Source: Halobacteriales archaeon YIM A00013 (lineage in GTDB: Archaea > Halobacteriota > Halobacteria > Halobacteriales > Haloarculaceae). Taken from it: a stretch of DNA of 64,000 nucleotides. The stretch is from positions 1,054,001 to 1,118,000 of the forward strand of contig JAKCFM010000001.1 of NCBI GenBank assembly GCA_025041195.1. Reading direction: 5' to 3'. Within the stretch, counting starts at the first letter, position 1, and every line of letters starts with the position of its first letter. The notes under the pieces were generated by a model. That model did not search any database and had not been told where the DNA came from. It worked only from the letters and a program-made list of their open reading frames with translations. Below, in pieces: positions 1 through 64,000 of the stretch. Both the position numbers and the translations under genes were made by a program.

Positions 1-12
1 GTCGAATTCTAC

Positions 13-1314
13 TCACAGCAGTGCGGAGAAGACGAGATACGATCCAATCGTCGCGAGCGTCGGCGTAAGAATCCAGAGAAACACCACTCGCTGTGTTGCG
101 ACCCGGTCGAACATCACGGGCGGATCACGGAGGAGTTGGTCCTGTGATTCTTCGCCCACTCCCGGGACGGTGTGGGGATCAAGTGGTTTCGTTTCCACGT
201 CGGGTTCAGTCGCGAGTTCGCCGATCGTCGGTCCGCGTGCGCGCTCGGTTTCGGGGTCTGGCTCGGCAGTTTCTGCGAGCAGTGCATCCGTGGAGAGCTC
301 TCGTGCTCTGTCTGCAGATGATCTGACGGCAAGGGTTGGCTCCGTATCAATGACGGTTTTACTCGCACCAACGAGGGTCGTGTGTCGACTTGAACGGCCC
401 CAGCCGAGCCCAATGATTGCTGACGTGGTACTCACCGCGAGACTGGCTGGGACACCGAGATCGGAAAGCACCGTGATGATCGTCGCACCGACGACGGAGA
501 CGAGGAGTGCTGCAAGGATTGGGAGATCAGTAAGCCCATCGCCAACCGTATCGAGCGTTCGTCTCGCAATGGTGAACCCGCCGAGACCGATCGCCGCAAT
601 GGCAAGAATGATTCCCTGGCTGGCTGTCAGCGAGCCACTGCCGACGAGTGGCGCGATCGCGTTCGCAGCGTTTGATGCGCCGGCCGAAAACGCATTATAA
701 CAGGCTACAATCAGGACGAATACCGCTCCAACGATGTCTCGTGGTTGTGCCCGTTCGTTGAGTGATATGTGTGGGAGTAGCCCAGATCGCTCAACCCTCA
801 CCAGACCGGCTTCGAACCGTGTGAACGACACCCGCGCGTCGAGATGTGGATAGAGATACCGACCAAACAGAAATCCAATCCAGAACGCAGCGAGTGGCGC
901 TATGATCCACGCCGTGACGATACCGAACATCATCGACTCGTTGAGCGACCCCGTTGCGAGTCCAAGCCCGGCAATCGAACCAACAGCCGTCATCGATGTC
1001 GACGCCGGAACGCCATAGACGTTCGAGAGCAACAGCGTCGCACCGGTGAAAAACAACACCACAATGCTCGCAAGCAGCGTGAATTCTCGCTGTGGAACGA
1101 TTCCCTCACTCATCGTAGTGATGACGTTTCGACCAACGGTCCACCCACCAATTAGCGCAAACAGGGTGAACAACGAGGCAGCGGTCGTCTTGTTGACGAT
1201 TTTCCCCCCAACTGCCGGTCCAAACGCGACGCCAGTTGAGGAGCCGCCAATGTTGTATCCAACGAACGCTGCAACGAGTAACCCAATGAGGACGATTCCG
1301 CTCATCACGATCAT
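13..1314 (-). CDS. PiT-family inorganic phosphate permease
   Basis: Inner-membrane phosphate:cation symporter of the PiT/PHO4 family, about 433 residues. The two inverted halves each begin with the family signature: GYNIGGSSTGVAFGPAVG near the N-terminus, and YNAFSAGASNAANAIAPLVG in the second half. About ten hydrophobic segments are visible. A hydrophilic acidic loop of roughly 95 residues precedes the last membrane segment, which ends just before the stop. An ATG at 1314 (MIVMSGIV) or 1305 (MSGIVLIG) is preferred over an upstream ATG at 1386, because the extra residues are polar and not family-like. The next gene diverges, so this is probably a single-gene transcript. Confidence 0.9.
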   Translation of the reverse strand: MIVMSGIVLIGLLVAAFVGYNIGGSSTGVAFGPAVGGKIVNKTTAASLFTLFALIGGWTVGRNVITTMSEGIVPQREFTLLASIVVLFFTGATLLLSNVYGVPASTSMTAVGSIAGLGLATGSLNESMMFGIVTAWIIAPLAAFWIGFLFGRYLYPHLDARVSFTRFEAGLVRVERSGLLPHISLNERAQPRDIVGAVFVLIVACYNAFSAGASNAANAIAPLVGSGSLTASQGIILAIAAIGLGGFTIARRTLDTVGDGLTDLPILAALLVSVVGATIITVLSDLGVPASLAVSTTSAIIGLGWGRSSRHTTLVGASKTVIDTEPTLAVRSSADRARELSTDALLAETAEPDPETERARGPTIGELATEPDVETKPLDPHTVPGVGEESQDQLLRDPPVMFDRVATQRVVFLWILTPTLATIGSYLVFSALL

Positions 1315-1491
1315 ACGGATTTCGTTCACACAGTGGCTGCCTAATGATTGGCAACGATGAAACGAAGACAGATCCATACCTTTCAACGGCCGCGTAGTAA
1401 AGGCCGAACGACTTTTGTGTAATCTCTGTAATGTGAGTGGCGTGCACGCAATAACTGCGAGCGATTTGTCCGTCTGGTGGAGTGATCGTCG

Positions 1492-2280
1492 ATGACTGAT
1501 TCGTACGAAACGGTGCAGTTTGAACGAACTGACGACGGACTCGGGTGGATTGAGCTGGATCGACCTGATGCATTGAACACGATCACCACGGAACTGCTCG
1601 ACGAGCTAGCGGCCGTGATCGATCGGTGTGAGGAGAGCGAGTCGGTCCGGGCAATCTATCTCACGGGCGCCGGCGATCGAGCGTTTTCCGCGGGCGCAGA
1701 CGTCCAGTCGTCGGGCGTGATGGGCCATCGCGAGGGAGTCGAACACTCGCGACGCGGACAGACCGTCTTCGGTCGGCTCAAAGCGACGGATTTGCCGGTG
1801 GTTGCCGGTATCGACGGCTACTGTCTCGGTGGTGGAATGGAGCTGTCGATGTGTGCAGATCTCCGCATCGCGAGCGAGCGATCGGAGTTTGCCCTCCCCG
1901 AGCACTCGCTGGGGCTGTTGCCAGGGTGGGGTGGGACGCAGCGTCTCCAACAGCTGCTCGGTGAGAGCGTGGCCAAACAGCTTGTGTTTACGGCCGATCG
2001 ATTCAGTGCCGAGCGAATGTACGAGGTCGGCTATCTCACCGACGTGGTTGAAGCAGACTCGTTCGACGATGCAGCACGGTCGTTTGCGGCGGAGATCGCA
2101 GCAGGACCGCCGATCGCACAGCGCTACAGCAAGCGTGCGATGCGTGCGGCCACACCGTCACCAGAGGCAGGGCTCGAGCTTGAAGCGCAGGCGTTTGGGC
2201 ATCTGCTCGACACCGAAGATCTTGCAGCCGGTATTTCGGCGTTCGTAACCGACAGCGATCCCGAGTTCGAAGGAAAATGA
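1492..2280 (+). CDS. Enoyl-CoA hydratase/isomerase (crotonase), hydratase-competent
   Basis: Crotonase-fold protein of 262 residues, the usual family length. It is likely to hydrate a 2-enoyl-CoA in the cytoplasm. The first oxyanion-hole segment is SAGADV and the second is GYCLGGGMEL. Both acid/base glutamates of classical enoyl-CoA hydratase are present, one in GMELSM and one in ALPEHSLG, followed by the GGTQRL signature. It is the first gene of a four-gene chain: its TGA overlaps the next ATG as ATGA at 2277-2280. The substrate cannot be read from sequence; the neighbourhood argues for a branched, unsaturated or carboxylated acyl-CoA. Confidence 0.92.
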   Translation: MTDSYETVQFERTDDGLGWIELDRPDALNTITTELLDELAAVIDRCEESESVRAIYLTGAGDRAFSAGADVQSSGVMGHREGVEHSRRGQTVFGRLKATDLPVVAGIDGYCLGGGMELSMCADLRIASERSEFALPEHSLGLLPGWGGTQRLQQLLGESVAKQLVFTADRFSAERMYEVGYLTDVVEADSFDDAARSFAAEIAAGPPIAQRYSKRAMRAATPSPEAGLELEAQAFGHLLDTEDLAAGISAFVTDSDPEFEGK

Positions 2281-3080
2281 GTGCGCACGGCACCGATGGG
2301 CTCGCGGTGACAACTAGCCCTGACGAACTGGTCGTGCGAGCGACGATCGATCGACCAGAGCGGCGAAATGCACTGAACGACGCCGTCATTGACGAACTCT
2401 GTTCCGTCCTTGCGGCTGCCGACACCGGCCCAACCCGCGTGGTCGTTATTCGCGGTGCGAACGGAACGTTTTGCTCGGGCGGTGATCTGCAGGCGATGGC
2501 CGGCGCCGCTGGCGATGGGCCACAGGCCTACCGCGACGGATTCGCGGGGTTGGCAACGTTGCTTGAGCAGCTCCCACGGACGCGTGCGCTCTGTGTTGGG
2601 GCCGTTGAGGGCTACTGTCTGGCCGGCGGGCTCGGTCTGGCTGCTGCCTGTGACATCGTCATCGCCAGAGACGATGCGACGTTTGGATTGCCAGAGCGCA
2701 ACGTGGGACTGTTTCCGGCACAGGCGATCGTTCCGATCGCACGAACGGCACCAGAGAAGCGAATTCTCGACTACGCATTCACTGGCGACCAATTCGACGC
2801 GGCGACGGCACACGAACTGGGGCTGGTCTCACGAACGGTCGAAGCCGAGGAGTTCGACGCTGCACTGGACGACCTGGTCGATTCGCTCGCGCGCTCGTCA
2901 CCCGTGGCGATCGAAATGGGAAAAGAGGCGTACTACACCCAGCGAGGAATGGGATATCAGAAAGCACTGTCGCACATGCGCGACGTGATCGCACACATCG
3001 CCATGAGCGACGCGACCGAAGCGGGAATCGAGGCGTTCTTGCTGGATGAGACGCCGCCGTGGGGGACTCGCGACCAATGA
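2277..3080 (+). CDS. Second crotonase-family protein, lacking one hydratase glutamate
   Basis: Crotonase-fold protein of 267 residues, translationally coupled to the preceding crotonase by an ATGA overlap. The oxyanion-hole segment CSGGDL and the later GYCLAGGLGL segment are clear. The glutamate of the second active-site loop is kept in GLPERNVGL. At the position where hydratases have the first catalytic glutamate (GxEL), this protein has glycine (GLGLAAACD). It may therefore act as an isomerase, hydrolase or lyase rather than a plain hydratase (inference). The stop overlaps the start of the BKACE gene, again as ATGA. Confidence 0.88.
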   Translation: MSAHGTDGLAVTTSPDELVVRATIDRPERRNALNDAVIDELCSVLAAADTGPTRVVVIRGANGTFCSGGDLQAMAGAAGDGPQAYRDGFAGLATLLEQLPRTRALCVGAVEGYCLAGGLGLAAACDIVIARDDATFGLPERNVGLFPAQAIVPIARTAPEKRILDYAFTGDQFDAATAHELGLVSRTVEAEEFDAALDDLVDSLARSSPVAIEMGKEAYYTQRGMGYQKALSHMRDVIAHIAMSDATEAGIEAFLLDETPPWGTRDQ

Positions 3081-3964
3081 CGTTCGCAGAACAGGATTCG
3101 GTCAAGGGTAACGACCCGGATCGGGCGGTCATCTCCGTCGCGCTGACGGGGGCGCTGACAACACGAGAGCAGTGCGAGTCGATTCCATACACCCCGGAGG
3201 AGATTGCGGCCGACGCGGCCGCGGCACGCGATGCGGGCGCGGCGATCGCGCACATTCATGCTCGCACCGACGACGGTGCGCCGACGTACGACCCCGACGT
3301 GTATCAGGCAATCCGGGATGAGGTGCGAGCGCGGACGGATATCGTGTTGAACTTTTCTACCGGCGCGCTCCATGCGCCACCCGAACAACGGATTGCGTAT
3401 CTTGAAGCCGTCAAACCGGAGATTGCCGCGTTGAACATGGGTTCGATGAACTACGCGAAATACTCCACAGAGCGCGAGGATTTCGTCTTCGACATGGTGT
3501 TCGAGAACTCCTTCGGAGAGATCGAGCAGTTGCTCACGGCAATGGCCGAGGCGAACATTCGCCCAGAGCTCGAATGTTTCGATGCAGGACACATCAGCAA
3601 CACGACGCCATTTCTCGACCGTGGACAGCTCAGCTCGCCGCTGCAGTTCAGCCTGATTATGGGTGTGCTCGGTGGGATTCCGGCGACGGTCGAATCGCTC
3701 ATCGACCAGGTCCGGCGACTCCCACCAACCGCACGCTGGCAGGTGATCGCCATCAGCCAGGATCAGTGGCCGCTCATCGCAGCGGCCCTCGGAATGGGTG
3801 GGAACGTCCGCGTCGGGCTGGAAGACAACTTCTACCTCCCCGATGGATCGATGGGAACCAACGCCACGCTGGTAGAAAAAGCGGCGGCGATGACGCGGTC
3901 GGTTGGGCGAGAGCCGGCAACGCCAGAGCAGGCCCGCACGATTCTCGGGCTGGAGGACGAATGA
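3077..3964 (+). CDS. Beta-keto acid cleavage enzyme (BKACE, DUF849)
   Basis: BKACE enzymes condense a beta-keto acid with acetyl-CoA and release acetoacetate plus a new acyl-CoA (family knowledge; the founder is 3-keto-5-aminohexanoate cleavage enzyme). Visible features are the HIHAR zinc-binding His-x-His pair, the NFSTG substrate/CoA loop, and the C-terminal VRVGLEDN segment carrying the conserved Arg, Glu and Asp. The ATG at 3077 (MTFAEQ) overlaps the previous stop as ATGA, so it is preferred to the upstream ATG at 3059. That gives about 295 residues, normal for the family. The next gene starts in its stop codon at 3961. The substrate is unknown, but the linked crotonases suggest a beta-oxidation-like intermediate. 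Confidence 0.9.
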   Translation: MTFAEQDSVKGNDPDRAVISVALTGALTTREQCESIPYTPEEIAADAAAARDAGAAIAHIHARTDDGAPTYDPDVYQAIRDEVRARTDIVLNFSTGALHAPPEQRIAYLEAVKPEIAALNMGSMNYAKYSTEREDFVFDMVFENSFGEIEQLLTAMAEANIRPELECFDAGHISNTTPFLDRGQLSSPLQFSLIMGVLGGIPATVESLIDQVRRLPPTARWQVIAISQDQWPLIAAALGMGGNVRVGLEDNFYLPDGSMGTNATLVEKAAAMTRSVGREPATPEQARTILGLEDE

Positions 3965-4755
3965 GTCCGCCAGCAGTCGATTCTGTGTTCGACGACACGC
4001 TGTTCGATGGCTCGACGGTGCTCGTCACGGGCGGCGGCACCGGAATCGGGCGGGAAATCGCGCTCGGATTTGCGAATCTTGGCGGAGATGTTGCGATTGC
4101 GAGCCGATCGATGGACCATCTCGAACCGGTGGCCGACGCGATCGAAGCCCGTGGCCAACGGGCCTGTGCCACGACGGTTGATATTCGCGACCCAGACGCG
4201 GTCGAGTCAATGGTCGAGACGATTGAGCAGGAGCTTGGATCGATAGACGTGCTCATCAACAACGCTGGGGCGAACTTCCTGACGCCGACGGAATCGCTCT
4301 CGCCGAACGGCTGGCGTGCCGTAGTGGGAACTATTCTCGACGGAACGGCCTACTGCACCATGGCCGTTGGCGAACGAATGATCGAACAGGATGGCGGTGT
4401 GATCATTTCGATCGGTGCGACGAACAGCGAACACGGAGCACCGTTTCACGCCCATTCCGGTGCGGGAAAAGCCGGCGTGCATAATCTGATGCAGACGGTT
4501 GCCAGCGAGTGGGCCAAACACGGAATTCGAGCGAACACTATTGCGCCCGGGATCGTCGAGACCGACGGCATCACCGATGCTGCTGGGGGTGCGCTCCCCG
4601 AATCGCTCACGGGATCGATTCCGGCGGACAGATTCGGGACGCCGGCCGATTGCGTTCCGACGGTGCTCTTTATGGCCAGCCCAGCGGCAGCCTACGTGAC
4701 GGGAAGCTACCTCACTGTGGATGGCGGCCTGTTGCTGGCTGACCCGATGGCCTGA
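3961..4755 (+). CDS. SDR-family oxidoreductase, 2,4-dienoyl-CoA-reductase-like
   Basis: Classical-size short-chain dehydrogenase/reductase of 264 residues. The N-terminal cofactor motif is TGGGTGIG and the NNAG motif follows. The usual YxxxK catalytic pair is replaced by SxxxK (HSGAGKAGV), and the following segment ASEWAKHGIRANTIAPG resembles 2,4-dienoyl-CoA reductases, which also lack tyrosine at that position. The likely role is NAD(P)H-dependent reduction of an unsaturated acyl-CoA (inference). The start ATG at 3961 overlaps the BKACE stop. An open frame extends upstream but does not look like SDR sequence. The stop abuts the convergent carboxyltransferase gene with no spacer. Confidence 0.88.
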   Translation: MSPPAVDSVFDDTLFDGSTVLVTGGGTGIGREIALGFANLGGDVAIASRSMDHLEPVADAIEARGQRACATTVDIRDPDAVESMVETIEQELGSIDVLINNAGANFLTPTESLSPNGWRAVVGTILDGTAYCTMAVGERMIEQDGGVIISIGATNSEHGAPFHAHSGAGKAGVHNLMQTVASEWAKHGIRANTIAPGIVETDGITDAAGGALPESLTGSIPADRFGTPADCVPTVLFMASPAAAYVTGSYLTVDGGLLLADPMA

Positions 4756-6456
4756 TCAGAACAACACCGTCCCGTGGTGTTGTGGCCGCTCATCCCGACG
4801 TTTCGTGCGTGCGGTCTCAAGGCGTGCACACAGCTGTGCTCGCAGCTCGCTGGCTGGTAACAGTGCATCAACCTGCAGCGAGGCTGCCTGTTCTGTGATG
4901 TCGATATGCGTGCGATACTCCGATTTTGCAGAGTCGATGAACTGCGCTCGCGATTCCTCATCCATCGCTTCGAGCTGGTCGCCAAACAGCGCGTGAATTG
5001 CTGCGTCGGGGCCCATCACAGCAATCTCTGCGGACGGCAACGCGAGCGTACAGTCGGGGTCGAACGACGGGCCACACATCCCGTAAATTCCGGCCCCGTA
5101 CGCTTTGCGCAGTATCACACAGAATTTGGGCACCTGCGCGTTCGAAGTTGCGTAAATGAACTTTCGACCCTTTCTGAGCACGCCTTCGCGCTCAACCGCC
5201 GAGCCGATCATGAACCCCGGCGTGTCACAGAGATAGATGAGCGGAATGTTGTACGCATCGCACGTCCAGACGAATCCCGCCGCCTTGTCGGCCGAGTCGG
5301 GGAAGATCGCTCCACTCACCGTTGCGGGCTGGTTGGCGACGACGCCGACCGGCGTGCCATCGATTCGGCCAAGCCCGGTGACGATCTCTGGGGCGAACGA
5401 CGGTTTCAGCTCAAGGAACGAATCCCGGTCGAGCAACCGATCGATCGTCTCGTGAACGTCGTACGCTTCGTTTGGTTGCTCGGGGATGGTCGCGTCCAGC
5501 GCCTTGGGATTTTTTGCTGGGGCAGTCGGGCTACTCGTCGGTGGAGACTCCCGGAAATGCTGTGGCAGATACGACAACAGCTTCCGTACGGTTGCTGCAG
5601 CCCGTTCCTCATCCGGGACGACAAGATCCGCACTCCCGCTCTCGGTGGCGTGAACGGATGGCCCACCGAGCGCATCCATCGAAGCGGATTCACCGGTCAT
5701 CGCCTCGACGATCCGTGGGGAGGCAATCGCCATCCCTGAGATATCCTCGACCATAATCAGAAAATCACAGAACACTGGCGTGTACGCAGAGCCCGCGATA
5801 TCTGGTCCATACAACACCCCAATCTGGGGAACGCGACCCGACAGCCGACACTGATTGTAGAACGTCTTCCCGCCGTGATATCGATCCATGTGGGTGTCGC
5901 CTGGCTCACGCTCAGAGGCGTCAAGCCGAGCGCCAGTCGAATCGATCAGCCGAATCATTGGAATTTCGAGCTCCAGGGCTCGCTCTTGGATCCTGACGAC
6001 TTTCTCGATGCCACGCTTGCCGAGCGAACCGGCCTTGACCGTGTAGTCGTTTGCCGTGAACGCAACCCGCCGACCATCGATCGTTCCGATTCCCGTGAGC
6101 AGCCCATCGGCTGGCAACTCATCGTCCGTGTAGCGAGCGAATCTGCCGTTTTCGTACTCGATCGTGTCGAACACCATCTCTAAGCGGTCACGGACGAACT
6201 CCTTATCGAGCGAGTCAATCTTCTCGTGACCGCGATCCGGGCCACCGCTTTCGATCGATTCGATTGCTTCCTGGACGGCTTTTTCACGGTCAGAAACGAC
6301 CGTCCCTGCATCCTCCCAGGAGTCCTCACCCGCAGCTGCAATCGATTCACCCGACTCGGTTACAACCGAAACGGACCGGCCGAGATGTTCGGCCGCCACT
6401 GTGGCGATCGCCTGAGCGATCTCTGCCTCGGCGTCGTCACCGATTGCTATCTCCAT
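4756..6456 (-). CDS. Acyl-CoA carboxylase carboxyltransferase (beta) subunit with extra N-terminal domain
   Basis: Biotin-dependent carboxyltransferase of 566 residues with the two crotonase-like carboxyl_trans halves, N-half about 90-300 and C-half about 330-545. Landmarks are the acyl-CoA loop LIDSTGARL, YGPDIAGSAY, the C-half GFVWTCDAYNIPLIYLCDTPGF and RKAYGAGIYGM. It ends in HHGTVLF, like methylcrotonyl-/geranyl-CoA carboxylase beta chains. The first ~55 residues (AEIAQAIATVAAEHL followed by a DSWED segment) are not part of a normal beta subunit. They resemble the small acc-operon/epsilon-type subunit of archaeal carboxylases, suggesting a fusion (inference). No biotin carboxylase or BCCP gene is in this window, so partner subunits must be elsewhere. 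Confidence 0.88.
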   Translation of the reverse strand: MEIAIGDDAEAEIAQAIATVAAEHLGRSVSVVTESGESIAAAGEDSWEDAGTVVSDREKAVQEAIESIESGGPDRGHEKIDSLDKEFVRDRLEMVFDTIEYENGRFARYTDDELPADGLLTGIGTIDGRRVAFTANDYTVKAGSLGKRGIEKVVRIQERALELEIPMIRLIDSTGARLDASEREPGDTHMDRYHGGKTFYNQCRLSGRVPQIGVLYGPDIAGSAYTPVFCDFLIMVEDISGMAIASPRIVEAMTGESASMDALGGPSVHATESGSADLVVPDEERAAATVRKLLSYLPQHFRESPPTSSPTAPAKNPKALDATIPEQPNEAYDVHETIDRLLDRDSFLELKPSFAPEIVTGLGRIDGTPVGVVANQPATVSGAIFPDSADKAAGFVWTCDAYNIPLIYLCDTPGFMIGSAVEREGVLRKGRKFIYATSNAQVPKFCVILRKAYGAGIYGMCGPSFDPDCTLALPSAEIAVMGPDAAIHALFGDQLEAMDEESRAQFIDSAKSEYRTHIDITEQAASLQVDALLPASELRAQLCARLETARTKRRDERPQHHGTVLF

Positions 6457-6609
6457 GACAGCTTGTGCCCGTGGTGGTTTGTTAACTTATTCTTCCCGCA
6501 CTAAATTTCCCCATTTGAGTAAACGGATTTGATGTTTATTCCGGTATTGGTTACACAACTTATTAACATACAAACTATTATTATCAGCGGATTATAATTA
6601 TTGTCTGGT

Positions 6610-8253
6610 ATGGAATACTACGAGGGCGAGCCCCTGTCACATATGGGTGATCTTCCCAAAATGGCTGCTGATCGCTACGGGTCGAAAACCGCGTTCGTGG
6701 GGATGGCTGAAACCCAGTCGTATTCGGAGTTCGCGGCCACGGCAGCGCGCATGGCGGCGGTGCTTGCAAACAGCACCATCAGTGTTGGTGACCGCGTTGG
6801 CCTATACATTCCGAACACGTTGCAGTTTCCCAGCGCATACTTTGGCGTGATAGAGGCGGGAGCGATTCCCGTTCCGCTGAACCTTCGGATGGACACCGAG
6901 ACGCTCGCATACATTGTCGATGATGCATCGATCGACTGTCTGATCGGGTCGCCGTTGCTCGCCGATGGTATTACCGACCTTGCCGAATCAACGGCCGTAT
7001 CGAGAACACTCGTCCCGGGCATGACCGATCCGGACCGTGGAATCGAAAACTGCTCACATCTACTCGCTGACGCACCGGCGACGTTCGATCGTCCAGACCG
7101 TGCATTCGACGATGTGGCCTGTCAGCCCTACACGAGTGGAACGACAGGACAGCCAAAGGGTGTGCTACTCACACACGAAAACTTGCTGACGGCGCTCGAA
7201 GCCTACGATGCCGGTGGCATTCCGATTGATCCGGATGAAACCGGACTGCTCGTGCTCCCGTTGTTTCACATTTATGCCTTGAACGCGCTACTGGGTACGT
7301 ATCTGTACAACGGTGCTTCGAGCGTGTTACTCGCTGAACCGGATCCGAGCGCAATTCTGGGGGCGATCGATCGACATGCGATCACACAGATTGCGGGGGT
7401 TCCCGCGCTGTACACCATGACCCACCGAACGTACTGCGAACGCCCATCGGAGTACGATCTCAGCTCGCTCAAGCTGGCACTCTGTGCGGCGGCACCCCTT
7501 GCCGCATCGACGAAAAACGCCATCGAAACCCAGTGGGACGTACGGTTGACCGAGGGATGGGGAATGACCGAGACCGCACCGGCTGGTGCGACAGAACCAG
7601 CACGGGGGGTTCGGAAGGCTGCAGGATGTGTCGGACCGCCGGTCGAGGGGCTGGAGATTTCACTCGTGGATCCTGAGACGCGAACAACCCGCCTTGACGC
7701 CGCCACAATCGAACCACCAGTCGACCTCTCAGACAGTGACACCCCGGTAACCGGTGAGATTGCGGTGCGTGGCCCGCAGGTGTTCGCAGGCTATCACAAT
7801 CGACCCGAGAAAACAGCAGCCGTGTTCGACGATGCGGGATGGTTTTACACCGGGGATCTCGCCCGTGTGGATGCGGACGGCTATCTGTGGATCGTCGATC
7901 GCAAAGACGATATGCTCATCGTGGGTGGAGAAAACGTCTATCCCTCGACGGTTGAAGACGCACTCTACGACCATCCTGGCGTCGCTGAAGCCGCTGTCGT
8001 CGGTGCTGCCCACGACGTGAAAGGGACGGCGCCGGTAGCCTACGTCGTCCCTGAACGAGCAGGTACGCTTGATGCGCTCGATCTGCGTCGATTCGCCATC
8101 GAACGCGTCCCAAGCTACGCCCATCCACGGCGGATATTCTTCGTCGAGGAACTGCCCCGCAGCGCGACGCAGAAAGTCCAACGATTCGAACTCGAAGCCG
8201 ATCTCGAATCGCGACTTGATGGGCCACTCCAGTCGAGTAACAGGGAGTTGTAG
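6610..8253 (+). CDS. Acyl-CoA ligase (AMP-dependent synthetase)
   Basis: ANL-superfamily adenylating enzyme of 547 residues that would activate a carboxylic acid to its CoA thioester. Motifs in order: the P-loop YTSGTTGQPKGVLLTH, the aromatic/ATP motif GWGMTE, then YTGDLARVDADGYLWIVDRKDD and GENVYPSTVEDAL leading into the small C-terminal domain. The adenylation lysine lies in RSATQKVQRFE near the C-terminus. The ATG at 6610 is chosen over a TTG at 6601. The intergenic region to the divergent carboxyltransferase is AT-rich. With the acyl-CoA dehydrogenase just downstream it forms the entry step of the local acyl-CoA pathway. Confidence 0.92.
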   Translation: MEYYEGEPLSHMGDLPKMAADRYGSKTAFVGMAETQSYSEFAATAARMAAVLANSTISVGDRVGLYIPNTLQFPSAYFGVIEAGAIPVPLNLRMDTETLAYIVDDASIDCLIGSPLLADGITDLAESTAVSRTLVPGMTDPDRGIENCSHLLADAPATFDRPDRAFDDVACQPYTSGTTGQPKGVLLTHENLLTALEAYDAGGIPIDPDETGLLVLPLFHIYALNALLGTYLYNGASSVLLAEPDPSAILGAIDRHAITQIAGVPALYTMTHRTYCERPSEYDLSSLKLALCAAAPLAASTKNAIETQWDVRLTEGWGMTETAPAGATEPARGVRKAAGCVGPPVEGLEISLVDPETRTTRLDAATIEPPVDLSDSDTPVTGEIAVRGPQVFAGYHNRPEKTAAVFDDAGWFYTGDLARVDADGYLWIVDRKDDMLIVGGENVYPSTVEDALYDHPGVAEAAVVGAAHDVKGTAPVAYVVPERAGTLDALDLRRFAIERVPSYAHPRRIFFVEELPRSATQKVQRFELEADLESRLDGPLQSSNREL

Positions 8254-8310
8254 TGTCTGGCCTGTGATGCCTTGCATTACTGTTAATATAGTTCGTCAGA
8301 CACAGGTGGT

Positions 8311-9477
8311 ATGACGCACGTCGAAACGGAGCTCCACGGGATGATTCGTGAGTCTGTCGGGGAAATTGCCGGGGAGTTCGACCGCTCGTACTGGCGTGAT
8401 CACATCGAGAACAGCACGTTTCCGGAGTCGTACTGGAACGAACTGGCCGATCAGGGCTGGTTGGGTGTCGCAATCCCCGAGTCGTTCGGCGGTGAGGGAC
8501 TCGGCATGCTTGAGATGGCGATGGTGATCGAAGAGCTCTCGCGAGGTGGTGGGCAAGGTGGCATCGTCTTCGTGCTGACGCCCGTGTTTGGTGGGATCAG
8601 CGTGTTGCGCCACGGATCGGAGAGACAGAAAGAACGGATCCTCCCGGGAATTGCTGATGGCTCGCTGAGATTTTGTATGGGGCTGACTGAACCGAGAGCC
8701 GGCACGAACACGCTGGCGATCGACACAACGGCTACGAGAGACGGAGAGACGTTCGTCATCGACGGACAGAAAACGTTCATCAGCGGGGTTGAAAACGCCG
8801 ACAAAATGCTTCTCGTGGCCCGTACCAGCTCGTTCGACCGATCAAATCCAACCCATGGCGTGACCATGTTCCTGATCGACGAGCCGGCAGACCGCGACGC
8901 GATCACACTGACCGAACTCGACACGACCGTTCCGTGGTTCGAACGGCAGTATCAGGTGGATATCGATGGCCTGGTCGTTCCAGAGGAATCCGTGCTGGGC
9001 GCCGAAGACGGGGGCATGTATCTGCTGTTCGATACGCTCAACACCGAACGCATCGGTGGGGCTGCGAGCGCGCTCGGTGGCGGACTGCGGGCGATCGACC
9101 TCGCCGTCGAATACGCCTGTGATCGAGAGGTGTTCGGAAAGCCTATTGGTGCCCATCAGGCGATTCAACACCCGCTGGCAGAGTACTACGCCAAGCTCAT
9201 GGCCGCTCGTGAGATCACCTACACCGCCGCCGCAAAGTGGGACGATGACCAGAACTGTGGAATGGAAGCCAACGCGGCGAAATATCTCTCAAGCGAATAC
9301 GCGACGGAAGCCGCCTCACAGGCGATCCAGACACACGGCGGCAACGGCTTTACCCCCGAATATGAGGTGTATGATATCTGGCAGAATGTCCGGCTCACAC
9401 AGACCGCACCGATCTCGAACGAGATGGTGAAAAACTTCATCGCCGAGCACCATCTTGGGCTGCCGCGCTCGTACTGA
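8311..9477 (+). CDS. Acyl-CoA dehydrogenase family protein
   Basis: FAD-dependent acyl-CoA dehydrogenase of 388 residues with standard three-domain architecture. FAD/substrate segments include CMGLTEPRAGTN, FVIDGQKTFISG and FGKPIGAHQAIQHPLAEYYAK, then QTHGGNGFTPEYEVYDIWQNVR near the C-terminus. At the place where most members have the catalytic glutamate (YEGTSEI-like), this protein reads QTAPISNEM, with proline aligned to the glutamate. The base may sit elsewhere, as in isovaleryl- or long-chain-type enzymes, or the reaction may differ. It lies 57 bases downstream of the ligase and is probably co-transcribed. Confidence 0.9.
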   Translation: MTHVETELHGMIRESVGEIAGEFDRSYWRDHIENSTFPESYWNELADQGWLGVAIPESFGGEGLGMLEMAMVIEELSRGGGQGGIVFVLTPVFGGISVLRHGSERQKERILPGIADGSLRFCMGLTEPRAGTNTLAIDTTATRDGETFVIDGQKTFISGVENADKMLLVARTSSFDRSNPTHGVTMFLIDEPADRDAITLTELDTTVPWFERQYQVDIDGLVVPEESVLGAEDGGMYLLFDTLNTERIGGAASALGGGLRAIDLAVEYACDREVFGKPIGAHQAIQHPLAEYYAKLMAAREITYTAAAKWDDDQNCGMEANAAKYLSSEYATEAASQAIQTHGGNGFTPEYEVYDIWQNVRLTQTAPISNEMVKNFIAEHHLGLPRSY

Positions 9478-9482
9478 GCGAG

Positions 9483-10211
9483 TCAGAACAGAAACTCCGA
9501 ATCGGTCTCGGCCGCAACTTCTGTCAGCGCAATCGCAGCGTCAGAGTACTGGAGGAGCTTTTGCATATCACCGTCAAGCTCGAGCTCGCCACCCATGATG
9601 AGGTTGATCACCGCTGCGTCGCCCGAAACTAGCCGTTTCCACACGTCGTACGGGCCAGAAAGAACGAAGCCATGATCCCGTTCGCCGAGTTCCGACAGGA
9701 CAGCAACCGAATCGCAGTTCCCATCTCGAAGGTCGAGCCAGGCGTAGATCGTATCCGAATCCACGACGCGCGTTTCGAGCTGTTCAAGCAAGGCCAACAG
9801 CACATGCGGAATTACCGATCGGAGTTCCGGCCAGAGTCGGTCCGGTGCATCAACCAGGCTGGTTGATTTCAGCTCTGCGAACGCACGCTCGCGCACGCTG
9901 CCGGAGCGTTCGTCGATCGACGACTGGATTTCTGGTGGGGCCGCCCCAATAATCTCCTCGAGTTCCGCAGTATCGAGGGTTTCAAACACCGTCTCCTCGA
10001 TCGAGTCTACGAGTGGCGATGGAAGATCGCCGAGAGTGTTGCGTTCTAGCGGTAATGACGTTATCTCGAACACCATCTCACCGTGCCATCCAACTCCCCA
10101 CCCCTCACCAGTCTCGGTAACGCGCTCACTCCGTTCGATCCCCGTTCTGTACTGTTCTAGCCAGGGCTCCGTTGGAAAGTACGTCGCCAGTGTGTGTTCC
10201 GTTGTTGCCAT
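9483..10211 (-). CDS. SCP2-type sterol-carrier/lipid-binding protein
   Basis: Cytoplasmic protein of 242 residues with a sterol carrier protein 2-like C-terminus: the segment DAAVINLIMGGELELDGDMQ is the hallmark of haloarchaeal SCP2 domain proteins, where a bound acyl chain or acyl-CoA is expected. An N-terminal half (GWGVGWHGEMVFEITS) may be an additional related fold. The ATG at 10211 (MATTEHTLATYF) is chosen; the frame extends upstream to 10298, but those residues read like intergenic DNA. It is convergent with the acyl-CoA dehydrogenase and probably belongs to the same lipid-handling block. An 8-base inverted repeat at 10304-10330 overlaps its likely promoter. Confidence 0.7.
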   Translation of the reverse strand: MATTEHTLATYFPTEPWLEQYRTGIERSERVTETGEGWGVGWHGEMVFEITSLPLERNTLGDLPSPLVDSIEETVFETLDTAELEEIIGAAPPEIQSSIDERSGSVRERAFAELKSTSLVDAPDRLWPELRSVIPHVLLALLEQLETRVVDSDTIYAWLDLRDGNCDSVAVLSELGERDHGFVLSGPYDVWKRLVSGDAAVINLIMGGELELDGDMQKLLQYSDAAIALTEVAAETDSEFLF

Positions 10212-10303
10212 ACGAAGGTCGATCGTGGTTTCTCCACGACCGGTCCAGACATATTTGAGTGTTATACAGTTTATACTTCTGCCATTGATATGCGGCAATT
10301 TTT

Positions 10304-10330
10304 ATAGTGTGCCGGCAGTGTCCACACTAT
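10304..10330. promoter_or_regulatory. Inverted repeat over a TATA-like element upstream of the SCP2 gene
   Basis: A perfect 8-base inverted repeat, ATAGTGTG at 10304-10311 and CACACTAT at 10323-10330, has an 11-base spacer. Read on the minus strand, its inner edge runs into CTATAAAAA, a good archaeal TATA element for the SCP2 gene starting at 10211. The arrangement fits a repressor operator overlapping the promoter. A terminator for the upstream M24 gene is less likely, because the bases following the hairpin on that strand are A-rich, not T-rich. Confidence 0.4.
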
Positions 10331-10389
10331 TATGCTCCTATTATTCTCAAATTATAGACAATTTTTCAGAGCAGACAGATAGGCTACTA

Positions 10390-11469
10390 TTACTCAGACA
10401 GATCGAGCGGCACGTGACAGTCGATTGGTTGGTGGGTTCCGACTGGTTCTGTCGTCGTCGTCGGCCACTCGCCCGTGCTGGTGAGGATTTCGACGTCACC
10501 GTCGCCGACGAGAACCGTTTCTTCACACTTTGTTCCCTGAACGGAGGGGTTCCACGCGTAGCCCATCGGCGTCATCACGTTCCGTTCGAGCTCGGGGGTG
10601 GCGATCCATTCGCGGGAGGCGTAGCCTGCTGCGCCGCCCTGATGGTGACGCTGCCATTCATCTGGATAGCCAACCGCATCATAGGCGTCCTGTATCGCCG
10701 AGAAGACGTCGCGTGCGGTGCCGTCCTCGCTCGCCACGTGGTGTGTCGCGCGCACCGCTGTGGTGTGTACGCGTGCTGCGGCGTGGTGGCGGTCCTGAAG
10801 CCACGCTGGCGGGTCGAACGCTACGGTGCGCGTCGCAGAGATGACTAATCCGTGTCGGCGGGTACAGACGGAGGCGATGGCGTACGAACCAAGTTGTTCG
10901 TCGGTCGGTCGAAAATGTCGATGCCGTTGTAATCGCCGTGCACCGCCAACAAGACAGACGGGAACGGTCATCGCGCGCTTGGTCAGCCGTCCGGTGAGCG
11001 TGCTCGCGACCTCCCGTTCGGTCTGGGTCGGCGTAAGCGTTCGACAGACGGATTCGAGGACTGCTGCCGTCTCTCGACCGAGCGCGCGATACTCCTCAAT
11101 GGCCGCCGAATCGAGTGGTTGGCGAACGTCCGAAAGGTCCACTTCTTCGAGCCCTGGAACGGGAAAATCAGCCGCCGCCGGCCCTTCTGTCCGGGCTTCG
11201 ATTGCGTCAGCGAGCGTTGTGTCGTACCAGTCAAACTCCTCGACAGCGATCTCGCCCACCTCAGAGCGAATTCTGTCCGCCTCGATGTTCGCCGTCAGAA
11301 TAGTGGGCGCCGTTCCGTCGTACCGGACCGCAGCAACTCCAACAGGATGTCCGGTATTGATCCGGTTGTCTGTCCCCGTTACCCATCCGTAGTTGTTCGT
11401 CGTCGCAAGCCAGATCGTCTCCAGCGATCGATCTGCGAGGACGGCGTCGAGGCTGTCGAGTGCGCTCAT
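10390..11469 (-). CDS. M24 (pita-bread fold) family protein with degenerate metal site
   Basis: Protein of 359 residues with a creatinase-type N-terminal domain (GWVTGTDNRINTGHPVGVA) and an M24 C-terminal domain. The family histidine is present in HHQGGAAGYASREW and one glutamate in GTKCEETVLVG. The two aspartates that normally bind the metals are absent: the segment aligned with D...D-x-TRT reads VCTRRHGLVISATRT. It is therefore probably not a dimetal aminopeptidase; metal-free hydrolysis like creatinase or a non-catalytic role is possible (inference). The ATG at 11469 (MSALDSLD) is chosen. A TRAM gene follows downstream on the same strand after a short gap on the far side of its start. Confidence 0.75.
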   Translation of the reverse strand: MSALDSLDAVLADRSLETIWLATTNNYGWVTGTDNRINTGHPVGVAAVRYDGTAPTILTANIEADRIRSEVGEIAVEEFDWYDTTLADAIEARTEGPAAADFPVPGLEEVDLSDVRQPLDSAAIEEYRALGRETAAVLESVCRTLTPTQTEREVASTLTGRLTKRAMTVPVCLVGGARRLQRHRHFRPTDEQLGSYAIASVCTRRHGLVISATRTVAFDPPAWLQDRHHAAARVHTTAVRATHHVASEDGTARDVFSAIQDAYDAVGYPDEWQRHHQGGAAGYASREWIATPELERNVMTPMGYAWNPSVQGTKCEETVLVGDGDVEILTSTGEWPTTTTEPVGTHQPIDCHVPLDLSE

Positions 11470-11528
11470 GGCCAGTCTTCTGGCCGCTACGGGCAAAGCC
11501 CTATCCATTTGGGGATAATTCTATGCGG

Positions 11529-11933
11529 TCAGTCAGTCGTCGATGGTGACTCCGCAACGCGTGAGGCGAACGCTACCGTCGGGGTTACGCGATCCACAAC
11601 GATCGTCACCTCTTCTTCTGGCTCTCCGTCGGGAACGATTATCACGTAGCCGCGTTCGACCTTGGCGATGCCGTCACCCTCGCGTCCGACCGCCTCAACG
11701 GTAACGGTTCTCGTTTCACCTTCCGCAACTGGCGGCGTTTTTTCTGGCCCAACCTGCCGTTCAGAGGACTGTGTCGTCTCCTCCGTTGCCAACAGTGCGA
11801 CGCGATAGACGCTCCCTGGGGTGATCGAACCGTGTGTGATTTCGGCCTCCGGAACCTCGATAACGACCGACGATTCCCGCTGTTCGACCGTTCCAGTGAA
11901 GACGGTGCGAAGCGCCTCCGATATTTCAACCAT
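11529..11933 (-). CDS. TRAM domain protein
   Basis: Small protein of about 134 residues whose C-terminal ~65 residues form a TRAM beta-barrel (VTVEAVGREGDGIAKVERGY, then VIIVP and VTIVVDRVTPTVAFA). TRAM domains bind RNA and occur alone in haloarchaea, where they are thought to act as RNA chaperones (family knowledge). The N-terminal part begins MVEISEALRTVF, the typical start of haloarchaeal TRAM proteins, which fixes the start at 11933 rather than 11978. The middle is a low-complexity Glu/Pro/Thr linker. A 217-base AT-rich leader separates it from the lyase gene end. Confidence 0.85.
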   Translation of the reverse strand: MVEISEALRTVFTGTVEQRESSVVIEVPEAEITHGSITPGSVYRVALLATEETTQSSERQVGPEKTPPVAEGETRTVTVEAVGREGDGIAKVERGYVIIVPDGEPEEEVTIVVDRVTPTVAFASRVAESPSTTD

Positions 11934-12150
11934 ACGCGGACGCAAGTGCTCAGTAGTTAAGAAAACATCCCTCCCCACAACGACCGGTGAGCAGGGCCGA
12001 CGGCCAAGAGCGACCGTCGTAACTCCCTAACCTTAGTATAATTTATTACATAATAATGGAAGTTTTGATAAGTATTTGTACTATCGTCGCAGAAATATCG
12101 TCAGAATTCGTAACTGCACGAACAAGTGTACGGCTGTAATGGCTACGTGT

Positions 12151-15100
12151 TCAGGGGTGGCGCTGCGCGCTGAGCGGTATGACGGCCCGACCGCCGGGCT
12201 TGAGAATGTAGTCGTATCCGTCGTCGGCTGGTTTGTTGATCGTGGGTGTGGTACCGAGATCGAGAACGAGGCTGTTGGCATCCCCATCTGTGCTGTCGTG
12301 GATTTCGTACGCGCCGTTCCGGTCAGCAACGCTGTCGGCATAACACCAACGGCCACAGAGATCGACCCGTTCGAGCGCCGACTCGTACGGGCGATCCAGC
12401 TCAAGTTCGAGGAAGTACTGTTCGGATGGTCGGCGGCTAAAGTCCGTGACGGTTCCCTCGATTCGGCCGGTTGGCAGTGAAAGAAGCTTCGTCCCGTCGT
12501 TGTCAACAATCGAGGTTCCCTCGTTGAGATAGGCGTACGTTCCCCCACTGGCGTTCCGTGAGAGGACGGCGAACGCGCCAGTGAACGAGAACGCATCGCC
12601 AACCACGTGTTGCTCGGTGGGTGCGTTCGTGCTCGCCACGTAATCCGTTCGACCGTTGGTCAGCTCGATGGCAACGGCACGAGCGGTAGGATCCGGTCCC
12701 TCGATCGGAACTCGACGAACGGATTCGACAAATCGCTCGGTGTAGGGCTCGATCACGCCGGTAAACGTCGAAGAGAGGTCGGAGCCGGACCGTCGTGCAA
12801 GCAGGTACGTGAACGTTTCCGGGTTCCCCCACGCCTGTGGTGGATCGCCGCTGGCGAGGGCGACTTCGCTGGCTGGTTCGAGCTGGGTGAGTCGCAAGCG
12901 GACGGGTTGGTCGTACGCCTCGTGAGCTCCCCAGTAATCCGACAGCGTCCACTCGACGCTCCACGGCGATGCAGGGTCGCTATCGCGCCGCACGTCGTCG
13001 AGGTAGTTGTATCCGTTACCGACAACGGTATCGTAGGGAGTCGTCTCGCCTGGTTCGGGTTTGGGAACGCTAGCCCCCGCGTACGTTCCCGATGACTGCG
13101 ATTCGAGCGAGAGGCCAGTCGTCGATACGCCAACCGGGGTGTTGGTTGGACGCATCGATACGGCCGTTCCATCAATCGTGAGCGAATCAAATCGGATCCG
13201 GCCAACCTGTTCGGCTCCAATCGCACCGAACACGCCCACCGTATCCGGAGTAAACGACGAGAGCGTGGCGCTGTGGGTGGCAATTTGGTCACCATCGTGG
13301 GTGAGGCTGATGGTGATCGAATCATTGGCGAGTTCGACCGCTAGCACTATCGCGGGCGCAGGACCCTCAGTCTGATTCGCATAGCCAACCCGAGTGTCCT
13401 CAGTTGTCCTGGGCACAGCAACCATCGAATCAACACACACTGTGCGTGAATCGACCCACTCGTTACGCGCTGGGTAGAACAGCCCAACTCGAATTCGTTG
13501 TCCGTCGAACCGACCGAACCCAGCACAAACGTGCCTGCCGTCCTTGGTCCGTCCGAGATAGAGTGACTGGTTCACCCCGAGAGAGGTTTCTGCAAGCACT
13601 GCTCTGACAGTGACGGCAACGCTCGATGGGCGACCGGAGTGGATGCCGACCCCTGCCCAGTCCGCAGATTCTGCTGACGGACTCGTAATATCGATGCCGA
13701 TGCTGTCGTCGGTAGCAGTCGTGGTGATCGCACCGTCCCCGTCGTGAATCATCACGGTCCGGCCGTCATCGATCGGAACGTGCTCGTCAATCGTCTGTGC
13801 CCCGTGGAAACTGTAGCAATGTTCGCTTCCGCCATCGACACAGAAGAAATCAACCACGTACGCATCGCTCTCACCGACGGTAATCTGGGCTGTTGTTCGT
13901 CGATACATGTCCGTACTGTCGTAATGGTCTGACGCGTCGATCGTACTCAGTTGGACCCGATCGGTGTGGTCAAACCGGCGTGGAGATGCGACCCACGCTT
14001 TGTTCTGTGGTCGGTCATCGACGACCACCGTATTGTGGGAGACCGTGTTTTTCGTCCAGTAGAGCCGCTTTGGCCACTTTCCAGTTCGTTCGGGGTAGCC
14101 AAGATCTGGCGAGCAATCCAGTCTGTGCGCAAACAGCCCGATATTCAGGGTGTCGCGGTGGCAGTGCATCGAGCCCTCTGTCCCATCGATTTCGTAGGCG
14201 TTTCGGCCGTAATACGTCCAGACAGCATTTTCGGCGGCTGTGTTCGCTCGCAATCCGGTAACGCCGAATCCGGCGAGCTGTCTGCTGTTGAGATCCAGGG
14301 GGCCATCAGCATCCAATACGCGCTCAACACGGTGTAACACGCTGGTTGGCTCCCACTCAAATACCGGCTCTCTGAGTCCATCTGTCGAATCGCCGTTTCG
14401 GTGATAGAGCCATTTTGCGAGTTCATCCGACTGGCTCGAAACACAGGCGCTGATCATGGGATCAACTTCGACCAGTTCGTCAATACCCGGACGGCCAGTG
14501 GCCTTCGTATCGCCGATAGACGGGATATACTGCCCGCTGAATGCCAGTGCCGGTTCGTTCGTGAACAGCTGATCCAGGATCCAGTCAAACGATTGGTCGA
14601 CGTCCGTTCGTGAGAGAATTTCGGTGACGTTGCTGACAGCGGTTTTTACCAGACTGTTGTAATGGATCGATCCCTCATCAGGAAAGCCGTCTCGATCGAA
14701 CGATTTGAGGATGGTTTCGTGAAGGTTCCCACCAGACACCTCCCACGTCCCCCATTCGCCGTCCGAATCGAGCTGTTCGAGCCCGCCCTCCTGGAGCAGA
14801 AAGTCAATTGCCTCCTGGGTGTATCCCGCAGGTTCGTCTTGGACGACCGCTGAGAGCGCGAGCGTGGCCTGGTGTGAACCAACGTTTCCGCGGATTTGTG
14901 CCGCTTTAATCGCTGGCAACACCTCCTGGACGAGATTCGCTTCGATATTCCCGCGAATGGCATCGATTGACTGTTTTGATTCGAGTCCTGGATAGCGCTC
15001 CGCCCGTTCCGAACAGAATGAAACGAGCGTGTCGTCGTCCGCTTGCGCCGGATAGACGGCGTCGTACGCCCGGAGCGCTTCCTTGATCCAGAAGGATTCC

Positions 15101-16023
15101 CAGATCGAACCGAGCTGCTTTCCCCGGCCAGTACCGCCGTGACTCGGGTTGGAAAAGCCGTTTACCTCGGTGTACCCCCCGTCGAAGTAGGGCGTATCCT
15201 GCAACGAAAACGAGGGATACACGTCGGCGAGTCGATCGAGCAACACTGTGGCGGCCCTTGCGTACTGATTCTCGTTCGTGAATAGATACGCGAGCGAAAA
15301 CGCTTCCAGCATCTCTCGACAGCCATAGACGATTGCCCAGTGATGCGCGTACGCCACTGGCACCCATTTGGTGTCTGGCGGACCAAGATCGCCGTTCGTA
15401 TCCATCCACCCGAGCCCATCGTCGACGCCCCACGATTCTCCCATCTCCGGATGACGTCCGTTTACTAGCAGCGAATCGTCAGCCCGCTCGGGATCGAACG
15501 TGCCGCGATCGTCGAGCCCGCTTTGTCGATACGCCTCGAAATCGTTTGTCGGAAGCGTGTACTCTCCGTTCGTCACGGTCCAGCGCGAGGGTGGCGTGGC
15601 AACGAAGCTTGTTTCGCCGACCGTCTCAGTGAGCGACCACGAACCGCTCGTTGGTGGAAGCGTCTGTGCAGGTGGCGCAAGCCAGGCTGCTCGGGGGATA
15701 TCTTGTGAGCCGACGTACTGCCACAGCGTTTCGAGACAGAACGTATTGAGTATCTGATCTGCACGTTGGCGCGCATCTGCACACTGCTGTTGGGCCCAGT
15801 CGTAATTACAGACGTTCCAGCGGGCTGCCTTCCGGTTCGATGCCGTGTAGTAGGTCGGTCCTCCCTTGGTGCCGGTGAGGTGGCCCGACGCTGGCGTTGC
15901 TCCAAGAGAGCCGATGCCAATCGCAGCGAGCCCGGACGCACCAAGGAATTTCCGACGAGTCACGTCCAGCAACGCCGTGGTATCTACAGACGAGTCACGA
16001 CACGTATCTTCGCTAGTGGGCAT
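12151..16023 (-). CDS. Tat-exported heparinase II/III-type polysaccharide lyase with inserted concanavalin-like domain
   Basis: Very large secreted enzyme of about 1290 residues. A Tat signal lies at the N-terminus (TRRKFLGASGLAAIGIGSLG). An alpha/alpha-toroid follows (about 60-560), then the heparinase II/III beta-sandwich starting near MHCHRDTLNIGLFAH and KNTVSHNTVVVDDRPQ. A ~170-residue beta-rich segment around 780-950 (ending VGRIRFDSLTIDGTAV) looks like a LamG/concanavalin-type domain inserted in the sandwich. The sandwich resumes at YDTVVGNGYNYLDDVRR. It would cleave an acidic polysaccharide outside the cell. ATG 16023 is preferred; in-frame ATGs exist at 16065 and 16080. An AAGGAGG lies about 21 bases before 16023, too far for an ideal ribosome site, so the start is uncertain. 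Confidence 0.82.
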   Translation of the reverse strand: MPTSEDTCRDSSVDTTALLDVTRRKFLGASGLAAIGIGSLGATPASGHLTGTKGGPTYYTASNRKAARWNVCNYDWAQQQCADARQRADQILNTFCLETLWQYVGSQDIPRAAWLAPPAQTLPPTSGSWSLTETVGETSFVATPPSRWTVTNGEYTLPTNDFEAYRQSGLDDRGTFDPERADDSLLVNGRHPEMGESWGVDDGLGWMDTNGDLGPPDTKWVPVAYAHHWAIVYGCREMLEAFSLAYLFTNENQYARAATVLLDRLADVYPSFSLQDTPYFDGGYTEVNGFSNPSHGGTGRGKQLGSIWESFWIKEALRAYDAVYPAQADDDTLVSFCSERAERYPGLESKQSIDAIRGNIEANLVQEVLPAIKAAQIRGNVGSHQATLALSAVVQDEPAGYTQEAIDFLLQEGGLEQLDSDGEWGTWEVSGGNLHETILKSFDRDGFPDEGSIHYNSLVKTAVSNVTEILSRTDVDQSFDWILDQLFTNEPALAFSGQYIPSIGDTKATGRPGIDELVEVDPMISACVSSQSDELAKWLYHRNGDSTDGLREPVFEWEPTSVLHRVERVLDADGPLDLNSRQLAGFGVTGLRANTAAENAVWTYYGRNAYEIDGTEGSMHCHRDTLNIGLFAHRLDCSPDLGYPERTGKWPKRLYWTKNTVSHNTVVVDDRPQNKAWVASPRRFDHTDRVQLSTIDASDHYDSTDMYRRTTAQITVGESDAYVVDFFCVDGGSEHCYSFHGAQTIDEHVPIDDGRTVMIHDGDGAITTTATDDSIGIDITSPSAESADWAGVGIHSGRPSSVAVTVRAVLAETSLGVNQSLYLGRTKDGRHVCAGFGRFDGQRIRVGLFYPARNEWVDSRTVCVDSMVAVPRTTEDTRVGYANQTEGPAPAIVLAVELANDSITISLTHDGDQIATHSATLSSFTPDTVGVFGAIGAEQVGRIRFDSLTIDGTAVSMRPTNTPVGVSTTGLSLESQSSGTYAGASVPKPEPGETTPYDTVVGNGYNYLDDVRRDSDPASPWSVEWTLSDYWGAHEAYDQPVRLRLTQLEPASEVALASGDPPQAWGNPETFTYLLARRSGSDLSSTFTGVIEPYTERFVESVRRVPIEGPDPTARAVAIELTNGRTDYVASTNAPTEQHVVGDAFSFTGAFAVLSRNASGGTYAYLNEGTSIVDNDGTKLLSLPTGRIEGTVTDFSRRPSEQYFLELELDRPYESALERVDLCGRWCYADSVADRNGAYEIHDSTDGDANSLVLDLGTTPTINKPADDGYDYILKPGGRAVIPLSAQRHP

Positions 16024-16203
16024 ACCATCAGTATCAAATGGAAACCTCCTTAATTTTTCTATCATTGAATGAGATAGCATTTGGGTGCCACCGTCACGGG
16101 CTATCCAGAATCATGGAAGAAACTCTCTATCAGTTGTCTCGATCATTCACTGTGGTGGTGTACGCGTACAATCGTTGATCGCTTCTGGACGGTCAGCAAA
16201 CTG

Positions 16204-16332
16204 CTACACAGCAGGAGCGATACCTGACACCGCTGCCAGGATGTACAGTCCACAGACCGCTGCAAACAGGAGAATAAACAGGATGAGATAGTCGAACGCC
16301 CCCTGTACGGTGGTTGGTTTGGGAAACTCCAT
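16204..16332 (-). CDS. Single-span membrane micro-protein (42 aa)
   Basis: Short frame of 42 residues beginning MEFPKPTTVQGAFDYLI, followed by a single hydrophobic helix (LILFILLFAAVCGLYILAAV) and a short tail. It is too short for routine ORF calling. A TATA-like element (CCAAATATAGG on the minus strand, about 16349-16360) lies at the right distance for leaderless transcription from the ATG at 16332. The composition is typical of small haloarchaeal membrane proteins. No family could be named. It lies between the lyase gene and an HTH gene in otherwise gene-free DNA. Confidence 0.5.
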   Translation of the reverse strand: MEFPKPTTVQGAFDYLILFILLFAAVCGLYILAAVSGIAPAV

Positions 16333-16627
16333 AGTACAGATTTTATGCCTATATTTGGATAATCGTATCGATTAATATCAGAGAATTATATCAATATGCA
16401 TTCGTTAGTTTGCTGTTCGATCTATCAGACAGATTTTGAACGACTCATTACAACTCTCCAGCCGTTCACGATGCAATTCTGTTGATCAGTGTGGCTGGAC
16501 TGGAAAAGAAATTGGCCGACAGTGGAGGCAATTGAGAGTCTCCCGGGACTTGCTACCATCTTTCTTGAACCTTGCTGTTTCAATCCCGAATAGATCACGT
16601 CGCAGAAATACTTAGATTTTTTTACCT
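16333..16627. other. Gene-free AT-rich stretch
   Basis: About 295 bases without a convincing gene. Its left end holds the promoter of the micro-protein on the minus strand and its right end the AT-rich promoter of the HTH gene at 16628. No terminal inverted repeats or target duplications were recognised that would mark an intact insertion sequence, although the adjacent HTH gene is transposase-related. Confidence 0.5.
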
Positions 16628-17065
16628 ATGGATAGTAGTCACTCTATGGACAAACTCGCCGACATTACAGTTGACCGCCTGTTGGAGGCGCTCGATGCGG
16701 TGGAGAGTGCCAAGGCTGCCAAACGGCTGATGATAGCGCTCGCGTACAAGGATGGCGTTTCGGTAGACACGTTGAGCGATCGCTACGGACTGAGTAGGTC
16801 AACGGTCTATTCCTGGCTGGACAGATTCGAGTACCGGTCGATCGAATCGGCAATCGAAGACGACTCTCGACCGGGTCGGCCACCCAAACTTGACGACGAC
16901 CAACAGAGCGCCGTCCGCACGGCGCTTTCGAGCGATCCATCGGCATACGACTACGACGCATCGAAGTGGACGCCAGAGCTGTTGCAACAGCACATCGAAG
17001 CGGAGTACGACGTTTCGTATTCGCTGGGGCATGTCCGTCGAATTATCCGGGAGTTAACCGGCTAG
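16628..17065 (+). CDS. Orphan IS630-type helix-turn-helix protein (no transposase catalytic domain)
   Basis: DNA-binding protein of 145 residues. It matches the N-terminal part of IS630/Tc1-mariner transposases: a first HTH (GVSVDTLSDRYGLSRSTVYSWLDRF), the GRPPKL linker, and a second winged HTH ending YSLGHVRRIIRELTG. The catalytic DDE domain that should follow is absent, and the downstream DNA holds an unrelated small gene. Stand-alone copies of this half are common in haloarchaea. It may be a domesticated regulator or a transposase remnant. An alternative ATG lies at 16646 (MDKLADIT). Confidence 0.75.
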   Translation: MDSSHSMDKLADITVDRLLEALDAVESAKAAKRLMIALAYKDGVSVDTLSDRYGLSRSTVYSWLDRFEYRSIESAIEDDSRPGRPPKLDDDQQSAVRTALSSDPSAYDYDASKWTPELLQQHIEAEYDVSYSLGHVRRIIRELTG

Positions 17066-17134
17066 TAACCGACGGTGTAACTCGGCGGTGTAGGGTGGCA
17101 ATAACTTTCCACACAACAGCCGGAGTTGAAACCG

Positions 17135-17272
17135 ATGTCTGAGTGGCTCACTGAAAGCGATTGGGAACGGATCACGACGTTTGCAAACGCCAGTATGCAC
17201 GAACGGACCCCTGAGTTGCTGTTGCCTGAATCTGCCCGGCCTGAGGAGCTGCAGTCGGACGAAGACGACTGA
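17135..17272 (+). CDS. Small acidic protein (45 aa)
   Basis: Frame of 45 residues beginning MSEWLTESDWERITTFAN and ending in the acidic tail LQSDEDD. Its low pI and tryptophan-containing amphipathic start look like genuine haloarchaeal coding sequence. A GGAG sits about ten bases before the ATG. It follows the HTH gene by about 70 bases on the same strand and may share its transcript. No named family was recognised; the function is unknown. Confidence 0.5.
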   Translation: MSEWLTESDWERITTFANASMHERTPELLLPESARPEELQSDEDD

Positions 17273-17311
17273 GGCGATCACGTAGTGTGCGTTTCACTGC
17301 TCGCACACCAC

Positions 17312-17587
17312 CTACAGGAGATTCTCTGCCTCGATAGTTTCCCAGATCGCCGTCCCATCGTCGGTAATCCCGTAGACGCGCCCTTTGCGCCGGTCCTCAG
17401 ACACCAGCAGCTCGACCAGCTCACGCTCTTGTAGCCGTCCCAACGCACGCGAGACGTGCGAAATCGAGATGTCGGCGTCTTCAGCAACCTGCGATGGCGT
17501 TGCTGGCCCTTCCGCTAGGCGTTGTAGCACTGCTACTCGGTAATTAGAACTGATCACGAAACTAACTTCGTCCCAGTCTTGTGTCAT
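17312..17587 (-). CDS. Winged-helix transcriptional regulator (ArsR/MarR-like)
   Basis: Small regulator of 91 residues consisting almost only of a winged helix-turn-helix: YRVAVLQRLAEGPATPSQVAEDADISISHVSRALGRLQERELVELL, followed by the wing and KGRVYGITDDG. The HVSRALGRLQE helix is the recognition helix. No sensor or ligand-binding domain is present. It is convergent with the small acidic gene. The regulated genes are not evident from sequence. Confidence 0.85.
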   Translation of the reverse strand: MTQDWDEVSFVISSNYRVAVLQRLAEGPATPSQVAEDADISISHVSRALGRLQERELVELLVSEDRRKGRVYGITDDGTAIWETIEAENLL

Positions 17588-17939
17588 TGGATACCCTCCA
17601 TGGTGTCACAGTGTTCCTCACAGCATGCCGTATTCCCCGAAGACGGGTTTAGTAATATAGTACATACTGCCGCAAAAAATGATAGACGACTGCGTATTCT
17701 ATACCGAACGGTACGCAACGCCAGCTGGTACGGACAGTGTGGGTGGGCTGTGCGTCGTCGCTGTTACTAAGGGAGCCCTACCAATCGGCCCGCCTCCACT
17801 ACCGATCCGTTTCAGGGCGGGCAGTAATCGACGTATAACAATGGCTGGCTCGTCCGTTACTCTCAGTTGAGACGATGTTCGTTGCAGCGGTCCCCCCGAT
17901 CAGTCCGGTTGGCATCGATCACCGCGGAGTGGTCAGTCA
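17588..17939. other. Intergenic region with no recognised gene
   Basis: About 350 bases between the divergent winged-helix regulator and the DUF1616 gene. It contains an AT-rich patch near 17650-17700 that could serve either promoter. No convincing small gene, tRNA or repeat was found. Confidence 0.5.
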
Positions 17940-18935
17940 ATGACCAGCACAAACGAGACGAGCACTTTCGGGGTGCAGTCTGGGTATCTCCTCATCGAAG
18001 TGCTGGTGGTGCTGGTGGTCGTCGCCATCGCAGACTGGATCGTGCTGTCACTGCAGTGGCTCCCGATACGAATGCCGGCAGGACTGTTGCTCATTGGCTT
18101 TCTCCCGGGCTATTCGCTGTCGACGGTGTTGTTTCCCGCGCGAAGATTTCGAACCCGATACGGTGCACATGCCCAGTTTGCGCCGGGCATCTCCACAAGC
18201 GAACGATTCTGGCTGTCGATTGGGTTGAGTCTGGCGATCGATCCGATCATCGGGCTGGGGTTGTGGACGCTCGATCCGCAGGGATTTTCCGCGCAGGTCC
18301 TGGTTGGCGTGCTATCGGCGTTCATCATACTCGCAACGCTGTACGGCGGAATCAAACGCCGACGAATCGATCCATCGGAGCGGTACCGGCTCCGTGTTGA
18401 CGTGTGGATCGCCCAGCGGGTACGGCAATCACCTGTTGGGGGGACGCTCGGACGCGTACTCAACGTGGCTGTGATTTGCTCGCTCGTTCTGACAGCGGGC
18501 ACACTCGGCTATGCGCTCACCGTTCCACAAACTGCTGAGAGCTTCACCACGGTAGAGCTGCTCACCGAGTCGAGCGACGGGGTAGAACTTGTCGGCAACA
18601 GCTCCGATATCGAGGGGGGTGAGCCAGTACTGATTCAACTCACCAATCACGAACACCGTCAGCACACGTATACGGTGGTCGTTGTGACTGAACGGGTGGG
18701 CTACGACAGCTCGGCGGTGGTTGAAGAACGAGCCCGATTCACTATGGCGGTGCCGGCGGGCGAGCAGCGTCGACGCACCCATGCGATTTCGACTCCTGGA
18801 TCGGCTGGAGACCGGGTTCGGTTCCTGGTTTACAAGGGTGAGCCACCGGGTTCACCGACGGGCGACTCTGCGTACCGGTCGGTTCACATCTGGTTCGACG
18901 ACGAATCTGCCAGCCTTGGAGCCGACAGCCGCTGA
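17940..18935 (+). CDS. DUF1616 family membrane protein
   Basis: Membrane protein of 331 residues. Four hydrophobic segments lie in the first ~150 residues (LIEVLVVLVVVAIADWIVL, MPAGLLLIGFLPGYSLSTVLF, FWLSIGLSLAIDPIIGLGLW, LVGVLSAFIILATLYGG). Another lies near residue 180, followed by an extracytoplasmic beta-rich domain (about 200-320). This is the typical DUF1616 layout, and such genes are often found beside haloarchaeal surface-glycan clusters (family knowledge). The biochemical role is unknown. The next gene starts 2 bases after its stop, implying one operon. Confidence 0.85.
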   Translation: MTSTNETSTFGVQSGYLLIEVLVVLVVVAIADWIVLSLQWLPIRMPAGLLLIGFLPGYSLSTVLFPARRFRTRYGAHAQFAPGISTSERFWLSIGLSLAIDPIIGLGLWTLDPQGFSAQVLVGVLSAFIILATLYGGIKRRRIDPSERYRLRVDVWIAQRVRQSPVGGTLGRVLNVAVICSLVLTAGTLGYALTVPQTAESFTTVELLTESSDGVELVGNSSDIEGGEPVLIQLTNHEHRQHTYTVVVVTERVGYDSSAVVEERARFTMAVPAGEQRRRTHAISTPGSAGDRVRFLVYKGEPPGSPTGDSAYRSVHIWFDDESASLGADSR

Positions 18936-18937
18936 GC

Positions 18938-19474
18938 ATGTGGCCCTGGGACCATCTCGCACTGGGATACATCGGCTATACCATCTACATCCATCGCCGG
19001 CGCGGGCGAGAACCCACGTCGATTGAAACCCTGGCTGTAGTCATTGGGACGCAGTTTCCGGATCTGCTCGATAAACCACTTGCCTGGCAATTCCACGTCC
19101 TCCCATCGGGAACGACGCTGTTTCATTCGGCATTCACTGCGGTTGGGCTCTGTGGACTCCTCCTCTACGTTCACCGGTCGCCAGTTTCGACGGCGTTTGC
19201 CCTGGGCTATTTGCTACACCTGCCGGCAGACATGCTCTATCCTGCCCTGATGGGGAATGGCCTCTGGACTTCGTTTCTCTGGTGGCCCCTGGTGACAAGC
19301 TCCCCCGCCAGCTCCACCACATTGCTCTCGAAAACGGTGGCGTTGGTCACTAACGCGCTCGTGCAGGTACAAACGCCGACCGGCTGGCTGTATCTCATCG
19401 GTGAGCTCTGTCTGCTTGGGATTGCTGGTGCGCTCTGGCTGCGTGATGGCCATCCTGGGATCGGCTGGAACTAG
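18938..19474 (+). CDS. YdjM/DUF457-like membrane-bound metal-dependent hydrolase
   Basis: Membrane protein of 178 residues with the pattern of the LexA-regulated membrane hydrolase family (DUF457/YdjM). It has an N-terminal DHLALGY, an FPDLLDKP motif, an HSAF motif inside a hydrophobic helix, and LGYLLHLPADML, supplying the conserved His and Asp residues of the family. It has about four membrane segments. It is encoded immediately after the DUF1616 gene and converges on the phosphodiesterase-like gene with 3 bases between stops. The physiological substrate is unknown. Confidence 0.8.
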   Translation: MWPWDHLALGYIGYTIYIHRRRGREPTSIETLAVVIGTQFPDLLDKPLAWQFHVLPSGTTLFHSAFTAVGLCGLLLYVHRSPVSTAFALGYLLHLPADMLYPALMGNGLWTSFLWWPLVTSSPASSTTLLSKTVALVTNALVQVQTPTGWLYLIGELCLLGIAGALWLRDGHPGIGWN

Positions 19475-19477
19475 CGC

Positions 19478-21070
19478 TCATTCGATGTAGCCCAGATCGG
19501 CAAGCTGATCCTCGATGGCCTGATCGGTCGTCGTCGTCCGTGAAGACGGCTCGAATGTGGGATACTCTTGTTCGCCGCAGGAGGAGGCGATCTCCAGGAC
19601 ATCACCATCCATTTCGGCCGACGCCGGGACGCCGAGCGTCGCAAGCACGGTCGGGGCAACGTCAAACAGATGCGCACCCGCAAGCGATGCGGATGCATCG
19701 ATGGCTGCCCCCTCTGCGGCAATAACCCCGAATCGCTTGTGATTCCATGGCTCATCCGGCTGACTGAACTGTTCCGTTCCAATTCTCGTTGAAAGAAACT
19801 GGTCGAAGTTCGATGGGACCGTCACAATGTCTGGGCCTCGGTCGATATGTGGGCCGTGGAAAAACTGCTCACGGGGTGCAACCGTTTCGAACACCGGATC
19901 GCCAGCTGGCGTTTTGACCCCACGCAACGTACTGATCAGCTCCTTTCGAACGTCCTCATACGCTTGTTGAGCGACGGTGCCGTTCGGTTCACGACCGGCA
20001 AGGTTGATTCGGACGCCCATCTCCGTCCGTGAACGCATATACGCCGTCGAGCGCTCGAAATCCACCTGCTCGGCCGCCGATGAGATGAGCGTCGATGGAA
20101 CACGGTTTGCAACGACCGAACGCAGTCCCACCGTCGAGAGGATCGATTCGATCCGCTGGCTGGTGAGTCCCAGTCGGGCGGCACCCGTCAGCAGCGACTG
20201 GATTGGGTGTTGGTTGGGTGTATCCCCCGCACCGCCTCGCTTTAACTGGCGCTCTCGGACGCCCGCCCAGGATGGCATTCCACTCCCGCCGTTCGTCGCG
20301 GTGACGTATCCATCGTTTTTGAGGTAATCGTTCACCAGAAACGATCGGCCGTCGTACGGGCCAATGCCATGATCGCTCACCACGAGCACATTCTGTGGCG
20401 CGCAGTCCGACAGAATCGACCCAATCTGCTCGTCTACCGCCCGGTAGACGCGACGGAGCTCATCCCAGTCACCGGGTCGCTTATGACAGATCGCGTCCGT
20501 CCATTGAAACTGCACGAAACCAAACTCCGGGTCGAAACGGTCAACAAGATACCGGAACGCATCGCCCCGTTGTCGTATGCAGTCGGTTGCCTGCTCGACA
20601 GTACCGTAGACGGTGTACTCACCAATGGCGGCTTCGAGCTCATCCAAGAGTCCTTCTGGGTGACAGGTGGGCGATTCGGGTGCGGTGTAGCCCGGAACGA
20701 GTGCGCCATCGAACGGTCGTGGTGGATGGGTGACCGGAACGTTGACGACGACAGAGCGGTAGCCGTGGAAGTCGAGATACTCCCAGAGCGTGCGCCGTCG
20801 AATGTGCGTTGCGTTCACAACGGACCAGTCATATCCATCGAATGAAAGGAAATCGTAGACACCGTGCTTTCCGGGATTGACGCCCGTGTACAGAGTCGGC
20901 CAGGCGCTTGCCGTCCAGGGTGGGATCTGTGACTCAAGTGCCCCACTACAGGTAGAAAATAGTCGGTTGAGTGTGGGTAGCTCACCCGCGTCAAACTGCG
21001 GTTCAAGAACCGACCGACACCCTGCATCGATACCGATCACTACCGTCCGCAGAGACCCCTGTTCGGCCAT
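19478..21070 (-). CDS. Alkaline-phosphatase-fold phosphodiesterase/phosphotransferase-like enzyme
   Basis: Protein of about 530 residues of the type I phosphodiesterase/nucleotide pyrophosphatase superfamily. Metal/nucleophile landmarks are VVIGIDAG near the start, PPWTASAWPTLYTGVNPGKHG (nucleophile region), VVSDHGIGPYDG and a C-terminal HLFDVAPTVLATLGVP. It ends with LADLGYIE, a tail shared in pattern with two other enzymes of this fold in the window. ATG 21070 (MAEQGSLRTVV) is chosen over 21145. It has no signal peptide, so it probably acts in the cytoplasm on a phospho- or sulfo-substrate. It lies downstream of a DUF7344 gene on the same strand. Confidence 0.82.
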   Translation of the reverse strand: MAEQGSLRTVVIGIDAGCRSVLEPQFDAGELPTLNRLFSTCSGALESQIPPWTASAWPTLYTGVNPGKHGVYDFLSFDGYDWSVVNATHIRRRTLWEYLDFHGYRSVVVNVPVTHPPRPFDGALVPGYTAPESPTCHPEGLLDELEAAIGEYTVYGTVEQATDCIRQRGDAFRYLVDRFDPEFGFVQFQWTDAICHKRPGDWDELRRVYRAVDEQIGSILSDCAPQNVLVVSDHGIGPYDGRSFLVNDYLKNDGYVTATNGGSGMPSWAGVRERQLKRGGAGDTPNQHPIQSLLTGAARLGLTSQRIESILSTVGLRSVVANRVPSTLISSAAEQVDFERSTAYMRSRTEMGVRINLAGREPNGTVAQQAYEDVRKELISTLRGVKTPAGDPVFETVAPREQFFHGPHIDRGPDIVTVPSNFDQFLSTRIGTEQFSQPDEPWNHKRFGVIAAEGAAIDASASLAGAHLFDVAPTVLATLGVPASAEMDGDVLEIASSCGEQEYPTFEPSSRTTTTDQAIEDQLADLGYIE

Positions 21071-21141
21071 TACCCTGTTATCGACCGTCGAACCCTTTGT
21101 TATGCCATTCTTTCTCGAACGGACGGATGCGCTATTGGGGA

Positions 21142-21705
21142 TCACTCGCCCTCAGGTGGCGTAATCGGTAATGTTCGAGATTGCTGTCGGTTTACATACA
21201 GATGCAGCAGCGAGGTGATGGCGAACGCGAGTAGAATTACTACTCCGACGGCGGTCACGGAGACGAGCGAAAACGGACCGATCTCGATAGTACCGACGGC
21301 GAACAACAGCACACAGACGACCGTCATCGATGGATACACCAGCTCCCAGGGGACCTCAGGGCCGTCCTCCGCCGGGAGATACTTCTCGATCGTCTGCGAG
21401 GTGGGTGTCAGTTCGACCGTCCCGGAATCGTTGTCGTACGTGACGATCCCCGCCTCCTCAAGCTTCGGAACGTGGGTCTGATACAAGGAAACGTACGCTC
21501 GTTTGCGTTGTTGCTCACTCAACGCCTCGATCGTCGTGTCGTACTCCCAGGCTGCAACGTGGTCGGCAAGGGTCGTCAATTCGATCTCAGCGGATTCACT
21601 GCGGAGATGATGAAGGACGTAACGACGTCGAGGACTGCTCAGCAGGTCGAAAACGGTATCCTGCGACAGCGGCTTCGAACTACCAGTTGTTTCGTTTTGT
21701 GACAT
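21142..21705 (-). CDS. DUF7344 winged-helix protein with two C-terminal membrane helices
   Basis: Haloarchaeal protein of 187 residues. A winged-helix domain (FDLLSSPRRRYVLHHLRSE, then KRAYVSLYQTHVPKLEEAGIV) occupies about 15-110. Two hydrophobic segments follow (LVYPSMTVVCVLLFAVGTIEIG and LVSVTAVGVVILLAFAITSLLHLY). A membrane-tethered transcription factor is the natural reading (inference). It is a paralogue of the protein at 29805 and diverges from the Gfo/Idh-led glycan operon, so it is well placed to regulate it. Confidence 0.85.
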   Translation of the reverse strand: MSQNETTGSSKPLSQDTVFDLLSSPRRRYVLHHLRSESAEIELTTLADHVAAWEYDTTIEALSEQQRKRAYVSLYQTHVPKLEEAGIVTYDNDSGTVELTPTSQTIEKYLPAEDGPEVPWELVYPSMTVVCVLLFAVGTIEIGPFSLVSVTAVGVVILLAFAITSLLHLYVNRQQSRTLPITPPEGE

Positions 21706-22007
21706 ACGAACTCCTTGCCCTCGCCGCCAGGACAGAGTATACTGCCACCGCGTCCTTTGTTACGATCGACCTACGGTCTATAGGGAATCGTTACTGGAGC
21801 TGAAGATGGTCCGTATGACGGCCAGCGAAGCCATCAGTGGCCAATACATTCGTTGACCAGGAATATTCACGAAGCTCCACCTTACTCAATGAACACTGAG
21901 AATAACAAAGCAGTGGGCTGGAGTGATCTTTCTCGTATGGCGTTACATCCAGAATGCGACGTGTACGGCATCGTCCACGTAGTTGAACCACCAGGTTGGA
22001 GATAACC
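21706..22007. promoter_or_regulatory. Divergent promoter region between the DUF7344 gene and the glycan operon
   Basis: About 300 bases without a gene, between oppositely transcribed units. A GGAG precedes the Gfo/Idh ATG by about 9 bases, supporting the start at 22008. No clear long palindrome was found. Confidence 0.45.
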
Positions 22008-23033
22008 ATGACAGAACGCATCTCAGTCGGAGTGATCGGTGTGGGCTCGATGGGTGCGCATCACGCACGCGCTTACACTGAACTCCCACAGACAACGCTC
22101 GTTGGGATTGCCGATCAGGATACCGATGCCGCCAATTCGGTGGCCACGGAGTACGGCACACAGGTCCTTGCGCAGTCGGCACTGTTAGACCGCGTTGATG
22201 CAGTCTCGATCGCGGTACCGACGGCTGCGCACGCAGAGGTTGCCCGTTCGGCGATCGACGTTGGTGTTGACATCCTGATCGAAAAACCGTTCGTTCGCGA
22301 TCCGGCCGTCGGTCGGGATCTGATCGAGCGAGCCACTGAAAACGACGTGTTGATTCAGGTTGGACACGTCGAGCGGTTCAATCCGGCGATTCAGACGCTG
22401 AGTGACGTGCTGGCAGACCGAGACGTGATCGCCGTTGATGCTCGTCGACTCGGGCCACCGGTCGATCGATCGATCGATCGCTCTGTGGCCTACGATCTGA
22501 TGATCCACGACGTGGATATCCTGCTGGCACTGCTCGAAGGCGCACCGCAGTCGATCAGCGCGGTCGGCTGTCACGACAACCGCCACGTTACCTCGACGCT
22601 CCAGTTCGACCAGGAGATAGTGGGGACAGTTACGGCGAGTCGGCTCACACAGCAGAAAGTTCGTGAGTGCTGGATCACAGCCAGCGACTGTCTTGTCGTG
22701 GTTGATTACATCGAACAGACCGTCCAGATACACCGTCACTCCGTCCCGGAGTACGTCGACACCGACGACGGCGTCCGGTATCGACACGAATCGATAACGG
22801 AGCGGCCGACAGTCGAGAGCGGCGAACCACTGAAAAACGAACTGGAGGCGTTCGCCGAGGCCGTTCGAGAACGGAGTGAACCGCCAGTGAGTGGGATCGA
22901 CGGACTGCGTGCCGTCGAGGTGGTTCGACGCATCGACTCACTCGCGACGGATCCGACGAGCGCCATTCCTGGCGGGTCTGGTAGTGGACAGCCAATCGAC
23001 ACCAGCAGCCTTGACTTTTCAGGAGGTGTATGA
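22008..23033 (+). CDS. Gfo/Idh/MocA oxidoreductase, UDP-GlcNAc 3-dehydrogenase-like
   Basis: NAD(P)-dependent sugar dehydrogenase of 341 residues. It has a Rossmann motif GVIGVGSMGAHHARAY, the family EKPF loop, GHVERFNP, and YDLMIHDVDILL with the catalytic histidine/aspartate area. The GHVERFNP/YDLMIHD combination resembles archaeal UDP-N-acetylglucosamine 3-dehydrogenases. With the UDP-GlcNAc 2-epimerase two genes downstream, a nucleotide-sugar substrate is likely (inference). ATG 22008 is preferred to a TTG at 21996. It leads an operon with ATGA coupling to the glycosyltransferase; AGGAGG is visible just before the junction. Confidence 0.85.
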   Translation: MTERISVGVIGVGSMGAHHARAYTELPQTTLVGIADQDTDAANSVATEYGTQVLAQSALLDRVDAVSIAVPTAAHAEVARSAIDVGVDILIEKPFVRDPAVGRDLIERATENDVLIQVGHVERFNPAIQTLSDVLADRDVIAVDARRLGPPVDRSIDRSVAYDLMIHDVDILLALLEGAPQSISAVGCHDNRHVTSTLQFDQEIVGTVTASRLTQQKVRECWITASDCLVVVDYIEQTVQIHRHSVPEYVDTDDGVRYRHESITERPTVESGEPLKNELEAFAEAVRERSEPPVSGIDGLRAVEVVRRIDSLATDPTSAIPGGSGSGQPIDTSSLDFSGGV

Positions 23034-24016
23034 CAGTGTATCAGAACAACACGATTGGCGTTGTGGTGACCGCGTACAACGAAGCACCGTTCATCGGAGA
23101 CGTAATCGAGAGCGTCCCCGAGTTCGTCGATCGGGTGTACGTCGTCGATGACTGCTCAAGTGATGGCACCTGGGAGGCCATTACCGAACGGGTCACACCA
23201 GCTACGCGGACTGAGCGCGCACCAATCCCGGACGGCGGCCAGCACGGCGATGGTCGCCTGGTAGCGATCCGACACACGGCCAACCAGGGCGTTGGTGGCG
23301 CCATCAAAAGCGGCTTCGAACGCGCAGTTGCGGACGAACTCGACGTGGTTGCCGTCATGGATGGTGACGGGCAGATGGATCCCGGACAGCTAGAACGGCT
23401 TCTTGATCCAATCGTGGATGGTCCTGCCCACTACGCGAAAGGCAACCGGCTCTCGCAGCTTGAGCACGTCGACTCAATGTCGCCGTTACGGCTGGTCGGG
23501 AACGTACTCCTGACAGCGCTCACCAGAATCGTCAGTGGCTACTGGCGTATGCGTGACCCCCAGAATGGCTACAACGCCATCGACACCGAGTTGCTCCACC
23601 GGATCGACTTTGACCGCCTCCACGACCGGTATGGGTTTCGGAACGATCTGTTGATCCATCTTGGCGCGCACGGGGCGACGGTTGCGGACGTCTCGATGCC
23701 GGCAGTGTACGGCGATGAACGGAGCCACATCCGGCTGACGACGTTCGTTCCAACACTGTCCTGGCTGTTAGCGAGGCGGTTGTGCTGGCGACTCCAGGCC
23801 GATCAGAATCGACCAACGGTCGGCTCACTGTCTCCGGCACTCTTGCTCAGCCTGCTGACTGGCCTGTCGATGATCGTCCGACTCCGGCGACGAGATCGCA
23901 CCCCAAGCTGGCTCACGAGCATGATTACGACGCTGAGCTGCCTGTTGATGGTGACGACTGTCGTGGAGGATCGCTACGCGAACGACGAAACAATTACGAT
24001 TAGCAATCATGAGTAA
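23030..24016 (+). CDS. Family 2 glycosyltransferase (dolichyl-phosphate sugar synthase-like)
   Basis: GT-A fold enzyme of 328 residues. It begins IGVVVTAYNEAPFIGDVI, then VYVVDDCSSDGTW. The metal-binding MDGDGQMDP and the acceptor loop RMRDPQNGYNAID match polyprenyl-phosphate sugar transferases. One or two hydrophobic segments near the C-terminus (SPALLLSLLTGLSMIVRL, SMITTLSCLLMVTTVV) suggest membrane attachment. The likely role is transfer of a sugar from a nucleotide donor to a lipid carrier. It overlaps the next gene by 8 bases. Confidence 0.9.
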   Translation: MTVYQNNTIGVVVTAYNEAPFIGDVIESVPEFVDRVYVVDDCSSDGTWEAITERVTPATRTERAPIPDGGQHGDGRLVAIRHTANQGVGGAIKSGFERAVADELDVVAVMDGDGQMDPGQLERLLDPIVDGPAHYAKGNRLSQLEHVDSMSPLRLVGNVLLTALTRIVSGYWRMRDPQNGYNAIDTELLHRIDFDRLHDRYGFRNDLLIHLGAHGATVADVSMPAVYGDERSHIRLTTFVPTLSWLLARRLCWRLQADQNRPTVGSLSPALLLSLLTGLSMIVRLRRRDRTPSWLTSMITTLSCLLMVTTVVEDRYANDETITISNHE

Positions 24017-25076
24017 ACGTGTTCTATCGGTCGTCGGTGCACGACCACAGTTCATCAAGGCGTTTCCGGTGTCGGACGCGTTAGCCGACAGCCACGACGA
24101 GATCGTCGTCCACACCGGACAGCACTACGATACGTGTCTGTCAGACGTGTTCTTCGAAGAGCTGGCCATTCCCGAGCCGGCGTACAATCTCGGGGTTGGC
24201 TCTGGCACTCACGCCGAGCAGACTGCACAGATGATGATGGAGCTCGATCAGGTACTCGATGCCGAATCACCGGACGTGGTGATGGTGTACGGTGACACCA
24301 ACTCGACGCTTGCGGGGGCACTGGTGGCTGCCAAACGATCAGCGGCGCTCGTCCACATTGAGGCGGGGCTGCGATCGAACAACCGATCGATGCCTGAAGA
24401 ACACAACCGTATCGCCACGGACCATCTCGCGGATGTGTTGATCGCCCCGACGACTGAGGCAGTCGAAACCCTCGAATCGGAGGAGGTCGACGGGTCGATC
24501 CACGAAACCGGCGACGTGATGTACGACGCCCTGTTGCGAGTCCGCGAACGCGCGGCCTCGGTGTCGGAGATTCGCTCGGATCTGGGGCTGGCCGAAGCCG
24601 AGTACGTGCTTGCGACGGTTCACCGGGCCGGCAACACGGCTGACAGATCGCGGCTTCGCAACATCATCGAAGGGCTCGCGCAGTCACCGATGCCTGTTGT
24701 GGTGCCGCTCCATCCACGAACTGAGGCCGCACTGAAGGAGTACGGCCTCCTCGCAAACGCTCGCGAACAGCTCCAGATCGTCGATCCGGTTGGCTATCTT
24801 GATTTCGTGCACCTGCTCGATGGAGCGCGACTGGTCGCAACCGATTCCGGTGGCGTCCAGCGCGAAGCGTTCCATCTCGATATCCCGTGTGTGACGATGC
24901 GCGACGAAACGGAATGGGTCGAAACGATCGACTGTGGCTGGAACACGCTTGTCGGTGCCGACCGCGAACGGATCGCGACGGCGATCGCCGAGATGGCCCC
25001 ACCGCAGTCGAAACCAGAACCGTACGGTAACGGAAACGCAGCGAATCTCGTTGCAGAGGTGATCACGAATGCGTAA
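24009..25076 (+). CDS. wecB: UDP-N-acetylglucosamine 2-epimerase (non-hydrolysing)
   Basis: Cytoplasmic GT-B fold epimerase of 355 residues converting UDP-GlcNAc to UDP-ManNAc. Motifs in order: SVVGARPQFIKAFPV, HTGQHYD, VYGDTNSTLAGALVA, HIEAGLRS, MPEEHNRIATDHLAD, VPLHPRT, TDSGGVQREAF and RDETEWVE. All active-site acidic residues and the HIEAGLRS allosteric segment are retained. Its start overlaps the glycosyltransferase end by 8 bases, and its own end overlaps the next gene by 8 bases, so the operon is tightly coupled. Confidence 0.95.
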   Translation: MSKRVLSVVGARPQFIKAFPVSDALADSHDEIVVHTGQHYDTCLSDVFFEELAIPEPAYNLGVGSGTHAEQTAQMMMELDQVLDAESPDVVMVYGDTNSTLAGALVAAKRSAALVHIEAGLRSNNRSMPEEHNRIATDHLADVLIAPTTEAVETLESEEVDGSIHETGDVMYDALLRVRERAASVSEIRSDLGLAEAEYVLATVHRAGNTADRSRLRNIIEGLAQSPMPVVVPLHPRTEAALKEYGLLANAREQLQIVDPVGYLDFVHLLDGARLVATDSGGVQREAFHLDIPCVTMRDETEWVETIDCGWNTLVGADRERIATAIAEMAPPQSKPEPYGNGNAANLVAEVITNA

Positions 25077-26010
25077 GGACGTACGCGAAACACTCGGCCA
25101 TCCGTTCGCACTGTGTCTCACACACGATGTGGACCGGCCGTACAAATCTTGGCCACAGTCGGTGTACTACGCGCTAACCGATCCGGATCCATCGCATCTG
25201 CTGTCGATGGTCCCTGGACAGAACCCCTACTGGCAGTTTGAGACGATCATGGCGATCGAAAAGTCGCTCGGCGTCAGATCTGCGTTCTACTTCCTGAACG
25301 AGCCCGATCTGTTCACCGAAAAATCCCTGGTCGCCTGGACGCAATCGGAGAACTGGATCCAGCAGTTCGGTCGATACGATATCACCGACTCGCAGATTGC
25401 CTCGATCATTCGAACGCTCGACTCTGGTGGCTGGGAGATCGGGCTACACGGTTCGTATCAGTCCTATCGCGACCAGTTCCGACTGGCCTACGAAAAGGCG
25501 GTACTCGAATCGATCCTTGGCGATACGATTCGTGGCGGCAGACAGCATTATCTCAACCTGGATCGGTCCCAGACCTGGCGCTATCACGCCGAGATGGGAC
25601 TCCAGTATGACGCCAGTCTGGGCTCAAGCACGGAGTTCGGGTTCACCCACGGCTACGGTGTCAAGCGGCCGTTCGACGACGGCTTCGTCGTCTTTCCGTT
25701 GACGGCGATGGAGGTAGCGCTTCCGGATCCGGACGAATCACCAGAAAAAGCCCGGCGAGAATGCGAGCAGCTACTCGCTGAAGCCCACGAGAACGGCGCC
25801 GTGATGACCGTGTTGTGGCATCTCAGGTATTTCAACGAGCGAGAATTTCCGGGCTACGCCGATCTGTACCGCTATATTGTCGAGCGTGCGAGAGAGCTCG
25901 ACGCCTGGATCGGCCCACCTGGAGAGCTGTATCCCCACCTCACTGAGGCGTCCGTCGACGGACTGCAGGAGGAAGCCCAGGGAAATAAAGTACTGCGTGA
26001 TACGGCATGA
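25069..26010 (+). CDS. Polysaccharide-deacetylase-like (NodB-fold) protein
   Basis: Protein of 313 residues with a divergent NodB/carbohydrate esterase 4-like fold. It has LTHDVDRPYK near the N-terminus (catalytic base/metal aspartates), GVRSAFYFLNEPD, and GGWEIGLHGSYQSYRD. The second motif keeps one histidine where the textbook motif has two. The conserved late TVLWHLRYFNE segment supplies another histidine. It might deacetylate the glycan or its lipid-linked precursor. It is embedded in the wecB operon, and the following gene begins 61 bases later with its own AGGAG site. Confidence 0.8.
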   Translation: MRKDVRETLGHPFALCLTHDVDRPYKSWPQSVYYALTDPDPSHLLSMVPGQNPYWQFETIMAIEKSLGVRSAFYFLNEPDLFTEKSLVAWTQSENWIQQFGRYDITDSQIASIIRTLDSGGWEIGLHGSYQSYRDQFRLAYEKAVLESILGDTIRGGRQHYLNLDRSQTWRYHAEMGLQYDASLGSSTEFGFTHGYGVKRPFDDGFVVFPLTAMEVALPDPDESPEKARRECEQLLAEAHENGAVMTVLWHLRYFNEREFPGYADLYRYIVERARELDAWIGPPGELYPHLTEASVDGLQEEAQGNKVLRDTA

Positions 26011-26071
26011 AACCGATCACACGCCGCCAGTATCACGCGAACGACCGACACTCACGACACAGGAGTCACTA

Positions 26072-27091
26072 ATGAGCTCATCATCAATCGACAGTCGCGA
26101 ACTGACGATCGAGGAGTACAGCGAGGCACTGCCATCGAACGGAACAGAAGTGTTCCACAGCCCAGCAGCCCTGACGGCGATCGAATCACACACCGACAGT
26201 GAGCTGCGTGTGTATGGCGGATTCAAGGGCGACCAAGCGGTTGCACTCTTGCCGGTGTTTGTCGCCGAGAAAGCAATTGGACGGATCGTCACGTCGCCAC
26301 CGCCGTCGATGTCGATTCCACGTCTGGGGCCACTGTTGTTGACCAACAGCCCGAAACAGCGGAAAATCGAATCCGTTAACGAGGGGTTTACGGCGTCCGT
26401 TCTGGACGAACTTGGCGTGAACGAACGGCTTACGCTATTCAGAATGGTCTGCCCTCGAAACTACGGCGACCCACGCCCCTTCCAGTGGAATCGACTGGAT
26501 GTGTCGCCGGAGTTCACTTACGTGCTCGATCTCTCCGACCACACCGATGAGACGGTGATGGAACCGTTTAGTCGGAGCCTTAGAAACGAGATGCGACGCG
26601 GTGAAGAAACTGATATCTCGGTTGCGATCGAGGGTCGTGGTGCAGCAAAACGGGTCTGGAAATCGGTGCAGGACCATTTCACAGCGCAGGGCATCCAGAG
26701 CACGCTGAGCTGGGAGTTCATCGCCGAACTGCTTGGTGCGCTTCCGGAAAACCACCGGGTGTACGTTGCACGCGAGCCGGACGGAACGTTTTCGAGTGGC
26801 ATTATTGTGCTCTACTCGAACGACACGGCGTACTTCTGGCTCGGTGGCATCCAGGAAACGTACGACGGAATCAGTGTCAATAGCCTGCTTCACCGAACCG
26901 TCATCGAAGATATCGTTTCTGAACCGTCGCTGGAGTCGATCACGAGATACGATCTCGTCGGCGCGAACACCGAACGGCTCTGTCAGTACAAGGGGAAGTT
27001 CAGCGGCGATCTCATCCCCTACTACGTCGTCGAATCGGGCGGTCCAGAGATGGCGCTTGCGAAGGGGGCCTATGAGCTCACCGCACGATGA
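26072..27091 (+). CDS. FemAB-like GNAT acyl/aminoacyl transferase
   Basis: Protein of 339 residues with two GNAT lobes in the FemAB/BioF2-like arrangement. The first contains FHSPAALTAIESHTDSELRVYGG, and the second contains GIIVLYSNDTAYFWLGGIQE followed by YDLVGANTERLCQYKGKFSG. The latter is the hallmark C-terminal motif of FemAB-like proteins. ATG 26072 is fixed by an AGGAG six bases upstream. Haloarchaea lack peptidoglycan, so the aminoacyl or acyl acceptor is probably a surface glycan or lipid-linked sugar (inference). A paralogue at 28459 faces it from the far side of the next gene. Confidence 0.82.
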   Translation: MSSSSIDSRELTIEEYSEALPSNGTEVFHSPAALTAIESHTDSELRVYGGFKGDQAVALLPVFVAEKAIGRIVTSPPPSMSIPRLGPLLLTNSPKQRKIESVNEGFTASVLDELGVNERLTLFRMVCPRNYGDPRPFQWNRLDVSPEFTYVLDLSDHTDETVMEPFSRSLRNEMRRGEETDISVAIEGRGAAKRVWKSVQDHFTAQGIQSTLSWEFIAELLGALPENHRVYVAREPDGTFSSGIIVLYSNDTAYFWLGGIQETYDGISVNSLLHRTVIEDIVSEPSLESITRYDLVGANTERLCQYKGKFSGDLIPYYVVESGGPEMALAKGAYELTAR

Positions 27092-27122
27092 CGATCCCCT
27101 GTCATCGACCACTCACCCAATC

Positions 27123-28421
27123 ATGACACAACGCATTCCAGCGCATACGGCTGAACGGTCCGCAGTCGAGGATGAGCGACAGCTCATGGATCGATTGCGA
27201 GAGACACTCGCGTTCGCCCGTGCGCGAAATTATCGCGGATGGGATTACGGCGACGGCATGTCTTCACGACTGCTGCAGTGGCTTCCGATCGACAACAAAT
27301 GGCTGAACATTGCCGTCCAGGAGCTGGCAAAGCGGCCACCGGTCAACATGCGGCCGCTGTTGCTCGTCGAACAGAAGCGTAATTACAAGGGAACCGCGCT
27401 GTTTGCGATGTCGAACCTCAACATGGCGCGGCTGCTCGGCGAGTTCGATGACGCCGGCTCTGCTGGCATTGATCTGGCCGCAACGGCAACGAACGGGTAT
27501 CAAGCAGTGCAGGACGAGAGTGGGGTGAACTACACGAAAGAGGCCTACGATCTGAACGAGTGGCTGATCTCCAATCGGAGCGTCGGCTATCACGGGTTCT
27601 GTGGCGGGCACAAACACCCGATTCAGCATCTCGATGGAAAGGGTCTCCCGAATGATCCGGACATCGTTTCGACCTCATTTGCGGTCAAATCACTGCTGTC
27701 GGCCGCCGCGCTCGATCCGATGTATCCATCAATTGCGAAAACGGCGTCGGACTTTCTCATTGAGGATCTGAACTACCGATCCGTCGATGGCGGTGCACGG
27801 ATCGATTATCACTTCAACCACCCATCGGACGCGTACACGATCAACGCCGGAGCGATCGGTGCACGGATGTTGATCGATCTGTACGCCTACTTCGACGACG
27901 ACCGACTCCGGGAACGAGCCGAAGGGATTCTCGATCACGTGGTCGATCTGCAGACAGACATCGGCGGCTGGACGTATCGAGAGCCACCGTCGGCGTCGCA
28001 TCTGTCGATGGACAACCACCACAACGGATTCATCGTCGAGGCGTTGCTTCGATACCGGGAGGTGACCGGTAGCGACCGGTACGACGACACCATCGATTCG
28101 TCGCTCTCGTTCTATCGAAACACGCTGTTCGATCCGTCAGGAGCGCCAAACTGGGATGAGACAAGCACCTACCCGCGTGACATCCACGCCAGTGCACAGG
28201 GAATTCTGGTGTTCACCTACTCCGGCGACCTTGACTTCGCACGGCGCATCATCGCCTGGACGCTCGATCAGCTCTATCGCGGCGATGGACAGTTCTACTA
28301 CCGAAAACACCGGCTGTACACCACTCGAATTACGCTGATGCGATGGTGTCAAGCATGGATGGCGTACGCGATCTCGGAGTATCTGCGAGCGCTCAAAAAG
28401 GAAGCGAATCCAACGCTGTGA
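27123..28421 (+). CDS. Uncharacterised protein, probable alpha/alpha-barrel
   Basis: Protein of 432 residues without signal peptide or membrane helices. Regularly spaced helical pairs and conserved aromatic/acidic turns (GYHGFCGGHKHPIQHL, DIVSTSFAVKSLLSAA, SMDNHHNGFIVEALLRYREV, TYPRDIHASAQGILVF, LMRWCQAWM) are characteristic of an alpha/alpha toroid. That fold occurs in unsaturated glucuronyl hydrolases, lyases and sugar epimerases. Homologues in haloarchaea carry misleading transporter names, but nothing here looks like a permease. ATG 27123 is preferred; an in-frame ATG at 27072 would overlap the FemAB gene by 20 bases. It is the last gene of the wecB operon. Confidence 0.7.
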   Translation: MTQRIPAHTAERSAVEDERQLMDRLRETLAFARARNYRGWDYGDGMSSRLLQWLPIDNKWLNIAVQELAKRPPVNMRPLLLVEQKRNYKGTALFAMSNLNMARLLGEFDDAGSAGIDLAATATNGYQAVQDESGVNYTKEAYDLNEWLISNRSVGYHGFCGGHKHPIQHLDGKGLPNDPDIVSTSFAVKSLLSAAALDPMYPSIAKTASDFLIEDLNYRSVDGGARIDYHFNHPSDAYTINAGAIGARMLIDLYAYFDDDRLRERAEGILDHVVDLQTDIGGWTYREPPSASHLSMDNHHNGFIVEALLRYREVTGSDRYDDTIDSSLSFYRNTLFDPSGAPNWDETSTYPRDIHASAQGILVFTYSGDLDFARRIIAWTLDQLYRGDGQFYYRKHRLYTTRITLMRWCQAWMAYAISEYLRALKKEANPTL

Positions 28422-28458
28422 CCGTGGCGAGCGGTTACAGACTTTTCACCCGGTTTGG

Positions 28459-29472
28459 TCACGTTCGACCCTGGAGCCACCGGTACCCACGCGCGAGCGC
28501 GGTCGTAATTGGTGAGCCCTGCTCGATGCTGTAGAACGGTTCGAGGTCGGGATTGAACTTTGCCTTATACCGATTGATGCGCCGATTGTCGGCACCGACC
28601 AGATCGTAGCCCGTCCGGCCACGATCGATGGCGTCGGCCATGATCTGCCAGTCGAGGAGATCGTTACTCGGGAGATCAGTGTCCGAATCCGTCCGCACGC
28701 CGCCTTGCCACCGGTACACCGTCGATCCATCATCGAGCACGACCACGCCGCCCTCAAACGAGCCGTCTACTTCGAGAACGTAAGGCCTGACAGCACCGTC
28801 GGGAAGCTCTGTCGCCAGTGTTGTGACGAACTCCGGCGTAATGGCAAACTCAATTCCCTGCCGCGCATACCGGGCTGCAACCTGCTCGACGATCTGTTCG
28901 AGGTCGTCAACCGTACCCTCACGAACGCTACTCAGTTGGGCTTCGTTGTCGCGGATGTTGCTTCGTGCATCCCGGCTGAACGACATCAACAGATCGTCTT
29001 CGTCGGTGTCAAGATCGACGAGATACGTGTACGATGGGCGAACCGTACAGTCGTTCCAGATGAACGGTCTGAGATCCTCGAAGCTGCCATGGAGACGCAT
29101 ATGTCCATACCGGGGATTAAACGTGGACTCCGTCCATTCGAGACATTGTTCGACGAAATCGTGGAGCCGGCGCTCGCGCTTTCGTTGCTTGAGTCCGTTC
29201 CGCTCAAGCAGTGCCGGGCCGAGATAGGCAATTCGAAGGGCAGGTGGCGGTGAAAACGCAAGCTGCACTGGCCCCCGCGAGAGCTCGAACACCGGAAACA
29301 GTCCGATCGGCTCCTCACCCTTGTATCCCACCAGGGGATGGACCGTTCCACTGCTGTGGTCCGCCTGAATGCACAGCGATTCGTACTGATGAAACGGACA
29401 GGTCTGCTCGGAGCGCTCGACGAGCTCGTTCCACGTTTCGGGGTCGGGATCGGACTCGATTGTTATCCCCAT
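28459..29472 (-). CDS. Second FemAB-like GNAT acyl/aminoacyl transferase
   Basis: Paralogue of the protein at 26072, 337 residues, on the opposite strand. The same architecture is seen: an N-lobe with PFHQYESLCIQADHSSGTVHP and PPPALRIAYLGPALL, and a C-lobe with EGGVVVLDDGSTVYRWQGGV and then YDLVGADNRRINRYKAKFNP. The shared YDLVGA-(x)4-R-(x)2-YK-x-KF signature makes common ancestry plain. It starts at 29472 and is convergent with the alpha/alpha-barrel gene, 37 bases apart. Confidence 0.82.
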   Translation of the reverse strand: MGITIESDPDPETWNELVERSEQTCPFHQYESLCIQADHSSGTVHPLVGYKGEEPIGLFPVFELSRGPVQLAFSPPPALRIAYLGPALLERNGLKQRKRERRLHDFVEQCLEWTESTFNPRYGHMRLHGSFEDLRPFIWNDCTVRPSYTYLVDLDTDEDDLLMSFSRDARSNIRDNEAQLSSVREGTVDDLEQIVEQVAARYARQGIEFAITPEFVTTLATELPDGAVRPYVLEVDGSFEGGVVVLDDGSTVYRWQGGVRTDSDTDLPSNDLLDWQIMADAIDRGRTGYDLVGADNRRINRYKAKFNPDLEPFYSIEQGSPITTALARGYRWLQGRT

Positions 29473-29804
29473 ATCACTGTCGGAAATTGTGCCTCCAGAA
29501 CCCTGTCCCTTTTTATTACAACACTGAACGGATCGGAACTGTGAAACGTTTCGCTATAGATTGTGCGCACGAGAGCTGACCGGCCAGGAGACAGTTTTCT
29601 CAAGAATCCTTATCACAACGCTATTCGTATCGACAATTAATTACAAGTGAGTTCCTGGTCTAATACATTGCGCCGTAGTAGCTATCCGCTACCGTGCTGT
29701 CGGGACGAACCAGGATGGGTTATGAGAGTCATGAGCAATGCAAGAATGCGCGGTGTGCGAGCCAGTCGCACTGTCGTGCCGTGTGAGAATAGCAGGTGGA
29801 TCGA
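29473..29804. promoter_or_regulatory. Divergent intergenic region with a hairpin-forming repeat
   Basis: About 330 bases between divergent genes. A perfect 6-base inverted repeat with 5-base spacer (GTGCGA at 29755-29760, TCGCAC at 29766-29771) lies 34 bases before the DUF7344 start codon and might be a regulator site. A weaker 5-base stem (GTAGC/GCTAC) lies near 29680-29695. No gene was found. Confidence 0.35.
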
Positions 29805-30419
29805 ATGAGTACGAAATCGCCGAACGACGCCCAGTCACAGTCGGTTGGAGAGGGAGAATCCGTCCCGATCGACGTGGAAGCCGACGACGCTTCGGAAGCT
29901 GAGCGAACGCTGGGCCCAGATCGGATTTTTGAAGTGCTCAAGAACCAACGCCGCCGGCGAACGCTCAACTATCTCATCGACAATGACAATCCCGTGACGA
30001 TCGGTGCACTGGCCGAACACATCGGCGCGCTTGAGAATGATACCACCGAATCCGCGCTCACCTCACGCGAACGAAAACGGGTGTACGTTGGGCTCTATCA
30101 GTGTCATTTGCCCAAAATGGACGACACTGGCGTGATTGATTTCAACAAAGCCCGTGGGACGATTGCGTTAGGTCCCACCTTCGAGCAGTTTCGACCGTAT
30201 CTCAACCGCGACGATGACGATCCGCTCTGGGCCGGCTACTATCTCGCGGTGACTGCAACGAGCATTCTCGCGGTCGGACTCAACGCAGCAGTGGGTGTGC
30301 TCTCGGCTACCGCCGTCCTTCTTGGGGTGCTCTGTGGATTCATCTCGCTCTCGGTCGTGCACTTTCTTCACACCACAGATCGGCTCCCAAACGTAGGCGA
30401 ATCCGTTTCCGATCAGTAG
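29805..30419 (+). CDS. DUF7344 winged-helix protein with two C-terminal membrane helices (second copy)
   Basis: Protein of 204 residues, paralogous to the one at 21142. An acidic N-terminal stretch of about 35 residues is followed by the winged helix (IFEVLKNQRRRRTLNYLIDND, then KRVYVGLYQCHLPKMDDTGVIDF). Two hydrophobic helices follow (AGYYLAVTATSILAVGLNAAVGV and ATAVLLGVLCGFISLSVVHFLH). The ATG at 29805 is chosen over one at 29796. It is probably a membrane-associated transcription factor for the adjacent glycan genes. Confidence 0.85.
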   Translation: MSTKSPNDAQSQSVGEGESVPIDVEADDASEAERTLGPDRIFEVLKNQRRRRTLNYLIDNDNPVTIGALAEHIGALENDTTESALTSRERKRVYVGLYQCHLPKMDDTGVIDFNKARGTIALGPTFEQFRPYLNRDDDDPLWAGYYLAVTATSILAVGLNAAVGVLSATAVLLGVLCGFISLSVVHFLHTTDRLPNVGESVSDQ

Positions 30420-30503
30420 GGTCCGATTACTGGTGGAGCCTGCCGTGACGCATTGTGACAAAGGAGTGTGTAACAAAGCCGACCTTCGCCGTTGAAAGGT
30501 CAT

Positions 30504-31625
30504 ATGAGATATCAGTTCTTCACGAACACACCAGCCCACGTCCATCTGTACAAACACGTCATCGACGAACTCAGCGAAGACGGGCATGCGGTGTCGGTGC
30601 TTGCTCGGGATTACGGCTGTACCACTGATCTGCTTGAGCACCATGACATCGATCACACGGTGTACGGTCCGTGTGGAACGACGAAATGGTCGCTGCTGGG
30701 TCGGCTTCCCCAGCATTACACACACATTATTCGGCACAGCAGGGAGTTCGACCCGGACATGGTGTTCGGGATGGGAGCCTACGCAGCCCACACAGGAGCG
30801 CTTACGCGAACGCCGACGGTGCTTGTTCTCGATTCCGAGCCCACAGGGCTCGATCACACGGTGTCGATGCCGTTCGCGGAGACGATCGTGACGCCGGGGG
30901 CGTTTCGCAAGGATCTCGGTGAGAAGCACTACACGTTCGAGGGGTTCAAAGAGTGTGCGTATCTCCACCCAGCAGTGTACGAACCCGCTGTTGACGTCCA
31001 TGAACTGCTGGAGCTCGACGCGGATGAACGGTTTGGGGTGGTTCGATTCAACGCGTTTGGCTCTCATCACGATGTGGGCCACGCTGGCTTTGGACGGGAC
31101 GAACGCCGCGCGTTGATCAAGCGCCTCGCAGAGGATCTGACCGTCTTCGTTTCCGATGAGGGCAACGATATCGACATCGACCGACTACCTGCACGGCCGT
31201 ACGTCGCTCCACCGGGAGCACTTCACGACGTGCTCAATGAGGCAACGCTGCTGGTTGCCGATACACAGACGATGGTCACCGAAGCCGCCTTGCTCGGCAC
31301 GCCGGCGATACGGTCGAACTCGTTCGTTGGAGCGAACGACATGGGGAACTTCATCGAACTTGAGGCAAACGAGCTGGTGTACAACCACGAATCATTTGCG
31401 GACGTGCTTGAGACGGTTGATCAGCTGCTTTCGACGCCGAATCTGGAGTCGCTCTGGAACCGACGACGCGACGCCTACGTCAACGAACTCGAAAATCTCA
31501 CGCAGATCATCACGGAACTCGCTCGCTCGCGTGGAAACACCCATTCGGTGGCAGCACTCGAACCGCGTGGCAACTCGTCGGGCCGTCCAGCCCGCGAATC
31601 CCGGCCATCGACGCCGTCGCAGTGA
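30504..31625 (+). CDS. DUF354 family protein (GT-B-like)
   Basis: Protein of 373 residues of the archaeal DUF354 family, whose fold resembles UDP-GlcNAc 2-epimerases and GT-B glycosyltransferases. It begins RYQFFTNTPAHVHLYKHVIDEL, with GMGAYAAHTGALTRTPTVLVLDSEP in the first lobe and LLVADTQTMVTEAALLGTPAIRSNSFVG in the donor-binding lobe. ATG 30504 (AGGT six bases upstream) is preferred to a TTG at 30492. The reaction is not established for the family; a role in glycan or lipid-linked sugar assembly is inferred from context. Confidence 0.82.
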   Translation: MRYQFFTNTPAHVHLYKHVIDELSEDGHAVSVLARDYGCTTDLLEHHDIDHTVYGPCGTTKWSLLGRLPQHYTHIIRHSREFDPDMVFGMGAYAAHTGALTRTPTVLVLDSEPTGLDHTVSMPFAETIVTPGAFRKDLGEKHYTFEGFKECAYLHPAVYEPAVDVHELLELDADERFGVVRFNAFGSHHDVGHAGFGRDERRALIKRLAEDLTVFVSDEGNDIDIDRLPARPYVAPPGALHDVLNEATLLVADTQTMVTEAALLGTPAIRSNSFVGANDMGNFIELEANELVYNHESFADVLETVDQLLSTPNLESLWNRRRDAYVNELENLTQIITELARSRGNTHSVAALEPRGNSSGRPARESRPSTPSQ

Positions 31626-31669
31626 GATACCCTCCCACAGTTAAGGTGGTCGAATCCGTTGAGAATCAT

Positions 31670-32224
31670 ATGTCGAAAGTGGCTGTGGTCGGCGGTGGTC
31701 CCGCCGGTCTGAGTGCGGCACTGTTCACCGAGAAAAACGGGCTTGCAACGACGCTTTTTGACACCGACGAAACCTGGATGCACAAAGCGCATCTGTTCAA
31801 CTATCTTGGGATCGAGAGTGTCGACGGAACGACGTTCGTCGAGGAATCACGAGAACAGATCGATTCATTTGGCGTTGACAAGCGGATGGATGCCGAGGTG
31901 ACTGCGGTGACTGAAACTGGCACTGGCTTCGAGCTGGCCACCGACTCCGGGTCGGTCGATAGCGACTACGTCATCCTCGCAACCGGCGCGGACCGGTCAC
32001 TGGCCGAATCGCTCGGCTGTGCGTTCACGGATTCGGGGACCGTCGACGTCGACGTAACCATGGAAACGTCGGTGGCAAACGCCTACGCGACCGGTGCGAT
32101 GGTCAGAAAGGAAGAGTGGCAGGCAATCATCTCTGCCGGCGACGGTGCGGCCGCGGGACTCAATATCCTCACCAAAGAGAAGGGTGAGCATTTCCACGAC
32201 TTCGATACCCCAGCGGACGCCTGA
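31670..32224 (+). CDS. Short FAD-dependent oxidoreductase, thioredoxin-reductase-like
   Basis: Protein of 184 residues with the N-terminal FAD motif VAVVGGGPAGLSAALFTEKNG and the second flavin motif YVILATGADRSLAESLG. A later segment, DVTMETSVANAYATGAMVRKEEWQAIISAGDGAAAGLNIL, matches the C-terminal FAD part of thioredoxin reductases. The internal NADPH domain and the redox CxxC of a full enzyme (~320 residues) are missing, so this is a compact flavoprotein, not a complete thioredoxin reductase. Similar short forms are annotated in haloarchaea. ATG 31670 is chosen; the upstream in-frame sequence is not family-like. Confidence 0.8.
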   Translation: MSKVAVVGGGPAGLSAALFTEKNGLATTLFDTDETWMHKAHLFNYLGIESVDGTTFVEESREQIDSFGVDKRMDAEVTAVTETGTGFELATDSGSVDSDYVILATGADRSLAESLGCAFTDSGTVDVDVTMETSVANAYATGAMVRKEEWQAIISAGDGAAAGLNILTKEKGEHFHDFDTPADA

Positions 32225-32266
32225 GTTGTCACTCGGCGGGCGATTGCTGGTGCAGAATAATGAACG

Positions 32267-32587
32267 CTAGTCGACGGTGATGGTGCCTGTACCGTCGGAC
32301 TTGACTTCGATCGTTATTTGATGACCGTCAAAAGAAAACGCAACCGAACCGTTGCCCCCCGTCGCAAACAGCGTATCGAGCGCCTCAGGATCCACCGATT
32401 TATACAGTGGAGCCGTAATTTCCGTTTCGTCGAGGCCGGTTGTCGCACCGACTGCCTCGATGACCTGTACGCCGAGCGGTCGCGATTCTCTATCGAATCG
32501 GAACGTCGTTGCTGACTCAGCAATCGCTCGATCCGATGAGTCTGAAAGGTCCCCCATAATCGCTTCAGTCTCGTTTTGTGCCTTCAT
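32267..32587 (-). CDS. HalOD1 output-domain protein
   Basis: Small acidic protein of 106 residues that is essentially one HalOD1 domain: PLGVQVIEAVGATTGLDETEI, then LYKSVDPEALDTLFA and the beta-hairpin VAFSFDGHQITIEV. HalOD1 is a haloarchaeal signalling output domain of unproven mechanism. The start may be 32587 or an internal ATG 30 bases downstream (MGDLSDSS). It converges on the flavoprotein gene. Confidence 0.85.
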   Translation of the reverse strand: MKAQNETEAIMGDLSDSSDRAIAESATTFRFDRESRPLGVQVIEAVGATTGLDETEITAPLYKSVDPEALDTLFATGGNGSVAFSFDGHQITIEVKSDGTGTITVD

Positions 32588-32897
32588 AGTTAATCTCGTG
32601 GTCTCCCGTCTAGGACGCCACGTTCTGAACGGCAGCAGTGTCTTCTAAATTCGAGCACACAAATAAACCGTTTGGAATTCTTCGTGAATTTAATTCAATT
32701 TATTTTCAGTTTTCAAAATAAAGTCTTGATGAGTATACTTTTCCATCCAATTAGTTAATTCAGGGGTATCGATGGTCGAGGAGGTCGTTTTCTCACTCCT
32801 GTGGTACTGACAAACAGGGGCTACTTCGGTGCGATTCGGTTCGACCCAGTATTGTCACCGCTTAACAAAGGTTGCCACAGCTGTATCGACGGCAGTG
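32588..32897. other. AT-rich intergenic region
   Basis: About 310 bases between divergent genes, conspicuously AT-rich around 32670-32760, with promoters for the HalOD1 gene to the left and the GT4 gene to the right. A 7-base A/T inverted repeat (32700-32721) is within expectation for such composition. No gene was recognised. Confidence 0.45.
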
Positions 32898-33959
32898 ATG
32901 ACAGCGGACCAGCTCCTCATCGTTGGCACACTCGGTGGTGGTGGGATTCACCGCTACGTCGAACAGCAACGCCAGAACATCGAACAGATTGAGACCACGG
33001 TGTACGACATGGCCTCGGATCCAAAAGGGGACGGGCTGTTGTGGCTGCTTACCTCGACGCTTCGGTCGCTCTGGGCGGCGATCAAATTTCCGTTCCGAAC
33101 CCCGCCAGACGTCGTCCACGTCCACACGTCACACGAGTTTTCGTTCTATCGGGCCGCCTTCTACGTGTTATACGGGAACTACGTGTGGAACCGTCCCGTT
33201 GTGTTACACGTCCACGGCTCGTCGTTCGATTCGTTCGTCACCACCGACTCGTCAGCCGTCCGCCGGATCCAGGATCTGGTGTTCGACGCGTGTGACCGCG
33301 TGATCGTGCTCTCACCGTACTGGGAGGAGGTGCTTTCGAGTCGGGTTGCAGATTCGAAGCTTCGAGTGTTACCCAATGCGATCGATCCGACGGTGTACTC
33401 GCCGAACTACGCGGCCGAACCACAGCACGTGGTGTTCGTCTCGAATCTCGTCGAACGAAAAGGTGTCAGAGAGCTCGTCACTGCCGTTGACGAGCTCCTC
33501 TCCGGAGCGCACGCAGATGCTGACCTTCGGGTGTCCATTGCGGGAACCGGGCCGCTGACGAATCTCGTCGAGGAATTGGCCGACACGCACGAGCAGGTCA
33601 CCTACCACGGCTACGTCTCAGAAGAGCGAAAGCGATCGCTCATGGATTCGGGCTCGGTGTTCGTGTTGCCGGCGTACGCAGAAGGGCTTCCAATTGCCCT
33701 GCTCGAAGGGATGGCCGGCGGGAACGCCGTCATCTCCACGACCGTGGGGTCAATTCCGGAGGTGATCGACGACGAAAACGGGCTGTTGGTCACCCCTGAG
33801 AACGCCACCGAACTTTCGGATGCGCTCTCGACCTTGCTGGCTGACCCCGACCGAACGGAGGAGATGGCTCGAACGAATCGTCGGATGGTGAGTCAGACGT
33901 ACTCCTGGGATGTGGCAGAACGAACCCTCAGAAAGATCTACGCCGAGCTCCCTTCCTGA
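32898..33959 (+). CDS. Family 4 glycosyltransferase
   Basis: Retaining GT-B glycosyltransferase of 353 residues. The N-lobe has GTLGGGGIHRYVEQQ and DVVHVHTSHEFSFYRAAF. The C-lobe has FVSNLVERKGVRELVTAV, VSIAGTGP, YVSEERKRSLM and the donor-binding EGLPIALLEGMAGGNAVISTTVG. The glutamates of the EX7E-type motif are visible in this last segment. ATG 32898 is chosen over an in-frame codon at 32829. It probably adds one sugar during assembly of the surface glycan and leads into the sulfatase-like gene on the same strand. Confidence 0.9.
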   Translation: MTADQLLIVGTLGGGGIHRYVEQQRQNIEQIETTVYDMASDPKGDGLLWLLTSTLRSLWAAIKFPFRTPPDVVHVHTSHEFSFYRAAFYVLYGNYVWNRPVVLHVHGSSFDSFVTTDSSAVRRIQDLVFDACDRVIVLSPYWEEVLSSRVADSKLRVLPNAIDPTVYSPNYAAEPQHVVFVSNLVERKGVRELVTAVDELLSGAHADADLRVSIAGTGPLTNLVEELADTHEQVTYHGYVSEERKRSLMDSGSVFVLPAYAEGLPIALLEGMAGGNAVISTTVGSIPEVIDDENGLLVTPENATELSDALSTLLADPDRTEEMARTNRRMVSQTYSWDVAERTLRKIYAELPS

Positions 33960-34029
33960 ACGCCGGTATTCTTTGCTTACGCGACACAGTTTCTCATTAA
34001 CAAAGCATGGAACTGTCGATAGTCCGAGT

Positions 34030-35502
34030 ATGTCCGCACCCGACGTTCTGTTTTGTGTGCTGGACTCCGCACGACGGGATCGGGTCTCGGCGTACGGACA
34101 CAGCCGGAAAACGACCCCGACGCTCGAATCACTCGCCAGTGAGGCCACGACGTTCGATAACGCCTTCGTGCCGGCTCCGTGGACGTTGCCGTCACACTGT
34201 TCGATGTTTACGGGACTGTATCCCTCAGAACACGGCGTGACGAACGGCTTTACCGATCAACGGCTTGGCCTCCCGTCGTCGGTAGACACACTCACAGAAC
34301 GCCTCCGATCGGATGGCTATCGAACGGCAGGGTTTTCCAACAATCCGTGGGTTGGCCAGCTCTCAGGCCTTGATCGTGGGTTCGAGGAGTTTGTCGAGTG
34401 GGATCTTGAGATTAGCCGGTCGAACACGGCGATTCACGGGCGCGCCGGACGGATACACTCTCGACTCCATACGCTACTCGGCCATGCGAGTCGACAGCCC
34501 CTCGTGTTGTTAAAACGCCGGTTTTTCACCGAGCGACTGGTTGATAGGGCGGTGTCCTGGATCGAAACCACGGCCACTGACGACGCACCGACGTTTACCT
34601 TCCTCAACCTGATGGAGGCACACAGCCCGTACTATCCACCCAAATGGGCGTTCAAAGCGCTTGATTTGCCAACGCCCTCGGCTATTGAGGCGCGGCGGCT
34701 GAACGTTAAGCTCCTGGCGAACATCATGGGAAGCTCTCGACTGGACAGAGAGACGCGCGAGCGCCTGCTTGATTACTACGACGCCAGTCTTCGGTATCTC
34801 GATTCGATCGTTGATCGACTGCTTGAAGCGATCAAAGCCACCGGAAAGTACGACGATACGCTCGTCATCTTCTGTTCGGATCACGGGAAAACGCTCGGGG
34901 AATTCGACAGAGACGGGCTTCCGCCACACTACGTTCGGGATATCAACACCCATGTTCCGCTGTTCATCAAAGAACCGGGCCAAACAGGCGCACGAACGGT
35001 CGAGCAACCATTTGAACTCCGACAGCTGTTCGAGACAGTCCTTGCTGGTGGATACGAGGAGTCGCTCCAGCAGAGCCAGCCCACCGCGCTCGTCGAAGAC
35101 GTAATCCCACACACTGGACGGGATATCGATCCGGAAACGGTTACGCACTGGCGGCTCCTCACTGACGGCGAACATAAGTACGTCAAGTCGATTCCCACCA
35201 CAGACACCGCACCGTCCACCGGTGAACACGACGCGAACGGCCACAAAGATCCAGAGACCGTCGCGGAAACCACATTCGAGGCCACAAACGGACATCGTCA
35301 GGAGTTTCTGTTCCGTGGGGATGGAATCGATGAAACCGTCATTGAACCGGAATCCTCCGTTCTCGATCGGTTCCGGACGTTGCTAGAAGAGCGTGCGAGC
35401 GCGATGGAGATCGTCACCGAAGGGGCGCCGGCAGATGCCGACGCTGATCAGCTGAGTGGCTCCATCGAGGCCCAGCTCGAGGATCTTGGCTACCTTGACT
35501 GA
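34030..35502 (+). CDS. Sulfatase-fold enzyme with threonine in the nucleophile position
   Basis: Alkaline-phosphatase superfamily protein of 490 residues. It has the sulfatase N-terminus VLFCVLDSARRDRVSAYGH, the active-site segment PWTLPSHCSMFTGLYPSEHGV, and the late metal motif FCSDHGKTLGEF. True sulfatases have C/S-x-P-x-R with a formylglycine precursor; here the motif reads T-L-P-S-H. Phosphatase or phosphoglycerol-transferase-like chemistry is therefore as likely as sulfate-ester hydrolysis (inference). ATG 34030 is chosen. The C-terminus ends LEDLGYLD. Its 3' end overlaps the convergent propeller gene by 13 bases. Confidence 0.82.
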   Translation: MSAPDVLFCVLDSARRDRVSAYGHSRKTTPTLESLASEATTFDNAFVPAPWTLPSHCSMFTGLYPSEHGVTNGFTDQRLGLPSSVDTLTERLRSDGYRTAGFSNNPWVGQLSGLDRGFEEFVEWDLEISRSNTAIHGRAGRIHSRLHTLLGHASRQPLVLLKRRFFTERLVDRAVSWIETTATDDAPTFTFLNLMEAHSPYYPPKWAFKALDLPTPSAIEARRLNVKLLANIMGSSRLDRETRERLLDYYDASLRYLDSIVDRLLEAIKATGKYDDTLVIFCSDHGKTLGEFDRDGLPPHYVRDINTHVPLFIKEPGQTGARTVEQPFELRQLFETVLAGGYEESLQQSQPTALVEDVIPHTGRDIDPETVTHWRLLTDGEHKYVKSIPTTDTAPSTGEHDANGHKDPETVAETTFEATNGHRQEFLFRGDGIDETVIEPESSVLDRFRTLLEERASAMEIVTEGAPADADADQLSGSIEAQLEDLGYLD

Positions 35503-36716
35503 CCAAGCAGTCGATCATCGAACGATTCGGCCTCGATCGTCAAGATGGCGCCATGCTGCTGTTTTGTGTTGAACGGATTGCAGTACAGCGTCCCGTTTTC
35601 TGCACCAAGAAACACGTAGGCGTTCGCACACGGGAGTCGACCGCCAGGATTGAGATACTGAACAGGACAGCGACGGACGCCAAACCGCGCGAGTAACTGC
35701 CATTCCGTGAAATCAGTGTCGGCAGGAGCGGCAACCACCGTTGCGGTTGGCTCCTGAAACGCCTCATCTGTGGCTGTTGGGGCAGTGCTGTCGCCACCGG
35801 CCTCGATTGCAGTCGAGAAGACCGCCCAGACTGTTGATCCGTCGTGAATCGTCGTTCCGTAGTAGACTGAGTTTCCGACGGTCGTGACGGGCTGGGGCTC
35901 CGGTGCGTTTGTCTTGATTGCGTCGAGCGTCTGGTCTGTGAGCGGCGTGCCACCGTCTGCGGAGATTTCTGTGGGTGGCGTTCCGATCGCCGGGCCACCC
36001 GCTGGAATCTTCTGGCGGTCAAGTCTGAAGATGCTGTTTCGCTCGGTGTAGAGACAGTCCATCCCCCAGAGCAGTGCATCGGGGGTGAACACCAGATCCA
36101 CGGCTCGAAATCGCTGATCGCCGCCAACAACTGGTTCGAAACGTCCGTCTTTGATCCGCCCGATATGACACTCTGTGTCGCGGTCACCGGTTGAAAGCCA
36201 GATTGACTCGGTGTACGGATCAACCGCTATCGAGTGGATGTGGCGCACCTCCGGGAGCGAAAGAAACCGTCTCCAGGTGCGACCGTCGTCGACCGACCGG
36301 AGCACGTGCGGGGTCGCAGAACTGTCGAGCGGATACTCGCCGAGATAGACGGCCCCATCGTGTCGACACAGCGCAGTGGGTAACACGCCGAAGAGCCCCG
36401 ACGACGATGGAAGTTTTCGACAAAAATGCCAGTTTACTCCGCCATCCTGGCTTGAAAACAGGTGTCGTCCCACCGTCGCGATCAGTGCAGTATCGCCGAC
36501 TGGCCAGACGTTTGTCGTCTGGTAGGCACCAACCATCCATTCGAGCACTGACCGGCCAGGCGCCCGCGTCACTGTCGCAAACGAAAGCGCTGCGACGCCA
36601 CGTCCTGGGTTGGAGATCGATCCAATCGGCGCAAACGAGTCGACGGTCGAACCTTCATAGACCGTTCGGTGATGCGATCCGATGATGCGTCCGTTCTGAA
36701 CCGACTGGAGCTTCAT
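35490..36716 (-). CDS. Asp-box beta-propeller protein (sialidase-like fold)
   Basis: Protein of 408 residues with at least two canonical Asp boxes, S-x-D-x-G-x-x-W: SQDGGVNW and SVDDGRTW. These are followed by IHSIAVDPYTESIWLSTGD and further blade-like repeats such as NSVYYGTTIHDGSTVWAVF. This indicates a sialidase/BNR-type propeller. No signal peptide was found, and the catalytic residues of true sialidases could not be confirmed. Its start overlaps the stop of the upstream membrane-protein gene by 4 bases, implying coupled translation. The role may be glycan binding or processing. Confidence 0.72.
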   Translation of the reverse strand: MKLQSVQNGRIIGSHHRTVYEGSTVDSFAPIGSISNPGRGVAALSFATVTRAPGRSVLEWMVGAYQTTNVWPVGDTALIATVGRHLFSSQDGGVNWHFCRKLPSSSGLFGVLPTALCRHDGAVYLGEYPLDSSATPHVLRSVDDGRTWRRFLSLPEVRHIHSIAVDPYTESIWLSTGDRDTECHIGRIKDGRFEPVVGGDQRFRAVDLVFTPDALLWGMDCLYTERNSIFRLDRQKIPAGGPAIGTPPTEISADGGTPLTDQTLDAIKTNAPEPQPVTTVGNSVYYGTTIHDGSTVWAVFSTAIEAGGDSTAPTATDEAFQEPTATVVAAPADTDFTEWQLLARFGVRRCPVQYLNPGGRLPCANAYVFLGAENGTLYCNPFNTKQQHGAILTIEAESFDDRLLGQSR

Positions 36717-38593
36717 CGAGCGCTCACCCCGATTGAGGATTCGTTCGCGGGACCGACGCCCGGCCGGTTGTGCGCGTGGACGAAATACACCGAGAGCTCG
36801 CCGTTTGAAAGCACGCGGTTCACACCCGGTTGGTACGGGACCGAATCGAAGCTCTCCTCGCTGAATCGCAGCTCATTGTACGCAACCACCTCTCGTTGCC
36901 TATCGATCGTCCCGACCGCTAGATACTGTGAGCGGGGCATCGACGTTCGAAGCCGGCCGAGACCATGGAATGAGAGCGTTTGCTGGTACTGATCCTGTCT
37001 GGCGTCGGTCCACCGGACGCCATGCGTTCCATCCGCATACCGTGTTGGCTGCATGCGAATGCCCAGTATGTGTCGCTCGGGCGGCAGCCCCTCGAACGTC
37101 TGATCGTATCCGGTCAGCTGTGCCTCTGAGATCTGGACGTTCTGCTTGTAAATGTAGGGCGACTGGTAGAGCGGCGCGATTGCGAGAACGAGCATCAACC
37201 CGAACACGGCGACGAGCACGACCGAGCCGGTTCGCTTCGAGAATCGATCACGGATGCGTGAGAGTCCAGCACTGATACCGACGGTTCCAAGCATTGTGGC
37301 AGCAACCATCATAAATCCCAGATGCCGAAACTGCATTTTGGAGATGCTCCCAACCATGTAGATCACGAACAGGCCGAGCAATGGCACGAGACTCAGCGTG
37401 AGATAGAGCCGTGTACTCGCCGAGATCGTTGGATCATCGTCGAGCGCATTGCGGATCGAAACGAGTGCAACCAGGCCCGTGATACTCGCAAACACCGTAG
37501 AGAGTAAAAATAGCTTGACGAACAGTTCGGGGATCGATCCACCAACGGCCGCAATTGAGGCTCCTTGCGCCTGTACTCGCTCTCCAGCGACCGTTTCACC
37601 GTTGATGTAGCCGACAACCTTCTCGATATGCTTGCTGGCGAGTCGGTAGAACCATGTCGTCCGAACGGTCCAGATGGAGTAGACACCGGCGAAAAACACC
37701 GTCGGAGCGTAGAGTCGTGGCTGATTGGCAACCGGATGGGCTGGTTTTCCAATCCCATAGAAAAACTGGACGCCACAGAGAATGACGAAGAAAATCAGCA
37801 GATTCAGCGCCTGCTGTGGGTGATAGACGACGACCGCACTGAGGACAATCGTCAGCGCCAGCAGCGAGCCGGTGTGGGCGTGCGTTGTGTCGGTATCGGG
37901 GCCGTCGGTCTGCCCGAGCGATAGCACGGTTTTCAACAGCAAGAAGATGATAAACGCCGAGTAGAGCGTGGTGAGCGTAAACGGATGGACTCGAAAATGC
38001 GTGCTAACGTGATTGATTGGGAGCATGAGCGCGGCAGAGAACAGTCCGATACCCATCGTTAGCGGACCGGTTGCGAGCAATCGCGCACAGTACGGGACGA
38101 AAACGATGTACAACAGGGCAAACAGGATGGTCAATAACAATAGTCCATTCCGGTAGGGTAGGCCTGTCAGACGCTCTACAAAGACCGTGATGATGTGAAT
38201 TGCGGGGTAGATCATTCCGAACGGACTCATTGCACCCGTTGCCAGATCTTTCGTGAGTCCAAGGTGTGTTAGCGGATCCGCGGATCCGTAGAAGTAGTAT
38301 CCCCGCATCAGCGGCAGCCCAAAGATTGACAGCAACGCGCACGACGCAAGGGCGAGTGCCAGATTCCGGGTCCAGGCCAGTGGTGCCGTGATGGTGATGA
38401 CGAGCGCTATGGCGAGGGCAATCGTGATGGCTATCCAGAATCCAACCGGGGTGGCGCCGTACAATGAAAGCTCATAGCCAGTTGCTGGATGGGTATAGCT
38501 GAGTATCACTGCTACTGTGACCGAGAGAAAGCCGACGACGAGCGCGGGACGCGTCCACCAGACCCACGGTGACGCCGTATCAGCGTCAGCCAT
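36713..38593 (-). CDS. Large polytopic membrane protein, possible GT-C transferase or polymerase
   Basis: Protein of 626 residues with about 12 hydrophobic segments over the first ~440 residues, and a hydrophilic C-terminal domain of about 140 residues after the last one (ending near SVVLVAVFGLMLVLAIAPLY). An early extracytoplasmic loop, RGYYFYGSADPLTHLGLTKD, contains acidic and histidine residues of the kind used by GT-C enzymes, but no family motif is decisive. Oligosaccharide polymerase, GT-C glycosyltransferase or ligase are all possible. It is translationally coupled to the propeller gene and lies 90 bases downstream of a phosphatase-fold gene. Confidence 0.7.
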   Translation of the reverse strand: MADADTASPWVWWTRPALVVGFLSVTVAVILSYTHPATGYELSLYGATPVGFWIAITIALAIALVITITAPLAWTRNLALALASCALLSIFGLPLMRGYYFYGSADPLTHLGLTKDLATGAMSPFGMIYPAIHIITVFVERLTGLPYRNGLLLLTILFALLYIVFVPYCARLLATGPLTMGIGLFSAALMLPINHVSTHFRVHPFTLTTLYSAFIIFLLLKTVLSLGQTDGPDTDTTHAHTGSLLALTIVLSAVVVYHPQQALNLLIFFVILCGVQFFYGIGKPAHPVANQPRLYAPTVFFAGVYSIWTVRTTWFYRLASKHIEKVVGYINGETVAGERVQAQGASIAAVGGSIPELFVKLFLLSTVFASITGLVALVSIRNALDDDPTISASTRLYLTLSLVPLLGLFVIYMVGSISKMQFRHLGFMMVAATMLGTVGISAGLSRIRDRFSKRTGSVVLVAVFGLMLVLAIAPLYQSPYIYKQNVQISEAQLTGYDQTFEGLPPERHILGIRMQPTRYADGTHGVRWTDARQDQYQQTLSFHGLGRLRTSMPRSQYLAVGTIDRQREVVAYNELRFSEESFDSVPYQPGVNRVLSNGELSVYFVHAHNRPGVGPANESSIGVSAR

Positions 38594-38683
38594 CGCTCTC
38601 CGTTACAGCCATGTGCGTGCGCAATTCCATGTGGATGGCGATTGGGTGACGACCATTATTGTTATGGGCTATGTACCACACCG

Positions 38684-39634
38684 TTACTCCTGATACCCAA
38701 GTGCTCGGAGCCGATCTTTGGCCACGCCAGCAACTTCCCCGTTGCCACTCCCCCGAGGGTGACAGCGTGGTTGTTCCGAGTGTATCTCCCGTCGGTTTGA
38801 CGCCGGAATCACTTGCCACGGCACGGTGACGAGTTCGTCGGTGTACGTTCCGGGTGGATGGCCCCACTCTCGAATCGGAATTGGCGATGATCGCTCACCG
38901 ATCATATTGCCGTGATCGGAGGAGACCACCGTGCGTCCGGACAGCCCATCGATGAGTGATTGCACCGGTGGGAGTGTCAAACGGAGATTATTCCGATAGG
39001 CCTGCCAGATCTGATCCGCTGAAACCGACATATCACCGTCTCGAAGGCGCCCCCAGATGTCGCGTTCGTCTGCACCGTCGAGTCGCTGTCCCACGTTAAG
39101 CGACGGCGCGTTAATGAAGGGGTAATGCGGCTGCATAAAGTGGATAATGAGCCGCTTGTGGGGGTACAGCTCCGCGGCTTCGTTCCCGAATTCGGCCATC
39201 GTCTCTGGCATCACCGTTCCGTGTTCGTCGTTCCAGTCGCGTTTCCACACCTCGATAACGTCGTGGAACGTCGCATCTATCTTCTCACTCCATCGGTAGA
39301 GCTGAGGGCTCGCCGTAATGTACACGGTATCGAGATACGCTTTTCTGGCGAAATTCCCCTGTAGAAACTCGACAGTGTGTGAGCCTCGCGACTGGCGCTG
39401 TTCGAGGGTGCCTGGAAACGCATCGTCATCAATTTCGTCTTCGAACAGGTCGTATCGACAGGCGTCGAGCAGTATCAGATTATCCCAGTCTTCCGCCATG
39501 AAATCGTCGCCCTCTGTGTTGTAGTCGGTTCGATACAGCCGACGGTTGTACAGCCGGTTACACTCCTGTAAGAAAAATGCCGGCCGCTGGATTCCCCGTC
39601 GAAGCCCACGCCACAGCTGGGAGGGGGTGTACAT
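38684..39634 (-). CDS. Small alkaline-phosphatase/sulfatase-fold protein
   Basis: Protein of 316 residues. It has the N-terminal metal site DNLILLDACRYDLF, a likely nucleophile region RGSHTVEFLQGNF, the motif IIHFMQPHYPFI, and the late metal motif VVSSDHGNMIGE. A histidine near IREWGHPPG may complete the second site. The C-terminus is AKDRLRALGYQE, the third occurrence in the window of an (L)xxLGYx tail on an enzyme of this fold. It has no signal peptide. It heads a minus-strand set with the polytopic protein and propeller, consistent with phosphate- or sulfate-linked modification of a glycan. Confidence 0.78.
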   Translation of the reverse strand: MYTPSQLWRGLRRGIQRPAFFLQECNRLYNRRLYRTDYNTEGDDFMAEDWDNLILLDACRYDLFEDEIDDDAFPGTLEQRQSRGSHTVEFLQGNFARKAYLDTVYITASPQLYRWSEKIDATFHDVIEVWKRDWNDEHGTVMPETMAEFGNEAAELYPHKRLIIHFMQPHYPFINAPSLNVGQRLDGADERDIWGRLRDGDMSVSADQIWQAYRNNLRLTLPPVQSLIDGLSGRTVVSSDHGNMIGERSSPIPIREWGHPPGTYTDELVTVPWQVIPASNRREIHSEQPRCHPRGSGNGEVAGVAKDRLRALGYQE

Positions 39635-39724
39635 TGTACCGAGTAACGGGGATGAGACTCAATGTAATGCCGTAACTACGCCCACACGGAGCGCATAAGC
39701 GATCCATTACTATCCGAACGCCGT

Positions 39725-41221
39725 GTGTCACTGTCGACTGTACAGATGCTACGTCGGGTTATGCAAGGATTACAGGCGATGCTCGTCGCCGAGGGCGCAC
39801 GAATGATCTCGAAAGGGGTCATCGTCGTACTGCTGGCGAATATGTTTCTCAGTCCCGACGAGTACGGACTCTTGTTTCTCTCGCTGTCGATTCTCGGGAC
39901 GGGACTATTATTTTCCTATCTTGGATTCGCAAAATCTGCAGCCAGATACATAACCGAATACAAGGAGACCGATCCCGATCAGATTCCCCACATCGTGACC
40001 ACCTCGTTGCGGTACAATCTGCTTTCGATTGGCGTCGTGAGTCTTACCGTGGTGCTCGGCAGTGAACTCATCGCCGATATCGTCCGCGAGCCCTCGGTCC
40101 AGCCCTTTCTCGTTGTGGGTGCGTTGTACATCGCGACGATGACGCTCTCGAAGTTTGCGTCAATCGTGTTTCAGGGTTTTAACCGGGTTCGCTGGAGTGC
40201 ATGTATTGGGGCGCTCTCGAACGTGAGTCTGCTGGCGTTCACGGTTCTGTTTTTGCTGTTTGGACTCGGAGCGGTCGGAGCGCTGGCGGGCTATGTGGTG
40301 GGGTACGGACTCGCCGCTGTCGTTGGACTCGGGGTGATTTACACCCGGTTTCTCCCGAAATACGCGAGCGAAACGCCTCCAGACCCCGAGCTTTCGGGAA
40401 AGATACTCCGGTATTCGATCCCGCTCACGATTACGAGAGGCGGCCACACGCTGGATAAGAACGTGGATACGATCCTTGTCGGGTTTTTCCTCTCACCCGC
40501 GGCAGTGGCCTACTACGTGCTCGCAAAGCAGATTGCAGATTTCGTCACGGTGCCAGCAACGTCGCTTGGATTTGCCGTTTCGCCTGCCTATGGGGAACAG
40601 AAGGCGAGTGACTCGCTCCACAACGCAGGAACGCTGTACGAACACGCGTTCATTCACACGATGTTGTTGTACTGTCCGGCCGGGGTTGGGCTGATTCTCA
40701 TAGCAGAGCCGATGATCACCTACGTGTTTGGCGCAGATTATCTCGGCGCGGTCCCCGTCGTCCAGGTGTTTGGCGTCTACATCCTGTTGCGATCGATCGA
40801 TAAGATTACGAACGACGGACTGGATTTCGTCGGGCGCGCACGCGAGCGGGCAGTGGCAAAAACGGGCGCATCCGTTGGCAACGTTGCATTGAATGTGGCG
40901 TTGATCCCCGTTATTGGGGTTGTTGGCGCCGCGATATCGACGGTCGTCACGTATATGGCCCTGATCGCCGTCGAGCTCTATATCATCGACCAGGAGTTTC
41001 CAATCGATCGGTGGCTCCTTCTGCGTTCGATCGGAGCGATTGCCGTCGTAACAGCTGGGATGTCGGTCGTGGTGGTCACAGGATTGGGACTCGTCTCCGG
41101 ACTCGTGACACTGCTGTTGCTCATCGGTGCTGCGATCTGTGTCTGGGGTCTGTTGGCAGTGGGCGTTGGGCTGCTCGATACAGAAGTTGTCAGCATAGCA
41201 ATTAAGAGCGTAATCGAGTAG
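39725..41221 (+). CDS. Polysaccharide flippase (Wzx/MOP superfamily)
   Basis: Membrane protein of 498 residues with about 14 hydrophobic segments, typical of lipid-linked oligosaccharide flippases. Characteristic features are the MISKGVIVVLLANMFLSPDEYGLLFLSLSI opening pair of segments, KILRYSIPLTITRGGHTLDKNVDTILVGFFLSPAAVAYY in the middle, and the large symmetrical second half. It would move the lipid-linked glycan to the outer face. The first codon is GTG at 39725; an ATG at 39746 (MLRRVMQG) is an alternative. It diverges from the phosphatase-fold gene and converges on a Gfo/Idh gene. Confidence 0.9.
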   Translation: MSLSTVQMLRRVMQGLQAMLVAEGARMISKGVIVVLLANMFLSPDEYGLLFLSLSILGTGLLFSYLGFAKSAARYITEYKETDPDQIPHIVTTSLRYNLLSIGVVSLTVVLGSELIADIVREPSVQPFLVVGALYIATMTLSKFASIVFQGFNRVRWSACIGALSNVSLLAFTVLFLLFGLGAVGALAGYVVGYGLAAVVGLGVIYTRFLPKYASETPPDPELSGKILRYSIPLTITRGGHTLDKNVDTILVGFFLSPAAVAYYVLAKQIADFVTVPATSLGFAVSPAYGEQKASDSLHNAGTLYEHAFIHTMLLYCPAGVGLILIAEPMITYVFGADYLGAVPVVQVFGVYILLRSIDKITNDGLDFVGRARERAVAKTGASVGNVALNVALIPVIGVVGAAISTVVTYMALIAVELYIIDQEFPIDRWLLLRSIGAIAVVTAGMSVVVVTGLGLVSGLVTLLLLIGAAICVWGLLAVGVGLLDTEVVSIAIKSVIE

Positions 41222-41230
41222 CCAGCCCAG

Positions 41231-42346
41231 CTAGACGGATGTATCAGGCGATGGCGCCGGCTCAAGGCGAACGGTTGACTCTTCGGCGACTGACCGAATT
41301 GCTTCCATCAAGCTGAGCACCCAGTGGGCCTGTTCGATCGGGACGGGCTGTGGTCCACCGCCAACGAGCGCTGCAGCTTCGGCATCGATCTGGTAAAAAT
41401 GGGAGTTGAGCTGAATCTCCGTCTCCCAGCTATTATTGAGCTTGTTGTCGAGCACGTCACGCACCGCGAGTATCGTCCCCTGGAGCCTGCGACCAATGCG
41501 CTCTACGTTGTTGCGAGCCCGATTAATCGTTGATGCCGTGTAATCTGCCGTCAACGGGACAACAGTCTGTGAAACGAGATCAATGACGAGCGAGCCCGCT
41601 GAGCCGTGGATATCGATTCGGTGAACGGGGGTTCCACCCGGCTGGACGCGAACGGAACAGAGCACACCGTGGTCGGTCTGATACTGCAACTGGACGGAGT
41701 CGTAGCTGAACTCCTGTTCGTACTCCCGCGTCAGTGCGGGCCGGATATCGATCGACGACGTATCTGCCGGATAGCCACCGAACGCGAGCGCAAGATAGAG
41801 TGGGTGTGGAATCCCCTCTTCGAACTCCCCGCCAGGAAGCTCGAACGTCCAGGCCCCCCGGTTTGGCTCGTGGGCGTAGGATGCGCCAGTGTAGGTGACA
41901 TCCACGCCTCGAATATCGCCCACGACCCCCGAATTGAGCAACGCACGCGCACGACGCGTGGCTGGATCGAACATGTGGTTGTGCACCGAAGAGACCGTGG
42001 CGTTGTTTTTCTCTGCAGTGTCTCTGAGCGTCGTCAGCTCGTCTGTCGTCACCGTTATCGGCTTTTCTATCAGCACCGACACGCCGGCTTCGAGTGCGCT
42101 TGCGCCGATCGATTCGTGTGTCTGCACCGGCGTGCAGATGTGAAGCCAGTCGAGCGACTCTGTCGCTAACAGTTCGTCAAGATCCGTATACGCGGTCGTG
42201 TTGTGGTCGTGGGCCATCGAGCGGGCCCGATCTTCGTCAATATCGCACACGCCAACCGGAGTCGTGTTCGGACATTTGCGAAGCCCCGTCAGATGCTGTC
42301 CAGAAATAACGCCCGCGCCAACGACGGCTGTTCTGAGGACCATCAT
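41231..42346 (-). CDS. Gfo/Idh/MocA family oxidoreductase
   Basis: NAD(P)-dependent sugar oxidoreductase of 371 residues. The Rossmann segment is AVVGAGVISGQHLTGLRKC, then VCDIDEDRA, HICTPVQTH and the LIEKPITV loop. The C-terminal alpha/beta domain (SSVHNHMFDPATRRARALL, GIPHPLYLALAFGG) holds histidines in place of the usual GxHxxD. The start may be either of two adjacent ATGs at 42346/42343. Its position next to the flippase suggests a sugar-modifying role in the same glycan; the exact substrate is unknown. Confidence 0.88.
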   Translation of the reverse strand: MMVLRTAVVGAGVISGQHLTGLRKCPNTTPVGVCDIDEDRARSMAHDHNTTAYTDLDELLATESLDWLHICTPVQTHESIGASALEAGVSVLIEKPITVTTDELTTLRDTAEKNNATVSSVHNHMFDPATRRARALLNSGVVGDIRGVDVTYTGASYAHEPNRGAWTFELPGGEFEEGIPHPLYLALAFGGYPADTSSIDIRPALTREYEQEFSYDSVQLQYQTDHGVLCSVRVQPGGTPVHRIDIHGSAGSLVIDLVSQTVVPLTADYTASTINRARNNVERIGRRLQGTILAVRDVLDNKLNNSWETEIQLNSHFYQIDAEAAALVGGGPQPVPIEQAHWVLSLMEAIRSVAEESTVRLEPAPSPDTSV

Positions 42347-42698
42347 CTGTATTCACGTCATCCAGCGCATTGTTATGCGTCCGTTAGCGGTGCCCGTGGC
42401 CGAGTAGGATGGTCGTTATTTCGGGTTTCGCTGAGCAACGCCAGATCGATCTCCGCGCACTGCCGTGTGTGTCACTCACTATCGTTTCTACACAGCGGTT
42501 CTGAAACGCGAAAATTCTACGGGTAATCCCTGCCTACTCCTGGTAATCCGATCCTGTAGAAGAGTAAGCGCGGATTGCACAAACAATACTGTGCTGGAAT
42601 GTATACGTGAGTAATACATCGTATCTTTCACTCGATAGGCCCTAACTATCAGCTACATAGCCAGAACTTACTTTATCGTAACCCAGCTTTACCCGCTG
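42347..42698. promoter_or_regulatory. Intergenic region with leaderless promoter for the beta-helix gene
   Basis: About 350 bases without a gene. CTTTATCG around 42670-42677 is a TATA-like element about 27 bases before the ATG at 42699, the usual spacing for leaderless haloarchaeal transcripts. Nothing else was recognised. Confidence 0.45.
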
Positions 42699-44714
42699 AT
42701 GACATCCGACGCCAACGACGAGAAAAACGAATCACGATCGCTCGGTCGCCGTTCGTATCTTTCGCTTACTGGAACGGTGGTGGGCGGTACCCTACTGGGC
42801 GCAAGCCAGATGGGTCGTGTCAAGGGGGCGACCCACCATGGGATCTCGTTCAATCGGGTGGTTGATGCAGTCGACGATCTCGGCTGTGATCCAAACGGAA
42901 ACGAGGATGTAACGTCGACGGTTGCGAGCGCACTCGATGGAAACACGCTCGTGGAGTTCCCGTCCGGAACGTACCGATGGAACGGGCAGGTGAAAGGACA
43001 GCACTCGAAGATTGGGCTCCGAGGAAAATCCGACGACGTGACCTTCACGTTCCCGTCGGGGTACAACGAGTTCTTCGTGAACACCAAATGTAATCGCGCG
43101 CTGTTCGAGAACTTCGACGTTGATGTGCGGGCAGACCAGACCGCAACGGGCATTCGAATTGATTCTGAGCACGGTTTCCACGCAGAGAACATCGAACACA
43201 TCGGCCGGGCTATCGTCAACTCTTCTGATGTCACCCGGTGCTGGCAGATTCGTGTGAACAACCCGAACGGAACCGGCGTGATCAAAGACTTCGTCTGTAA
43301 AGAGGGATCTGCCTGGTCGCACTACAAAAGTGGCGACGGTCGTGCAGGCATCTCCGTCTGGGGCGGACGCGGGACCATCAAGGTAATTGACTGTCACTTG
43401 GAGGAGTTCGGTAACAACGGTATCTACGGCAGCCGAACCCTGAGTGCCGTCCAGGTTATTGGCGGCATCTATCGGAACAACAACGTTAGCGGAATCCGCA
43501 TCTCCGGCGATGGCAGCTTCGTGGACGGTGCGACGGTCGAAGTTGACCCAGAGAAATACTCCGGACCGCACACGCTCGAAGGAAAAGCGTTCACCATGCG
43601 CGGAGTATTGTTCGAGCAGGGCAACGCCGCAACCGGTGGCGAGTTCGACGCCGCGGGCGGAGCAATCAAAAACACCGAGATCACGATCGAGGACAACCCA
43701 ACCAGCGGTGCTGCAATCGCTGCCTGGACCGGTGGGCGCACCCTAACCGTGAAAAACACCAAGGTCACGTACAACAACGAGGGCTCGCCAGCGGTCTACC
43801 GCGAAGGGCGAGTTTCGCAGGGCCGACACGATCCAAGTCCGTCACCCCGGTGGATTCGCATGGACCGTGTCGAGATCCTTGGTAACTCCGACGGCGGCGC
43901 AGCGGTGCTCGCAGAAGAGGCAAACGGCTCGCGCATTACGAACAGTTACATCGAGCAGACAGGAAGCGGCCGTAACGGTGTCGTGTTCGCGAATTCGAAC
44001 GACACCCGCGTGGCGAACAGCACGATCAAGGTGGACGGTGAGGCAGTTCGAATGCGGTCTTCGTCGGGTGAAACCGTCAACGTCAGCAATCAGGGCCAGC
44101 CCCTGGAGCTGTCCGTTGGCGCGATGAATTCAGCCACTGAAAAGGCGGCAGAAACCGTTACGACGGCGCTTTCGGCGTCGTCACCGAACGGTGATCGCGA
44201 CGCAGACGACCTGAAAGCACACACGCTGGAGATCGAATCCTCGAACGAGGAGGTTACCTACACCGTCGCGGTGGAAGGTGAGATCTCGGCTGCAGAAAAC
44301 TACCAGACGTTCGAGCTCACAGACGACACGACCGTTGGCTCGAACTGGGCAACCGGAACGGTTGAAAAGTCGATTGATCGATTTGAGTTCACGGGTGCGA
44401 TCACGTCGTTCTCGACCGGCGGCGATGTCGAGACTCGCGTCGACGAAAAGCCAGTCAAACCGTCGTCGCTTGGCGATGATGCAAACACGCACACGCTCAC
44501 GATCGATGGAAGCACGTCGGAGCTGCCGGCAAAATACACCCTGACGGTCGATGGCTCGCTCGAAAAGGGCAAAACGACCGAAAAGAGCGAGGTCATCGTC
44601 GATTCGAGTGCACGCGGGACGGTTCACAGAGAGCGCGATGACTTCATCTTCACCGGCCAGCTCACCGAATTCACGGTGGATGGAGACGCAGACGTCAGCT
44701 TCAGCAACAACTAA
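42699..44714 (+). CDS. Tat-exported right-handed beta-helix protein with two C-terminal repeat modules
   Basis: Exported protein of 671 residues. The Tat signal (LGRRSYLSLTGTVVGGTLLG) covers about the first 45 residues. A parallel beta-helix follows (about 50-470), with pectate-lyase/polygalacturonase-like coils such as GIYGSRTLSAVQVIGGIYRNN. Two tandem copies of a beta-rich module follow at about 508-597 and 598-671, each beginning HTL-x-I and containing F-x-FTG. The same module is found twice in the protein at 54032. It is probably a polysaccharide-binding or -cleaving cell-surface enzyme. The C-terminal modules may bind glycan or anchor the protein. Confidence 0.8.
   Translation: MTSDANDEKNESRSLGRRSYLSLTGTVVGGTLLGASQMGRVKGATHHGISFNRVVDAVDDLGCDPNGNEDVTSTVASALDGNTLVEFPSGTYRWNGQVKGQHSKIGLRGKSDDVTFTFPSGYNEFFVNTKCNRALFENFDVDVRADQTATGIRIDSEHGFHAENIEHIGRAIVNSSDVTRCWQIRVNNPNGTGVIKDFVCKEGSAWSHYKSGDGRAGISVWGGRGTIKVIDCHLEEFGNNGIYGSRTLSAVQVIGGIYRNNNVSGIRISGDGSFVDGATVEVDPEKYSGPHTLEGKAFTMRGVLFEQGNAATGGEFDAAGGAIKNTEITIEDNPTSGAAIAAWTGGRTLTVKNTKVTYNNEGSPAVYREGRVSQGRHDPSPSPRWIRMDRVEILGNSDGGAAVLAEEANGSRITNSYIEQTGSGRNGVVFANSNDTRVANSTIKVDGEAVRMRSSSGETVNVSNQGQPLELSVGAMNSATEKAAETVTTALSASSPNGDRDADDLKAHTLEIESSNEEVTYTVAVEGEISAAENYQTFELTDDTTVGSNWATGTVEKSIDRFEFTGAITSFSTGGDVETRVDEKPVKPSSLGDDANTHTLTIDGSTSELPAKYTLTVDGSLEKGKTTEKSEVIVDSSARGTVHRERDDFIFTGQLTEFTVDGDADVSFSNN
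44220..44489 (+). repeat. HTL-FTG module, copy A (in-frame protein repeat)
   Basis: Encodes HTLEIESSNEEVTYTVAVEG followed by a spacer, then DRFEFTGAITSF, a GGDVETRV strand and VKPSSLG. The conserved frame is H-x-L-x-I, YTV-x-V-x-G, G-x-V, D-x-F-x-FTG, and a closing G-x-V strand. Confidence 0.75.
44490..44711 (+). repeat. HTL-FTG module, copy B (in-frame protein repeat)
   Basis: Encodes HTLTIDGSTSELPAKYTLTV, then DGSLEKGKTTEK, RGTVHRERDDFIFTGQLTEF and a final GDADVSF strand at the very C-terminus. It is directly tandem to copy A with the same internal order of motifs. Confidence 0.75.
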
Positions 44715-44733
44715 CAAATTCGGTCGAATCTCA

Positions 44734-44955
44734 ATGGCAAACGACAGGCACACCGGAGAATGGTACACGGAGTCGCCCGATCCCGATCCGAAACAGGATC
44801 TGGGATACGAACTCGACAGCTGGAACGTTGCCGATGCCCACTGCAACGGGGAAGAACATCTGGTGTTCGTTCCGTCATCCGAGCGCATCCTAGAGGACAA
44901 CGAGTTCATCGTTGCGCATCCGAAAGCCGTCTGTGAGCTCGGTGAAAAGTTGTGA
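44734..44955 (+). CDS. Small acidic protein of unknown function (73 aa)
   Basis: Protein of 73 residues beginning MANDRHTGEWYTESPDPDP and containing DAHCNGEEHLVFVPSSERIL and a C-terminal AVCELGEKL. Two cysteines and several histidines are present, but they do not form an obvious zinc knuckle. An open frame extends upstream inside the beta-helix gene but is a shadow there. It lies 19 bases after the beta-helix gene and may be co-transcribed. No family is named with confidence. Confidence 0.6.
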   Translation: MANDRHTGEWYTESPDPDPKQDLGYELDSWNVADAHCNGEEHLVFVPSSERILEDNEFIVAHPKAVCELGEKL

Positions 44956-44969
44956 GGCCATTGCCTGGC

Positions 44970-45737
44970 TCAAAACCCTGAAACTATTGTTTCGAGTGCG
45001 TCGGTATCGCTGGTGCTGTGTGGTGCCGTTAGTGGTGTAACGCTCACATTTCCATCGAGAACAACCCGACGGTCCGTTCCTGGCGGTTCTGGCAGCGTTC
45101 CGTCTGCTATTCGTTCGAAAATTCGATCCCTGAGCACGACGTGTGCATCCTCACGAATGGCGTCCATCTCGTAGGTCGTCGAGGGCTCGGTGAGCTGCAG
45201 TGAGCCGATCGGATCATCCAGAAGGGGAACGTTCACGTTGAGATAATCGGTCGTTTCGAACACCGGTTGTTCGCGCGTAGCTTCCGTGAGATATTGGATT
45301 ACCCGAGCTGGATCTCCAAACTGTTCGACGGTCGGTTCAAACGACTGGTAATCGTATTCACTCGCCGGGATATGCATCGAGAGAGCGATGGCGGGTAGCT
45401 CGAAAAACGTTGCCTCGACGGCTGCACTCACCGTTCCTGATCGACCGAGAACGTACGCTCCGAGATTGCCGCCGCGGTTGCAGCCTGAGACGACGAGATC
45501 GAACGACGTGTCCAGCGCCTGGATGCCAACGACCACACAGTCGGTGGGCGTCCCACTCACGGCGTATCCGAGCTCGTGCTCTTCGACGGCGACGCGGTGC
45601 GAAAGCGTTCTGCCGACAGCACTCTGATCAGTCGCTGGTGCAATTGCAGTGACAGAGGCGATTGGTTCGAGTGCGTCGTATACGGCTTTCAGTCCCGGGG
45701 CATCGATGCCGTCATCGTTCGTGAGCAGGATCTCCAT
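44970..45737 (-). CDS. surE: 5'/3'-nucleotidase SurE
   Basis: Survival protein E nucleotidase of 255 residues that removes phosphate from nucleoside monophosphates, using divalent metal. The N-terminal metal site EILLTNDDGIDAPGL, the conserved serine region ATDQSAVGRTLSH, and VSGCNRGGNLG followed by YLGRSGTVSAA-like sequence are all present. ATG 45737 (MEILLTNDDG) is the natural start; the longer frame from 45758 adds residues outside the family. It is convergent with the small acidic gene. Confidence 0.93.
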   Translation of the reverse strand: MEILLTNDDGIDAPGLKAVYDALEPIASVTAIAPATDQSAVGRTLSHRVAVEEHELGYAVSGTPTDCVVVGIQALDTSFDLVVSGCNRGGNLGAYVLGRSGTVSAAVEATFFELPAIALSMHIPASEYDYQSFEPTVEQFGDPARVIQYLTEATREQPVFETTDYLNVNVPLLDDPIGSLQLTEPSTTYEMDAIREDAHVVLRDRIFERIADGTLPEPPGTDRRVVLDGNVSVTPLTAPHSTSDTDALETIVSGF

Positions 45738-45791
45738 CTGGCGGATGGTTCGCCCCACAGCAGAAAAAGCTCTTGACTCTCTCCGGAGCCA

Positions 45792-47195
45792 TCAGGCGAT
45801 GCGATCAACGACGACTTCGTCATCGACTACACAGTTGTATGCCGATTCGTCAGCATTCCAGAGCACGAGAACGTTCTCGAACGCGAGGACGCTGGCGTAG
45901 GGGGCAGTAATAAGCGCTTTGTTCAGCCCGGTCTCTCGGACAACAACCGCGAAATGGTCGGTCTGTTGGCTCCCATCACCGATGAGAAACAACGGATTTT
46001 CAGAGCTGAGATCGTGACTGAGTTTGACTGCAACCAGATCGACGCGATCTGAAACGACCGACCCCGAGTCGGCCATTCGAGTGAACTGGTCGCTGTTGGG
46101 TTTCAGCTCCGTTCGCCGGCGGCCGTCCGGGCGCAACACGCTGTACGCGTACTGCACGTCGGTGTTGCTGAACGCGGTTGGCTCCTGGTCACTCTCCGTG
46201 GGTGTCGAATCAGCCAGCTGACGCTGGACTGATGGCGTTGCAATATCGTCTTGTATCGTGAACGACCACGATTCGACGTCGCTTCCTGGTGATTCGTTGG
46301 GCCAGAGTCTGAGTGTCGGATCGTACACCGTGAACGCTCCATTGTCAGCGAGTCCCCGTTCGAGCGTTCGCAGTTCTGTCGCCGTGTTTCGGTCCGCGGG
46401 AGCGAGTAGCAGACAGCTCCCATCATCAGCGACGTGTTCCGCATATCGGTCAAGCGTGGCCGCCGGATCGTCAAGCTCGCTCAGTACGTTCGCGAACACG
46501 AGAAGGTCGTACTCGCCCGTCGGTTCGAACGATTCTGCCGTCGATTCGTGAAAGTGAACGGTCTGGTTCGGCCGTCCCTCCCAGAGTCGTTCGAACACTG
46601 AAATTGCCGGGCTCGGCTCAACGGCGTGATAGTCGATGAGCCCATCGCTGAGTAGTTCCAGTGCACCCATCGCTGGCCCACCGACGCCGGCGCCAACGTC
46701 GAGAATTCGACAGTGGTGAGGAACCAGCCCAGCTTCAATGAGCGACCCTATCGCGTGTTGCATCACGGCATAATTGTCATATAAATGGTAAATAGCGTAG
46801 GCGAGTGCCGTGACTGCATCATACGCGACCGGCGCGCCATCAAAATAATCGGCTTTGAGCCGTGTGATCGTTTCTCTGAGGGTAGTGGCGGATTCTCCCG
46901 TTGCCCAGTGTCGTCCGAACCGTTCGACGAGCAGTGCCTCAAGCCGGTGGTCGAGATCGTCCGGAACCCGACCAACGGGGCCGTTGACTGCAATCGGTTC
47001 GTCTGTCACTGGGACGAATCCTTCCTCGCGTTCGACCATGCCGAGGTCGAACGCGTGTTCTCTGAGCACCTGTCTGATCGCGGCCGGATGTGGGTGGCCT
47101 TCAACGTAGTCGCGCAGCTCTTCAGGATCGATCGGTCGAACGTTCTGGAGATAGCGCGCAGTATCAAGAATTTGTGAGCGCTGATCGTCGTTCAT
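45792..47195 (-). CDS. Rsm22-like small-subunit rRNA methyltransferase family protein
   Basis: Protein of 467 residues. An N-terminal helical region (about 1-140) is followed by a SAM-dependent methyltransferase domain with RILDVGAGVGGPAMGALELL and YDLLVFANVLSELDDP. A beta-rich C-terminal region includes LNKALITAPYASVLAFENVLVLW. The order (helical N-region, Rsm22-type methyltransferase, OB-like tail) fits the mitochondrial/haloarchaeal Rsm22 family proposed to modify small-subunit rRNA. The Rsm22 iron-sulfur cysteines were not identified. ATG 47195 follows closely the tyrA stop on the same strand, so the two are likely co-transcribed. Confidence 0.75.
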   Translation of the reverse strand: MNDDQRSQILDTARYLQNVRPIDPEELRDYVEGHPHPAAIRQVLREHAFDLGMVEREEGFVPVTDEPIAVNGPVGRVPDDLDHRLEALLVERFGRHWATGESATTLRETITRLKADYFDGAPVAYDAVTALAYAIYHLYDNYAVMQHAIGSLIEAGLVPHHCRILDVGAGVGGPAMGALELLSDGLIDYHAVEPSPAISVFERLWEGRPNQTVHFHESTAESFEPTGEYDLLVFANVLSELDDPAATLDRYAEHVADDGSCLLLAPADRNTATELRTLERGLADNGAFTVYDPTLRLWPNESPGSDVESWSFTIQDDIATPSVQRQLADSTPTESDQEPTAFSNTDVQYAYSVLRPDGRRRTELKPNSDQFTRMADSGSVVSDRVDLVAVKLSHDLSSENPLFLIGDGSQQTDHFAVVVRETGLNKALITAPYASVLAFENVLVLWNADESAYNCVVDDEVVVDRIA

Positions 47196-47205
47196 TACCC
47201 ACCAC

Positions 47206-47928
47206 TCAACGGGCGTTTCTGTAGAGGGTTTCGAAGGCGTCGTCGTCTGCACGAGCAATTCGTCTCGCGGCAGCAGCGATGTCGTCAGCACCAGCAAACG
47301 CTCCTTGGATGTCGGCGTACACCCGAGGTGTACCGTCGGTGATGCGTTCAAGTAGCGCAGTGAGCTCGGCTGAAACCGGCGTATGAAACTCCTCTCGGAC
47401 GGGTTCGCTCGCGAGTCCGAAGGCGAGGATAGCCGCATGCGCACGCGCTTGCACCGTTGTCATCGCGCGATCGTGTTCTTCTGGCGTTGTTTCGAACAGT
47501 TCGTTTCCTGCTTCGGTGAGCTCAGCTCGAAGGAAATCAGTTATCGGCCCGGGCTGGTCCGCAACAACGGCAATTCGACCGGGCGCATGGCAGCCAGCAA
47601 ACAATGGATGGAGACTGAGTCGCTCGCGGTCGGGTCCAACAGCTCGCATCGTCCGAACGGCCGGCTCCATTACGCCTGCAACGTCAACAAGCGCGTTGGT
47701 GGCACGGTCAGCGTGGCGTTCGATCGCCGAGCCAATGTCCGTCATGGGTACCGCCAGACAGACGATATCAAACGTTTCGTCGGTTGCTGGCGAGACGACG
47801 CGACCACCCGTTTCTCGGGCAGCAGCCGCCGCAGTGTCGTCGTCGAAATCGGCGTACGCTATCGACGCAGAGATGGTGCCACCAAACCAGCGGCCCATCT
47901 CACCCGCGCCGACGATCAGAGCATTCAT
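47206..47928 (-). CDS. tyrA: Prephenate/arogenate dehydrogenase
   Basis: Tyrosine-biosynthesis dehydrogenase of 240 residues, the short haloarchaeal form. It has the nucleotide-binding motif ALIVGAGEMGRWFGG, DIVCLAVPMTDIG, then VDVAGVMEPAVRTM and the catalytic-histidine segment RLSLHPLFAG. A helical dimerisation domain follows (HDRAMTTVQARAHAAILAFG). There is no fused chorismate mutase or ACT domain. It is encoded 10 bases upstream of the Rsm22-like gene on the same strand. Confidence 0.9.
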   Translation of the reverse strand: MNALIVGAGEMGRWFGGTISASIAYADFDDDTAAAAARETGGRVVSPATDETFDIVCLAVPMTDIGSAIERHADRATNALVDVAGVMEPAVRTMRAVGPDRERLSLHPLFAGCHAPGRIAVVADQPGPITDFLRAELTEAGNELFETTPEEHDRAMTTVQARAHAAILAFGLASEPVREEFHTPVSAELTALLERITDGTPRVYADIQGAFAGADDIAAAARRIARADDDAFETLYRNAR

Positions 47929-47985
47929 GAAGGGATCATTGGAGTGCAGTGTCCTAAATCAATGCGGAACGCAACCGCTCGGCCA

Positions 47986-49158
47986 TTACTCCAGACGAAG
48001 CTGCTGTGGATAGGTCGTGAGGTTCTCGAAGCCGTCCTCGGTGACGACGCCGATATCCTCGATGCGAACGGCACCGACCGATGGATCGTACAGTCCGGGT
48101 TCGATCGTGATAACGTGTCCTGGTTTCAGGGTTTCGCCAACGGGACTCAACGCAGGTCCCTCGTGAACATCAAGGCCAACACCGTGGCCCGTACTGTGAA
48201 TAAAGCCGGTTTCAGTCTGTGGATCACTCCTGAGCGTTGGATGGCCAGCGTCTTCGTACACGTCACAGACGACATCGTGCACGCTCGCACCAGTGACGCC
48301 GGGTTCGATCGCGTCGATTGCAGCCGCTTTTGCTCGTTCGGTCAGGTCGTAATACTCCTCAATGGCTGGCGATGGCGTCCCTTTCACGAACGTCCGGGTC
48401 ATGTCCGCGAAGTAATCGGTGTCTTTACCGCGTGGGAAGATATCGATCACGATGCTCTCGTTCGGGGCCAGCGGTCCACTTCCTCGGTCGTGTGGGTCGG
48501 CCCCATCACTCCCGCAGGCAACGATCGTTTCGTCGAGTGCATGGTCATTTTCCAGCAGCGAAATCTCGATTTCGCGTCGGAGTCGCTCGCTGGTGAGGAC
48601 GGCTCCCTCATACACCAGCGTCTCGCCGTCAATCGTCGACTCTGCCAAAATGGATTCGGCACGGGCCATCGCCGCCTCGTTTGCCTTCTGGGCCTGGCGA
48701 ATCTTGTCGATCTCGTCGTCAGTTTTCTGTGACCGCATCTCCGCGGTGTCATCGTCAGCATCCACCGCAACCAGAATCCCAAGATCACGGAGGCCATCAG
48801 CCAGCGAAATGGGAAACCGGCTGGGAACGACAACCGATTCGACGTCGTGTGAGCGCAAAAACGACGCGACTGTCCGAGAGAACGCCTCCGCGGAACCGTA
48901 CTCGTTTCGCTTCTCGCGGAGGTTGAAGTCGCTGAATCTGGCGACGGTCGCGGCGTGACTCTCTGTCTTCGCACGACCGAATTCGAGTGCGGAAACAAGC
49001 AGGTGAATGTCATCCGCAAAGAGCGTCACAAACGGATCTGGCGCGTCGAACCCTGACAGATAGCGCTGATTCGGATCGTCGCTGTCAGCGTTGAGTAGAT
49101 AGCCATCTGCGTCTCGTGTTTCGAGAACCGTCTCCACGGTGGATACATCCGGCTGCAT
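47986..49158 (-). CDS. M24 family Xaa-Pro aminopeptidase
   Basis: Cytoplasmic metallopeptidase of about 390 residues with a creatinase-like N-domain and a complete M24 catalytic domain. The metal ligands are visible: Asp residues in IVIDIFPRGKDTDYFADMTRT, His in HSTGHGVGLDVHEGP, Glu in ITIEPGLYDP and Glu in VRIEDIGVV. This contrasts with the degenerate M24 protein at 10390. ATG 49158 (MQPDVSTVE) is preferred to a TTG at 49167. Confidence 0.92.
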   Translation of the reverse strand: MQPDVSTVETVLETRDADGYLLNADSDDPNQRYLSGFDAPDPFVTLFADDIHLLVSALEFGRAKTESHAATVARFSDFNLREKRNEYGSAEAFSRTVASFLRSHDVESVVVPSRFPISLADGLRDLGILVAVDADDDTAEMRSQKTDDEIDKIRQAQKANEAAMARAESILAESTIDGETLVYEGAVLTSERLRREIEISLLENDHALDETIVACGSDGADPHDRGSGPLAPNESIVIDIFPRGKDTDYFADMTRTFVKGTPSPAIEEYYDLTERAKAAAIDAIEPGVTGASVHDVVCDVYEDAGHPTLRSDPQTETGFIHSTGHGVGLDVHEGPALSPVGETLKPGHVITIEPGLYDPSVGAVRIEDIGVVTEDGFENLTTYPQQLRLE

Positions 49159-49197
49159 ACCAATCAACAGTCCCCCAACGCCTAAACAATGGCGAGA

Positions 49198-49326
49198 TCA
49201 CGGTCCGTTCTGTGCTGTCCCCACCAGCCATAACAGTCCGTACCCAACGACGCCAGCAGTAAAGACGAGTGGTGGGACGACGAACGGACCGAACGAGTCC
49301 CACACCCAGACAAGGAGGTCATTCAC
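49198..49326 (-). CDS. Membrane micro-protein with GTG start (42 aa)
   Basis: Frame of 42 residues, NDLLVWVWDSFGPFVVPPLV followed by FTAGVVGYGLLWLVG and a polar tail, forming one long or two short hydrophobic helices. The start is a GTG at 49326. A TATA element (CTTTAT on the minus strand, 49351-49356) lies 25-30 bases upstream, exactly right for a leaderless transcript beginning at that GTG. A GTG at 49335 is an alternative. No named family was recognised. It lies downstream of nothing obvious and may be an independent unit. Confidence 0.5.
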   Translation of the reverse strand: MNDLLVWVWDSFGPFVVPPLVFTAGVVGYGLLWLVGTAQNGP

Positions 49327-49350
49327 AGCAGACACACGGGAGGCGGTGGG

Positions 49351-49356
49351 ATAAAG
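49351..49356 (-). promoter_or_regulatory. TATA element of the GTG-start micro-protein
   Basis: CTTTAT on the minus strand, 25-30 bases before the GTG at 49326. The spacing supports leaderless transcription and is the main reason for believing the micro-protein. Confidence 0.45.
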
Positions 49357-49613
49357 ATGGCCCAGGGACTCTAAAATCGGTGATTGAGGCTCCGGGAGGG
49401 CTATTACAGACACCCGCCAACGAACGAATGCAGCTGGCGAGAGAATCCATCCTCTATGGGTCCGAACGCTGTCATTCCATACCGGATGCGATTGTGAGTA
49501 CTCTGCTGTGACCTCCCCGGTCACCATGGGTTCTTTCGGTGTCCCTGCTCGATTTTTCGAAGGTTGCGTGTGCAGCCCGCAGGCCTTTATCAGTCACTCG
49601 CCAATGGGCGATC

Positions 49614-50057
49614 ATGACTCGCTTTGTCTGTCCGTCGTGTCGGTCGCGCCCGACAGCCCTCCTGCACTGGCAACGAGTAGCCGACGAGCAGACAGCCGAG
49701 ACCACGCAGTTGTTGCTCGAAGACGCCACTGACGACGACACGGCGATGGCCACGCTCCGGCCCTGTGGGCACACCTACTACCAGGCAGACCTAACAGAGC
49801 TGTTCGAACTGTTGGACCAGCTCGAGCAGCTCTTTGTCGAACATGAACGGACTGACGGCACGTATGCACAACAGCAGCTCAGAAGTGAAATCCACATTCT
49901 TGCCGAGCGTCTCGACGACGTTGCAGACCGATGTGCGTCACGGGTGAGCGAGACAGATCCTGCCACCATTGCAGATCGGACGGAAGAATGGTCCTGCGAA
50001 TCGGTCCACCCGTCGTCGACGTTTCGAGAGTTCGAATCGACAGAGCATCTGGGGTGA
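49614..50057 (+). CDS. Hypothetical protein with N-terminal zinc-binding cysteines
   Basis: Protein of 147 residues. It begins MTRFVCPSCRSRPTALLHW and has a second cysteine site at TLRPCGHTYYQ, so a small zinc ribbon or knuckle in the first ~60 residues is likely. The middle (DLTELFELLDQLEQLFVEHE and on to LAERLDDVA) is strongly helical, possibly coiled-coil. A TATA-like CCTTTATC about 27 bases before the ATG at 49614 supports this start over upstream in-frame codons. The function is unknown. Confidence 0.65.
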   Translation: MTRFVCPSCRSRPTALLHWQRVADEQTAETTQLLLEDATDDDTAMATLRPCGHTYYQADLTELFELLDQLEQLFVEHERTDGTYAQQQLRSEIHILAERLDDVADRCASRVSETDPATIADRTEEWSCESVHPSSTFREFESTEHLG

Positions 50058-50097
50058 CCCGAACGATTAACACGTGGCTGCGTCTCGGGTGTGGTAT

Positions 50098-50838
50098 ATG
50101 ACAGCAGTGACCGTCTGGAACGAGTATCGACACGAGCGAGAAAACGACACAGTAGCTGATATTTACCCCGACGGCATCCACGCAACCATCGCCGGCGCAC
50201 TCGACGACTACGGATTCGACACACAGACCGCAACGCTTGATGAACCGGCGCACGGCCTGACCGACGACGTGCTAGCAGCCACCGATGTGCTGATCTGGTG
50301 GGGGCATGCTGAACACGATGCGGTCGCAGACGCAGTGGTCGAGCGGGTTCACGACCGCGTTCTCGACGGAATGGGGCTCATTGCGCTACATTCAAGCCAC
50401 TATTCGAAGATATTCACGCGCTTGATGGGGACAAGCTGTTCGTTGAAGTGGCGCGAAGCCGCAGAAACGGAGCGTCTCTGGGTTATCGAACCGACACATC
50501 CGATTGCCGACGGACTCTCGCAGTTCGTCGAACTACCCGAGACGGAGATGTATGGCGAGCGATTCGACATTCCACAGCCCGAAACCCTGGTCTTTTGCTC
50601 GTGGTTCGAAGGCGGTGAACTGTTCAGATCCGGCTGTTGTTATACGCGGGGCGCCGGGAGAATCTTCTATTTCCGACCCGGCCACGAAACGTATCCCATC
50701 TATCACAACGAACAGATACAGGAAATTCTGGCCAACGCAGTGCAGTGGGCGGATCGTTCGACGGGGACGAACCCGGAGTTCGGTAATAGCGACCCAATCG
50801 AGTCCATCGACACCTCGGACGTGCGAACCGTCCATTAG
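50098..50838 (+). CDS. ThuA-like (glutamine-amidotransferase-fold) protein
   Basis: Protein of 246 residues of the ThuA (trehalose utilisation) family. It has [25 protein letters not shown] at the start, [31 protein letters not shown] and [19 protein letters not shown]. The fold is class I glutamine-amidotransferase-like. ThuA proteins take part in oxidation/metabolism of disaccharides or 3-keto-sugars in bacteria (family knowledge). It is the first of four plus-strand sugar-catabolic genes. ATG 50098 is chosen. Confidence 0.88.
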
Positions 50839-50873
50839 CACACTAGAGTAATACCCCACTTCACCCCAAACAT

Positions 50874-50892
50874 TTATTTGAATCTGAAATAA
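50874..50892. promoter_or_regulatory. Palindrome overlapping the promoter of the TIM-barrel sugar isomerase gene
   Basis: TTATTT (50874-50879) and AAATAA (50887-50892) form a perfect inverted repeat around a 7-base spacer. It covers positions about -29 to -11 relative to the ATG at 50903, i.e. the TATA box and the expected start-site side. This is a plausible operator. Confidence 0.4.
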
Positions 50893-50902
50893 TCACATTG
50901 CC

Positions 50903-51871
50903 ATGGATATTGGTGTGCTAACGGTTGCCCTTGGTGACAGGCCTCGAGACGATGCGTTCGCGTATCTGTCTGACCGTGGCGTCGGGGCCGTCGAACTCGG
51001 GGTTGGTGGCTATCCCGGCCAGCCGCACTGCTCGCGGCGCGAACTCCTCAATGATTCGGACGCAAGAGCTCAGTTACAGGCGGAAGTTGATCGCTATGAT
51101 CTGCAGATTTCGGCCCTCGCGACGCATAACAACCCGCTCCATCCTATCGACGAAACAGCTGAGACAGCTGACACCGAGCTGCGCGAAGCGATCGAACTGG
51201 CCGCTGAACTCGATGTGGATGTTGTGACCTGTTTTTCGGGTCTCCCAGGTGGAAGCCCCTCGGATGCGACGCCCAACTGGATCACTGCGCCATGGCCCCC
51301 CGAACACGCCGACGCCCTTGCATATCAGTGGGAGGTCGCGATCAAATACTGGTCGGAGCTGGCGGCCCACGCGGCCGATCACGACGTTTCCGTCGGGATT
51401 GAGATGCATCCGAACATGCTGGTGTACGAGCCGACTGGACTCGTGCGGCTCAGAGAAGCAACGAACGAGTACATCGGCGCAAACTTCGATCCGTCGCATC
51501 TGTACTGGCAAGGGATCGATATCGAACGCTCGATCCGGTATCTCGGTGATAGCGACGCGATTTGCCACGTGCACGCCAAAGACACACAACAGTATCCGGC
51601 AAACGAGGAGCTCAAAGGCGTTCTCGACACAACACCCTACACTGACGAGCCCGACAGATCCTGGTTATTCCGGTCGGTGGGCTATGGACACGGTGAACAC
51701 CACTGGAAATCAATCGTGTCTACGCTCCGAATGGTCGGATACGACGGCGTGCTATCGATCGAACACGAGGATTCGCTTACCTCAGGACAAGAGGGCCTTG
51801 AAAAGGCGATCGACCTCCTGGATCGTGTTGTGTTCGAAACCACGCCAGGTGAGGCCTACTGGGCCGAGTGA
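50903..51871 (+). CDS. Xylose-isomerase-like TIM-barrel sugar (phosphate) isomerase/epimerase
   Basis: AP endonuclease 2/xylose-isomerase-like TIM barrel of 322 residues. The metal ligands typical of this family are visible in order: Glu in VGIEMHPNML, Asp/His in GANFDPSHLYW, His in ICHVHAKDTQ, and Glu in VLSIEHEDSL. It would isomerise or epimerise a sugar or keto-sugar in the cytoplasm. It lies between ThuA and a Gfo/Idh dehydrogenase, a frequent trio in 3-keto-sugar or inositol-type catabolism. Its promoter carries a palindrome over the TATA box. Confidence 0.9.
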   Translation: MDIGVLTVALGDRPRDDAFAYLSDRGVGAVELGVGGYPGQPHCSRRELLNDSDARAQLQAEVDRYDLQISALATHNNPLHPIDETAETADTELREAIELAAELDVDVVTCFSGLPGGSPSDATPNWITAPWPPEHADALAYQWEVAIKYWSELAAHAADHDVSVGIEMHPNMLVYEPTGLVRLREATNEYIGANFDPSHLYWQGIDIERSIRYLGDSDAICHVHAKDTQQYPANEELKGVLDTTPYTDEPDRSWLFRSVGYGHGEHHWKSIVSTLRMVGYDGVLSIEHEDSLTSGQEGLEKAIDLLDRVVFETTPGEAYWAE

Positions 51872-51963
51872 CAATTCGAAACGACGAGCAAAACTCATCG
51901 AAGTGCTATCTGTTTTGATATAAAATAGAAACAATTAAGGGGTCGTTTGCGAAATGCGGTTTC

Positions 51964-53073
51964 ATGACACTCGATGTTGGCGTACTCGGCTATCGATTTA
52001 TGGGTCGTGCACACGCAAATGCCCTTTCTCGTCTCGAAATGTTCTTTCCCGACGCACCCGACACAAATCGGTCGGTGTTGATTGGTCGCGACGAATCGGC
52101 ATTGGAGGCGGCCGCCGATCGGCTTGGATTTGATTCGACCGCGACAGACTGGGAAGACACGCTCAACAAGATCGACGTGTTGTACAATCTCGGGCCAAAC
52201 CACGTTCACGTCGAACCGTCGATAGCGGCACTCGAAGCCGGCGTCAGCGTCCTCTGTGAAAAACCGCTCGCACCGACGTTCTCAGACGCCACACGGATGG
52301 CTGCGGCAGCACGTGAATCACCGGCCACTGCCGGTATCGCGTTCAACTACCGGTTCGTTCCTGCAATCCAGTACGCACGCAATCTGATCGCTGACGGTGC
52401 GCTTGGAACGATTCATCACGTTCGAGCCCGGTATCTCCAGGACTGGCTGGTCGATCCCGAGGCTCCCTGGAGCTGGCGACTCGACAAATCGTTGGCCGGA
52501 AGCGGCGCCCTCGGTGATCTCGGTGCCCATTCGATCGACCTGGTTCGCTTTCTTCTCGGCGACCAGGTGGGCCCAATTGAGCGACTGTCTGGCCAGCTCA
52601 CCACGTTTGTCGACGAACGACCGGTTCCAGACGAGGACGAACCCCGGCCGGTGACCGTTGACGATGCGTATTCTGCACAGGTCGCGTTTGCGTCCGGAGC
52701 GACGGGCTTGTTCGAAGCCTCTCGATTCGCAAACGGGCACGATAACGACAACACGGTCGTGATCAACGGATCGGACGGGAGCCTGCGATTTTCGCTTGAG
52801 CGACTCAACGAACTCGAACTCCTCACCGGAGAGGATCGAGGCTACCAGACGGTCCTCGTCACTGATTCCGACGACCCCTACGTAGAGCACTGGTGGCCAC
52901 CCGGCCACGTGCTTGGCTGGGAGCACACATTCGTCCACGAGAACTACGAGTTCCTCAGTGCCGTCCGTGACGATGAGACGTTCACGCCTGACTTTCAGGA
53001 CGGGCTTGCCGTCCAGCGGATTATGGATGCTATTCAACGATCTGATCGGGACGGCACCTGGATCGAGCCCTGA
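51964..53073 (+). CDS. Gfo/Idh/MocA oxidoreductase (sugar dehydrogenase)
   Basis: NAD(P)-dependent oxidoreductase of 369 residues with VGVLGYRFMGRAHANAL, LYNLGPNHVHVE, the CEKPLAP loop carrying the catalytic lysine, AFNYRFVPAI and GALGDLGAHSIDL with the GxHxxD-type catalytic pair. ATATAAAATAG around 51917-51927 is a TATA-type element, so it may have its own promoter in addition to upstream read-through. It acts with the neighbouring isomerase and lactonase-like protein in sugar oxidation (inference). Confidence 0.92.
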   Translation: MTLDVGVLGYRFMGRAHANALSRLEMFFPDAPDTNRSVLIGRDESALEAAADRLGFDSTATDWEDTLNKIDVLYNLGPNHVHVEPSIAALEAGVSVLCEKPLAPTFSDATRMAAAARESPATAGIAFNYRFVPAIQYARNLIADGALGTIHHVRARYLQDWLVDPEAPWSWRLDKSLAGSGALGDLGAHSIDLVRFLLGDQVGPIERLSGQLTTFVDERPVPDEDEPRPVTVDDAYSAQVAFASGATGLFEASRFANGHDNDNTVVINGSDGSLRFSLERLNELELLTGEDRGYQTVLVTDSDDPYVEHWWPPGHVLGWEHTFVHENYEFLSAVRDDETFTPDFQDGLAVQRIMDAIQRSDRDGTWIEP

Positions 53074-53104
53074 TAGCGCACCCTGTTGGTGTATTCGTAT
53101 TTAT

Positions 53105-53118
53105 TACTGAATAGTAAC
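53105..53118. promoter_or_regulatory. Palindrome just upstream of the SMP-30 gene TATA box
   Basis: TTACT-GAAT-AGTAA is a perfect 14-base inverted repeat. It ends a few bases before CCATTATATTATTAG (about 53122-53136), the TATA region of the gene starting at 53161. Its position suggests an operator or activator site. It shares TTATT and GAAT blocks with the palindrome at 50874. Confidence 0.4.
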
Positions 53119-53160
53119 AATCCATTATATTATTAGTGTCTTCAGACTAAAAGCACAGTA

Positions 53161-54027
53161 ATGCCCACACAACTCCATCGGTTCATCGATCAGGCATATG
53201 AGACTGGAGAAGGGCCGCTGTACCACTCCGACGAAGACAGCCTGTACTGGGTAGACATTCCGAACGGGCATCTCTATCGATACGATTTTGCGACTGACAC
53301 ACGCGAGCAGTGTTACAGTGGGGCGCCGATTGGCGGAGTTACCATCCAAACGGACGGCTCATTGCTGTTATTCAAAGAACACGGGACGATCACGCAGTGG
53401 AATGACGGCGAAGAAACCGTGCTCCTCCCGGAAATTCCGGAGGTACGAGGTTCTCGGTTCAACGACGTGATCGCTGGACCACATGGCCGCGTATACTGTG
53501 GGACCATGCCACCGGATGGCCGACTCTACCGGCTCGACCGGGATGGCTCCATCGTCGAGTTGCTCTCAGCGGTGGAGATATCGAACGGACTCGGATTCAG
53601 CCCGGATACAGAACATGTTTACTTCGCCGAGACCGAGGCTGAAACGATTTGGCAGTTTGATTTCGACGTCGAGTCCGGAACGTTCTCGAATCGTCAGGTG
53701 TTCGTCGACACGCGTGGGGATCAGGGAAAGCCAGACGGCGTCACTGTTGACAGCGAGGGGTACGTCTGGTCAGCGCGGTGGAATGGTGGGTGTGTCGTCC
53801 GCCATCACCCGGATGACGGGCGCGTCGTCGATCGTGTCGATATCCCGGCCCGGAAAGTATCGTCGCTTACCTTTGGCACGCCCGATTACGATCAAGCGTT
53901 CGTGACAACGGCCACCGCTGGAAATGATCGATCGGTAGAGGGTGACGGTGCTGGTGCGCTATTCAGGTTTGCAGTCGATACCAGTGGTGTTCCGGAGTAT
54001 CGCTCACAGATCTCGCTCGACGAGTAA
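53161..54027 (+). CDS. SMP-30/gluconolactonase/LRE family protein
   Basis: Six-bladed propeller of 288 residues. The metal ligands of the SMP-30 lactonase family are recognisable: Glu in TGEGPLYHSDEDSLYWVDI, Asn in GSRFNDVIAGPHGRVY, Asn in ISNGLGFSPD and Asp in GKPDGVTVDSEGYVWSARW. It would hydrolyse a sugar lactone produced by a dehydrogenase such as the upstream Gfo/Idh enzyme. It is the last gene of the catabolic set and converges on the exported module protein with 4 bases between the genes. Confidence 0.92.
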   Translation: MPTQLHRFIDQAYETGEGPLYHSDEDSLYWVDIPNGHLYRYDFATDTREQCYSGAPIGGVTIQTDGSLLLFKEHGTITQWNDGEETVLLPEIPEVRGSRFNDVIAGPHGRVYCGTMPPDGRLYRLDRDGSIVELLSAVEISNGLGFSPDTEHVYFAETEAETIWQFDFDVESGTFSNRQVFVDTRGDQGKPDGVTVDSEGYVWSARWNGGCVVRHHPDDGRVVDRVDIPARKVSSLTFGTPDYDQAFVTTATAGNDRSVEGDGAGALFRFAVDTSGVPEYRSQISLDE

Positions 54028-54031
54028 CTAC

Positions 54032-55018
54032 TCACCAGCGATTCTGGTTCGGGAACCGTCGCCACAACACCAGTAGCACTACTCCCGCAAGCACAGTACC
54101 ACTGAGTACTCGTCCGAACAGTGAGAGCGCTGATGGATTCTCGGTCGATGGTCCAGTTGGCGTGCTCTCCGCATTGTTCGATGGATCTGTTGGAGCGACC
54201 GTCTCCATTGGAGTTGCTGAGTTCGTTGAAAACGGGGTGATTGAGGATCGAATCGGTGTTTCGGGATCATTTTCCTCAGTTACTGAGTTTCCATCAGTTG
54301 ACGCCGTTGACGGATACGAACTGCTTCCAGATGGGGAAACGGTTCGGCCATTCACTACCAGCGTACCGTTTTGGGTGACAGATCGGTTTTGTAATGCGCC
54401 CGTAAAGTAGAACGCGTCGGACGAATCCCTGACCGTTCCTTCCACTGCCGTCGTGTTTTGACTGATAACATCGATTATATTGTCGTCATCCTCAGCAGAT
54501 TCGCCGGCAGAAAGGACCCCATCAACGTGCACTGTATATTCGATGGGTGCACCCCCTGACGATCCGTTATCCGGTCTGATTTCGAGATGATTTGCACGCA
54601 AGATTTCGGGATCCACTCGGTTGCCATCCAGAAACACCCGAACCCCATCTCCATCGAACTGAAACGTCTCGATATACCCCCGATATTCGATCGTATCCTT
54701 CGTGTCCGCTCTCGATTCATTCCAGGGCAATGGCCCCACCCGACCAGACAATCTCGTACCTTGTGGGGCCGCCTCTTCGCTTTCTGTGGTGTTAATCCAC
54801 TCAGACGCAGAAACCATATACTGAACGGAACCGTTCGTCGATTCGATCGTGAGTGTATGTGTTTCTTGATTTGTAGAAGATATCTCGCCCGGGGTTGATT
54901 CTTGCCCCCAGACTGTACTACTTGGTGCACCAGCACAGACCACCACCGCAGAGGCCATGAGTAGCACAGCCAGGCCAAAACACCCAGCACGACGGAACAG
55001 TTCTGAAAGGTTGATCAT
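54032..55018 (-). CDS. Exported, C-terminally membrane-anchored protein with two HTL-FTG modules
   Basis: Protein of 328 residues. A hydrophobic N-terminal signal (FGLAVLLMASAVVVCAGAP) is followed by two copies of a beta-rich module (about 54-143 and 144-231) and a Thr/Ser/Pro-rich linker (about 235-290). A single membrane helix (GTVLAGVVLLVLW) with a positively charged tail closes the protein. This is a typical surface-anchored haloarchaeal layout. The modules match those at the C-terminus of the beta-helix protein at 42699. No enzymatic domain was found, so it may be a binding protein. ATG 55018 is chosen over one at 55039. Confidence 0.72.
   Translation of the reverse strand: MINLSELFRRAGCFGLAVLLMASAVVVCAGAPSSTVWGQESTPGEISSTNQETHTLTIESTNGSVQYMVSASEWINTTESEEAAPQGTRLSGRVGPLPWNESRADTKDTIEYRGYIETFQFDGDGVRVFLDGNRVDPEILRANHLEIRPDNGSSGGAPIEYTVHVDGVLSAGESAEDDDNIIDVISQNTTAVEGTVRDSSDAFYFTGALQNRSVTQNGTLVVNGRTVSPSGSSSYPSTASTDGNSVTEENDPETPIRSSITPFSTNSATPMETVAPTDPSNNAESTPTGPSTENPSALSLFGRVLSGTVLAGVVLLVLWRRFPNQNRW
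54326..54589 (-). repeat. HTL-FTG module, copy D (in-frame protein repeat)
   Basis: Encodes HLEIRPDNGSSGGAPIEYTV, HVDGVLSAGE, VEGTVRDSSDAFYFTGALQN and NGTLVVNGRTVSPSG. The D-x-F-x-FTG core and the closing NGRTVSP turn match copies A and B. Confidence 0.7.
54590..54859 (-). repeat. HTL-FTG module, copy C (in-frame protein repeat)
   Basis: Encodes HTLTIESTNGSVQYMVSASE, then LSGRVGPLPWNESR, a divergent DTIEYRGYIETFQF in place of D-x-F-x-FTG, and DGDGVRVFLDGNRVDPE. It is the most divergent of the four copies. Confidence 0.65.
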
Positions 55019-55093
55019 TACTATATCAAGACTGAACAACTTTTTATAATTGATGATAACTTATCAAATAATTTCATAATGGTATCCATTCAG

Positions 55094-56311
55094 TTAGCCG
55101 GTTGATTCGTTGGCTGATTTGAGTGTGCTGAGATCAAGCGGTCCAGGCGCAGCCATTCGCATCCTCGGGGAATCTTCAGCAGCTGCGAGACTGGACTCTA
55201 TTTCCTGGAGTCGATTTCGACCGAGATCGACCGCCGTTGCCCCATGTTTGTTGCCAGTCACGCGAACATCCGCATTGCGGGGAAACAGTGCCACACTGCC
55301 AGGATCACCGTTTCTATCTCCATCACGCTCTTGGGCACACCAGTTGTTACAAAACCGTCCAAACTGAGCAGGAATTCCCTGAATTGAAAACGCTGGATAC
55401 GACGTGAGTTCGAAGACGTTGTGATGGATGTTGACGAATCCTCCTGCACGAATTCCACGCCCAGTACGGCCGAGGTGGTCGAGGTTCTCGCCGAGATAAT
55501 GCATATCAAACGAGTGCAGCGAGGCGTGGGGACCGACGACATTAAATCGAGCTTCGTAACTGTTCGTCGCATATCCGAACCCAGCGATTGAGTGGCGATT
55601 ATAATCGAAGGAGTTCCACTCGATCAGGTGCACGCCGTTGTACAACTCCATTGGGTAGCCGTAATGTTCCATCTGATTGTGATGCATCCAGTTGTGATGG
55701 ATCCATCCACTGGTTTGGGCAGTGGCGGCACCCAGCGCGAATCCGGCAAACGTCCACCCAGCGACTTCATTGTGATCGATAATCGCGCTTGCGCCCTGGA
55801 GATTGAATCCAAGCGCTTCAAAGTCCACTTCGTCGTACCCGCCACGTCTCGGCTCAAATTGGTCAAAGCGCGGACCGTGGAGACGTAGTCCCGTAATACG
55901 ACACCAGCCAGAGTGCTGCATGAAAAGACCATTGTCGTACCCAGTTGTTTTGATTAATCCACCGGAGCCACCTTCAAGCGACCTGTTGCTGGCTATCGTC
56001 ACGTTTGGTGCGATCGGCACGCCGATCGATCCCGTCATATCGATTGTCGCCGATTCGGGAATCCACACGATCGCATCCGGTGTACTGACTGCTTGCATCA
56101 ACGATTGGCGATCAGTTGCGGTCGTCGTAGCCATTGTTTCTGTAATTCGATGGCGCTGTGACGAAAATTGGAGAGAAGGCCGATCGGTCGCGCCCTGTGG
56201 CCGTGTTCCTCGCCAGATAGCCATACAACCGGCCACGCTGGAGATTCCGACCGTGCCCACGGAGGTCGCACCAGCGAGAAATTCACGACGGCTGACTGAC
56301 CATTCAGGCAT
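55094..56311 (-). CDS. Tat-exported lipoprotein with right-handed beta-helix
   Basis: Protein of 405 residues with a Tat signal (SRREFLAGATSVGTVGISSV) ending in an AGC lipobox, so it is probably lipid-anchored on the outer face. The rest is a parallel beta-helix of pectate-lyase-like type. It has IAPNVTIASNRSLEGGSGGL, ITGLRLHGP, SAIIDHNEVAGW, GWIHHNWMHHNQME and FVNIHHNVFEL, the histidine-rich coil turns seen in polysaccharide lyase 1-like proteins. Catalytic residues could not be assigned. It is transcribed away from the adjacent secretion-like module. Confidence 0.8.
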   Translation of the reverse strand: MPEWSVSRREFLAGATSVGTVGISSVAGCMAIWRGTRPQGATDRPSLQFSSQRHRITETMATTTATDRQSLMQAVSTPDAIVWIPESATIDMTGSIGVPIAPNVTIASNRSLEGGSGGLIKTTGYDNGLFMQHSGWCRITGLRLHGPRFDQFEPRRGGYDEVDFEALGFNLQGASAIIDHNEVAGWTFAGFALGAATAQTSGWIHHNWMHHNQMEHYGYPMELYNGVHLIEWNSFDYNRHSIAGFGYATNSYEARFNVVGPHASLHSFDMHYLGENLDHLGRTGRGIRAGGFVNIHHNVFELTSYPAFSIQGIPAQFGRFCNNWCAQERDGDRNGDPGSVALFPRNADVRVTGNKHGATAVDLGRNRLQEIESSLAAAEDSPRMRMAAPGPLDLSTLKSANESTG

Positions 56312-56638
56312 AATTCGATCGATCGGCAGTTATTTTACCCATCCGTGTCAACCGCCACCGCGGAGCGATGTCAACAGTTGGCTCACCCAGCGAAGATGCC
56401 AGTCGAATCCAATGTTCGAGAAGACACCAACCAGGGCGTTCACGCCAGTTCTCGGGCGGATCCAACAAATGATTCATATCTTTGAATATATCAAATATAT
56501 TTCTATTCGGCAGATTCGTTCCATCCAATTCCGTTCTAAATGGCATTGTTCGCGATAGTTCCAATGCTATTGTAAATAACCTTTTGGGTAACTAATCCGG
56601 TACTTTTTTATACCCGCTTGCTAATATTAAAATATATC
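56312..56638. promoter_or_regulatory. AT-rich divergent intergenic region; leaderless promoter of the T4SS-like module
   Basis: About 325 bases separating the lipoprotein gene from the secretion-like module; no credible gene. TTTATA at 56607-56612 lies 27-32 bases before the ATG at 56639, ideal for a leaderless transcript. The DNA from here through the next two genes is visibly richer in A and T than the rest of the window. Confidence 0.5.
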
Positions 56639-57109
56639 ATGGTAAAAAAGACGCCTGTGTCTGGAATCAGAGCACGTGTGGTGGGTGGTATGAAACGGAT
56701 TTTCCATACTGCTGCTCACGTACTGATGCGGCCCGGCCGCCACGATTTACACCTTTCAGTACTATTGATAGCGACAGCACTTTCACCCGTACTGGCGAGA
56801 CCAGTAGTGGCCCAGGTTGGAGTCTCTGAGGCAGAACAGGTCCTCTGTAGCGGCTCAACGGGATTTAATATCGCACAGATTATTACTGTGGGCCTAGGAT
56901 TAATATCAATGTACTTCATCCTTAAATTCCTAGTTCGGATGATGACGGGGTTAGACAAGGCAGGGAGCACTGATTCTGGGGCGCAGGCCCAGGGGAAACA
57001 GGAAGCGAAGGGAGGGATCTACTCACTTGTTGCTGCACTACTTCCTGTACTGGTTCCGGTTTTCCTGAACGTAGCAGGGATCAATGTGGCGTCCTGTCTT
57101 TTCCCATAA
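56639..57109 (+). CDS. VirB2/CedA1-like two-helix pilin candidate
   Basis: Small membrane protein of 156 residues. A basic N-terminus and a hydrophobic signal-like segment (LSVLLIATALSPVLARPVVAQ, about 39-59) are followed by two hydrophobic helices (about 77-103 and 127-148). They are joined by a short Gly/Ala/Lys/Gln-rich loop (GKQEAKGG). One cysteine precedes the first helix (C70) and one follows the second (C153), so the mature protein could be closed by a disulfide. Signal peptide, two helices and small polar loop are the VirB2-type conjugative pilin layout, also seen in archaeal DNA-import pilins. The assignment rests on topology and the VirB4 neighbour, not clear sequence identity. Confidence 0.6.
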   Translation: MVKKTPVSGIRARVVGGMKRIFHTAAHVLMRPGRHDLHLSVLLIATALSPVLARPVVAQVGVSEAEQVLCSGSTGFNIAQIITVGLGLISMYFILKFLVRMMTGLDKAGSTDSGAQAQGKQEAKGGIYSLVAALLPVLVPVFLNVAGINVASCLFP

Positions 57110-57117
57110 CGGTAGTG

Positions 57118-58467
57118 ATGAGTATTCAGCCTCGAGAAGCCATTATCGCCGTATGTTTTATCGGAATCCTTCTATTTGCGGGGAGTGGGACGGCTGTCGC
57201 TGAATCAGTAGCCAATCCTTGGACTGATGATTCAAATCAGTTCGACCGGAGTGAGACGGACGCCCTACGGCTCAGTGAACCCGGGGGCGTCTACCAACAG
57301 AATGAATCGACAGAACAGACGAACGCCTCGGACTATACAATTAATGTGGGGTTCGTCGAAGTTCCCCTCGGTGAAGCGATCACAACCACCTTGCAATTTT
57401 TCATTGATCAGCTTCAGGCAGGAATCAGTTCGCTCGTCACGTCGTTTTCGGAATACATTCTTGGGCTTCCTGCGCCAGGAGAAGCGGATGATCCGTCATC
57501 ATGGGTCACTGCCGGTGGGGTCTGGCAGGCAGTGTACGCAATCTATGGAATAATGTCTGCACTCGCCATTGCTTTTCTGACTCCATCGTTTATGGTTGCG
57601 ACGGACACCAAACAGAAACGAAAACGGAACGCTCGATTCGCAGAACTTGGAAAAGCGGCATTTTTCATAATTCTTGGTATCCCAATTACAGCATTCTTTC
57701 TCCATTTGGGGAACTCGTTAGTAATGACGATTGCACCAAGTAGTACGGAGATGTTAGTAAACACAGATGGACTTGCAAATTTAGGTATTGGAATTATTTT
57801 TGGATCCATCCTTATTGGTGTGAAGTCAATGGCTGCATTATTTGCGATTGGATTTACAGTCGTAATTTATTTGCTTGCGCTTCTTTCTGTAGCGCTCTGG
57901 CCGCTTTTCTGGGCGACAAGCGTACAACCTGAGAACACTGTGAAGTCTTTCGGATATCTTGGTCTCTCAATATTCCCACAAATAATCTTACTAAAATTTT
58001 TGCAAAGCGGTATAATGAGATTTCTGTATTATCTCCCTCTCGATACCCTAGGCAATTCCGTCTTCAAACTCGTGGCAACGACGATTGGGATTGGTATCAC
58101 GTTTATTGGTCTTCCGTATATTTTCCTTACAAAACTGCTCCCCGGTGCAGCGATGGTTATCGATCGGGGCGCCGACAGTACGACGCAAACCTCAGGCGAA
58201 ACGGCATCCGGGGGACGGCCAGCCGGAAAATACACGAGTACTCAAAGCGCCGGCGGCATGTCGCAATCGGTTGGTCCACGGAGTAGTGGTCCCACAACCC
58301 GTTCGCACCAACACCAACAGCGTCCCAACGCCCGGGCAGGGCCGAATCCAGACCGAGCAGCACCAGTAGACAGGACTGACGTAGGTGCTACGGAGTCGGA
58401 AAGGAATTCGAATGAACCATCCTCGGATCGACGATCTGTTGGCCCCGAAAGTAGGGGCCCCCGGTAG
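57118..58467 (+). CDS. VirB6/TrbL/CedA-like polytopic membrane protein
   Basis: Protein of 449 residues. A signal peptide (IIAVCFIGILLFAGSGTAVA, 9-28) and an exposed acidic region (about 30-80) are followed by an amphipathic stretch. About six hydrophobic segments lie between 133 and 342 (around 133-160, 178-205, 217-240, 241-267, 280-300, 316-340). A disordered Gly/Ser/Arg/Gln-rich tail (350-449) closes the protein. Such a channel-like protein between a pilin candidate and a VirB4 ATPase corresponds to VirB6/TrbL of bacterial type IV secretion and CedA of archaeal DNA import. ATG 57118 directly follows a GTG at 57115. Codons are unusually AT-rich for the window, suggesting transfer. Confidence 0.62.
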   Translation: MSIQPREAIIAVCFIGILLFAGSGTAVAESVANPWTDDSNQFDRSETDALRLSEPGGVYQQNESTEQTNASDYTINVGFVEVPLGEAITTTLQFFIDQLQAGISSLVTSFSEYILGLPAPGEADDPSSWVTAGGVWQAVYAIYGIMSALAIAFLTPSFMVATDTKQKRKRNARFAELGKAAFFIILGIPITAFFLHLGNSLVMTIAPSSTEMLVNTDGLANLGIGIIFGSILIGVKSMAALFAIGFTVVIYLLALLSVALWPLFWATSVQPENTVKSFGYLGLSIFPQIILLKFLQSGIMRFLYYLPLDTLGNSVFKLVATTIGIGITFIGLPYIFLTKLLPGAAMVIDRGADSTTQTSGETASGGRPAGKYTSTQSAGGMSQSVGPRSSGPTTRSHQHQQRPNARAGPNPDRAAPVDRTDVGATESERNSNEPSSDRRSVGPESRGPR

Positions 58468-58524
58468 GCATAGATTCAAAAGCGAATACGCACAGACTAC
58501 GCAATACACCAATCACACCAGACA

Positions 58525-61500
58525 ATGGATCCATCAACAAACGACAACAGTTCAAGCGTGTCCGGGCTCATCCTCCCGCACGTCGATACGACCGTCACAA
58601 TAAAAGGTATCGTCACTTTCGACAACATGTACGCGTTCGCGGTCCCCGTAGCTGCCTTCGTGATTGCACTGCTCGCCTGGTCGATCAATTTCTACATGGT
58701 CGCAGCGCTTGCGTTTACGATTACGTTGGTGGCACTACCGGTGGTGTTGTATCTTACCTATACGAATCCGTACTACCTATCATCATGGGAACGAATCGAA
58801 CGATTTGTCGAATCGCGGCGACTCCAGCAGAAATTTCCATACCAGTATCATGAGACGTTGGGGCGGGAAATCCACGGTGTGAAGCGATTATACCCCGATG
58901 GTACCGCAAAAATGAACGATGGGAGACGAGTGGGACTCATCGGCGTTGAGGGGATGAATGCCTGTCGAATTACCGATGAACAGGCGAGCACATACGTCGA
59001 AACACTCACAAGCGGCATCGATGAACAGATCAAGGATCTTCCATTTTCTATTTACGCGACATCGGCCAACTTCGACCCTGAATCGTTGGTAAAGCATCTC
59101 TCTGAACAATCGACAGCCATTGAAGAGTCCTCACGCGAGACCGATTCAAAGACAAAACAGTACATCTCCGAGCTGCTCTCCGATGTCACATCGTGGTTTA
59201 TCGAAACTGAATCCGAGATGTGGGAGGCAAACCGGTGGGAGTATTTCATCATTGTCTCCGTACACCCTGACGAACTCCACGTCGATCCAATCTCGGAACG
59301 CACAGGCATCATTCCTCGTCTCATCCCCTTTTCAAGCACTAATGAGGACGAACAGAGACAGGCTATCGAAACCGAACTTCGGGCCGAGCTGGACAACCGG
59401 ATGGCCACATTCGAAAGTGCACTTTCCTCCGTGAAAGGAATCAACAGCGAGCGAGCCGGCGTCCTGGATACGACCCGGGTATTGCTCCGATACTGGTCAG
59501 GAGAGCCGAATCTCACTCACGGATCCGAAATTCAGCGTTCGATGGCGGACGACGACAGCCGCGTGAACGTTGGCGAAAGCCCAACCGAACGACTGCTGAC
59601 GCCGAGCAAACTCGACGCCGCAGATGGTCGCATTGAAGTGGGTGATGAACTCTGTAAGACGTTCTGTGTCATGGGCTGGCCGGTCGAACCGCCACCGATG
59701 TTTCTGGCGAATCTGTTTACGATGCGCACGGCGAACGTCGACGTTAAGCTTCACGTCGGCCCGGAACACAAACAGGCGACGATCGACGAGTTGGAACGGC
59801 TGTACGCAGATGTTGAATCCGAGGAGATGGAACGCGTCCAGAAAATGGACGCGAGCAAAATCCAGATCCAGAACGACAAAGACGCCGTCCGGAAGATGTA
59901 CCTTCTATTGCGTAACACGACAGCACAACCATGGAAGGTAAGTATGTACGTAACCGTCCGTGTGGGCCCAGAGGAGGCCCACGAGTACGCAACGAAAACA
60001 GGTCGAAGTGGTGACTCACTGTATCTATCGAAAGTCCGGGCGCTCGAAGATGCGTGTGACGATGTTCTTGAAGTGCTGACGAGTGCGCCAGCTGGACTCG
60101 GTCCACGACAACCGAGCACGGACGTCTCAGCCCTCGACATGTTCGAATCATCATCCCCAACGGGGACGGATCTCTACCATGAAAAAGGGGATAAACCCAA
60201 ACGAACTCGGATGCTTGGTGGGGCCGTCGCTGCAACGTTTCCCTGGTGTGCAGGCGTGATGCAAGAGCCCGGTGGACTCCGTTTTGGTCGAAACAAACAG
60301 AACGGATCGGCAATCTTTGCGGATCCGTTTGAGCGAGGGGCGCCGCACATGCTCACCCTTGGACAGACACGTTCAGGAAAAACGTACTCCGTCGAAACGG
60401 CGTTGGCAGAGTGGTTCTGTTCCGATCCGTCGCGGTCGCTCATCGTCTGTGACACTGAACAGGGATTTGAGGGATTGACGCAGCTCTGTGGTGGAACGCA
60501 CATCGTGGTGGATGGTGAGCAGACCATCAATCCATTCGATATCCACCGTCCACCCCAACGCGTCAGGGAAGCCAACATCGGTGGCTCAAGTCACTTCCAA
60601 ATGAAAATAGACGAAGTGACGAGCTTTTTCGCCGGCATTCTCCGAGCGCAAGGGATTGATCCGTCACCATACATATCGACGATTGAAGACGCAGTCCAGC
60701 AGACGTATGAAACGCGTGGCATCTCACACGATCCCGCAACGCACGCGACGGATTCCCCGACAATCACTGACTTCGTTGATGTGTTAGAACAGATGCTCAC
60801 GACGCCTGAGCGCTTTACATTCACTGGCCACGAACGAGAGGCAGAACAACGGGTTCGAGTGGTGTCCGACTTGCTGGATAAGCTCAGTGGCTTTAAAGAA
60901 AACCGAAAGTATCACCATATGGTCGGTGAAACAGACACTGGCATCTTGGACAGTGAAACTGATATGGCGTATATCGACCTCAGCCAGTTCAATGAGGCGT
61001 CTGAGGCCGATAAATCCGTTATGCTCCACCTTATTTTCGGACAAGTGTATCAGAAGGTAAAGCGCACTGCTGGAGAAATCATCTTTTTAATCGATGAGGC
61101 GCACTTTTTGCTCCACAGTGAGGAAATGATCGAGTATCTCCAGGATGCAGCCCGGAGCTGGGCACGGTACGATGCTGCACTCTGGTTCGTAACGCAGTCA
61201 CCGCGAGAGTTCATCCAGCGGGCCCGATCGGTTGGTGCAGGCCAAGAAAATCAACGACGGACGATTCTGGACCAGTGTTCGATCATCCAGACGTTCAGAA
61301 CGCCCCGAATTGAAACGGAGATGCTCATGGATGGATTGGGACAAAACCGCCTCCAGGCGGAGTTCGTCAGAAACGCCGCTGTCACAGGAAGCACGGAGAG
61401 TCAGTACTCCGAGTGTTTGATCCACTTTCAGGATCGCGAAGGATGGTGGGAGAGCCATATTGAAGCGAGTCCGTTTGAGGATCTGGTCTGGAACTACGCC

Positions 61501-61698
61501 GGACGTACGCACGGTGAGTTCGATCGCTATCTCCGGGACAACTGGGACGGCTTTGACGATGCAGATCTTCCCTCACTTGATCCGCCATCACACGAATCAT
61601 CGCACCCTGAGAACAATGATAACGGCGTTTCGGAACTGTTTTCAGATAAGCCTGCAACGAACGGCGAGGAGTACACCGAACCCTACGGCGAACAGTGA
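58525..61698 (+). CDS. VirB4-type ATPase with N-terminal membrane hairpin (VirB3-VirB4-like fusion)
   Basis: Protein of 1057 residues. A two-helix membrane hairpin near the N-terminus (about 35-78, AFAVPVAAFVIALLAW and ALAFTITLVALPVVLYLTY) is of VirB3/PrgI type. A long VirB4-like middle domain follows, then an FtsK/HerA/VirB4-class motor. Walker A is GQTRSGKT (613-620), Walker B is IIFLIDEAH (852-860). Other family marks are VVDGEQTINPFDI, the LWFVTQSPREF sensor segment and an arginine-bearing QNRLQAEFVRNAA. It energises pilus assembly and substrate transfer in type IV secretion (family knowledge). It begins 57 bases after the VirB6-like gene and ends 6 bases from the convergent hflX. Confidence 0.85.
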   Translation: MDPSTNDNSSSVSGLILPHVDTTVTIKGIVTFDNMYAFAVPVAAFVIALLAWSINFYMVAALAFTITLVALPVVLYLTYTNPYYLSSWERIERFVESRRLQQKFPYQYHETLGREIHGVKRLYPDGTAKMNDGRRVGLIGVEGMNACRITDEQASTYVETLTSGIDEQIKDLPFSIYATSANFDPESLVKHLSEQSTAIEESSRETDSKTKQYISELLSDVTSWFIETESEMWEANRWEYFIIVSVHPDELHVDPISERTGIIPRLIPFSSTNEDEQRQAIETELRAELDNRMATFESALSSVKGINSERAGVLDTTRVLLRYWSGEPNLTHGSEIQRSMADDDSRVNVGESPTERLLTPSKLDAADGRIEVGDELCKTFCVMGWPVEPPPMFLANLFTMRTANVDVKLHVGPEHKQATIDELERLYADVESEEMERVQKMDASKIQIQNDKDAVRKMYLLLRNTTAQPWKVSMYVTVRVGPEEAHEYATKTGRSGDSLYLSKVRALEDACDDVLEVLTSAPAGLGPRQPSTDVSALDMFESSSPTGTDLYHEKGDKPKRTRMLGGAVAATFPWCAGVMQEPGGLRFGRNKQNGSAIFADPFERGAPHMLTLGQTRSGKTYSVETALAEWFCSDPSRSLIVCDTEQGFEGLTQLCGGTHIVVDGEQTINPFDIHRPPQRVREANIGGSSHFQMKIDEVTSFFAGILRAQGIDPSPYISTIEDAVQQTYETRGISHDPATHATDSPTITDFVDVLEQMLTTPERFTFTGHEREAEQRVRVVSDLLDKLSGFKENRKYHHMVGETDTGILDSETDMAYIDLSQFNEASEADKSVMLHLIFGQVYQKVKRTAGEIIFLIDEAHFLLHSEEMIEYLQDAARSWARYDAALWFVTQSPREFIQRARSVGAGQENQRRTILDQCSIIQTFRTPRIETEMLMDGLGQNRLQAEFVRNAAVTGSTESQYSECLIHFQDREGWWESHIEASPFEDLVWNYAGRTHGEFDRYLRDNWDGFDDADLPSLDPPSHESSHPENNDNGVSELFSDKPATNGEEYTEPYGEQ

Positions 61699-61704
61699 TC
61701 AAAA

Positions 61705-63024
61705 CTACTCCGCTGTGACAGAAATAGATCCGGCTCGAGAGCGAGAGCGCTCAACGATTGCTGGACGAGCCTCGAAATCGATCACTACCTGTTCGCCGTA
61801 GGTAACATCGTTTACGTTCGCATTGTCGTGAATCCACGATACGAGACTCATTGTGTCGTCAGTCATCGGTAGCACGAGTCGTTCTCGTTCGTAGGGGGGC
61901 AGTTCACGATCGACCCGTTCGAGTAGCTCTTCAACGCCAGTTCCGTTACGGGCACTTACCGTCACCGGATTGGGAGCGAGCGCTGAGAGTTCGTCCATCC
62001 GTCGCGCTCGTTTTTCAGCATCGAGCCGATCGATCTTGTTCAACACCGTTACGATTGGCGCTTCATTGCGTTCGTACAGCGTGTCGTGACAGGTAACGAG
62101 CTTCTCTCTAATTGCTTCGATGGGTTCGGAAACATCAACGACTAATAACACCAGATCGGCGCGATACACCGCATCGAGCGTGGACTTAAAGGACTCAACA
62201 AGCCAGTGGGGAAGTTCGGATACGAATCCGACGGTGTCAGTCAACAACACGTCTCGACGATCCATATCTACTCGCCGCGTTGTCGTGCCGAGGGTGGTGA
62301 ACAGCTGATCCTCAGAGGCAGCCGTCGTATCGAGATCGGGGTGCCGATCTTCGTTCTCGTCGACGGCAAGATCGCTTGCAAGCTGGCGCAACAGGGTTGA
62401 TTTTCCGGCGTTTGTGTATCCAGCGAGTGCAACGAGGTCAAACCCAGATTCACGTCGGTGTTCCCGACGCTGTTGTTCGTCAGCCGCAATCTGTGATAGC
62501 TCCTCGTTGATCCGACTGATGCGCTTTTTGATATCCTGTTCTCGGCTATCATCGTACTCACCGAGTCCCATAAAGCCGGGACGCTCATCCCGTTTTGCCA
62601 GGCTAACCTTCGCCTCAACACGAGGCAGCTCGTATCTCAACTCGGCTAGCTCAACCTGCAGCTGAGCGGTTTTCGTCTGTGCTCGCTGGCCAAAAATATC
62701 CAGAATCAATCTGAATCGGTCGATAACGCTCACTCCATCCGGGAGACGAGTTCCCAGGTTGAACGTCTGATACGGCCCGAGTCGATTGTCGAAAATGACG
62801 GCTGTGCTCTCAGTTTGTGAAACCAGTTGCGCGAGCTCGTCTACCTTCCCAGAACCGAGACAGAGCGCTGGATCTTCCGTTCGAGTCTGGGTGATCTCAC
62901 CGGACACCGTGTAGCCACCGGAACGGGCGAGTTCTTTGATTTCGTCCGTTTCCGGTGGACCGGTGTTGGGATCTGCCCGCGCTGCGATTACGGCGTGGTC
63001 CGTAGCGGTCGGTGTTCCCGTCAC
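61705..63024 (-). CDS. hflX: Ribosome-associated GTPase HflX
   Basis: GTPase of 439 residues of the Obg/HflX superfamily. The N-terminal HflX domain (about 1-190) has GSGKVDELAQL, VIFDNRLGPYQTFNL, RFRLILDIFGQRAQTKTAQLQVELAELRYELPR and a helical hairpin. The G domain follows: G1 GYTNAGKSTLL, G3 DTVGFVSELPHWL, G4 NKID, then SARNGTGVEELL. HflX splits or rescues ribosomes in bacteria, and archaeal members bind the large subunit. It is transcribed in the same direction as SBDS upstream of it. Confidence 0.94.
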   Translation of the reverse strand: MTGTPTATDHAVIAARADPNTGPPETDEIKELARSGGYTVSGEITQTRTEDPALCLGSGKVDELAQLVSQTESTAVIFDNRLGPYQTFNLGTRLPDGVSVIDRFRLILDIFGQRAQTKTAQLQVELAELRYELPRVEAKVSLAKRDERPGFMGLGEYDDSREQDIKKRISRINEELSQIAADEQQRREHRRESGFDLVALAGYTNAGKSTLLRQLASDLAVDENEDRHPDLDTTAASEDQLFTTLGTTTRRVDMDRRDVLLTDTVGFVSELPHWLVESFKSTLDAVYRADLVLLVVDVSEPIEAIREKLVTCHDTLYERNEAPIVTVLNKIDRLDAEKRARRMDELSALAPNPVTVSARNGTGVEELLERVDRELPPYERERLVLPMTDDTMSLVSWIHDNANVNDVTYGEQVVIDFEARPAIVERSRSRAGSISVTAE

Positions 63025-63077
63025 TCACGAGGAGGTAGCAGGTCTGTATACTTAACAGTCCGGGCGTGGCTGGATTG

Positions 63078-63803
63078 TCACCTCGTTCCGAGTTCGTCCT
63101 CATCTTTTACAACTCGGGTTTCGGCTTCGCCGCTTGAAACCTCATTCACAAGATCGTAAAAGTCGTTTTGCATCCCTGCTGGGAACTCGATGACACCCAC
63201 CCACGAGCCGTCTGACTGCCACTCTTCGCGTTCTAGTTCGCCGAACTGTCGAATCTTTGCCTGGCCACTGCCGGCGTAATCGGAGGGGAGTCGAACGGCA
63301 ATTATGATTTCATCGAAGCGAATCGGAATGATTGGCCGAAGCGCATCCAGTGCGTCGTCTATCTGTCGTTCGACCGGTTCCATCGGATCAACGGAAAAGC
63401 CTGCTTCTTCGAGGGCCCGTTCGATCCGTTCTGGAGGATGGGGAGCATTGTCCATCTGTGGATTCACTGCGTTTCGCGTGATGCGATCGACGAGCTGGCG
63501 GTGTTTTCGATCCTGCATTTCCCGTCGCTGGTCGGCAGTGATCTGGATATCACCGCGTCGAATTACCTCGGGAATGATCTCAAGAGGGTCGGTCGTCTCA
63601 AAAACCGTCTCAAGATCATCGGCCGCCGGACGATCCCCAGTTGCTGCGTCCTCAAAGACGTCTTCAGCTGCGATAACGGCCTCAAGATCGCCATCGAACT
63701 CGTCACGTTTGATCGAAAGCGCAGCATCAGGATCAACAAGCACTTCGAATCTGGCACCATGTGACTCGAGTCGTGCGGTAACGGCTTCGTCAAGCGATAT
63801 CAT
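63078..63803 (-). CDS. Ribosome maturation factor SBDS homologue
   Basis: Protein of 241 residues with the three-domain SBDS architecture. The N-terminal FYSH-type domain includes RFEVLVDPDAALSIKR and ETTDPLEIIPEVIRRGDIQI. The helical middle includes HRQLVDRITRNAVNPQ and PHPPERIERALEEA. The C-terminal ferredoxin-like domain includes LRPIIPIRFDEIIIAVRLP. SBDS acts in late maturation of the large ribosomal subunit. In archaea it commonly follows the proteasome alpha gene, as it appears to do here. Confidence 0.93.
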   Translation of the reverse strand: MISLDEAVTARLESHGARFEVLVDPDAALSIKRDEFDGDLEAVIAAEDVFEDAATGDRPAADDLETVFETTDPLEIIPEVIRRGDIQITADQRREMQDRKHRQLVDRITRNAVNPQMDNAPHPPERIERALEEAGFSVDPMEPVERQIDDALDALRPIIPIRFDEIIIAVRLPSDYAGSGQAKIRQFGELEREEWQSDGSWVGVIEFPAGMQNDFYDLVNEVSSGEAETRVVKDEDELGTR

Positions 63804-63875
63804 GGATACTGACTACAGGGAGCGACGGTAAGTGTGTTCTCCTGTGGACCGACGAACCGTTACGGTCGGCTACAG

Positions 63876-64000
63876 TTACTCCTCGGTGTCAGTCTCGTCA
63901 GCCAGCACGTCGTGTTCTTCGAGGTGTTCCGTCACGAGTTCGTCATCGAGCACGGAGTACTGCCCATCTGCGACGGTGACGGTCGCCACACTCAGGCCAG
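63876..64000 (-). CDS. psmA: Proteasome subunit alpha, C-terminal fragment (runs off the window)
   Basis: Only the last ~40 codons are inside the window. They read SVATVTVADGQYSVLDDELV, then TEHLEEHDVLADETDTEE and the stop at 63876. A VxVATV strand followed by an acidic helical tail matches the C-terminus of haloarchaeal proteasome alpha subunits. The position immediately upstream of SBDS is the classical archaeal psmA-SBDS order, which is the strongest part of the argument because the fragment is short. Confidence 0.65.
   Translation of the reverse strand, partial: GLSVATVTVADGQYSVLDDELVTEHLEEHDVLADETDTEE

Follow-up and report, generated by a model that had tools for sequence, protein, structure and literature searches.

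The main replicon of the haloarchaeal strain YIM A00013 carries a five-gene unit centred on a VirB2-, VirB6- and VirB4-like core of the type IV secretion system (T4SS), which is shared by all six distinct genomes of the genus Halocatena and is vertically inherited. The best explanation, to which we assign a probability of roughly 0.6, is a domesticated minimal T4SS analogous to the Ced and Ted systems, serving as the cell's own device for DNA exchange or secretion. That the machine is derived from a T4SS and is functional is highly probable.

The window analyzed here is the whole stretch of 64,000 nucleotides at G000:C1:1054001-1118000, and belongs to the main replicon (2.73 Mb) of a Halocatena genome. 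The closest named relative of YIM A00013 is Actinarchaeum halophilum YIM 93972, which is filed under Halocatena in the NCBI taxonomy and whose VirB4 is 96% identical. The main text of Tang 2023 (PMC10067837) presents YIM 93972 as a haloarchaeon forming hyphae and spores and mentions no VirB gene in its account of this clade. The preliminary description had recognized three co-directional ORFs with a VirB2/VirB6/VirB4 core, of which the ORFs, separated by gaps of 5 and 57 nt, were confirmed and the core was supported (Table 1). Its three-gene boundary was not, as two divergently oriented genes also belong to the unit. The VirB4 ORF ends 6 nt from a convergent HflX gene, which is followed by SBDS, and the 5′ side of the unit is occupied by sugar-metabolism and other ordinary genes.

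Table 1. Features of the unit, in positions of the window
Feature	Position	Strand	Basis
Surface stalk protein, 335 aa: signal peptide, extracellular region, Ser/Thr/Pro-rich stalk, C-terminal membrane anchor	54032..55039	-	hydrophobic segments, synteny
Tat-exported lipoprotein, 405 aa, right-handed beta-helix-like repeats	55094..56311	-	sequence, weak Pfam Beta_helix, synteny
Divergent promoter region, 42.8% G+C	56312..56638	.	sequence
Promoter element CGGTACTTTTTTATACCC, then CTAATATTAA	56598..56615	+	identity across 6/6 Halocatena genomes
Putative VirB2-type pilin precursor, 156 aa	56639..57109	+	Pfam T4SS_pilin, conservation pattern
VirB6/TrbL/CedA-like polytopic channel protein, 450 aa	57115..58467	+	AlphaFold structural matches
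VirB4-type ATPase, 1057 aa	58525..61698	+	NCBIfam VirB4, PDB profile match, Walker residues

The third ORF is securely assigned by profile as a VirB4-type ATPase. It matches NCBIfam VirB4 families with E values of 1e-35 to 2e-13, as partial matches under the full-length curated cut-offs, and a profile of 16 members matches the solved VirB4 structures 4ag5/4ag6 (E 3e-20). The Walker motifs lie at the positions at which they had first been read, with Walker A (GQTRSGKT) at residues 613-620 and D857-E858 in the Walker B region (IIFLIDEAH), and none of their key residues varies among the 16 homologues. One or more N-terminal membrane segments are located at about residues 36-77. The NCBIfam CedB model gives an E value of only 0.04 with this ORF.

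The small protein encoded by the first ORF is a candidate VirB2-type pilin, as judged from family profile, topology and gene order. The precursor contains three hydrophobic segments, fitting a leader (residues 1-58) and two helices (residues 81-99 and 130-148) in a mature protein of about residues 59-156, which includes Cys70. In the more distant congeners, conservation amounts to 92-100% after residue 58 and to 33-45% in the leader, and this split therefore marks the mature pilin. For 8 of 13 pilin homologues the highest-ranking family is Pfam T4SS_pilin, with a best E value of 2.5e-4 that is still below the cut-off; the pilin of the window itself reaches E 0.003, also short of the curated cut-off. 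A sequence profile search of PDB chains returned no match. The fold model has a mean pLDDT of 56 and matches generic helical hairpins, which makes it too weak a structural test of the VirB2 fold for a verdict. Among these hairpins, the archaeal conjugation pilus 8dfu ranked 49th (Z 6.0) and was not counted as evidence.

The 450-aa protein consists of a signal peptide, an extracellular N-domain, about six membrane helices within residues 113-356 and a disordered tail, and sequence searches of Pfam, NCBIfam and PDB revealed no family and no match. The AlphaFold model of its core (about residues 113-343) has a pLDDT of mostly 60-80. When this model was compared with 988 chains, the top three matches were R388 TrwI/VirB6 (Z 8.0, 7.3 and 6.9; rmsd about 6 Å over 165-196 residues) and the fourth was Legionella DotA (Z 6.3), values to be read with the caveat that a Z under about 13 is indecisive for helical proteins and that even 8.0 can reflect a mere common helix arrangement. 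The Foldseek E value for the VirB6-like match is only 0.07. Because four T4SS channel entries head the structural list, the assignment as a VirB6-like channel, which is based on the predicted model, is regarded as moderate instead of weak.

Upstream of the core, the stalk and beta-helix genes complete the unit. The stalk protein, with hydrophobic segments at residues 18-36 and 307-329, is fast-evolving (32-36% identity between distant congeners), and its gene adjoins the beta-helix gene in all six Halocatena genomes as well as in the plasmid T4SS loci L044, L047, L051 and L076. The lipoprotein carries an RR motif and the lipobox SVAGC. Its match to Pfam Beta_helix is weak (E 0.1), a homologue in locus L045 reaches E 3e-4, and a profile search against solved structures revealed no convincing relative. 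The beta-helix gene stands beside T4SS genes on 6/6 Halocatena chromosomes and in the plasmid loci L043-L047, L051, L053, L056 and L076, of which L051 is a distant T4SS locus, with stalk and beta-helix genes, on contig C3 of the YIM A00013 genome itself. Among the beta-helix paralogues of Halocatena, 12 of 32 are encoded within 10 kb of a VirB4 gene, against a chance expectation of 0.5-1.7% per site.

The divergent promoter region contains an 18-bp element, CGGTACTTTTTTATACCC, in which a TATA box is enclosed by a GGTA...TACC inverted repeat. The element begins 41 nt upstream of the pilin ATG, a distance as expected of a leaderless haloarchaeal transcript, in agreement with the leaderless promoter that had been proposed ahead of the pilin. 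It is identical in 6/6 Halocatena genomes, while the rest of the intergenic region has mostly diverged. A search allowing 2 mismatches found this single site in each of the six genomes and none for a control pattern, so that no further regulon member was detected within that limit; the element is absent from the orphan pilin loci.

Comparison among the Halocatena genomes bears on whether the unit is a host system or a passing element. The stalk, beta-helix, pilin, VirB6 and VirB4 genes occur together in 6/6 distinct genomes (G002 and G006 have one contig in common, which was counted once). In H. marina all five genes, together with the promoter element, are found at another chromosomal position, and HflX and SBDS lie together elsewhere without them. 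The dN/dS of VirB4 is 0.040 when compared with YIM 93972 and 0.053-0.058 when compared with more distant congeners, for which dS is near saturation; that of HflX is much the same (0.039-0.050), and the adjacent sugar genes show higher values of 0.076-0.097. The module gene trees give the same species grouping as the HflX+SBDS tree. The unit is thus inherited vertically and is under purifying selection as strong as that on HflX, and the dN/dS values, the congruent trees and the conserved promoter element together identify it as a host system. The earlier picture of an oddity of one chromosome beside housekeeping genes did not hold, since the locus is genus-wide. The existence of plasmid relatives, the G+C content of the module genes (0.50-0.55 vs 0.57 for the window) and the different site in H. 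marina might raise the suspicion of a conjugative element that integrated recently or is decaying. However, such an element is very improbable in view of its presence in all six genomes with gene trees that follow the species, its housekeeping-like dN/dS, a promoter element that is unique and kept at 100%, five intact ORFs, and a locus at which no tRNA was found.

The expectation that the three core genes travel together was upheld, with the same order in more than 15 loci; outside Halocatena, a VirB4 gene is found no more than 10 kb away for 15 of 17 pilin matches. Haloarchaea also carry pilin, VirB6 and VirB4 genes on plasmids and in integrated elements, and in most of these loci there follows a gene for a VirD4-like protein, which is 1230-1540 aa in length or split and bears weak TraG/TraD/VirD4 signatures. 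The plasmid collection yielded 227 records with VirB4 relatives, the commonest genera being haloarchaeal, and many of these proteins are annotated as 'transfer complex protein'. Plasmids of Halalkalicoccus jeotgali (NC_014301), Actinarchaeum halophilum (NZ_CP071308) and Haloferax gibbonsii (NZ_CP063208) encode VirB4 proteins that are about 29-38% identical to that of the unit. In the loci read, these systems share the pilin-VirB6-VirB4 order with the unit, and often the beta-helix and stalk genes as well, but they are plasmid-borne, far more diverse and mostly equipped with a VirD4/TraG-like protein next to VirB4, the 44-kb plasmid of H. jeotgali being an exception without a coupling protein at this position. 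A layout of the haloarchaeal plasmid T4SS is thereby revealed, comprising stalk, beta-helix lipoprotein, pilin, VirB6, VirB4 and VirD4. To our knowledge, archaeal conjugative plasmids are said to have no recognizable pilins. The plasmid relatives show that the Halocatena unit descends from conjugation-type systems.

In agreement with the preliminary description, no VirD4 homologue is encoded in the window, and the matches of a VirD4 profile in YIM A00013 are confined to contig C3. VirD4 is likewise absent beside the chromosomal loci of 6/6 Halocatena genomes. The relaxase reported there as missing was not found either: PF03432, the sole relaxase family searched, is absent in 8/9 genomes, and we know of no archaeal relaxase. 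Since 5/6 genomes carry VirD4 elsewhere (on other replicons in those besides G004), complementation in trans is possible, and plasmids that bring VirD4 might borrow the chromosomal core as a shared channel. This explanation would fit G004, where one VirD4-like gene lies on the 18-kb contig C36 (locus L087) without a VirB4 partner and the only VirB4 is chromosomal. It is nevertheless improbable, considering that the core is present in the 98% complete genome G003, in which VirD4 was found nowhere (12-member profile, E 1e-5), that plasmids of other strains supply their own complete set, and that C36 may be a piece of a longer plasmid.

As a domesticated T4SS, the unit would operate as follows. 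Signal peptidase would remove the leader of the pilin, cutting the precursor after roughly residue 58. Anchored to the membrane through its N-terminal helices, VirB4 would spend ATP on extracting the two-helix pilins and on building from them a narrow, hollow pilus that sits on the VirB6 channel. At the cell surface, the beta-helix lipoprotein and the stalk protein may help cells to adhere, to recognize partners or to open the envelope locally, and DNA, probably single-stranded, would be moved in or out between neighboring cells or filaments. Because the unit has neither a coupling protein nor a detected relaxase, it is proposed to transfer no plasmid of its own. Movement of DNA from cell to cell is performed by Ced and has been proposed for Ted (PMC9905601). 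The analogy with these systems (PMC9905601, PMC11868833) and the descent from conjugation-type systems make DNA the slightly favored cargo. The sequence itself gives no sign of whether the cargo is DNA or protein, or of whether it is imported or exported. The link to haloarchaeal mating considered in the preliminary description found no support as regards bridge mating of the Haloferax type.

Alternatively, a VirD4-less T4SS could export proteins or only build a surface pilus for adhesion, filament cohesion or aerial growth, without moving DNA. Bacterial VirD4-less systems include the protein exporters Ptl and Brucella VirB (PMC12102498), the unit itself encodes two surface proteins, and additional stand-alone pilin genes are present elsewhere in Halocatena genomes; moreover, loss of the archaellum and of PilB3-type pili is described for the morphogenetic clade (PMC10067837), leaving room for another surface pilus. 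On the other hand, the nearest relatives, which are plasmid-borne and mostly accompanied by VirD4, look conjugative, archaeal systems of like make-up serve DNA transfer (PMC9905601), and no effector candidate was recognized beside the unit, so that protein export or a mere pilus appears a rather unlikely explanation.

T4SS units of this kind are already known from Ced, Ted and the Patescibacteria, and the haloarchaeal five-gene version is apparently undescribed, as a search of the open-access literature found no description of a haloarchaeal T4SS core. Ced and Ted are chromosomal VirB2/VirB6/VirB4 systems for DNA transfer (PMC9905601). Ted of the Thermoproteales (TedA/TedB/TedC; PMC9905601) resembles the Halocatena unit in being chromosomal and in comprising a VirB2-like pilin with a cleaved leader, a VirB6-like channel and VirB4, of which the pilin and channel are putative in Halocatena; Ted has no relaxase, and none was detected for the Halocatena unit with PF03432. 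However, Ted belongs to a different archaeal phylum and has ParA-like, Rad50 and HerA-like neighbors that are not seen at the Halocatena locus, whereas the Halocatena unit includes the Tat-exported beta-helix lipoprotein and the stalk protein. Ced of the Sulfolobales (CedA, CedA1, CedA2, CedB, CedD and CedE; PMC9905601, PMC11868833) also combines a chromosomal pilin with VirB6-like and VirB4-like proteins and no conjugation-type relaxase, but the role of VirB4 is thought to be split between CedB and CedD, the pilin is unprocessed and the system is UV-induced (PMC9905601, PMC11868833). The chromosomal T4SSs of the Patescibacteria (PMC12102498), a bacterial case of co-option, are mostly relaxase-less and have VirB2-like pilins recognized by the Pfam T4SS_pilin model; they differ in being bacterial and in having more components of the monoderm class.

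If the domesticated-T4SS reading is true, T4SS domestication has also taken place outside hyperthermophiles, in mesophilic haloarchaea including species of multicellular type, and the unit becomes a candidate gene-exchange machine for haloarchaea. We know of no haloarchaeal transfer machinery that has been identified so far. A tentative extension is that hyphae- and spore-forming haloarchaea domesticated a T4SS independently of Ced and Ted, forming a mating-type pilus from the core pilin plus several alternative ones that stand-alone genes encode elsewhere, aided by a dedicated surface lipoprotein, and exchanging DNA between filaments or during development; any link of the unit to hyphae is one that we infer.

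Related chromosomal loci exist beyond Halocatena. In genus g20, half of the genomes (4/8) have a syntenic chromosomal pilin-VirB6-VirB4 set without VirD4 or beta-helix genes, whose VirB4 proteins are about 90% identical among themselves and 44% identical to Halocatena VirB4. A similar VirD4-less set is present in G108 of genus g21 (VirB4 identity, 41%). In the VirB4 tree, VirD4-bearing plasmid systems part g20 and g21 from the Halocatena clade (96/96). The AU test gave a single VirD4-less ancestor a p value of 0.045 with all rows and of 0.127 without long branches, suggesting that one common ancestor of the Halocatena, g20 and g21 loci is only marginally disfavored. One or two domestications would both be compatible with these tree tests.

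Pilin-profile matches situated away from any VirB4 gene (nearness being taken as within 10 kb) numbered 21 in the Halocatena genomes, about two to six per genome, whereas only two were found in the other haloarchaea searched. Some of these stand-alone pilin genes are syntenic across species, with dN/dS values of 0.11 and 0.29, and other copies are interrupted by stops. The leader and the inter-helix loop are the main sites of variation among them. Possibly, the stand-alone pilins are alternative or minor pilins that serve the single chromosomal type IV secretion system (T4SS)-like machine of Halocatena. Within this machine, the VirB6-like protein diverges much faster than its partners, sharing 45-52% identity between distant congeners, as against 70-78% for the pilin and VirB4.

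Beta-helix paralogues without T4SS neighbours are dispersed over the Halocatena chromosomes; therefore, the beta-helix family also exists outside T4SS.

Features with their positions (G000, source genome; C1, its main replicon; C3, its secondary replicon)
Feature	Position or locus	Content
VirB6-like gene	window 57115-58467	
Stand-alone pilin matches	G000:C1:2357159-2357476, C1:80842-81114, C1:794157-794477	pilin profile
Stand-alone pilin loci	L077, L078, L079, L089-L100	pilin profile
Beta-helix paralogues without T4SS neighbours	G000:C1:2658787, C1:35884; similar sites in other Halocatena genomes	
Second T4SS (L051)	G000:C3:170001-190000	stalk, beta-helix, pilin, VirB6, split VirB4, 1542-aa VirD4-like protein

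The 256-kb secondary replicon of the source genome carries a complete and very divergent T4SS. Haloarchaeal T4SS with VirD4 were also present on three IMG/VR "viral" contigs (L055, L056 and L057, the last encoding the system only in part), which may be plasmids misfiled as viruses. In genus g20, where four of eight genomes have a chromosomal pilin-VirB6-VirB4 unit lacking VirD4, a conserved inverted repeat, TATGCTAAGGGGGGTTTAGCATA, lies upstream of the pilin gene (loci L041, L080 and L081); it differs from the Halocatena promoter and is a possible operator.

Follow-up and report, generated by a model that had tools for sequence, protein, structure and literature searches.

The closest described counterparts of the locus analyzed here are Ced and Ted, two domesticated DNA-exchange systems of Crenarchaeota. 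Ted, found in the Thermoproteales, comprises the pilin TedC together with TedA and TedB (PMC9905601), and the leader of Pyrobaculum TedC is predicted to be cut at AVA/QA, the slash marking the cleavage site (PMC9905601). Ced (CedA1, CedA and CedB) is known from the Sulfolobales and Aeropyrum. The absence of a dedicated coupling protein, as judged from the gene lists, appears to be a trait of both. Beltran et al. (PMC9905601) state that, to their knowledge, a conjugation apparatus domesticated for DNA transfer was unreported beyond Ced and Ted, and co-option of a type IV secretion system (T4SS) has since been proposed for Patescibacteria (PMC12102498). As to haloarchaea, the Haloferax volcanii genome paper suggested that a region containing VirB4/D4 homologs serves DNA secretion, fusexin-carrying mobile elements contain VirB4 and VirD4, and a TraD-annotated gene rises in a mating transcriptome, while the archaeal passages of a 2025 review contain no haloarchaeal system. 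No haloarchaeal VirB2-like pilin or domesticated haloarchaeal T4SS appeared among the titles and abstract openings searched, a set lying mostly outside the subscription journals.

The window, i.e., the whole 64,000-nucleotide stretch analyzed, comes from a Halocatena-like haloarchaeon and encodes a 156-residue protein that is the first gene product of a three-gene row consisting of a pilin, a VirB6-like membrane protein and a VirB4 ATPase. Two further genes diverge from this row, and the features are as follows.

54032..55039, minus strand: secreted, C-terminally anchored, fast-evolving protein (in other units, homologs adjoin the same genes)
55094..56311, minus strand: divergent gene for a protein with a TAT signal and a lipobox (VAGC), possibly a right-handed beta-helix
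56639..57109, plus strand: probable VirB2-like pilin gene, 156 aa (translation, orthologs and profile comparison)
56639..56812, plus strand: long leader, residues 1-58, ending in VVA/Q, a predicted signal peptidase I site
56846..56848, plus strand: codon of the invariant C70 (translation and family alignment)
56855..56947, plus strand: hydrophobic helix 1, about residues 73-103 (hydropathy)
56948..57016, plus strand: polar loop, residues 104-126, containing GKQEAKGG at 119-126 (translation and family alignment)
57017..57094, plus strand: hydrophobic helix 2, about residues 127-152 (hydropathy)
57095..57097, plus strand: codon of the invariant C153 (family alignment)
57115..58467, plus strand: VirB6-like polytopic membrane protein, 450 aa (position between pilin and VirB4, hydropathy of homologs)
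58525..61698, plus strand: VirB4-type ATPase, 1057 aa (NCBIfam matches)

The initial annotation had proposed a VirB2-like pilin in which C70 is followed by a helix, the GKQEAKGG loop, a second helix and C153. The 156-residue translation and its hydropathy, with hydrophobic stretches at about residues 36-60 (in the leader), 73-105 and 123-156, bear out this layout. A TTG at 56618 represents a possible earlier start in the same frame; however, the open frame of the Halocatena marina ortholog is only 157 aa long and opens one codon 5' of the equivalent ATG, thus excluding upstream starts in that species, and the ATG at 56639 is the likely start codon. Judging from the PVVA/Q motif, signal peptidase I would cut after VVA, and, of 17 VirB4-linked pilins, 16 have an xxA/Q motif ahead of the first cysteine. 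Orthologs were found in all seven Halocatena genomes searched, with 72-96% identity in the other six and pN/pS values of 0.07-0.27 within the genus. A chance open reading frame was ruled out by these orthologs, by the low pN/pS and by the invariant cysteines. Sequence searches of the PDB returned nothing credible and no relative of the pilin, and the AlphaFold2 models of the pilin monomer (mean pLDDT of 53, 8-row alignment) and of the TAT protein (37.7, 5-row alignment) were too poor to be used in a fold search.

The initial VirB2 interpretation is partly supported. The Pfam T4SS_pilin family, PF18895, has a two-helix profile that aligns to pilin residues 77-144, but the match is weak (E of 0.003; 18 bits, below the curated cut-off of 26.6); within the family, 5 of 17 members matched PF18895, the best at 1.7e-4. 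Alignment of the pilin family to T4SS_pilin relatives by hhalign gave a probability of 85% (E of 6e-6). In addition, the protein shares the traits of such pilins, namely, small size, a long leader with predicted cleavage, two hydrophobic helices and a short polar loop, and it is encoded together with VirB4 and a VirB6-like gene, the VirB6 part being assigned by position and hydropathy. The protein is likely to be a VirB2-type pilin.

The ATPase gene matched NCBIfam VirB4-family models at best at 1.2e-35, below their curated cut-offs, and the VirB4 assignment was made on these matches together with the gene order in annotated plasmids. The 450-aa protein matched no Pfam family and no PDB entry, and a viral_contigs scan retrieved no relative; we therefore call it VirB6-like, a putative identity taken from its position and the hydropathy of its homologs.

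The locus resembles Ted in its chromosomal VirB2-, VirB6- and VirB4-like genes, in having the pilin gene immediately 5' of the VirB6-like gene and in the predicted cleavable leader (AVA/QA in Ted, VVA/QV here). It differs in that the herA, rad50 and ParA neighbors of Ted (PMC9905601) were not recognized at the window locus, and in that the window system, which belongs to a different phylum, is known from its genes and not from a filament. Ced is likewise a minimal chromosomal VirB2/B6/B4 set with a two-helix pilin, but CedA1 is unprocessed (PMC9905601) and CedB belongs to the HerA clade (PMC11868833), and the window ATPase matched the CedB model with an E of only 0.039. The T4SS on plasmid pHGLR3 of Haloferax gibbonsii shares both the pilin, VirB6-like, VirB4 order and the cysteine pair; in contrast to the window unit, it is plasmid-borne and has a coupling protein gene next to its end (annotated, and over the PF10412 cut-off).

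We then looked at the unit across the genus. The seven Halocatena genomes searched all carry the unit, including its VirB4, on the chromosome; they represent six distinct ones, G006 repeating G002 at this locus. Sugar-metabolism genes upstream and hflX downstream flanked the unit in 5 of the 6 distinct genomes, including the window's own. The exception was H. marina, in which neither flank was found within the 16-kb locus, although the two divergent genes, the pilin, the VirB6-like gene and VirB4 were still together, indicating at least one relocation of the unit. With presence in 7/7 genomes and shared flanks in 5/6, H. marina being different, we classed the unit as chromosomal, vertically kept and off a mobile element. 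Purifying selection was plain for the pilin, VirB4 (pN/pS of 0.06-0.21 within the genus) and the TAT protein but less marked for the VirB6-like protein and for the outermost gene. The GC content is 0.485-0.538 over 54-62 kb, compared to mostly 0.56-0.62 across the rest of the window.

The unit also lacks a neighboring coupling protein gene. Among 30 VirB4 places tabulated from genomes G000-G006, G016, G025, G034 and G047, a coupling protein lay within 3 kb of none of the 7 Halocatena chromosomal VirB4 genes but of 17 of the 23 other places. The plasmid relatives have a coupling protein gene after VirB4, recognized by annotation and, in 3 of 5 checked, by PF10412 over its cut-off. G003 contains an intact unit and no coupling protein anywhere in the genome by profile search (E of 1e-10), a search that may have overlooked a divergent one, while G000 carries a coupling protein on contig C3. 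The one relaxase family searched, PF03432, had no match in the window's own genome. In the VirB4 tree, the six Halocatena rows formed one clade (100/100), nested within a group (100/98), some members of which are plasmid systems that do have a coupling protein. The systems without one were not supported as a single clade, the tree requiring three changes.

Taken together, retention, flanks, selection, the missing coupling protein, the nested tree and the GC content point to a unit that was captured from a plasmid, lost its coupling protein and has been inherited vertically. Our main reading, to which we assign a probability of about 0.6, is that the gene encodes the VirB2-like pilin of a minimal T4SS unit that an ancestor of Halocatena captured from a haloarchaeal plasmid and that was kept without a VirD4-type coupling protein, as in Ced and Ted. 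The unit is best read as the haloarchaeal counterpart of these domesticated DNA-exchange systems. If so, it would add another archaeal branch to them and provide a conjugation-type alternative to fusion-based mating. Speaking against this reading, haloarchaea possess a fusion-type mating route, so that DNA exchange via the unit is not required. The initial annotation had not noted this wider context, in which an apparently domesticated secretion unit lies on the chromosome and solo pilins occur in addition; the wider system is more interesting than the disulfide alone.

Under the main reading, cleavage of the leader at VVA/Q would leave a mature pilin of 98 residues, which would sit in the membrane as a hairpin of two helices, its termini on the outer side and its charged loop on the inner side. 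The pilin would be pulled out by VirB4 and the VirB6-like protein and polymerized into a hollow, lipid-containing pilus serving contact-dependent exchange of host DNA, and C70 and C153, both outside, could be joined by a disulfide, either in one subunit or across two.

Conservation of both cysteines in homologs had been put forward initially as a check on the pilin. An iterative profile search over the collected loci yielded 39 distinct members of the pilin family, and both cysteines were present in all 37 rows covering the two columns (the fragments L023 and L032 were left out), these being the sole fully conserved columns among those examined. Eight pilins encoded on four named plasmids or in the genus of G025 likewise have the pair; of these, L080 is the same gene as one of the 39 rows. 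The pilin of L138 has two cysteines beyond the pair. Pfam T4SS_pilin matches were collected across the phylum (294 genomes). Cysteines on either side of the helix pair, one ahead of helix 1 and one following helix 2, were present in 8 of 8 haloarchaeal matches (two families) and in none of the 12 readable matches from families of the same phylum outside the order (14 non-haloarchaeal places over the PF18895 cut-off, with L115 and L131 left out and L108 and L117 incomplete). In this sample, the pair therefore appears to mark haloarchaeal pilins. The other families are presumably non-halophiles. The distribution of the pair fits high salt and oxic versus anoxic life, with an oxygenated exterior, equally well, and salt and oxygen are not separable. 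We thus did not accept high salt, which had been suggested initially, as the sole reason for the cysteines.

A covalent link between the ends of a helical conjugative pilin has a precedent in TrhA of R27, in which a peptide bond connects the two ends and is required for the pilus to form (PMC12037004). By analogy, the outer ends of the two helices in the window pilin could be linked by a disulfide with the same function, in place of the peptide bond of TrhA. The termini of assembled VirB2 are about 34 Å apart (Beltran et al., PMC9905601), a distance hard to reconcile with an intramolecular bond if the window pilin shares this geometry; a bond between neighboring subunits is an equal possibility. 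A word search of Beltran et al. (PMC9905601) retrieved no mention of cysteine or disulfide. With the invariant pair, end-linking in conjugative pilins can be tested directly by biochemical means.

Each Halocatena genome contains 5 to 10 pilin-family members versus 1 to 8 VirB4 match rows (1e-10); in G003, there are seven pilins and one VirB4 row. The window's own genome has four extra pilins without VirB4, at chromosomal sites with conserved neighbors: near topoisomerase VI in 5/5 loci compared, beside a HEAT/AAA gene in 6/6, near PEP synthase in 3/3 and at a fourth site in 2/2, the own genome being counted each time. In several of these solo pilins, the loop is shortened or the xxA/Q motif is missing. 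The genes of about 800 aa beside them were considered as partner ATPases and rejected, Pfam identifying them as CDC48-like AAA proteins, PEP synthase and topoisomerase VI-B; we take them as unrelated neighbors. Several pilins alongside VirB4, mostly without a relaxase, are also found in the T4SSs of Patescibacteria, but the VirB2-like genes form arrays there, whereas the solo pilin genes of Halocatena are scattered (PMC12102498).

The solo pilins pose the question of whether one machine uses several pilins, and they bear on the first of the other explanations, which we consider unlikely: that the unit builds an adhesive or cell-linking pilus that transfers no DNA and serves aggregation, hyphal growth or biofilm formation, with the solo pilins varying its surface. 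The number of pilins per genome, several of them solo at conserved sites, would suit such a pilus, as would a locus without a coupling protein in a genome without a PF03432 relaxase. Furthermore, strain YIM 93972, which is close to Halocatena pleomorpha, forms hyphae and spores (PMC10067837). However, Ced and Ted are likewise without a recognized relaxase, and yet Beltran et al. (PMC9905601) assigned DNA transfer to them, and the retention of VirB4 and the VirB6-like gene under selection also speaks against a purely adhesive role.

The lower GC content, the plasmid relatives, the changed flanks in H. marina and the coupling protein on contig C3 of G000 could also be accommodated by an ancient, still mobile integrative conjugative element that borrows its coupling protein in trans from a plasmid. 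We regard this as improbable, given that the flanks are alike in 5 of 6 distinct genomes, that there is no tRNA in the window and that G003, where no coupling protein was found, offers nothing to borrow.

The two exported proteins encoded divergently beside the pilin raise the further option of a protein-secreting unit acting without a coupling protein, and bacterial type IV systems without a coupling-protein homolog have indeed been described (PMC12102498). Both neighbors nevertheless have their own export signals and no effector-like cargo was seen within the five-gene unit examined, making this option very improbable. Finally, a nonworking relic of an integrated plasmid, as the missing coupling protein and lower GC content might suggest, can practically be dismissed, all three genes being open in aligned orthologs and pN/pS being 0.06-0.27 for the pilin and VirB4 within the genus.

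The TAT protein probably belongs to the secretion system. A homolog lies within 10 kb of 19 of the 21 VirB4 places in Halocatena and G047; these genomes contain 49 homologs, and the 19 near VirB4 compare to 0.84 expected by chance, near-duplicate copies (G002 and G006, and two G047 replicons) reducing the number of independent pairings. Four of eight homologs matched Beta_helix (E of 0.1), the best at 2.3e-5, just under the cut-off. That the protein opens the surface layer is speculation.

Outside Halocatena, the genus of G025 has a unit with VirB4 at 86-92% identity to that of G025 in 4 of 8 genomes, G025 included, and in the three other genomes the flanks were shared and no coupling protein was detected. 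The VirB4 of G025 lies apart from Halocatena in the tree, with a weak placement (90/95), and its unit may be an independent further domestication, as judged from sequence. A broader version of our main reading, which we find rather doubtful, would have haloarchaea domesticate such units repeatedly (in Halocatena and, separately, in the genus of G025) for host DNA exchange without coupling protein or relaxase, with a pilin stapled by a disulfide instead of cyclized, the main pilin swapped for dispersed solo pilins, and the TAT beta-helix lipoprotein replacing VirB1 and opening the S-layer or surface glycan.

Further observations were made along the way. Four loci in the genus of G025 (L080, L148, L149 and L150) contain the pilin, VirB6-like and VirB4 genes in synteny. 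A solo pilin adjoins a divergent gene for a membrane-anchored protein with HEAT and double AAA (CDC48-like) domains in six Halocatena genomes (L070, L075, L085, L142, L143 and L145), and a solo pilin without the loop belongs to a gene cluster that is conserved close to the topoisomerase VI subunit B gene (L069, L074, L084, L141 and L146). On an Actinarchaeum plasmid (L072:6667-9535), one VirB4 gene has two or three adjoining pilin-family genes. The surface protein encoded at 54032-55039 on the minus strand has a pN/pS of 0.56-0.64 beyond the closest pair and accompanies the TAT protein in several units.
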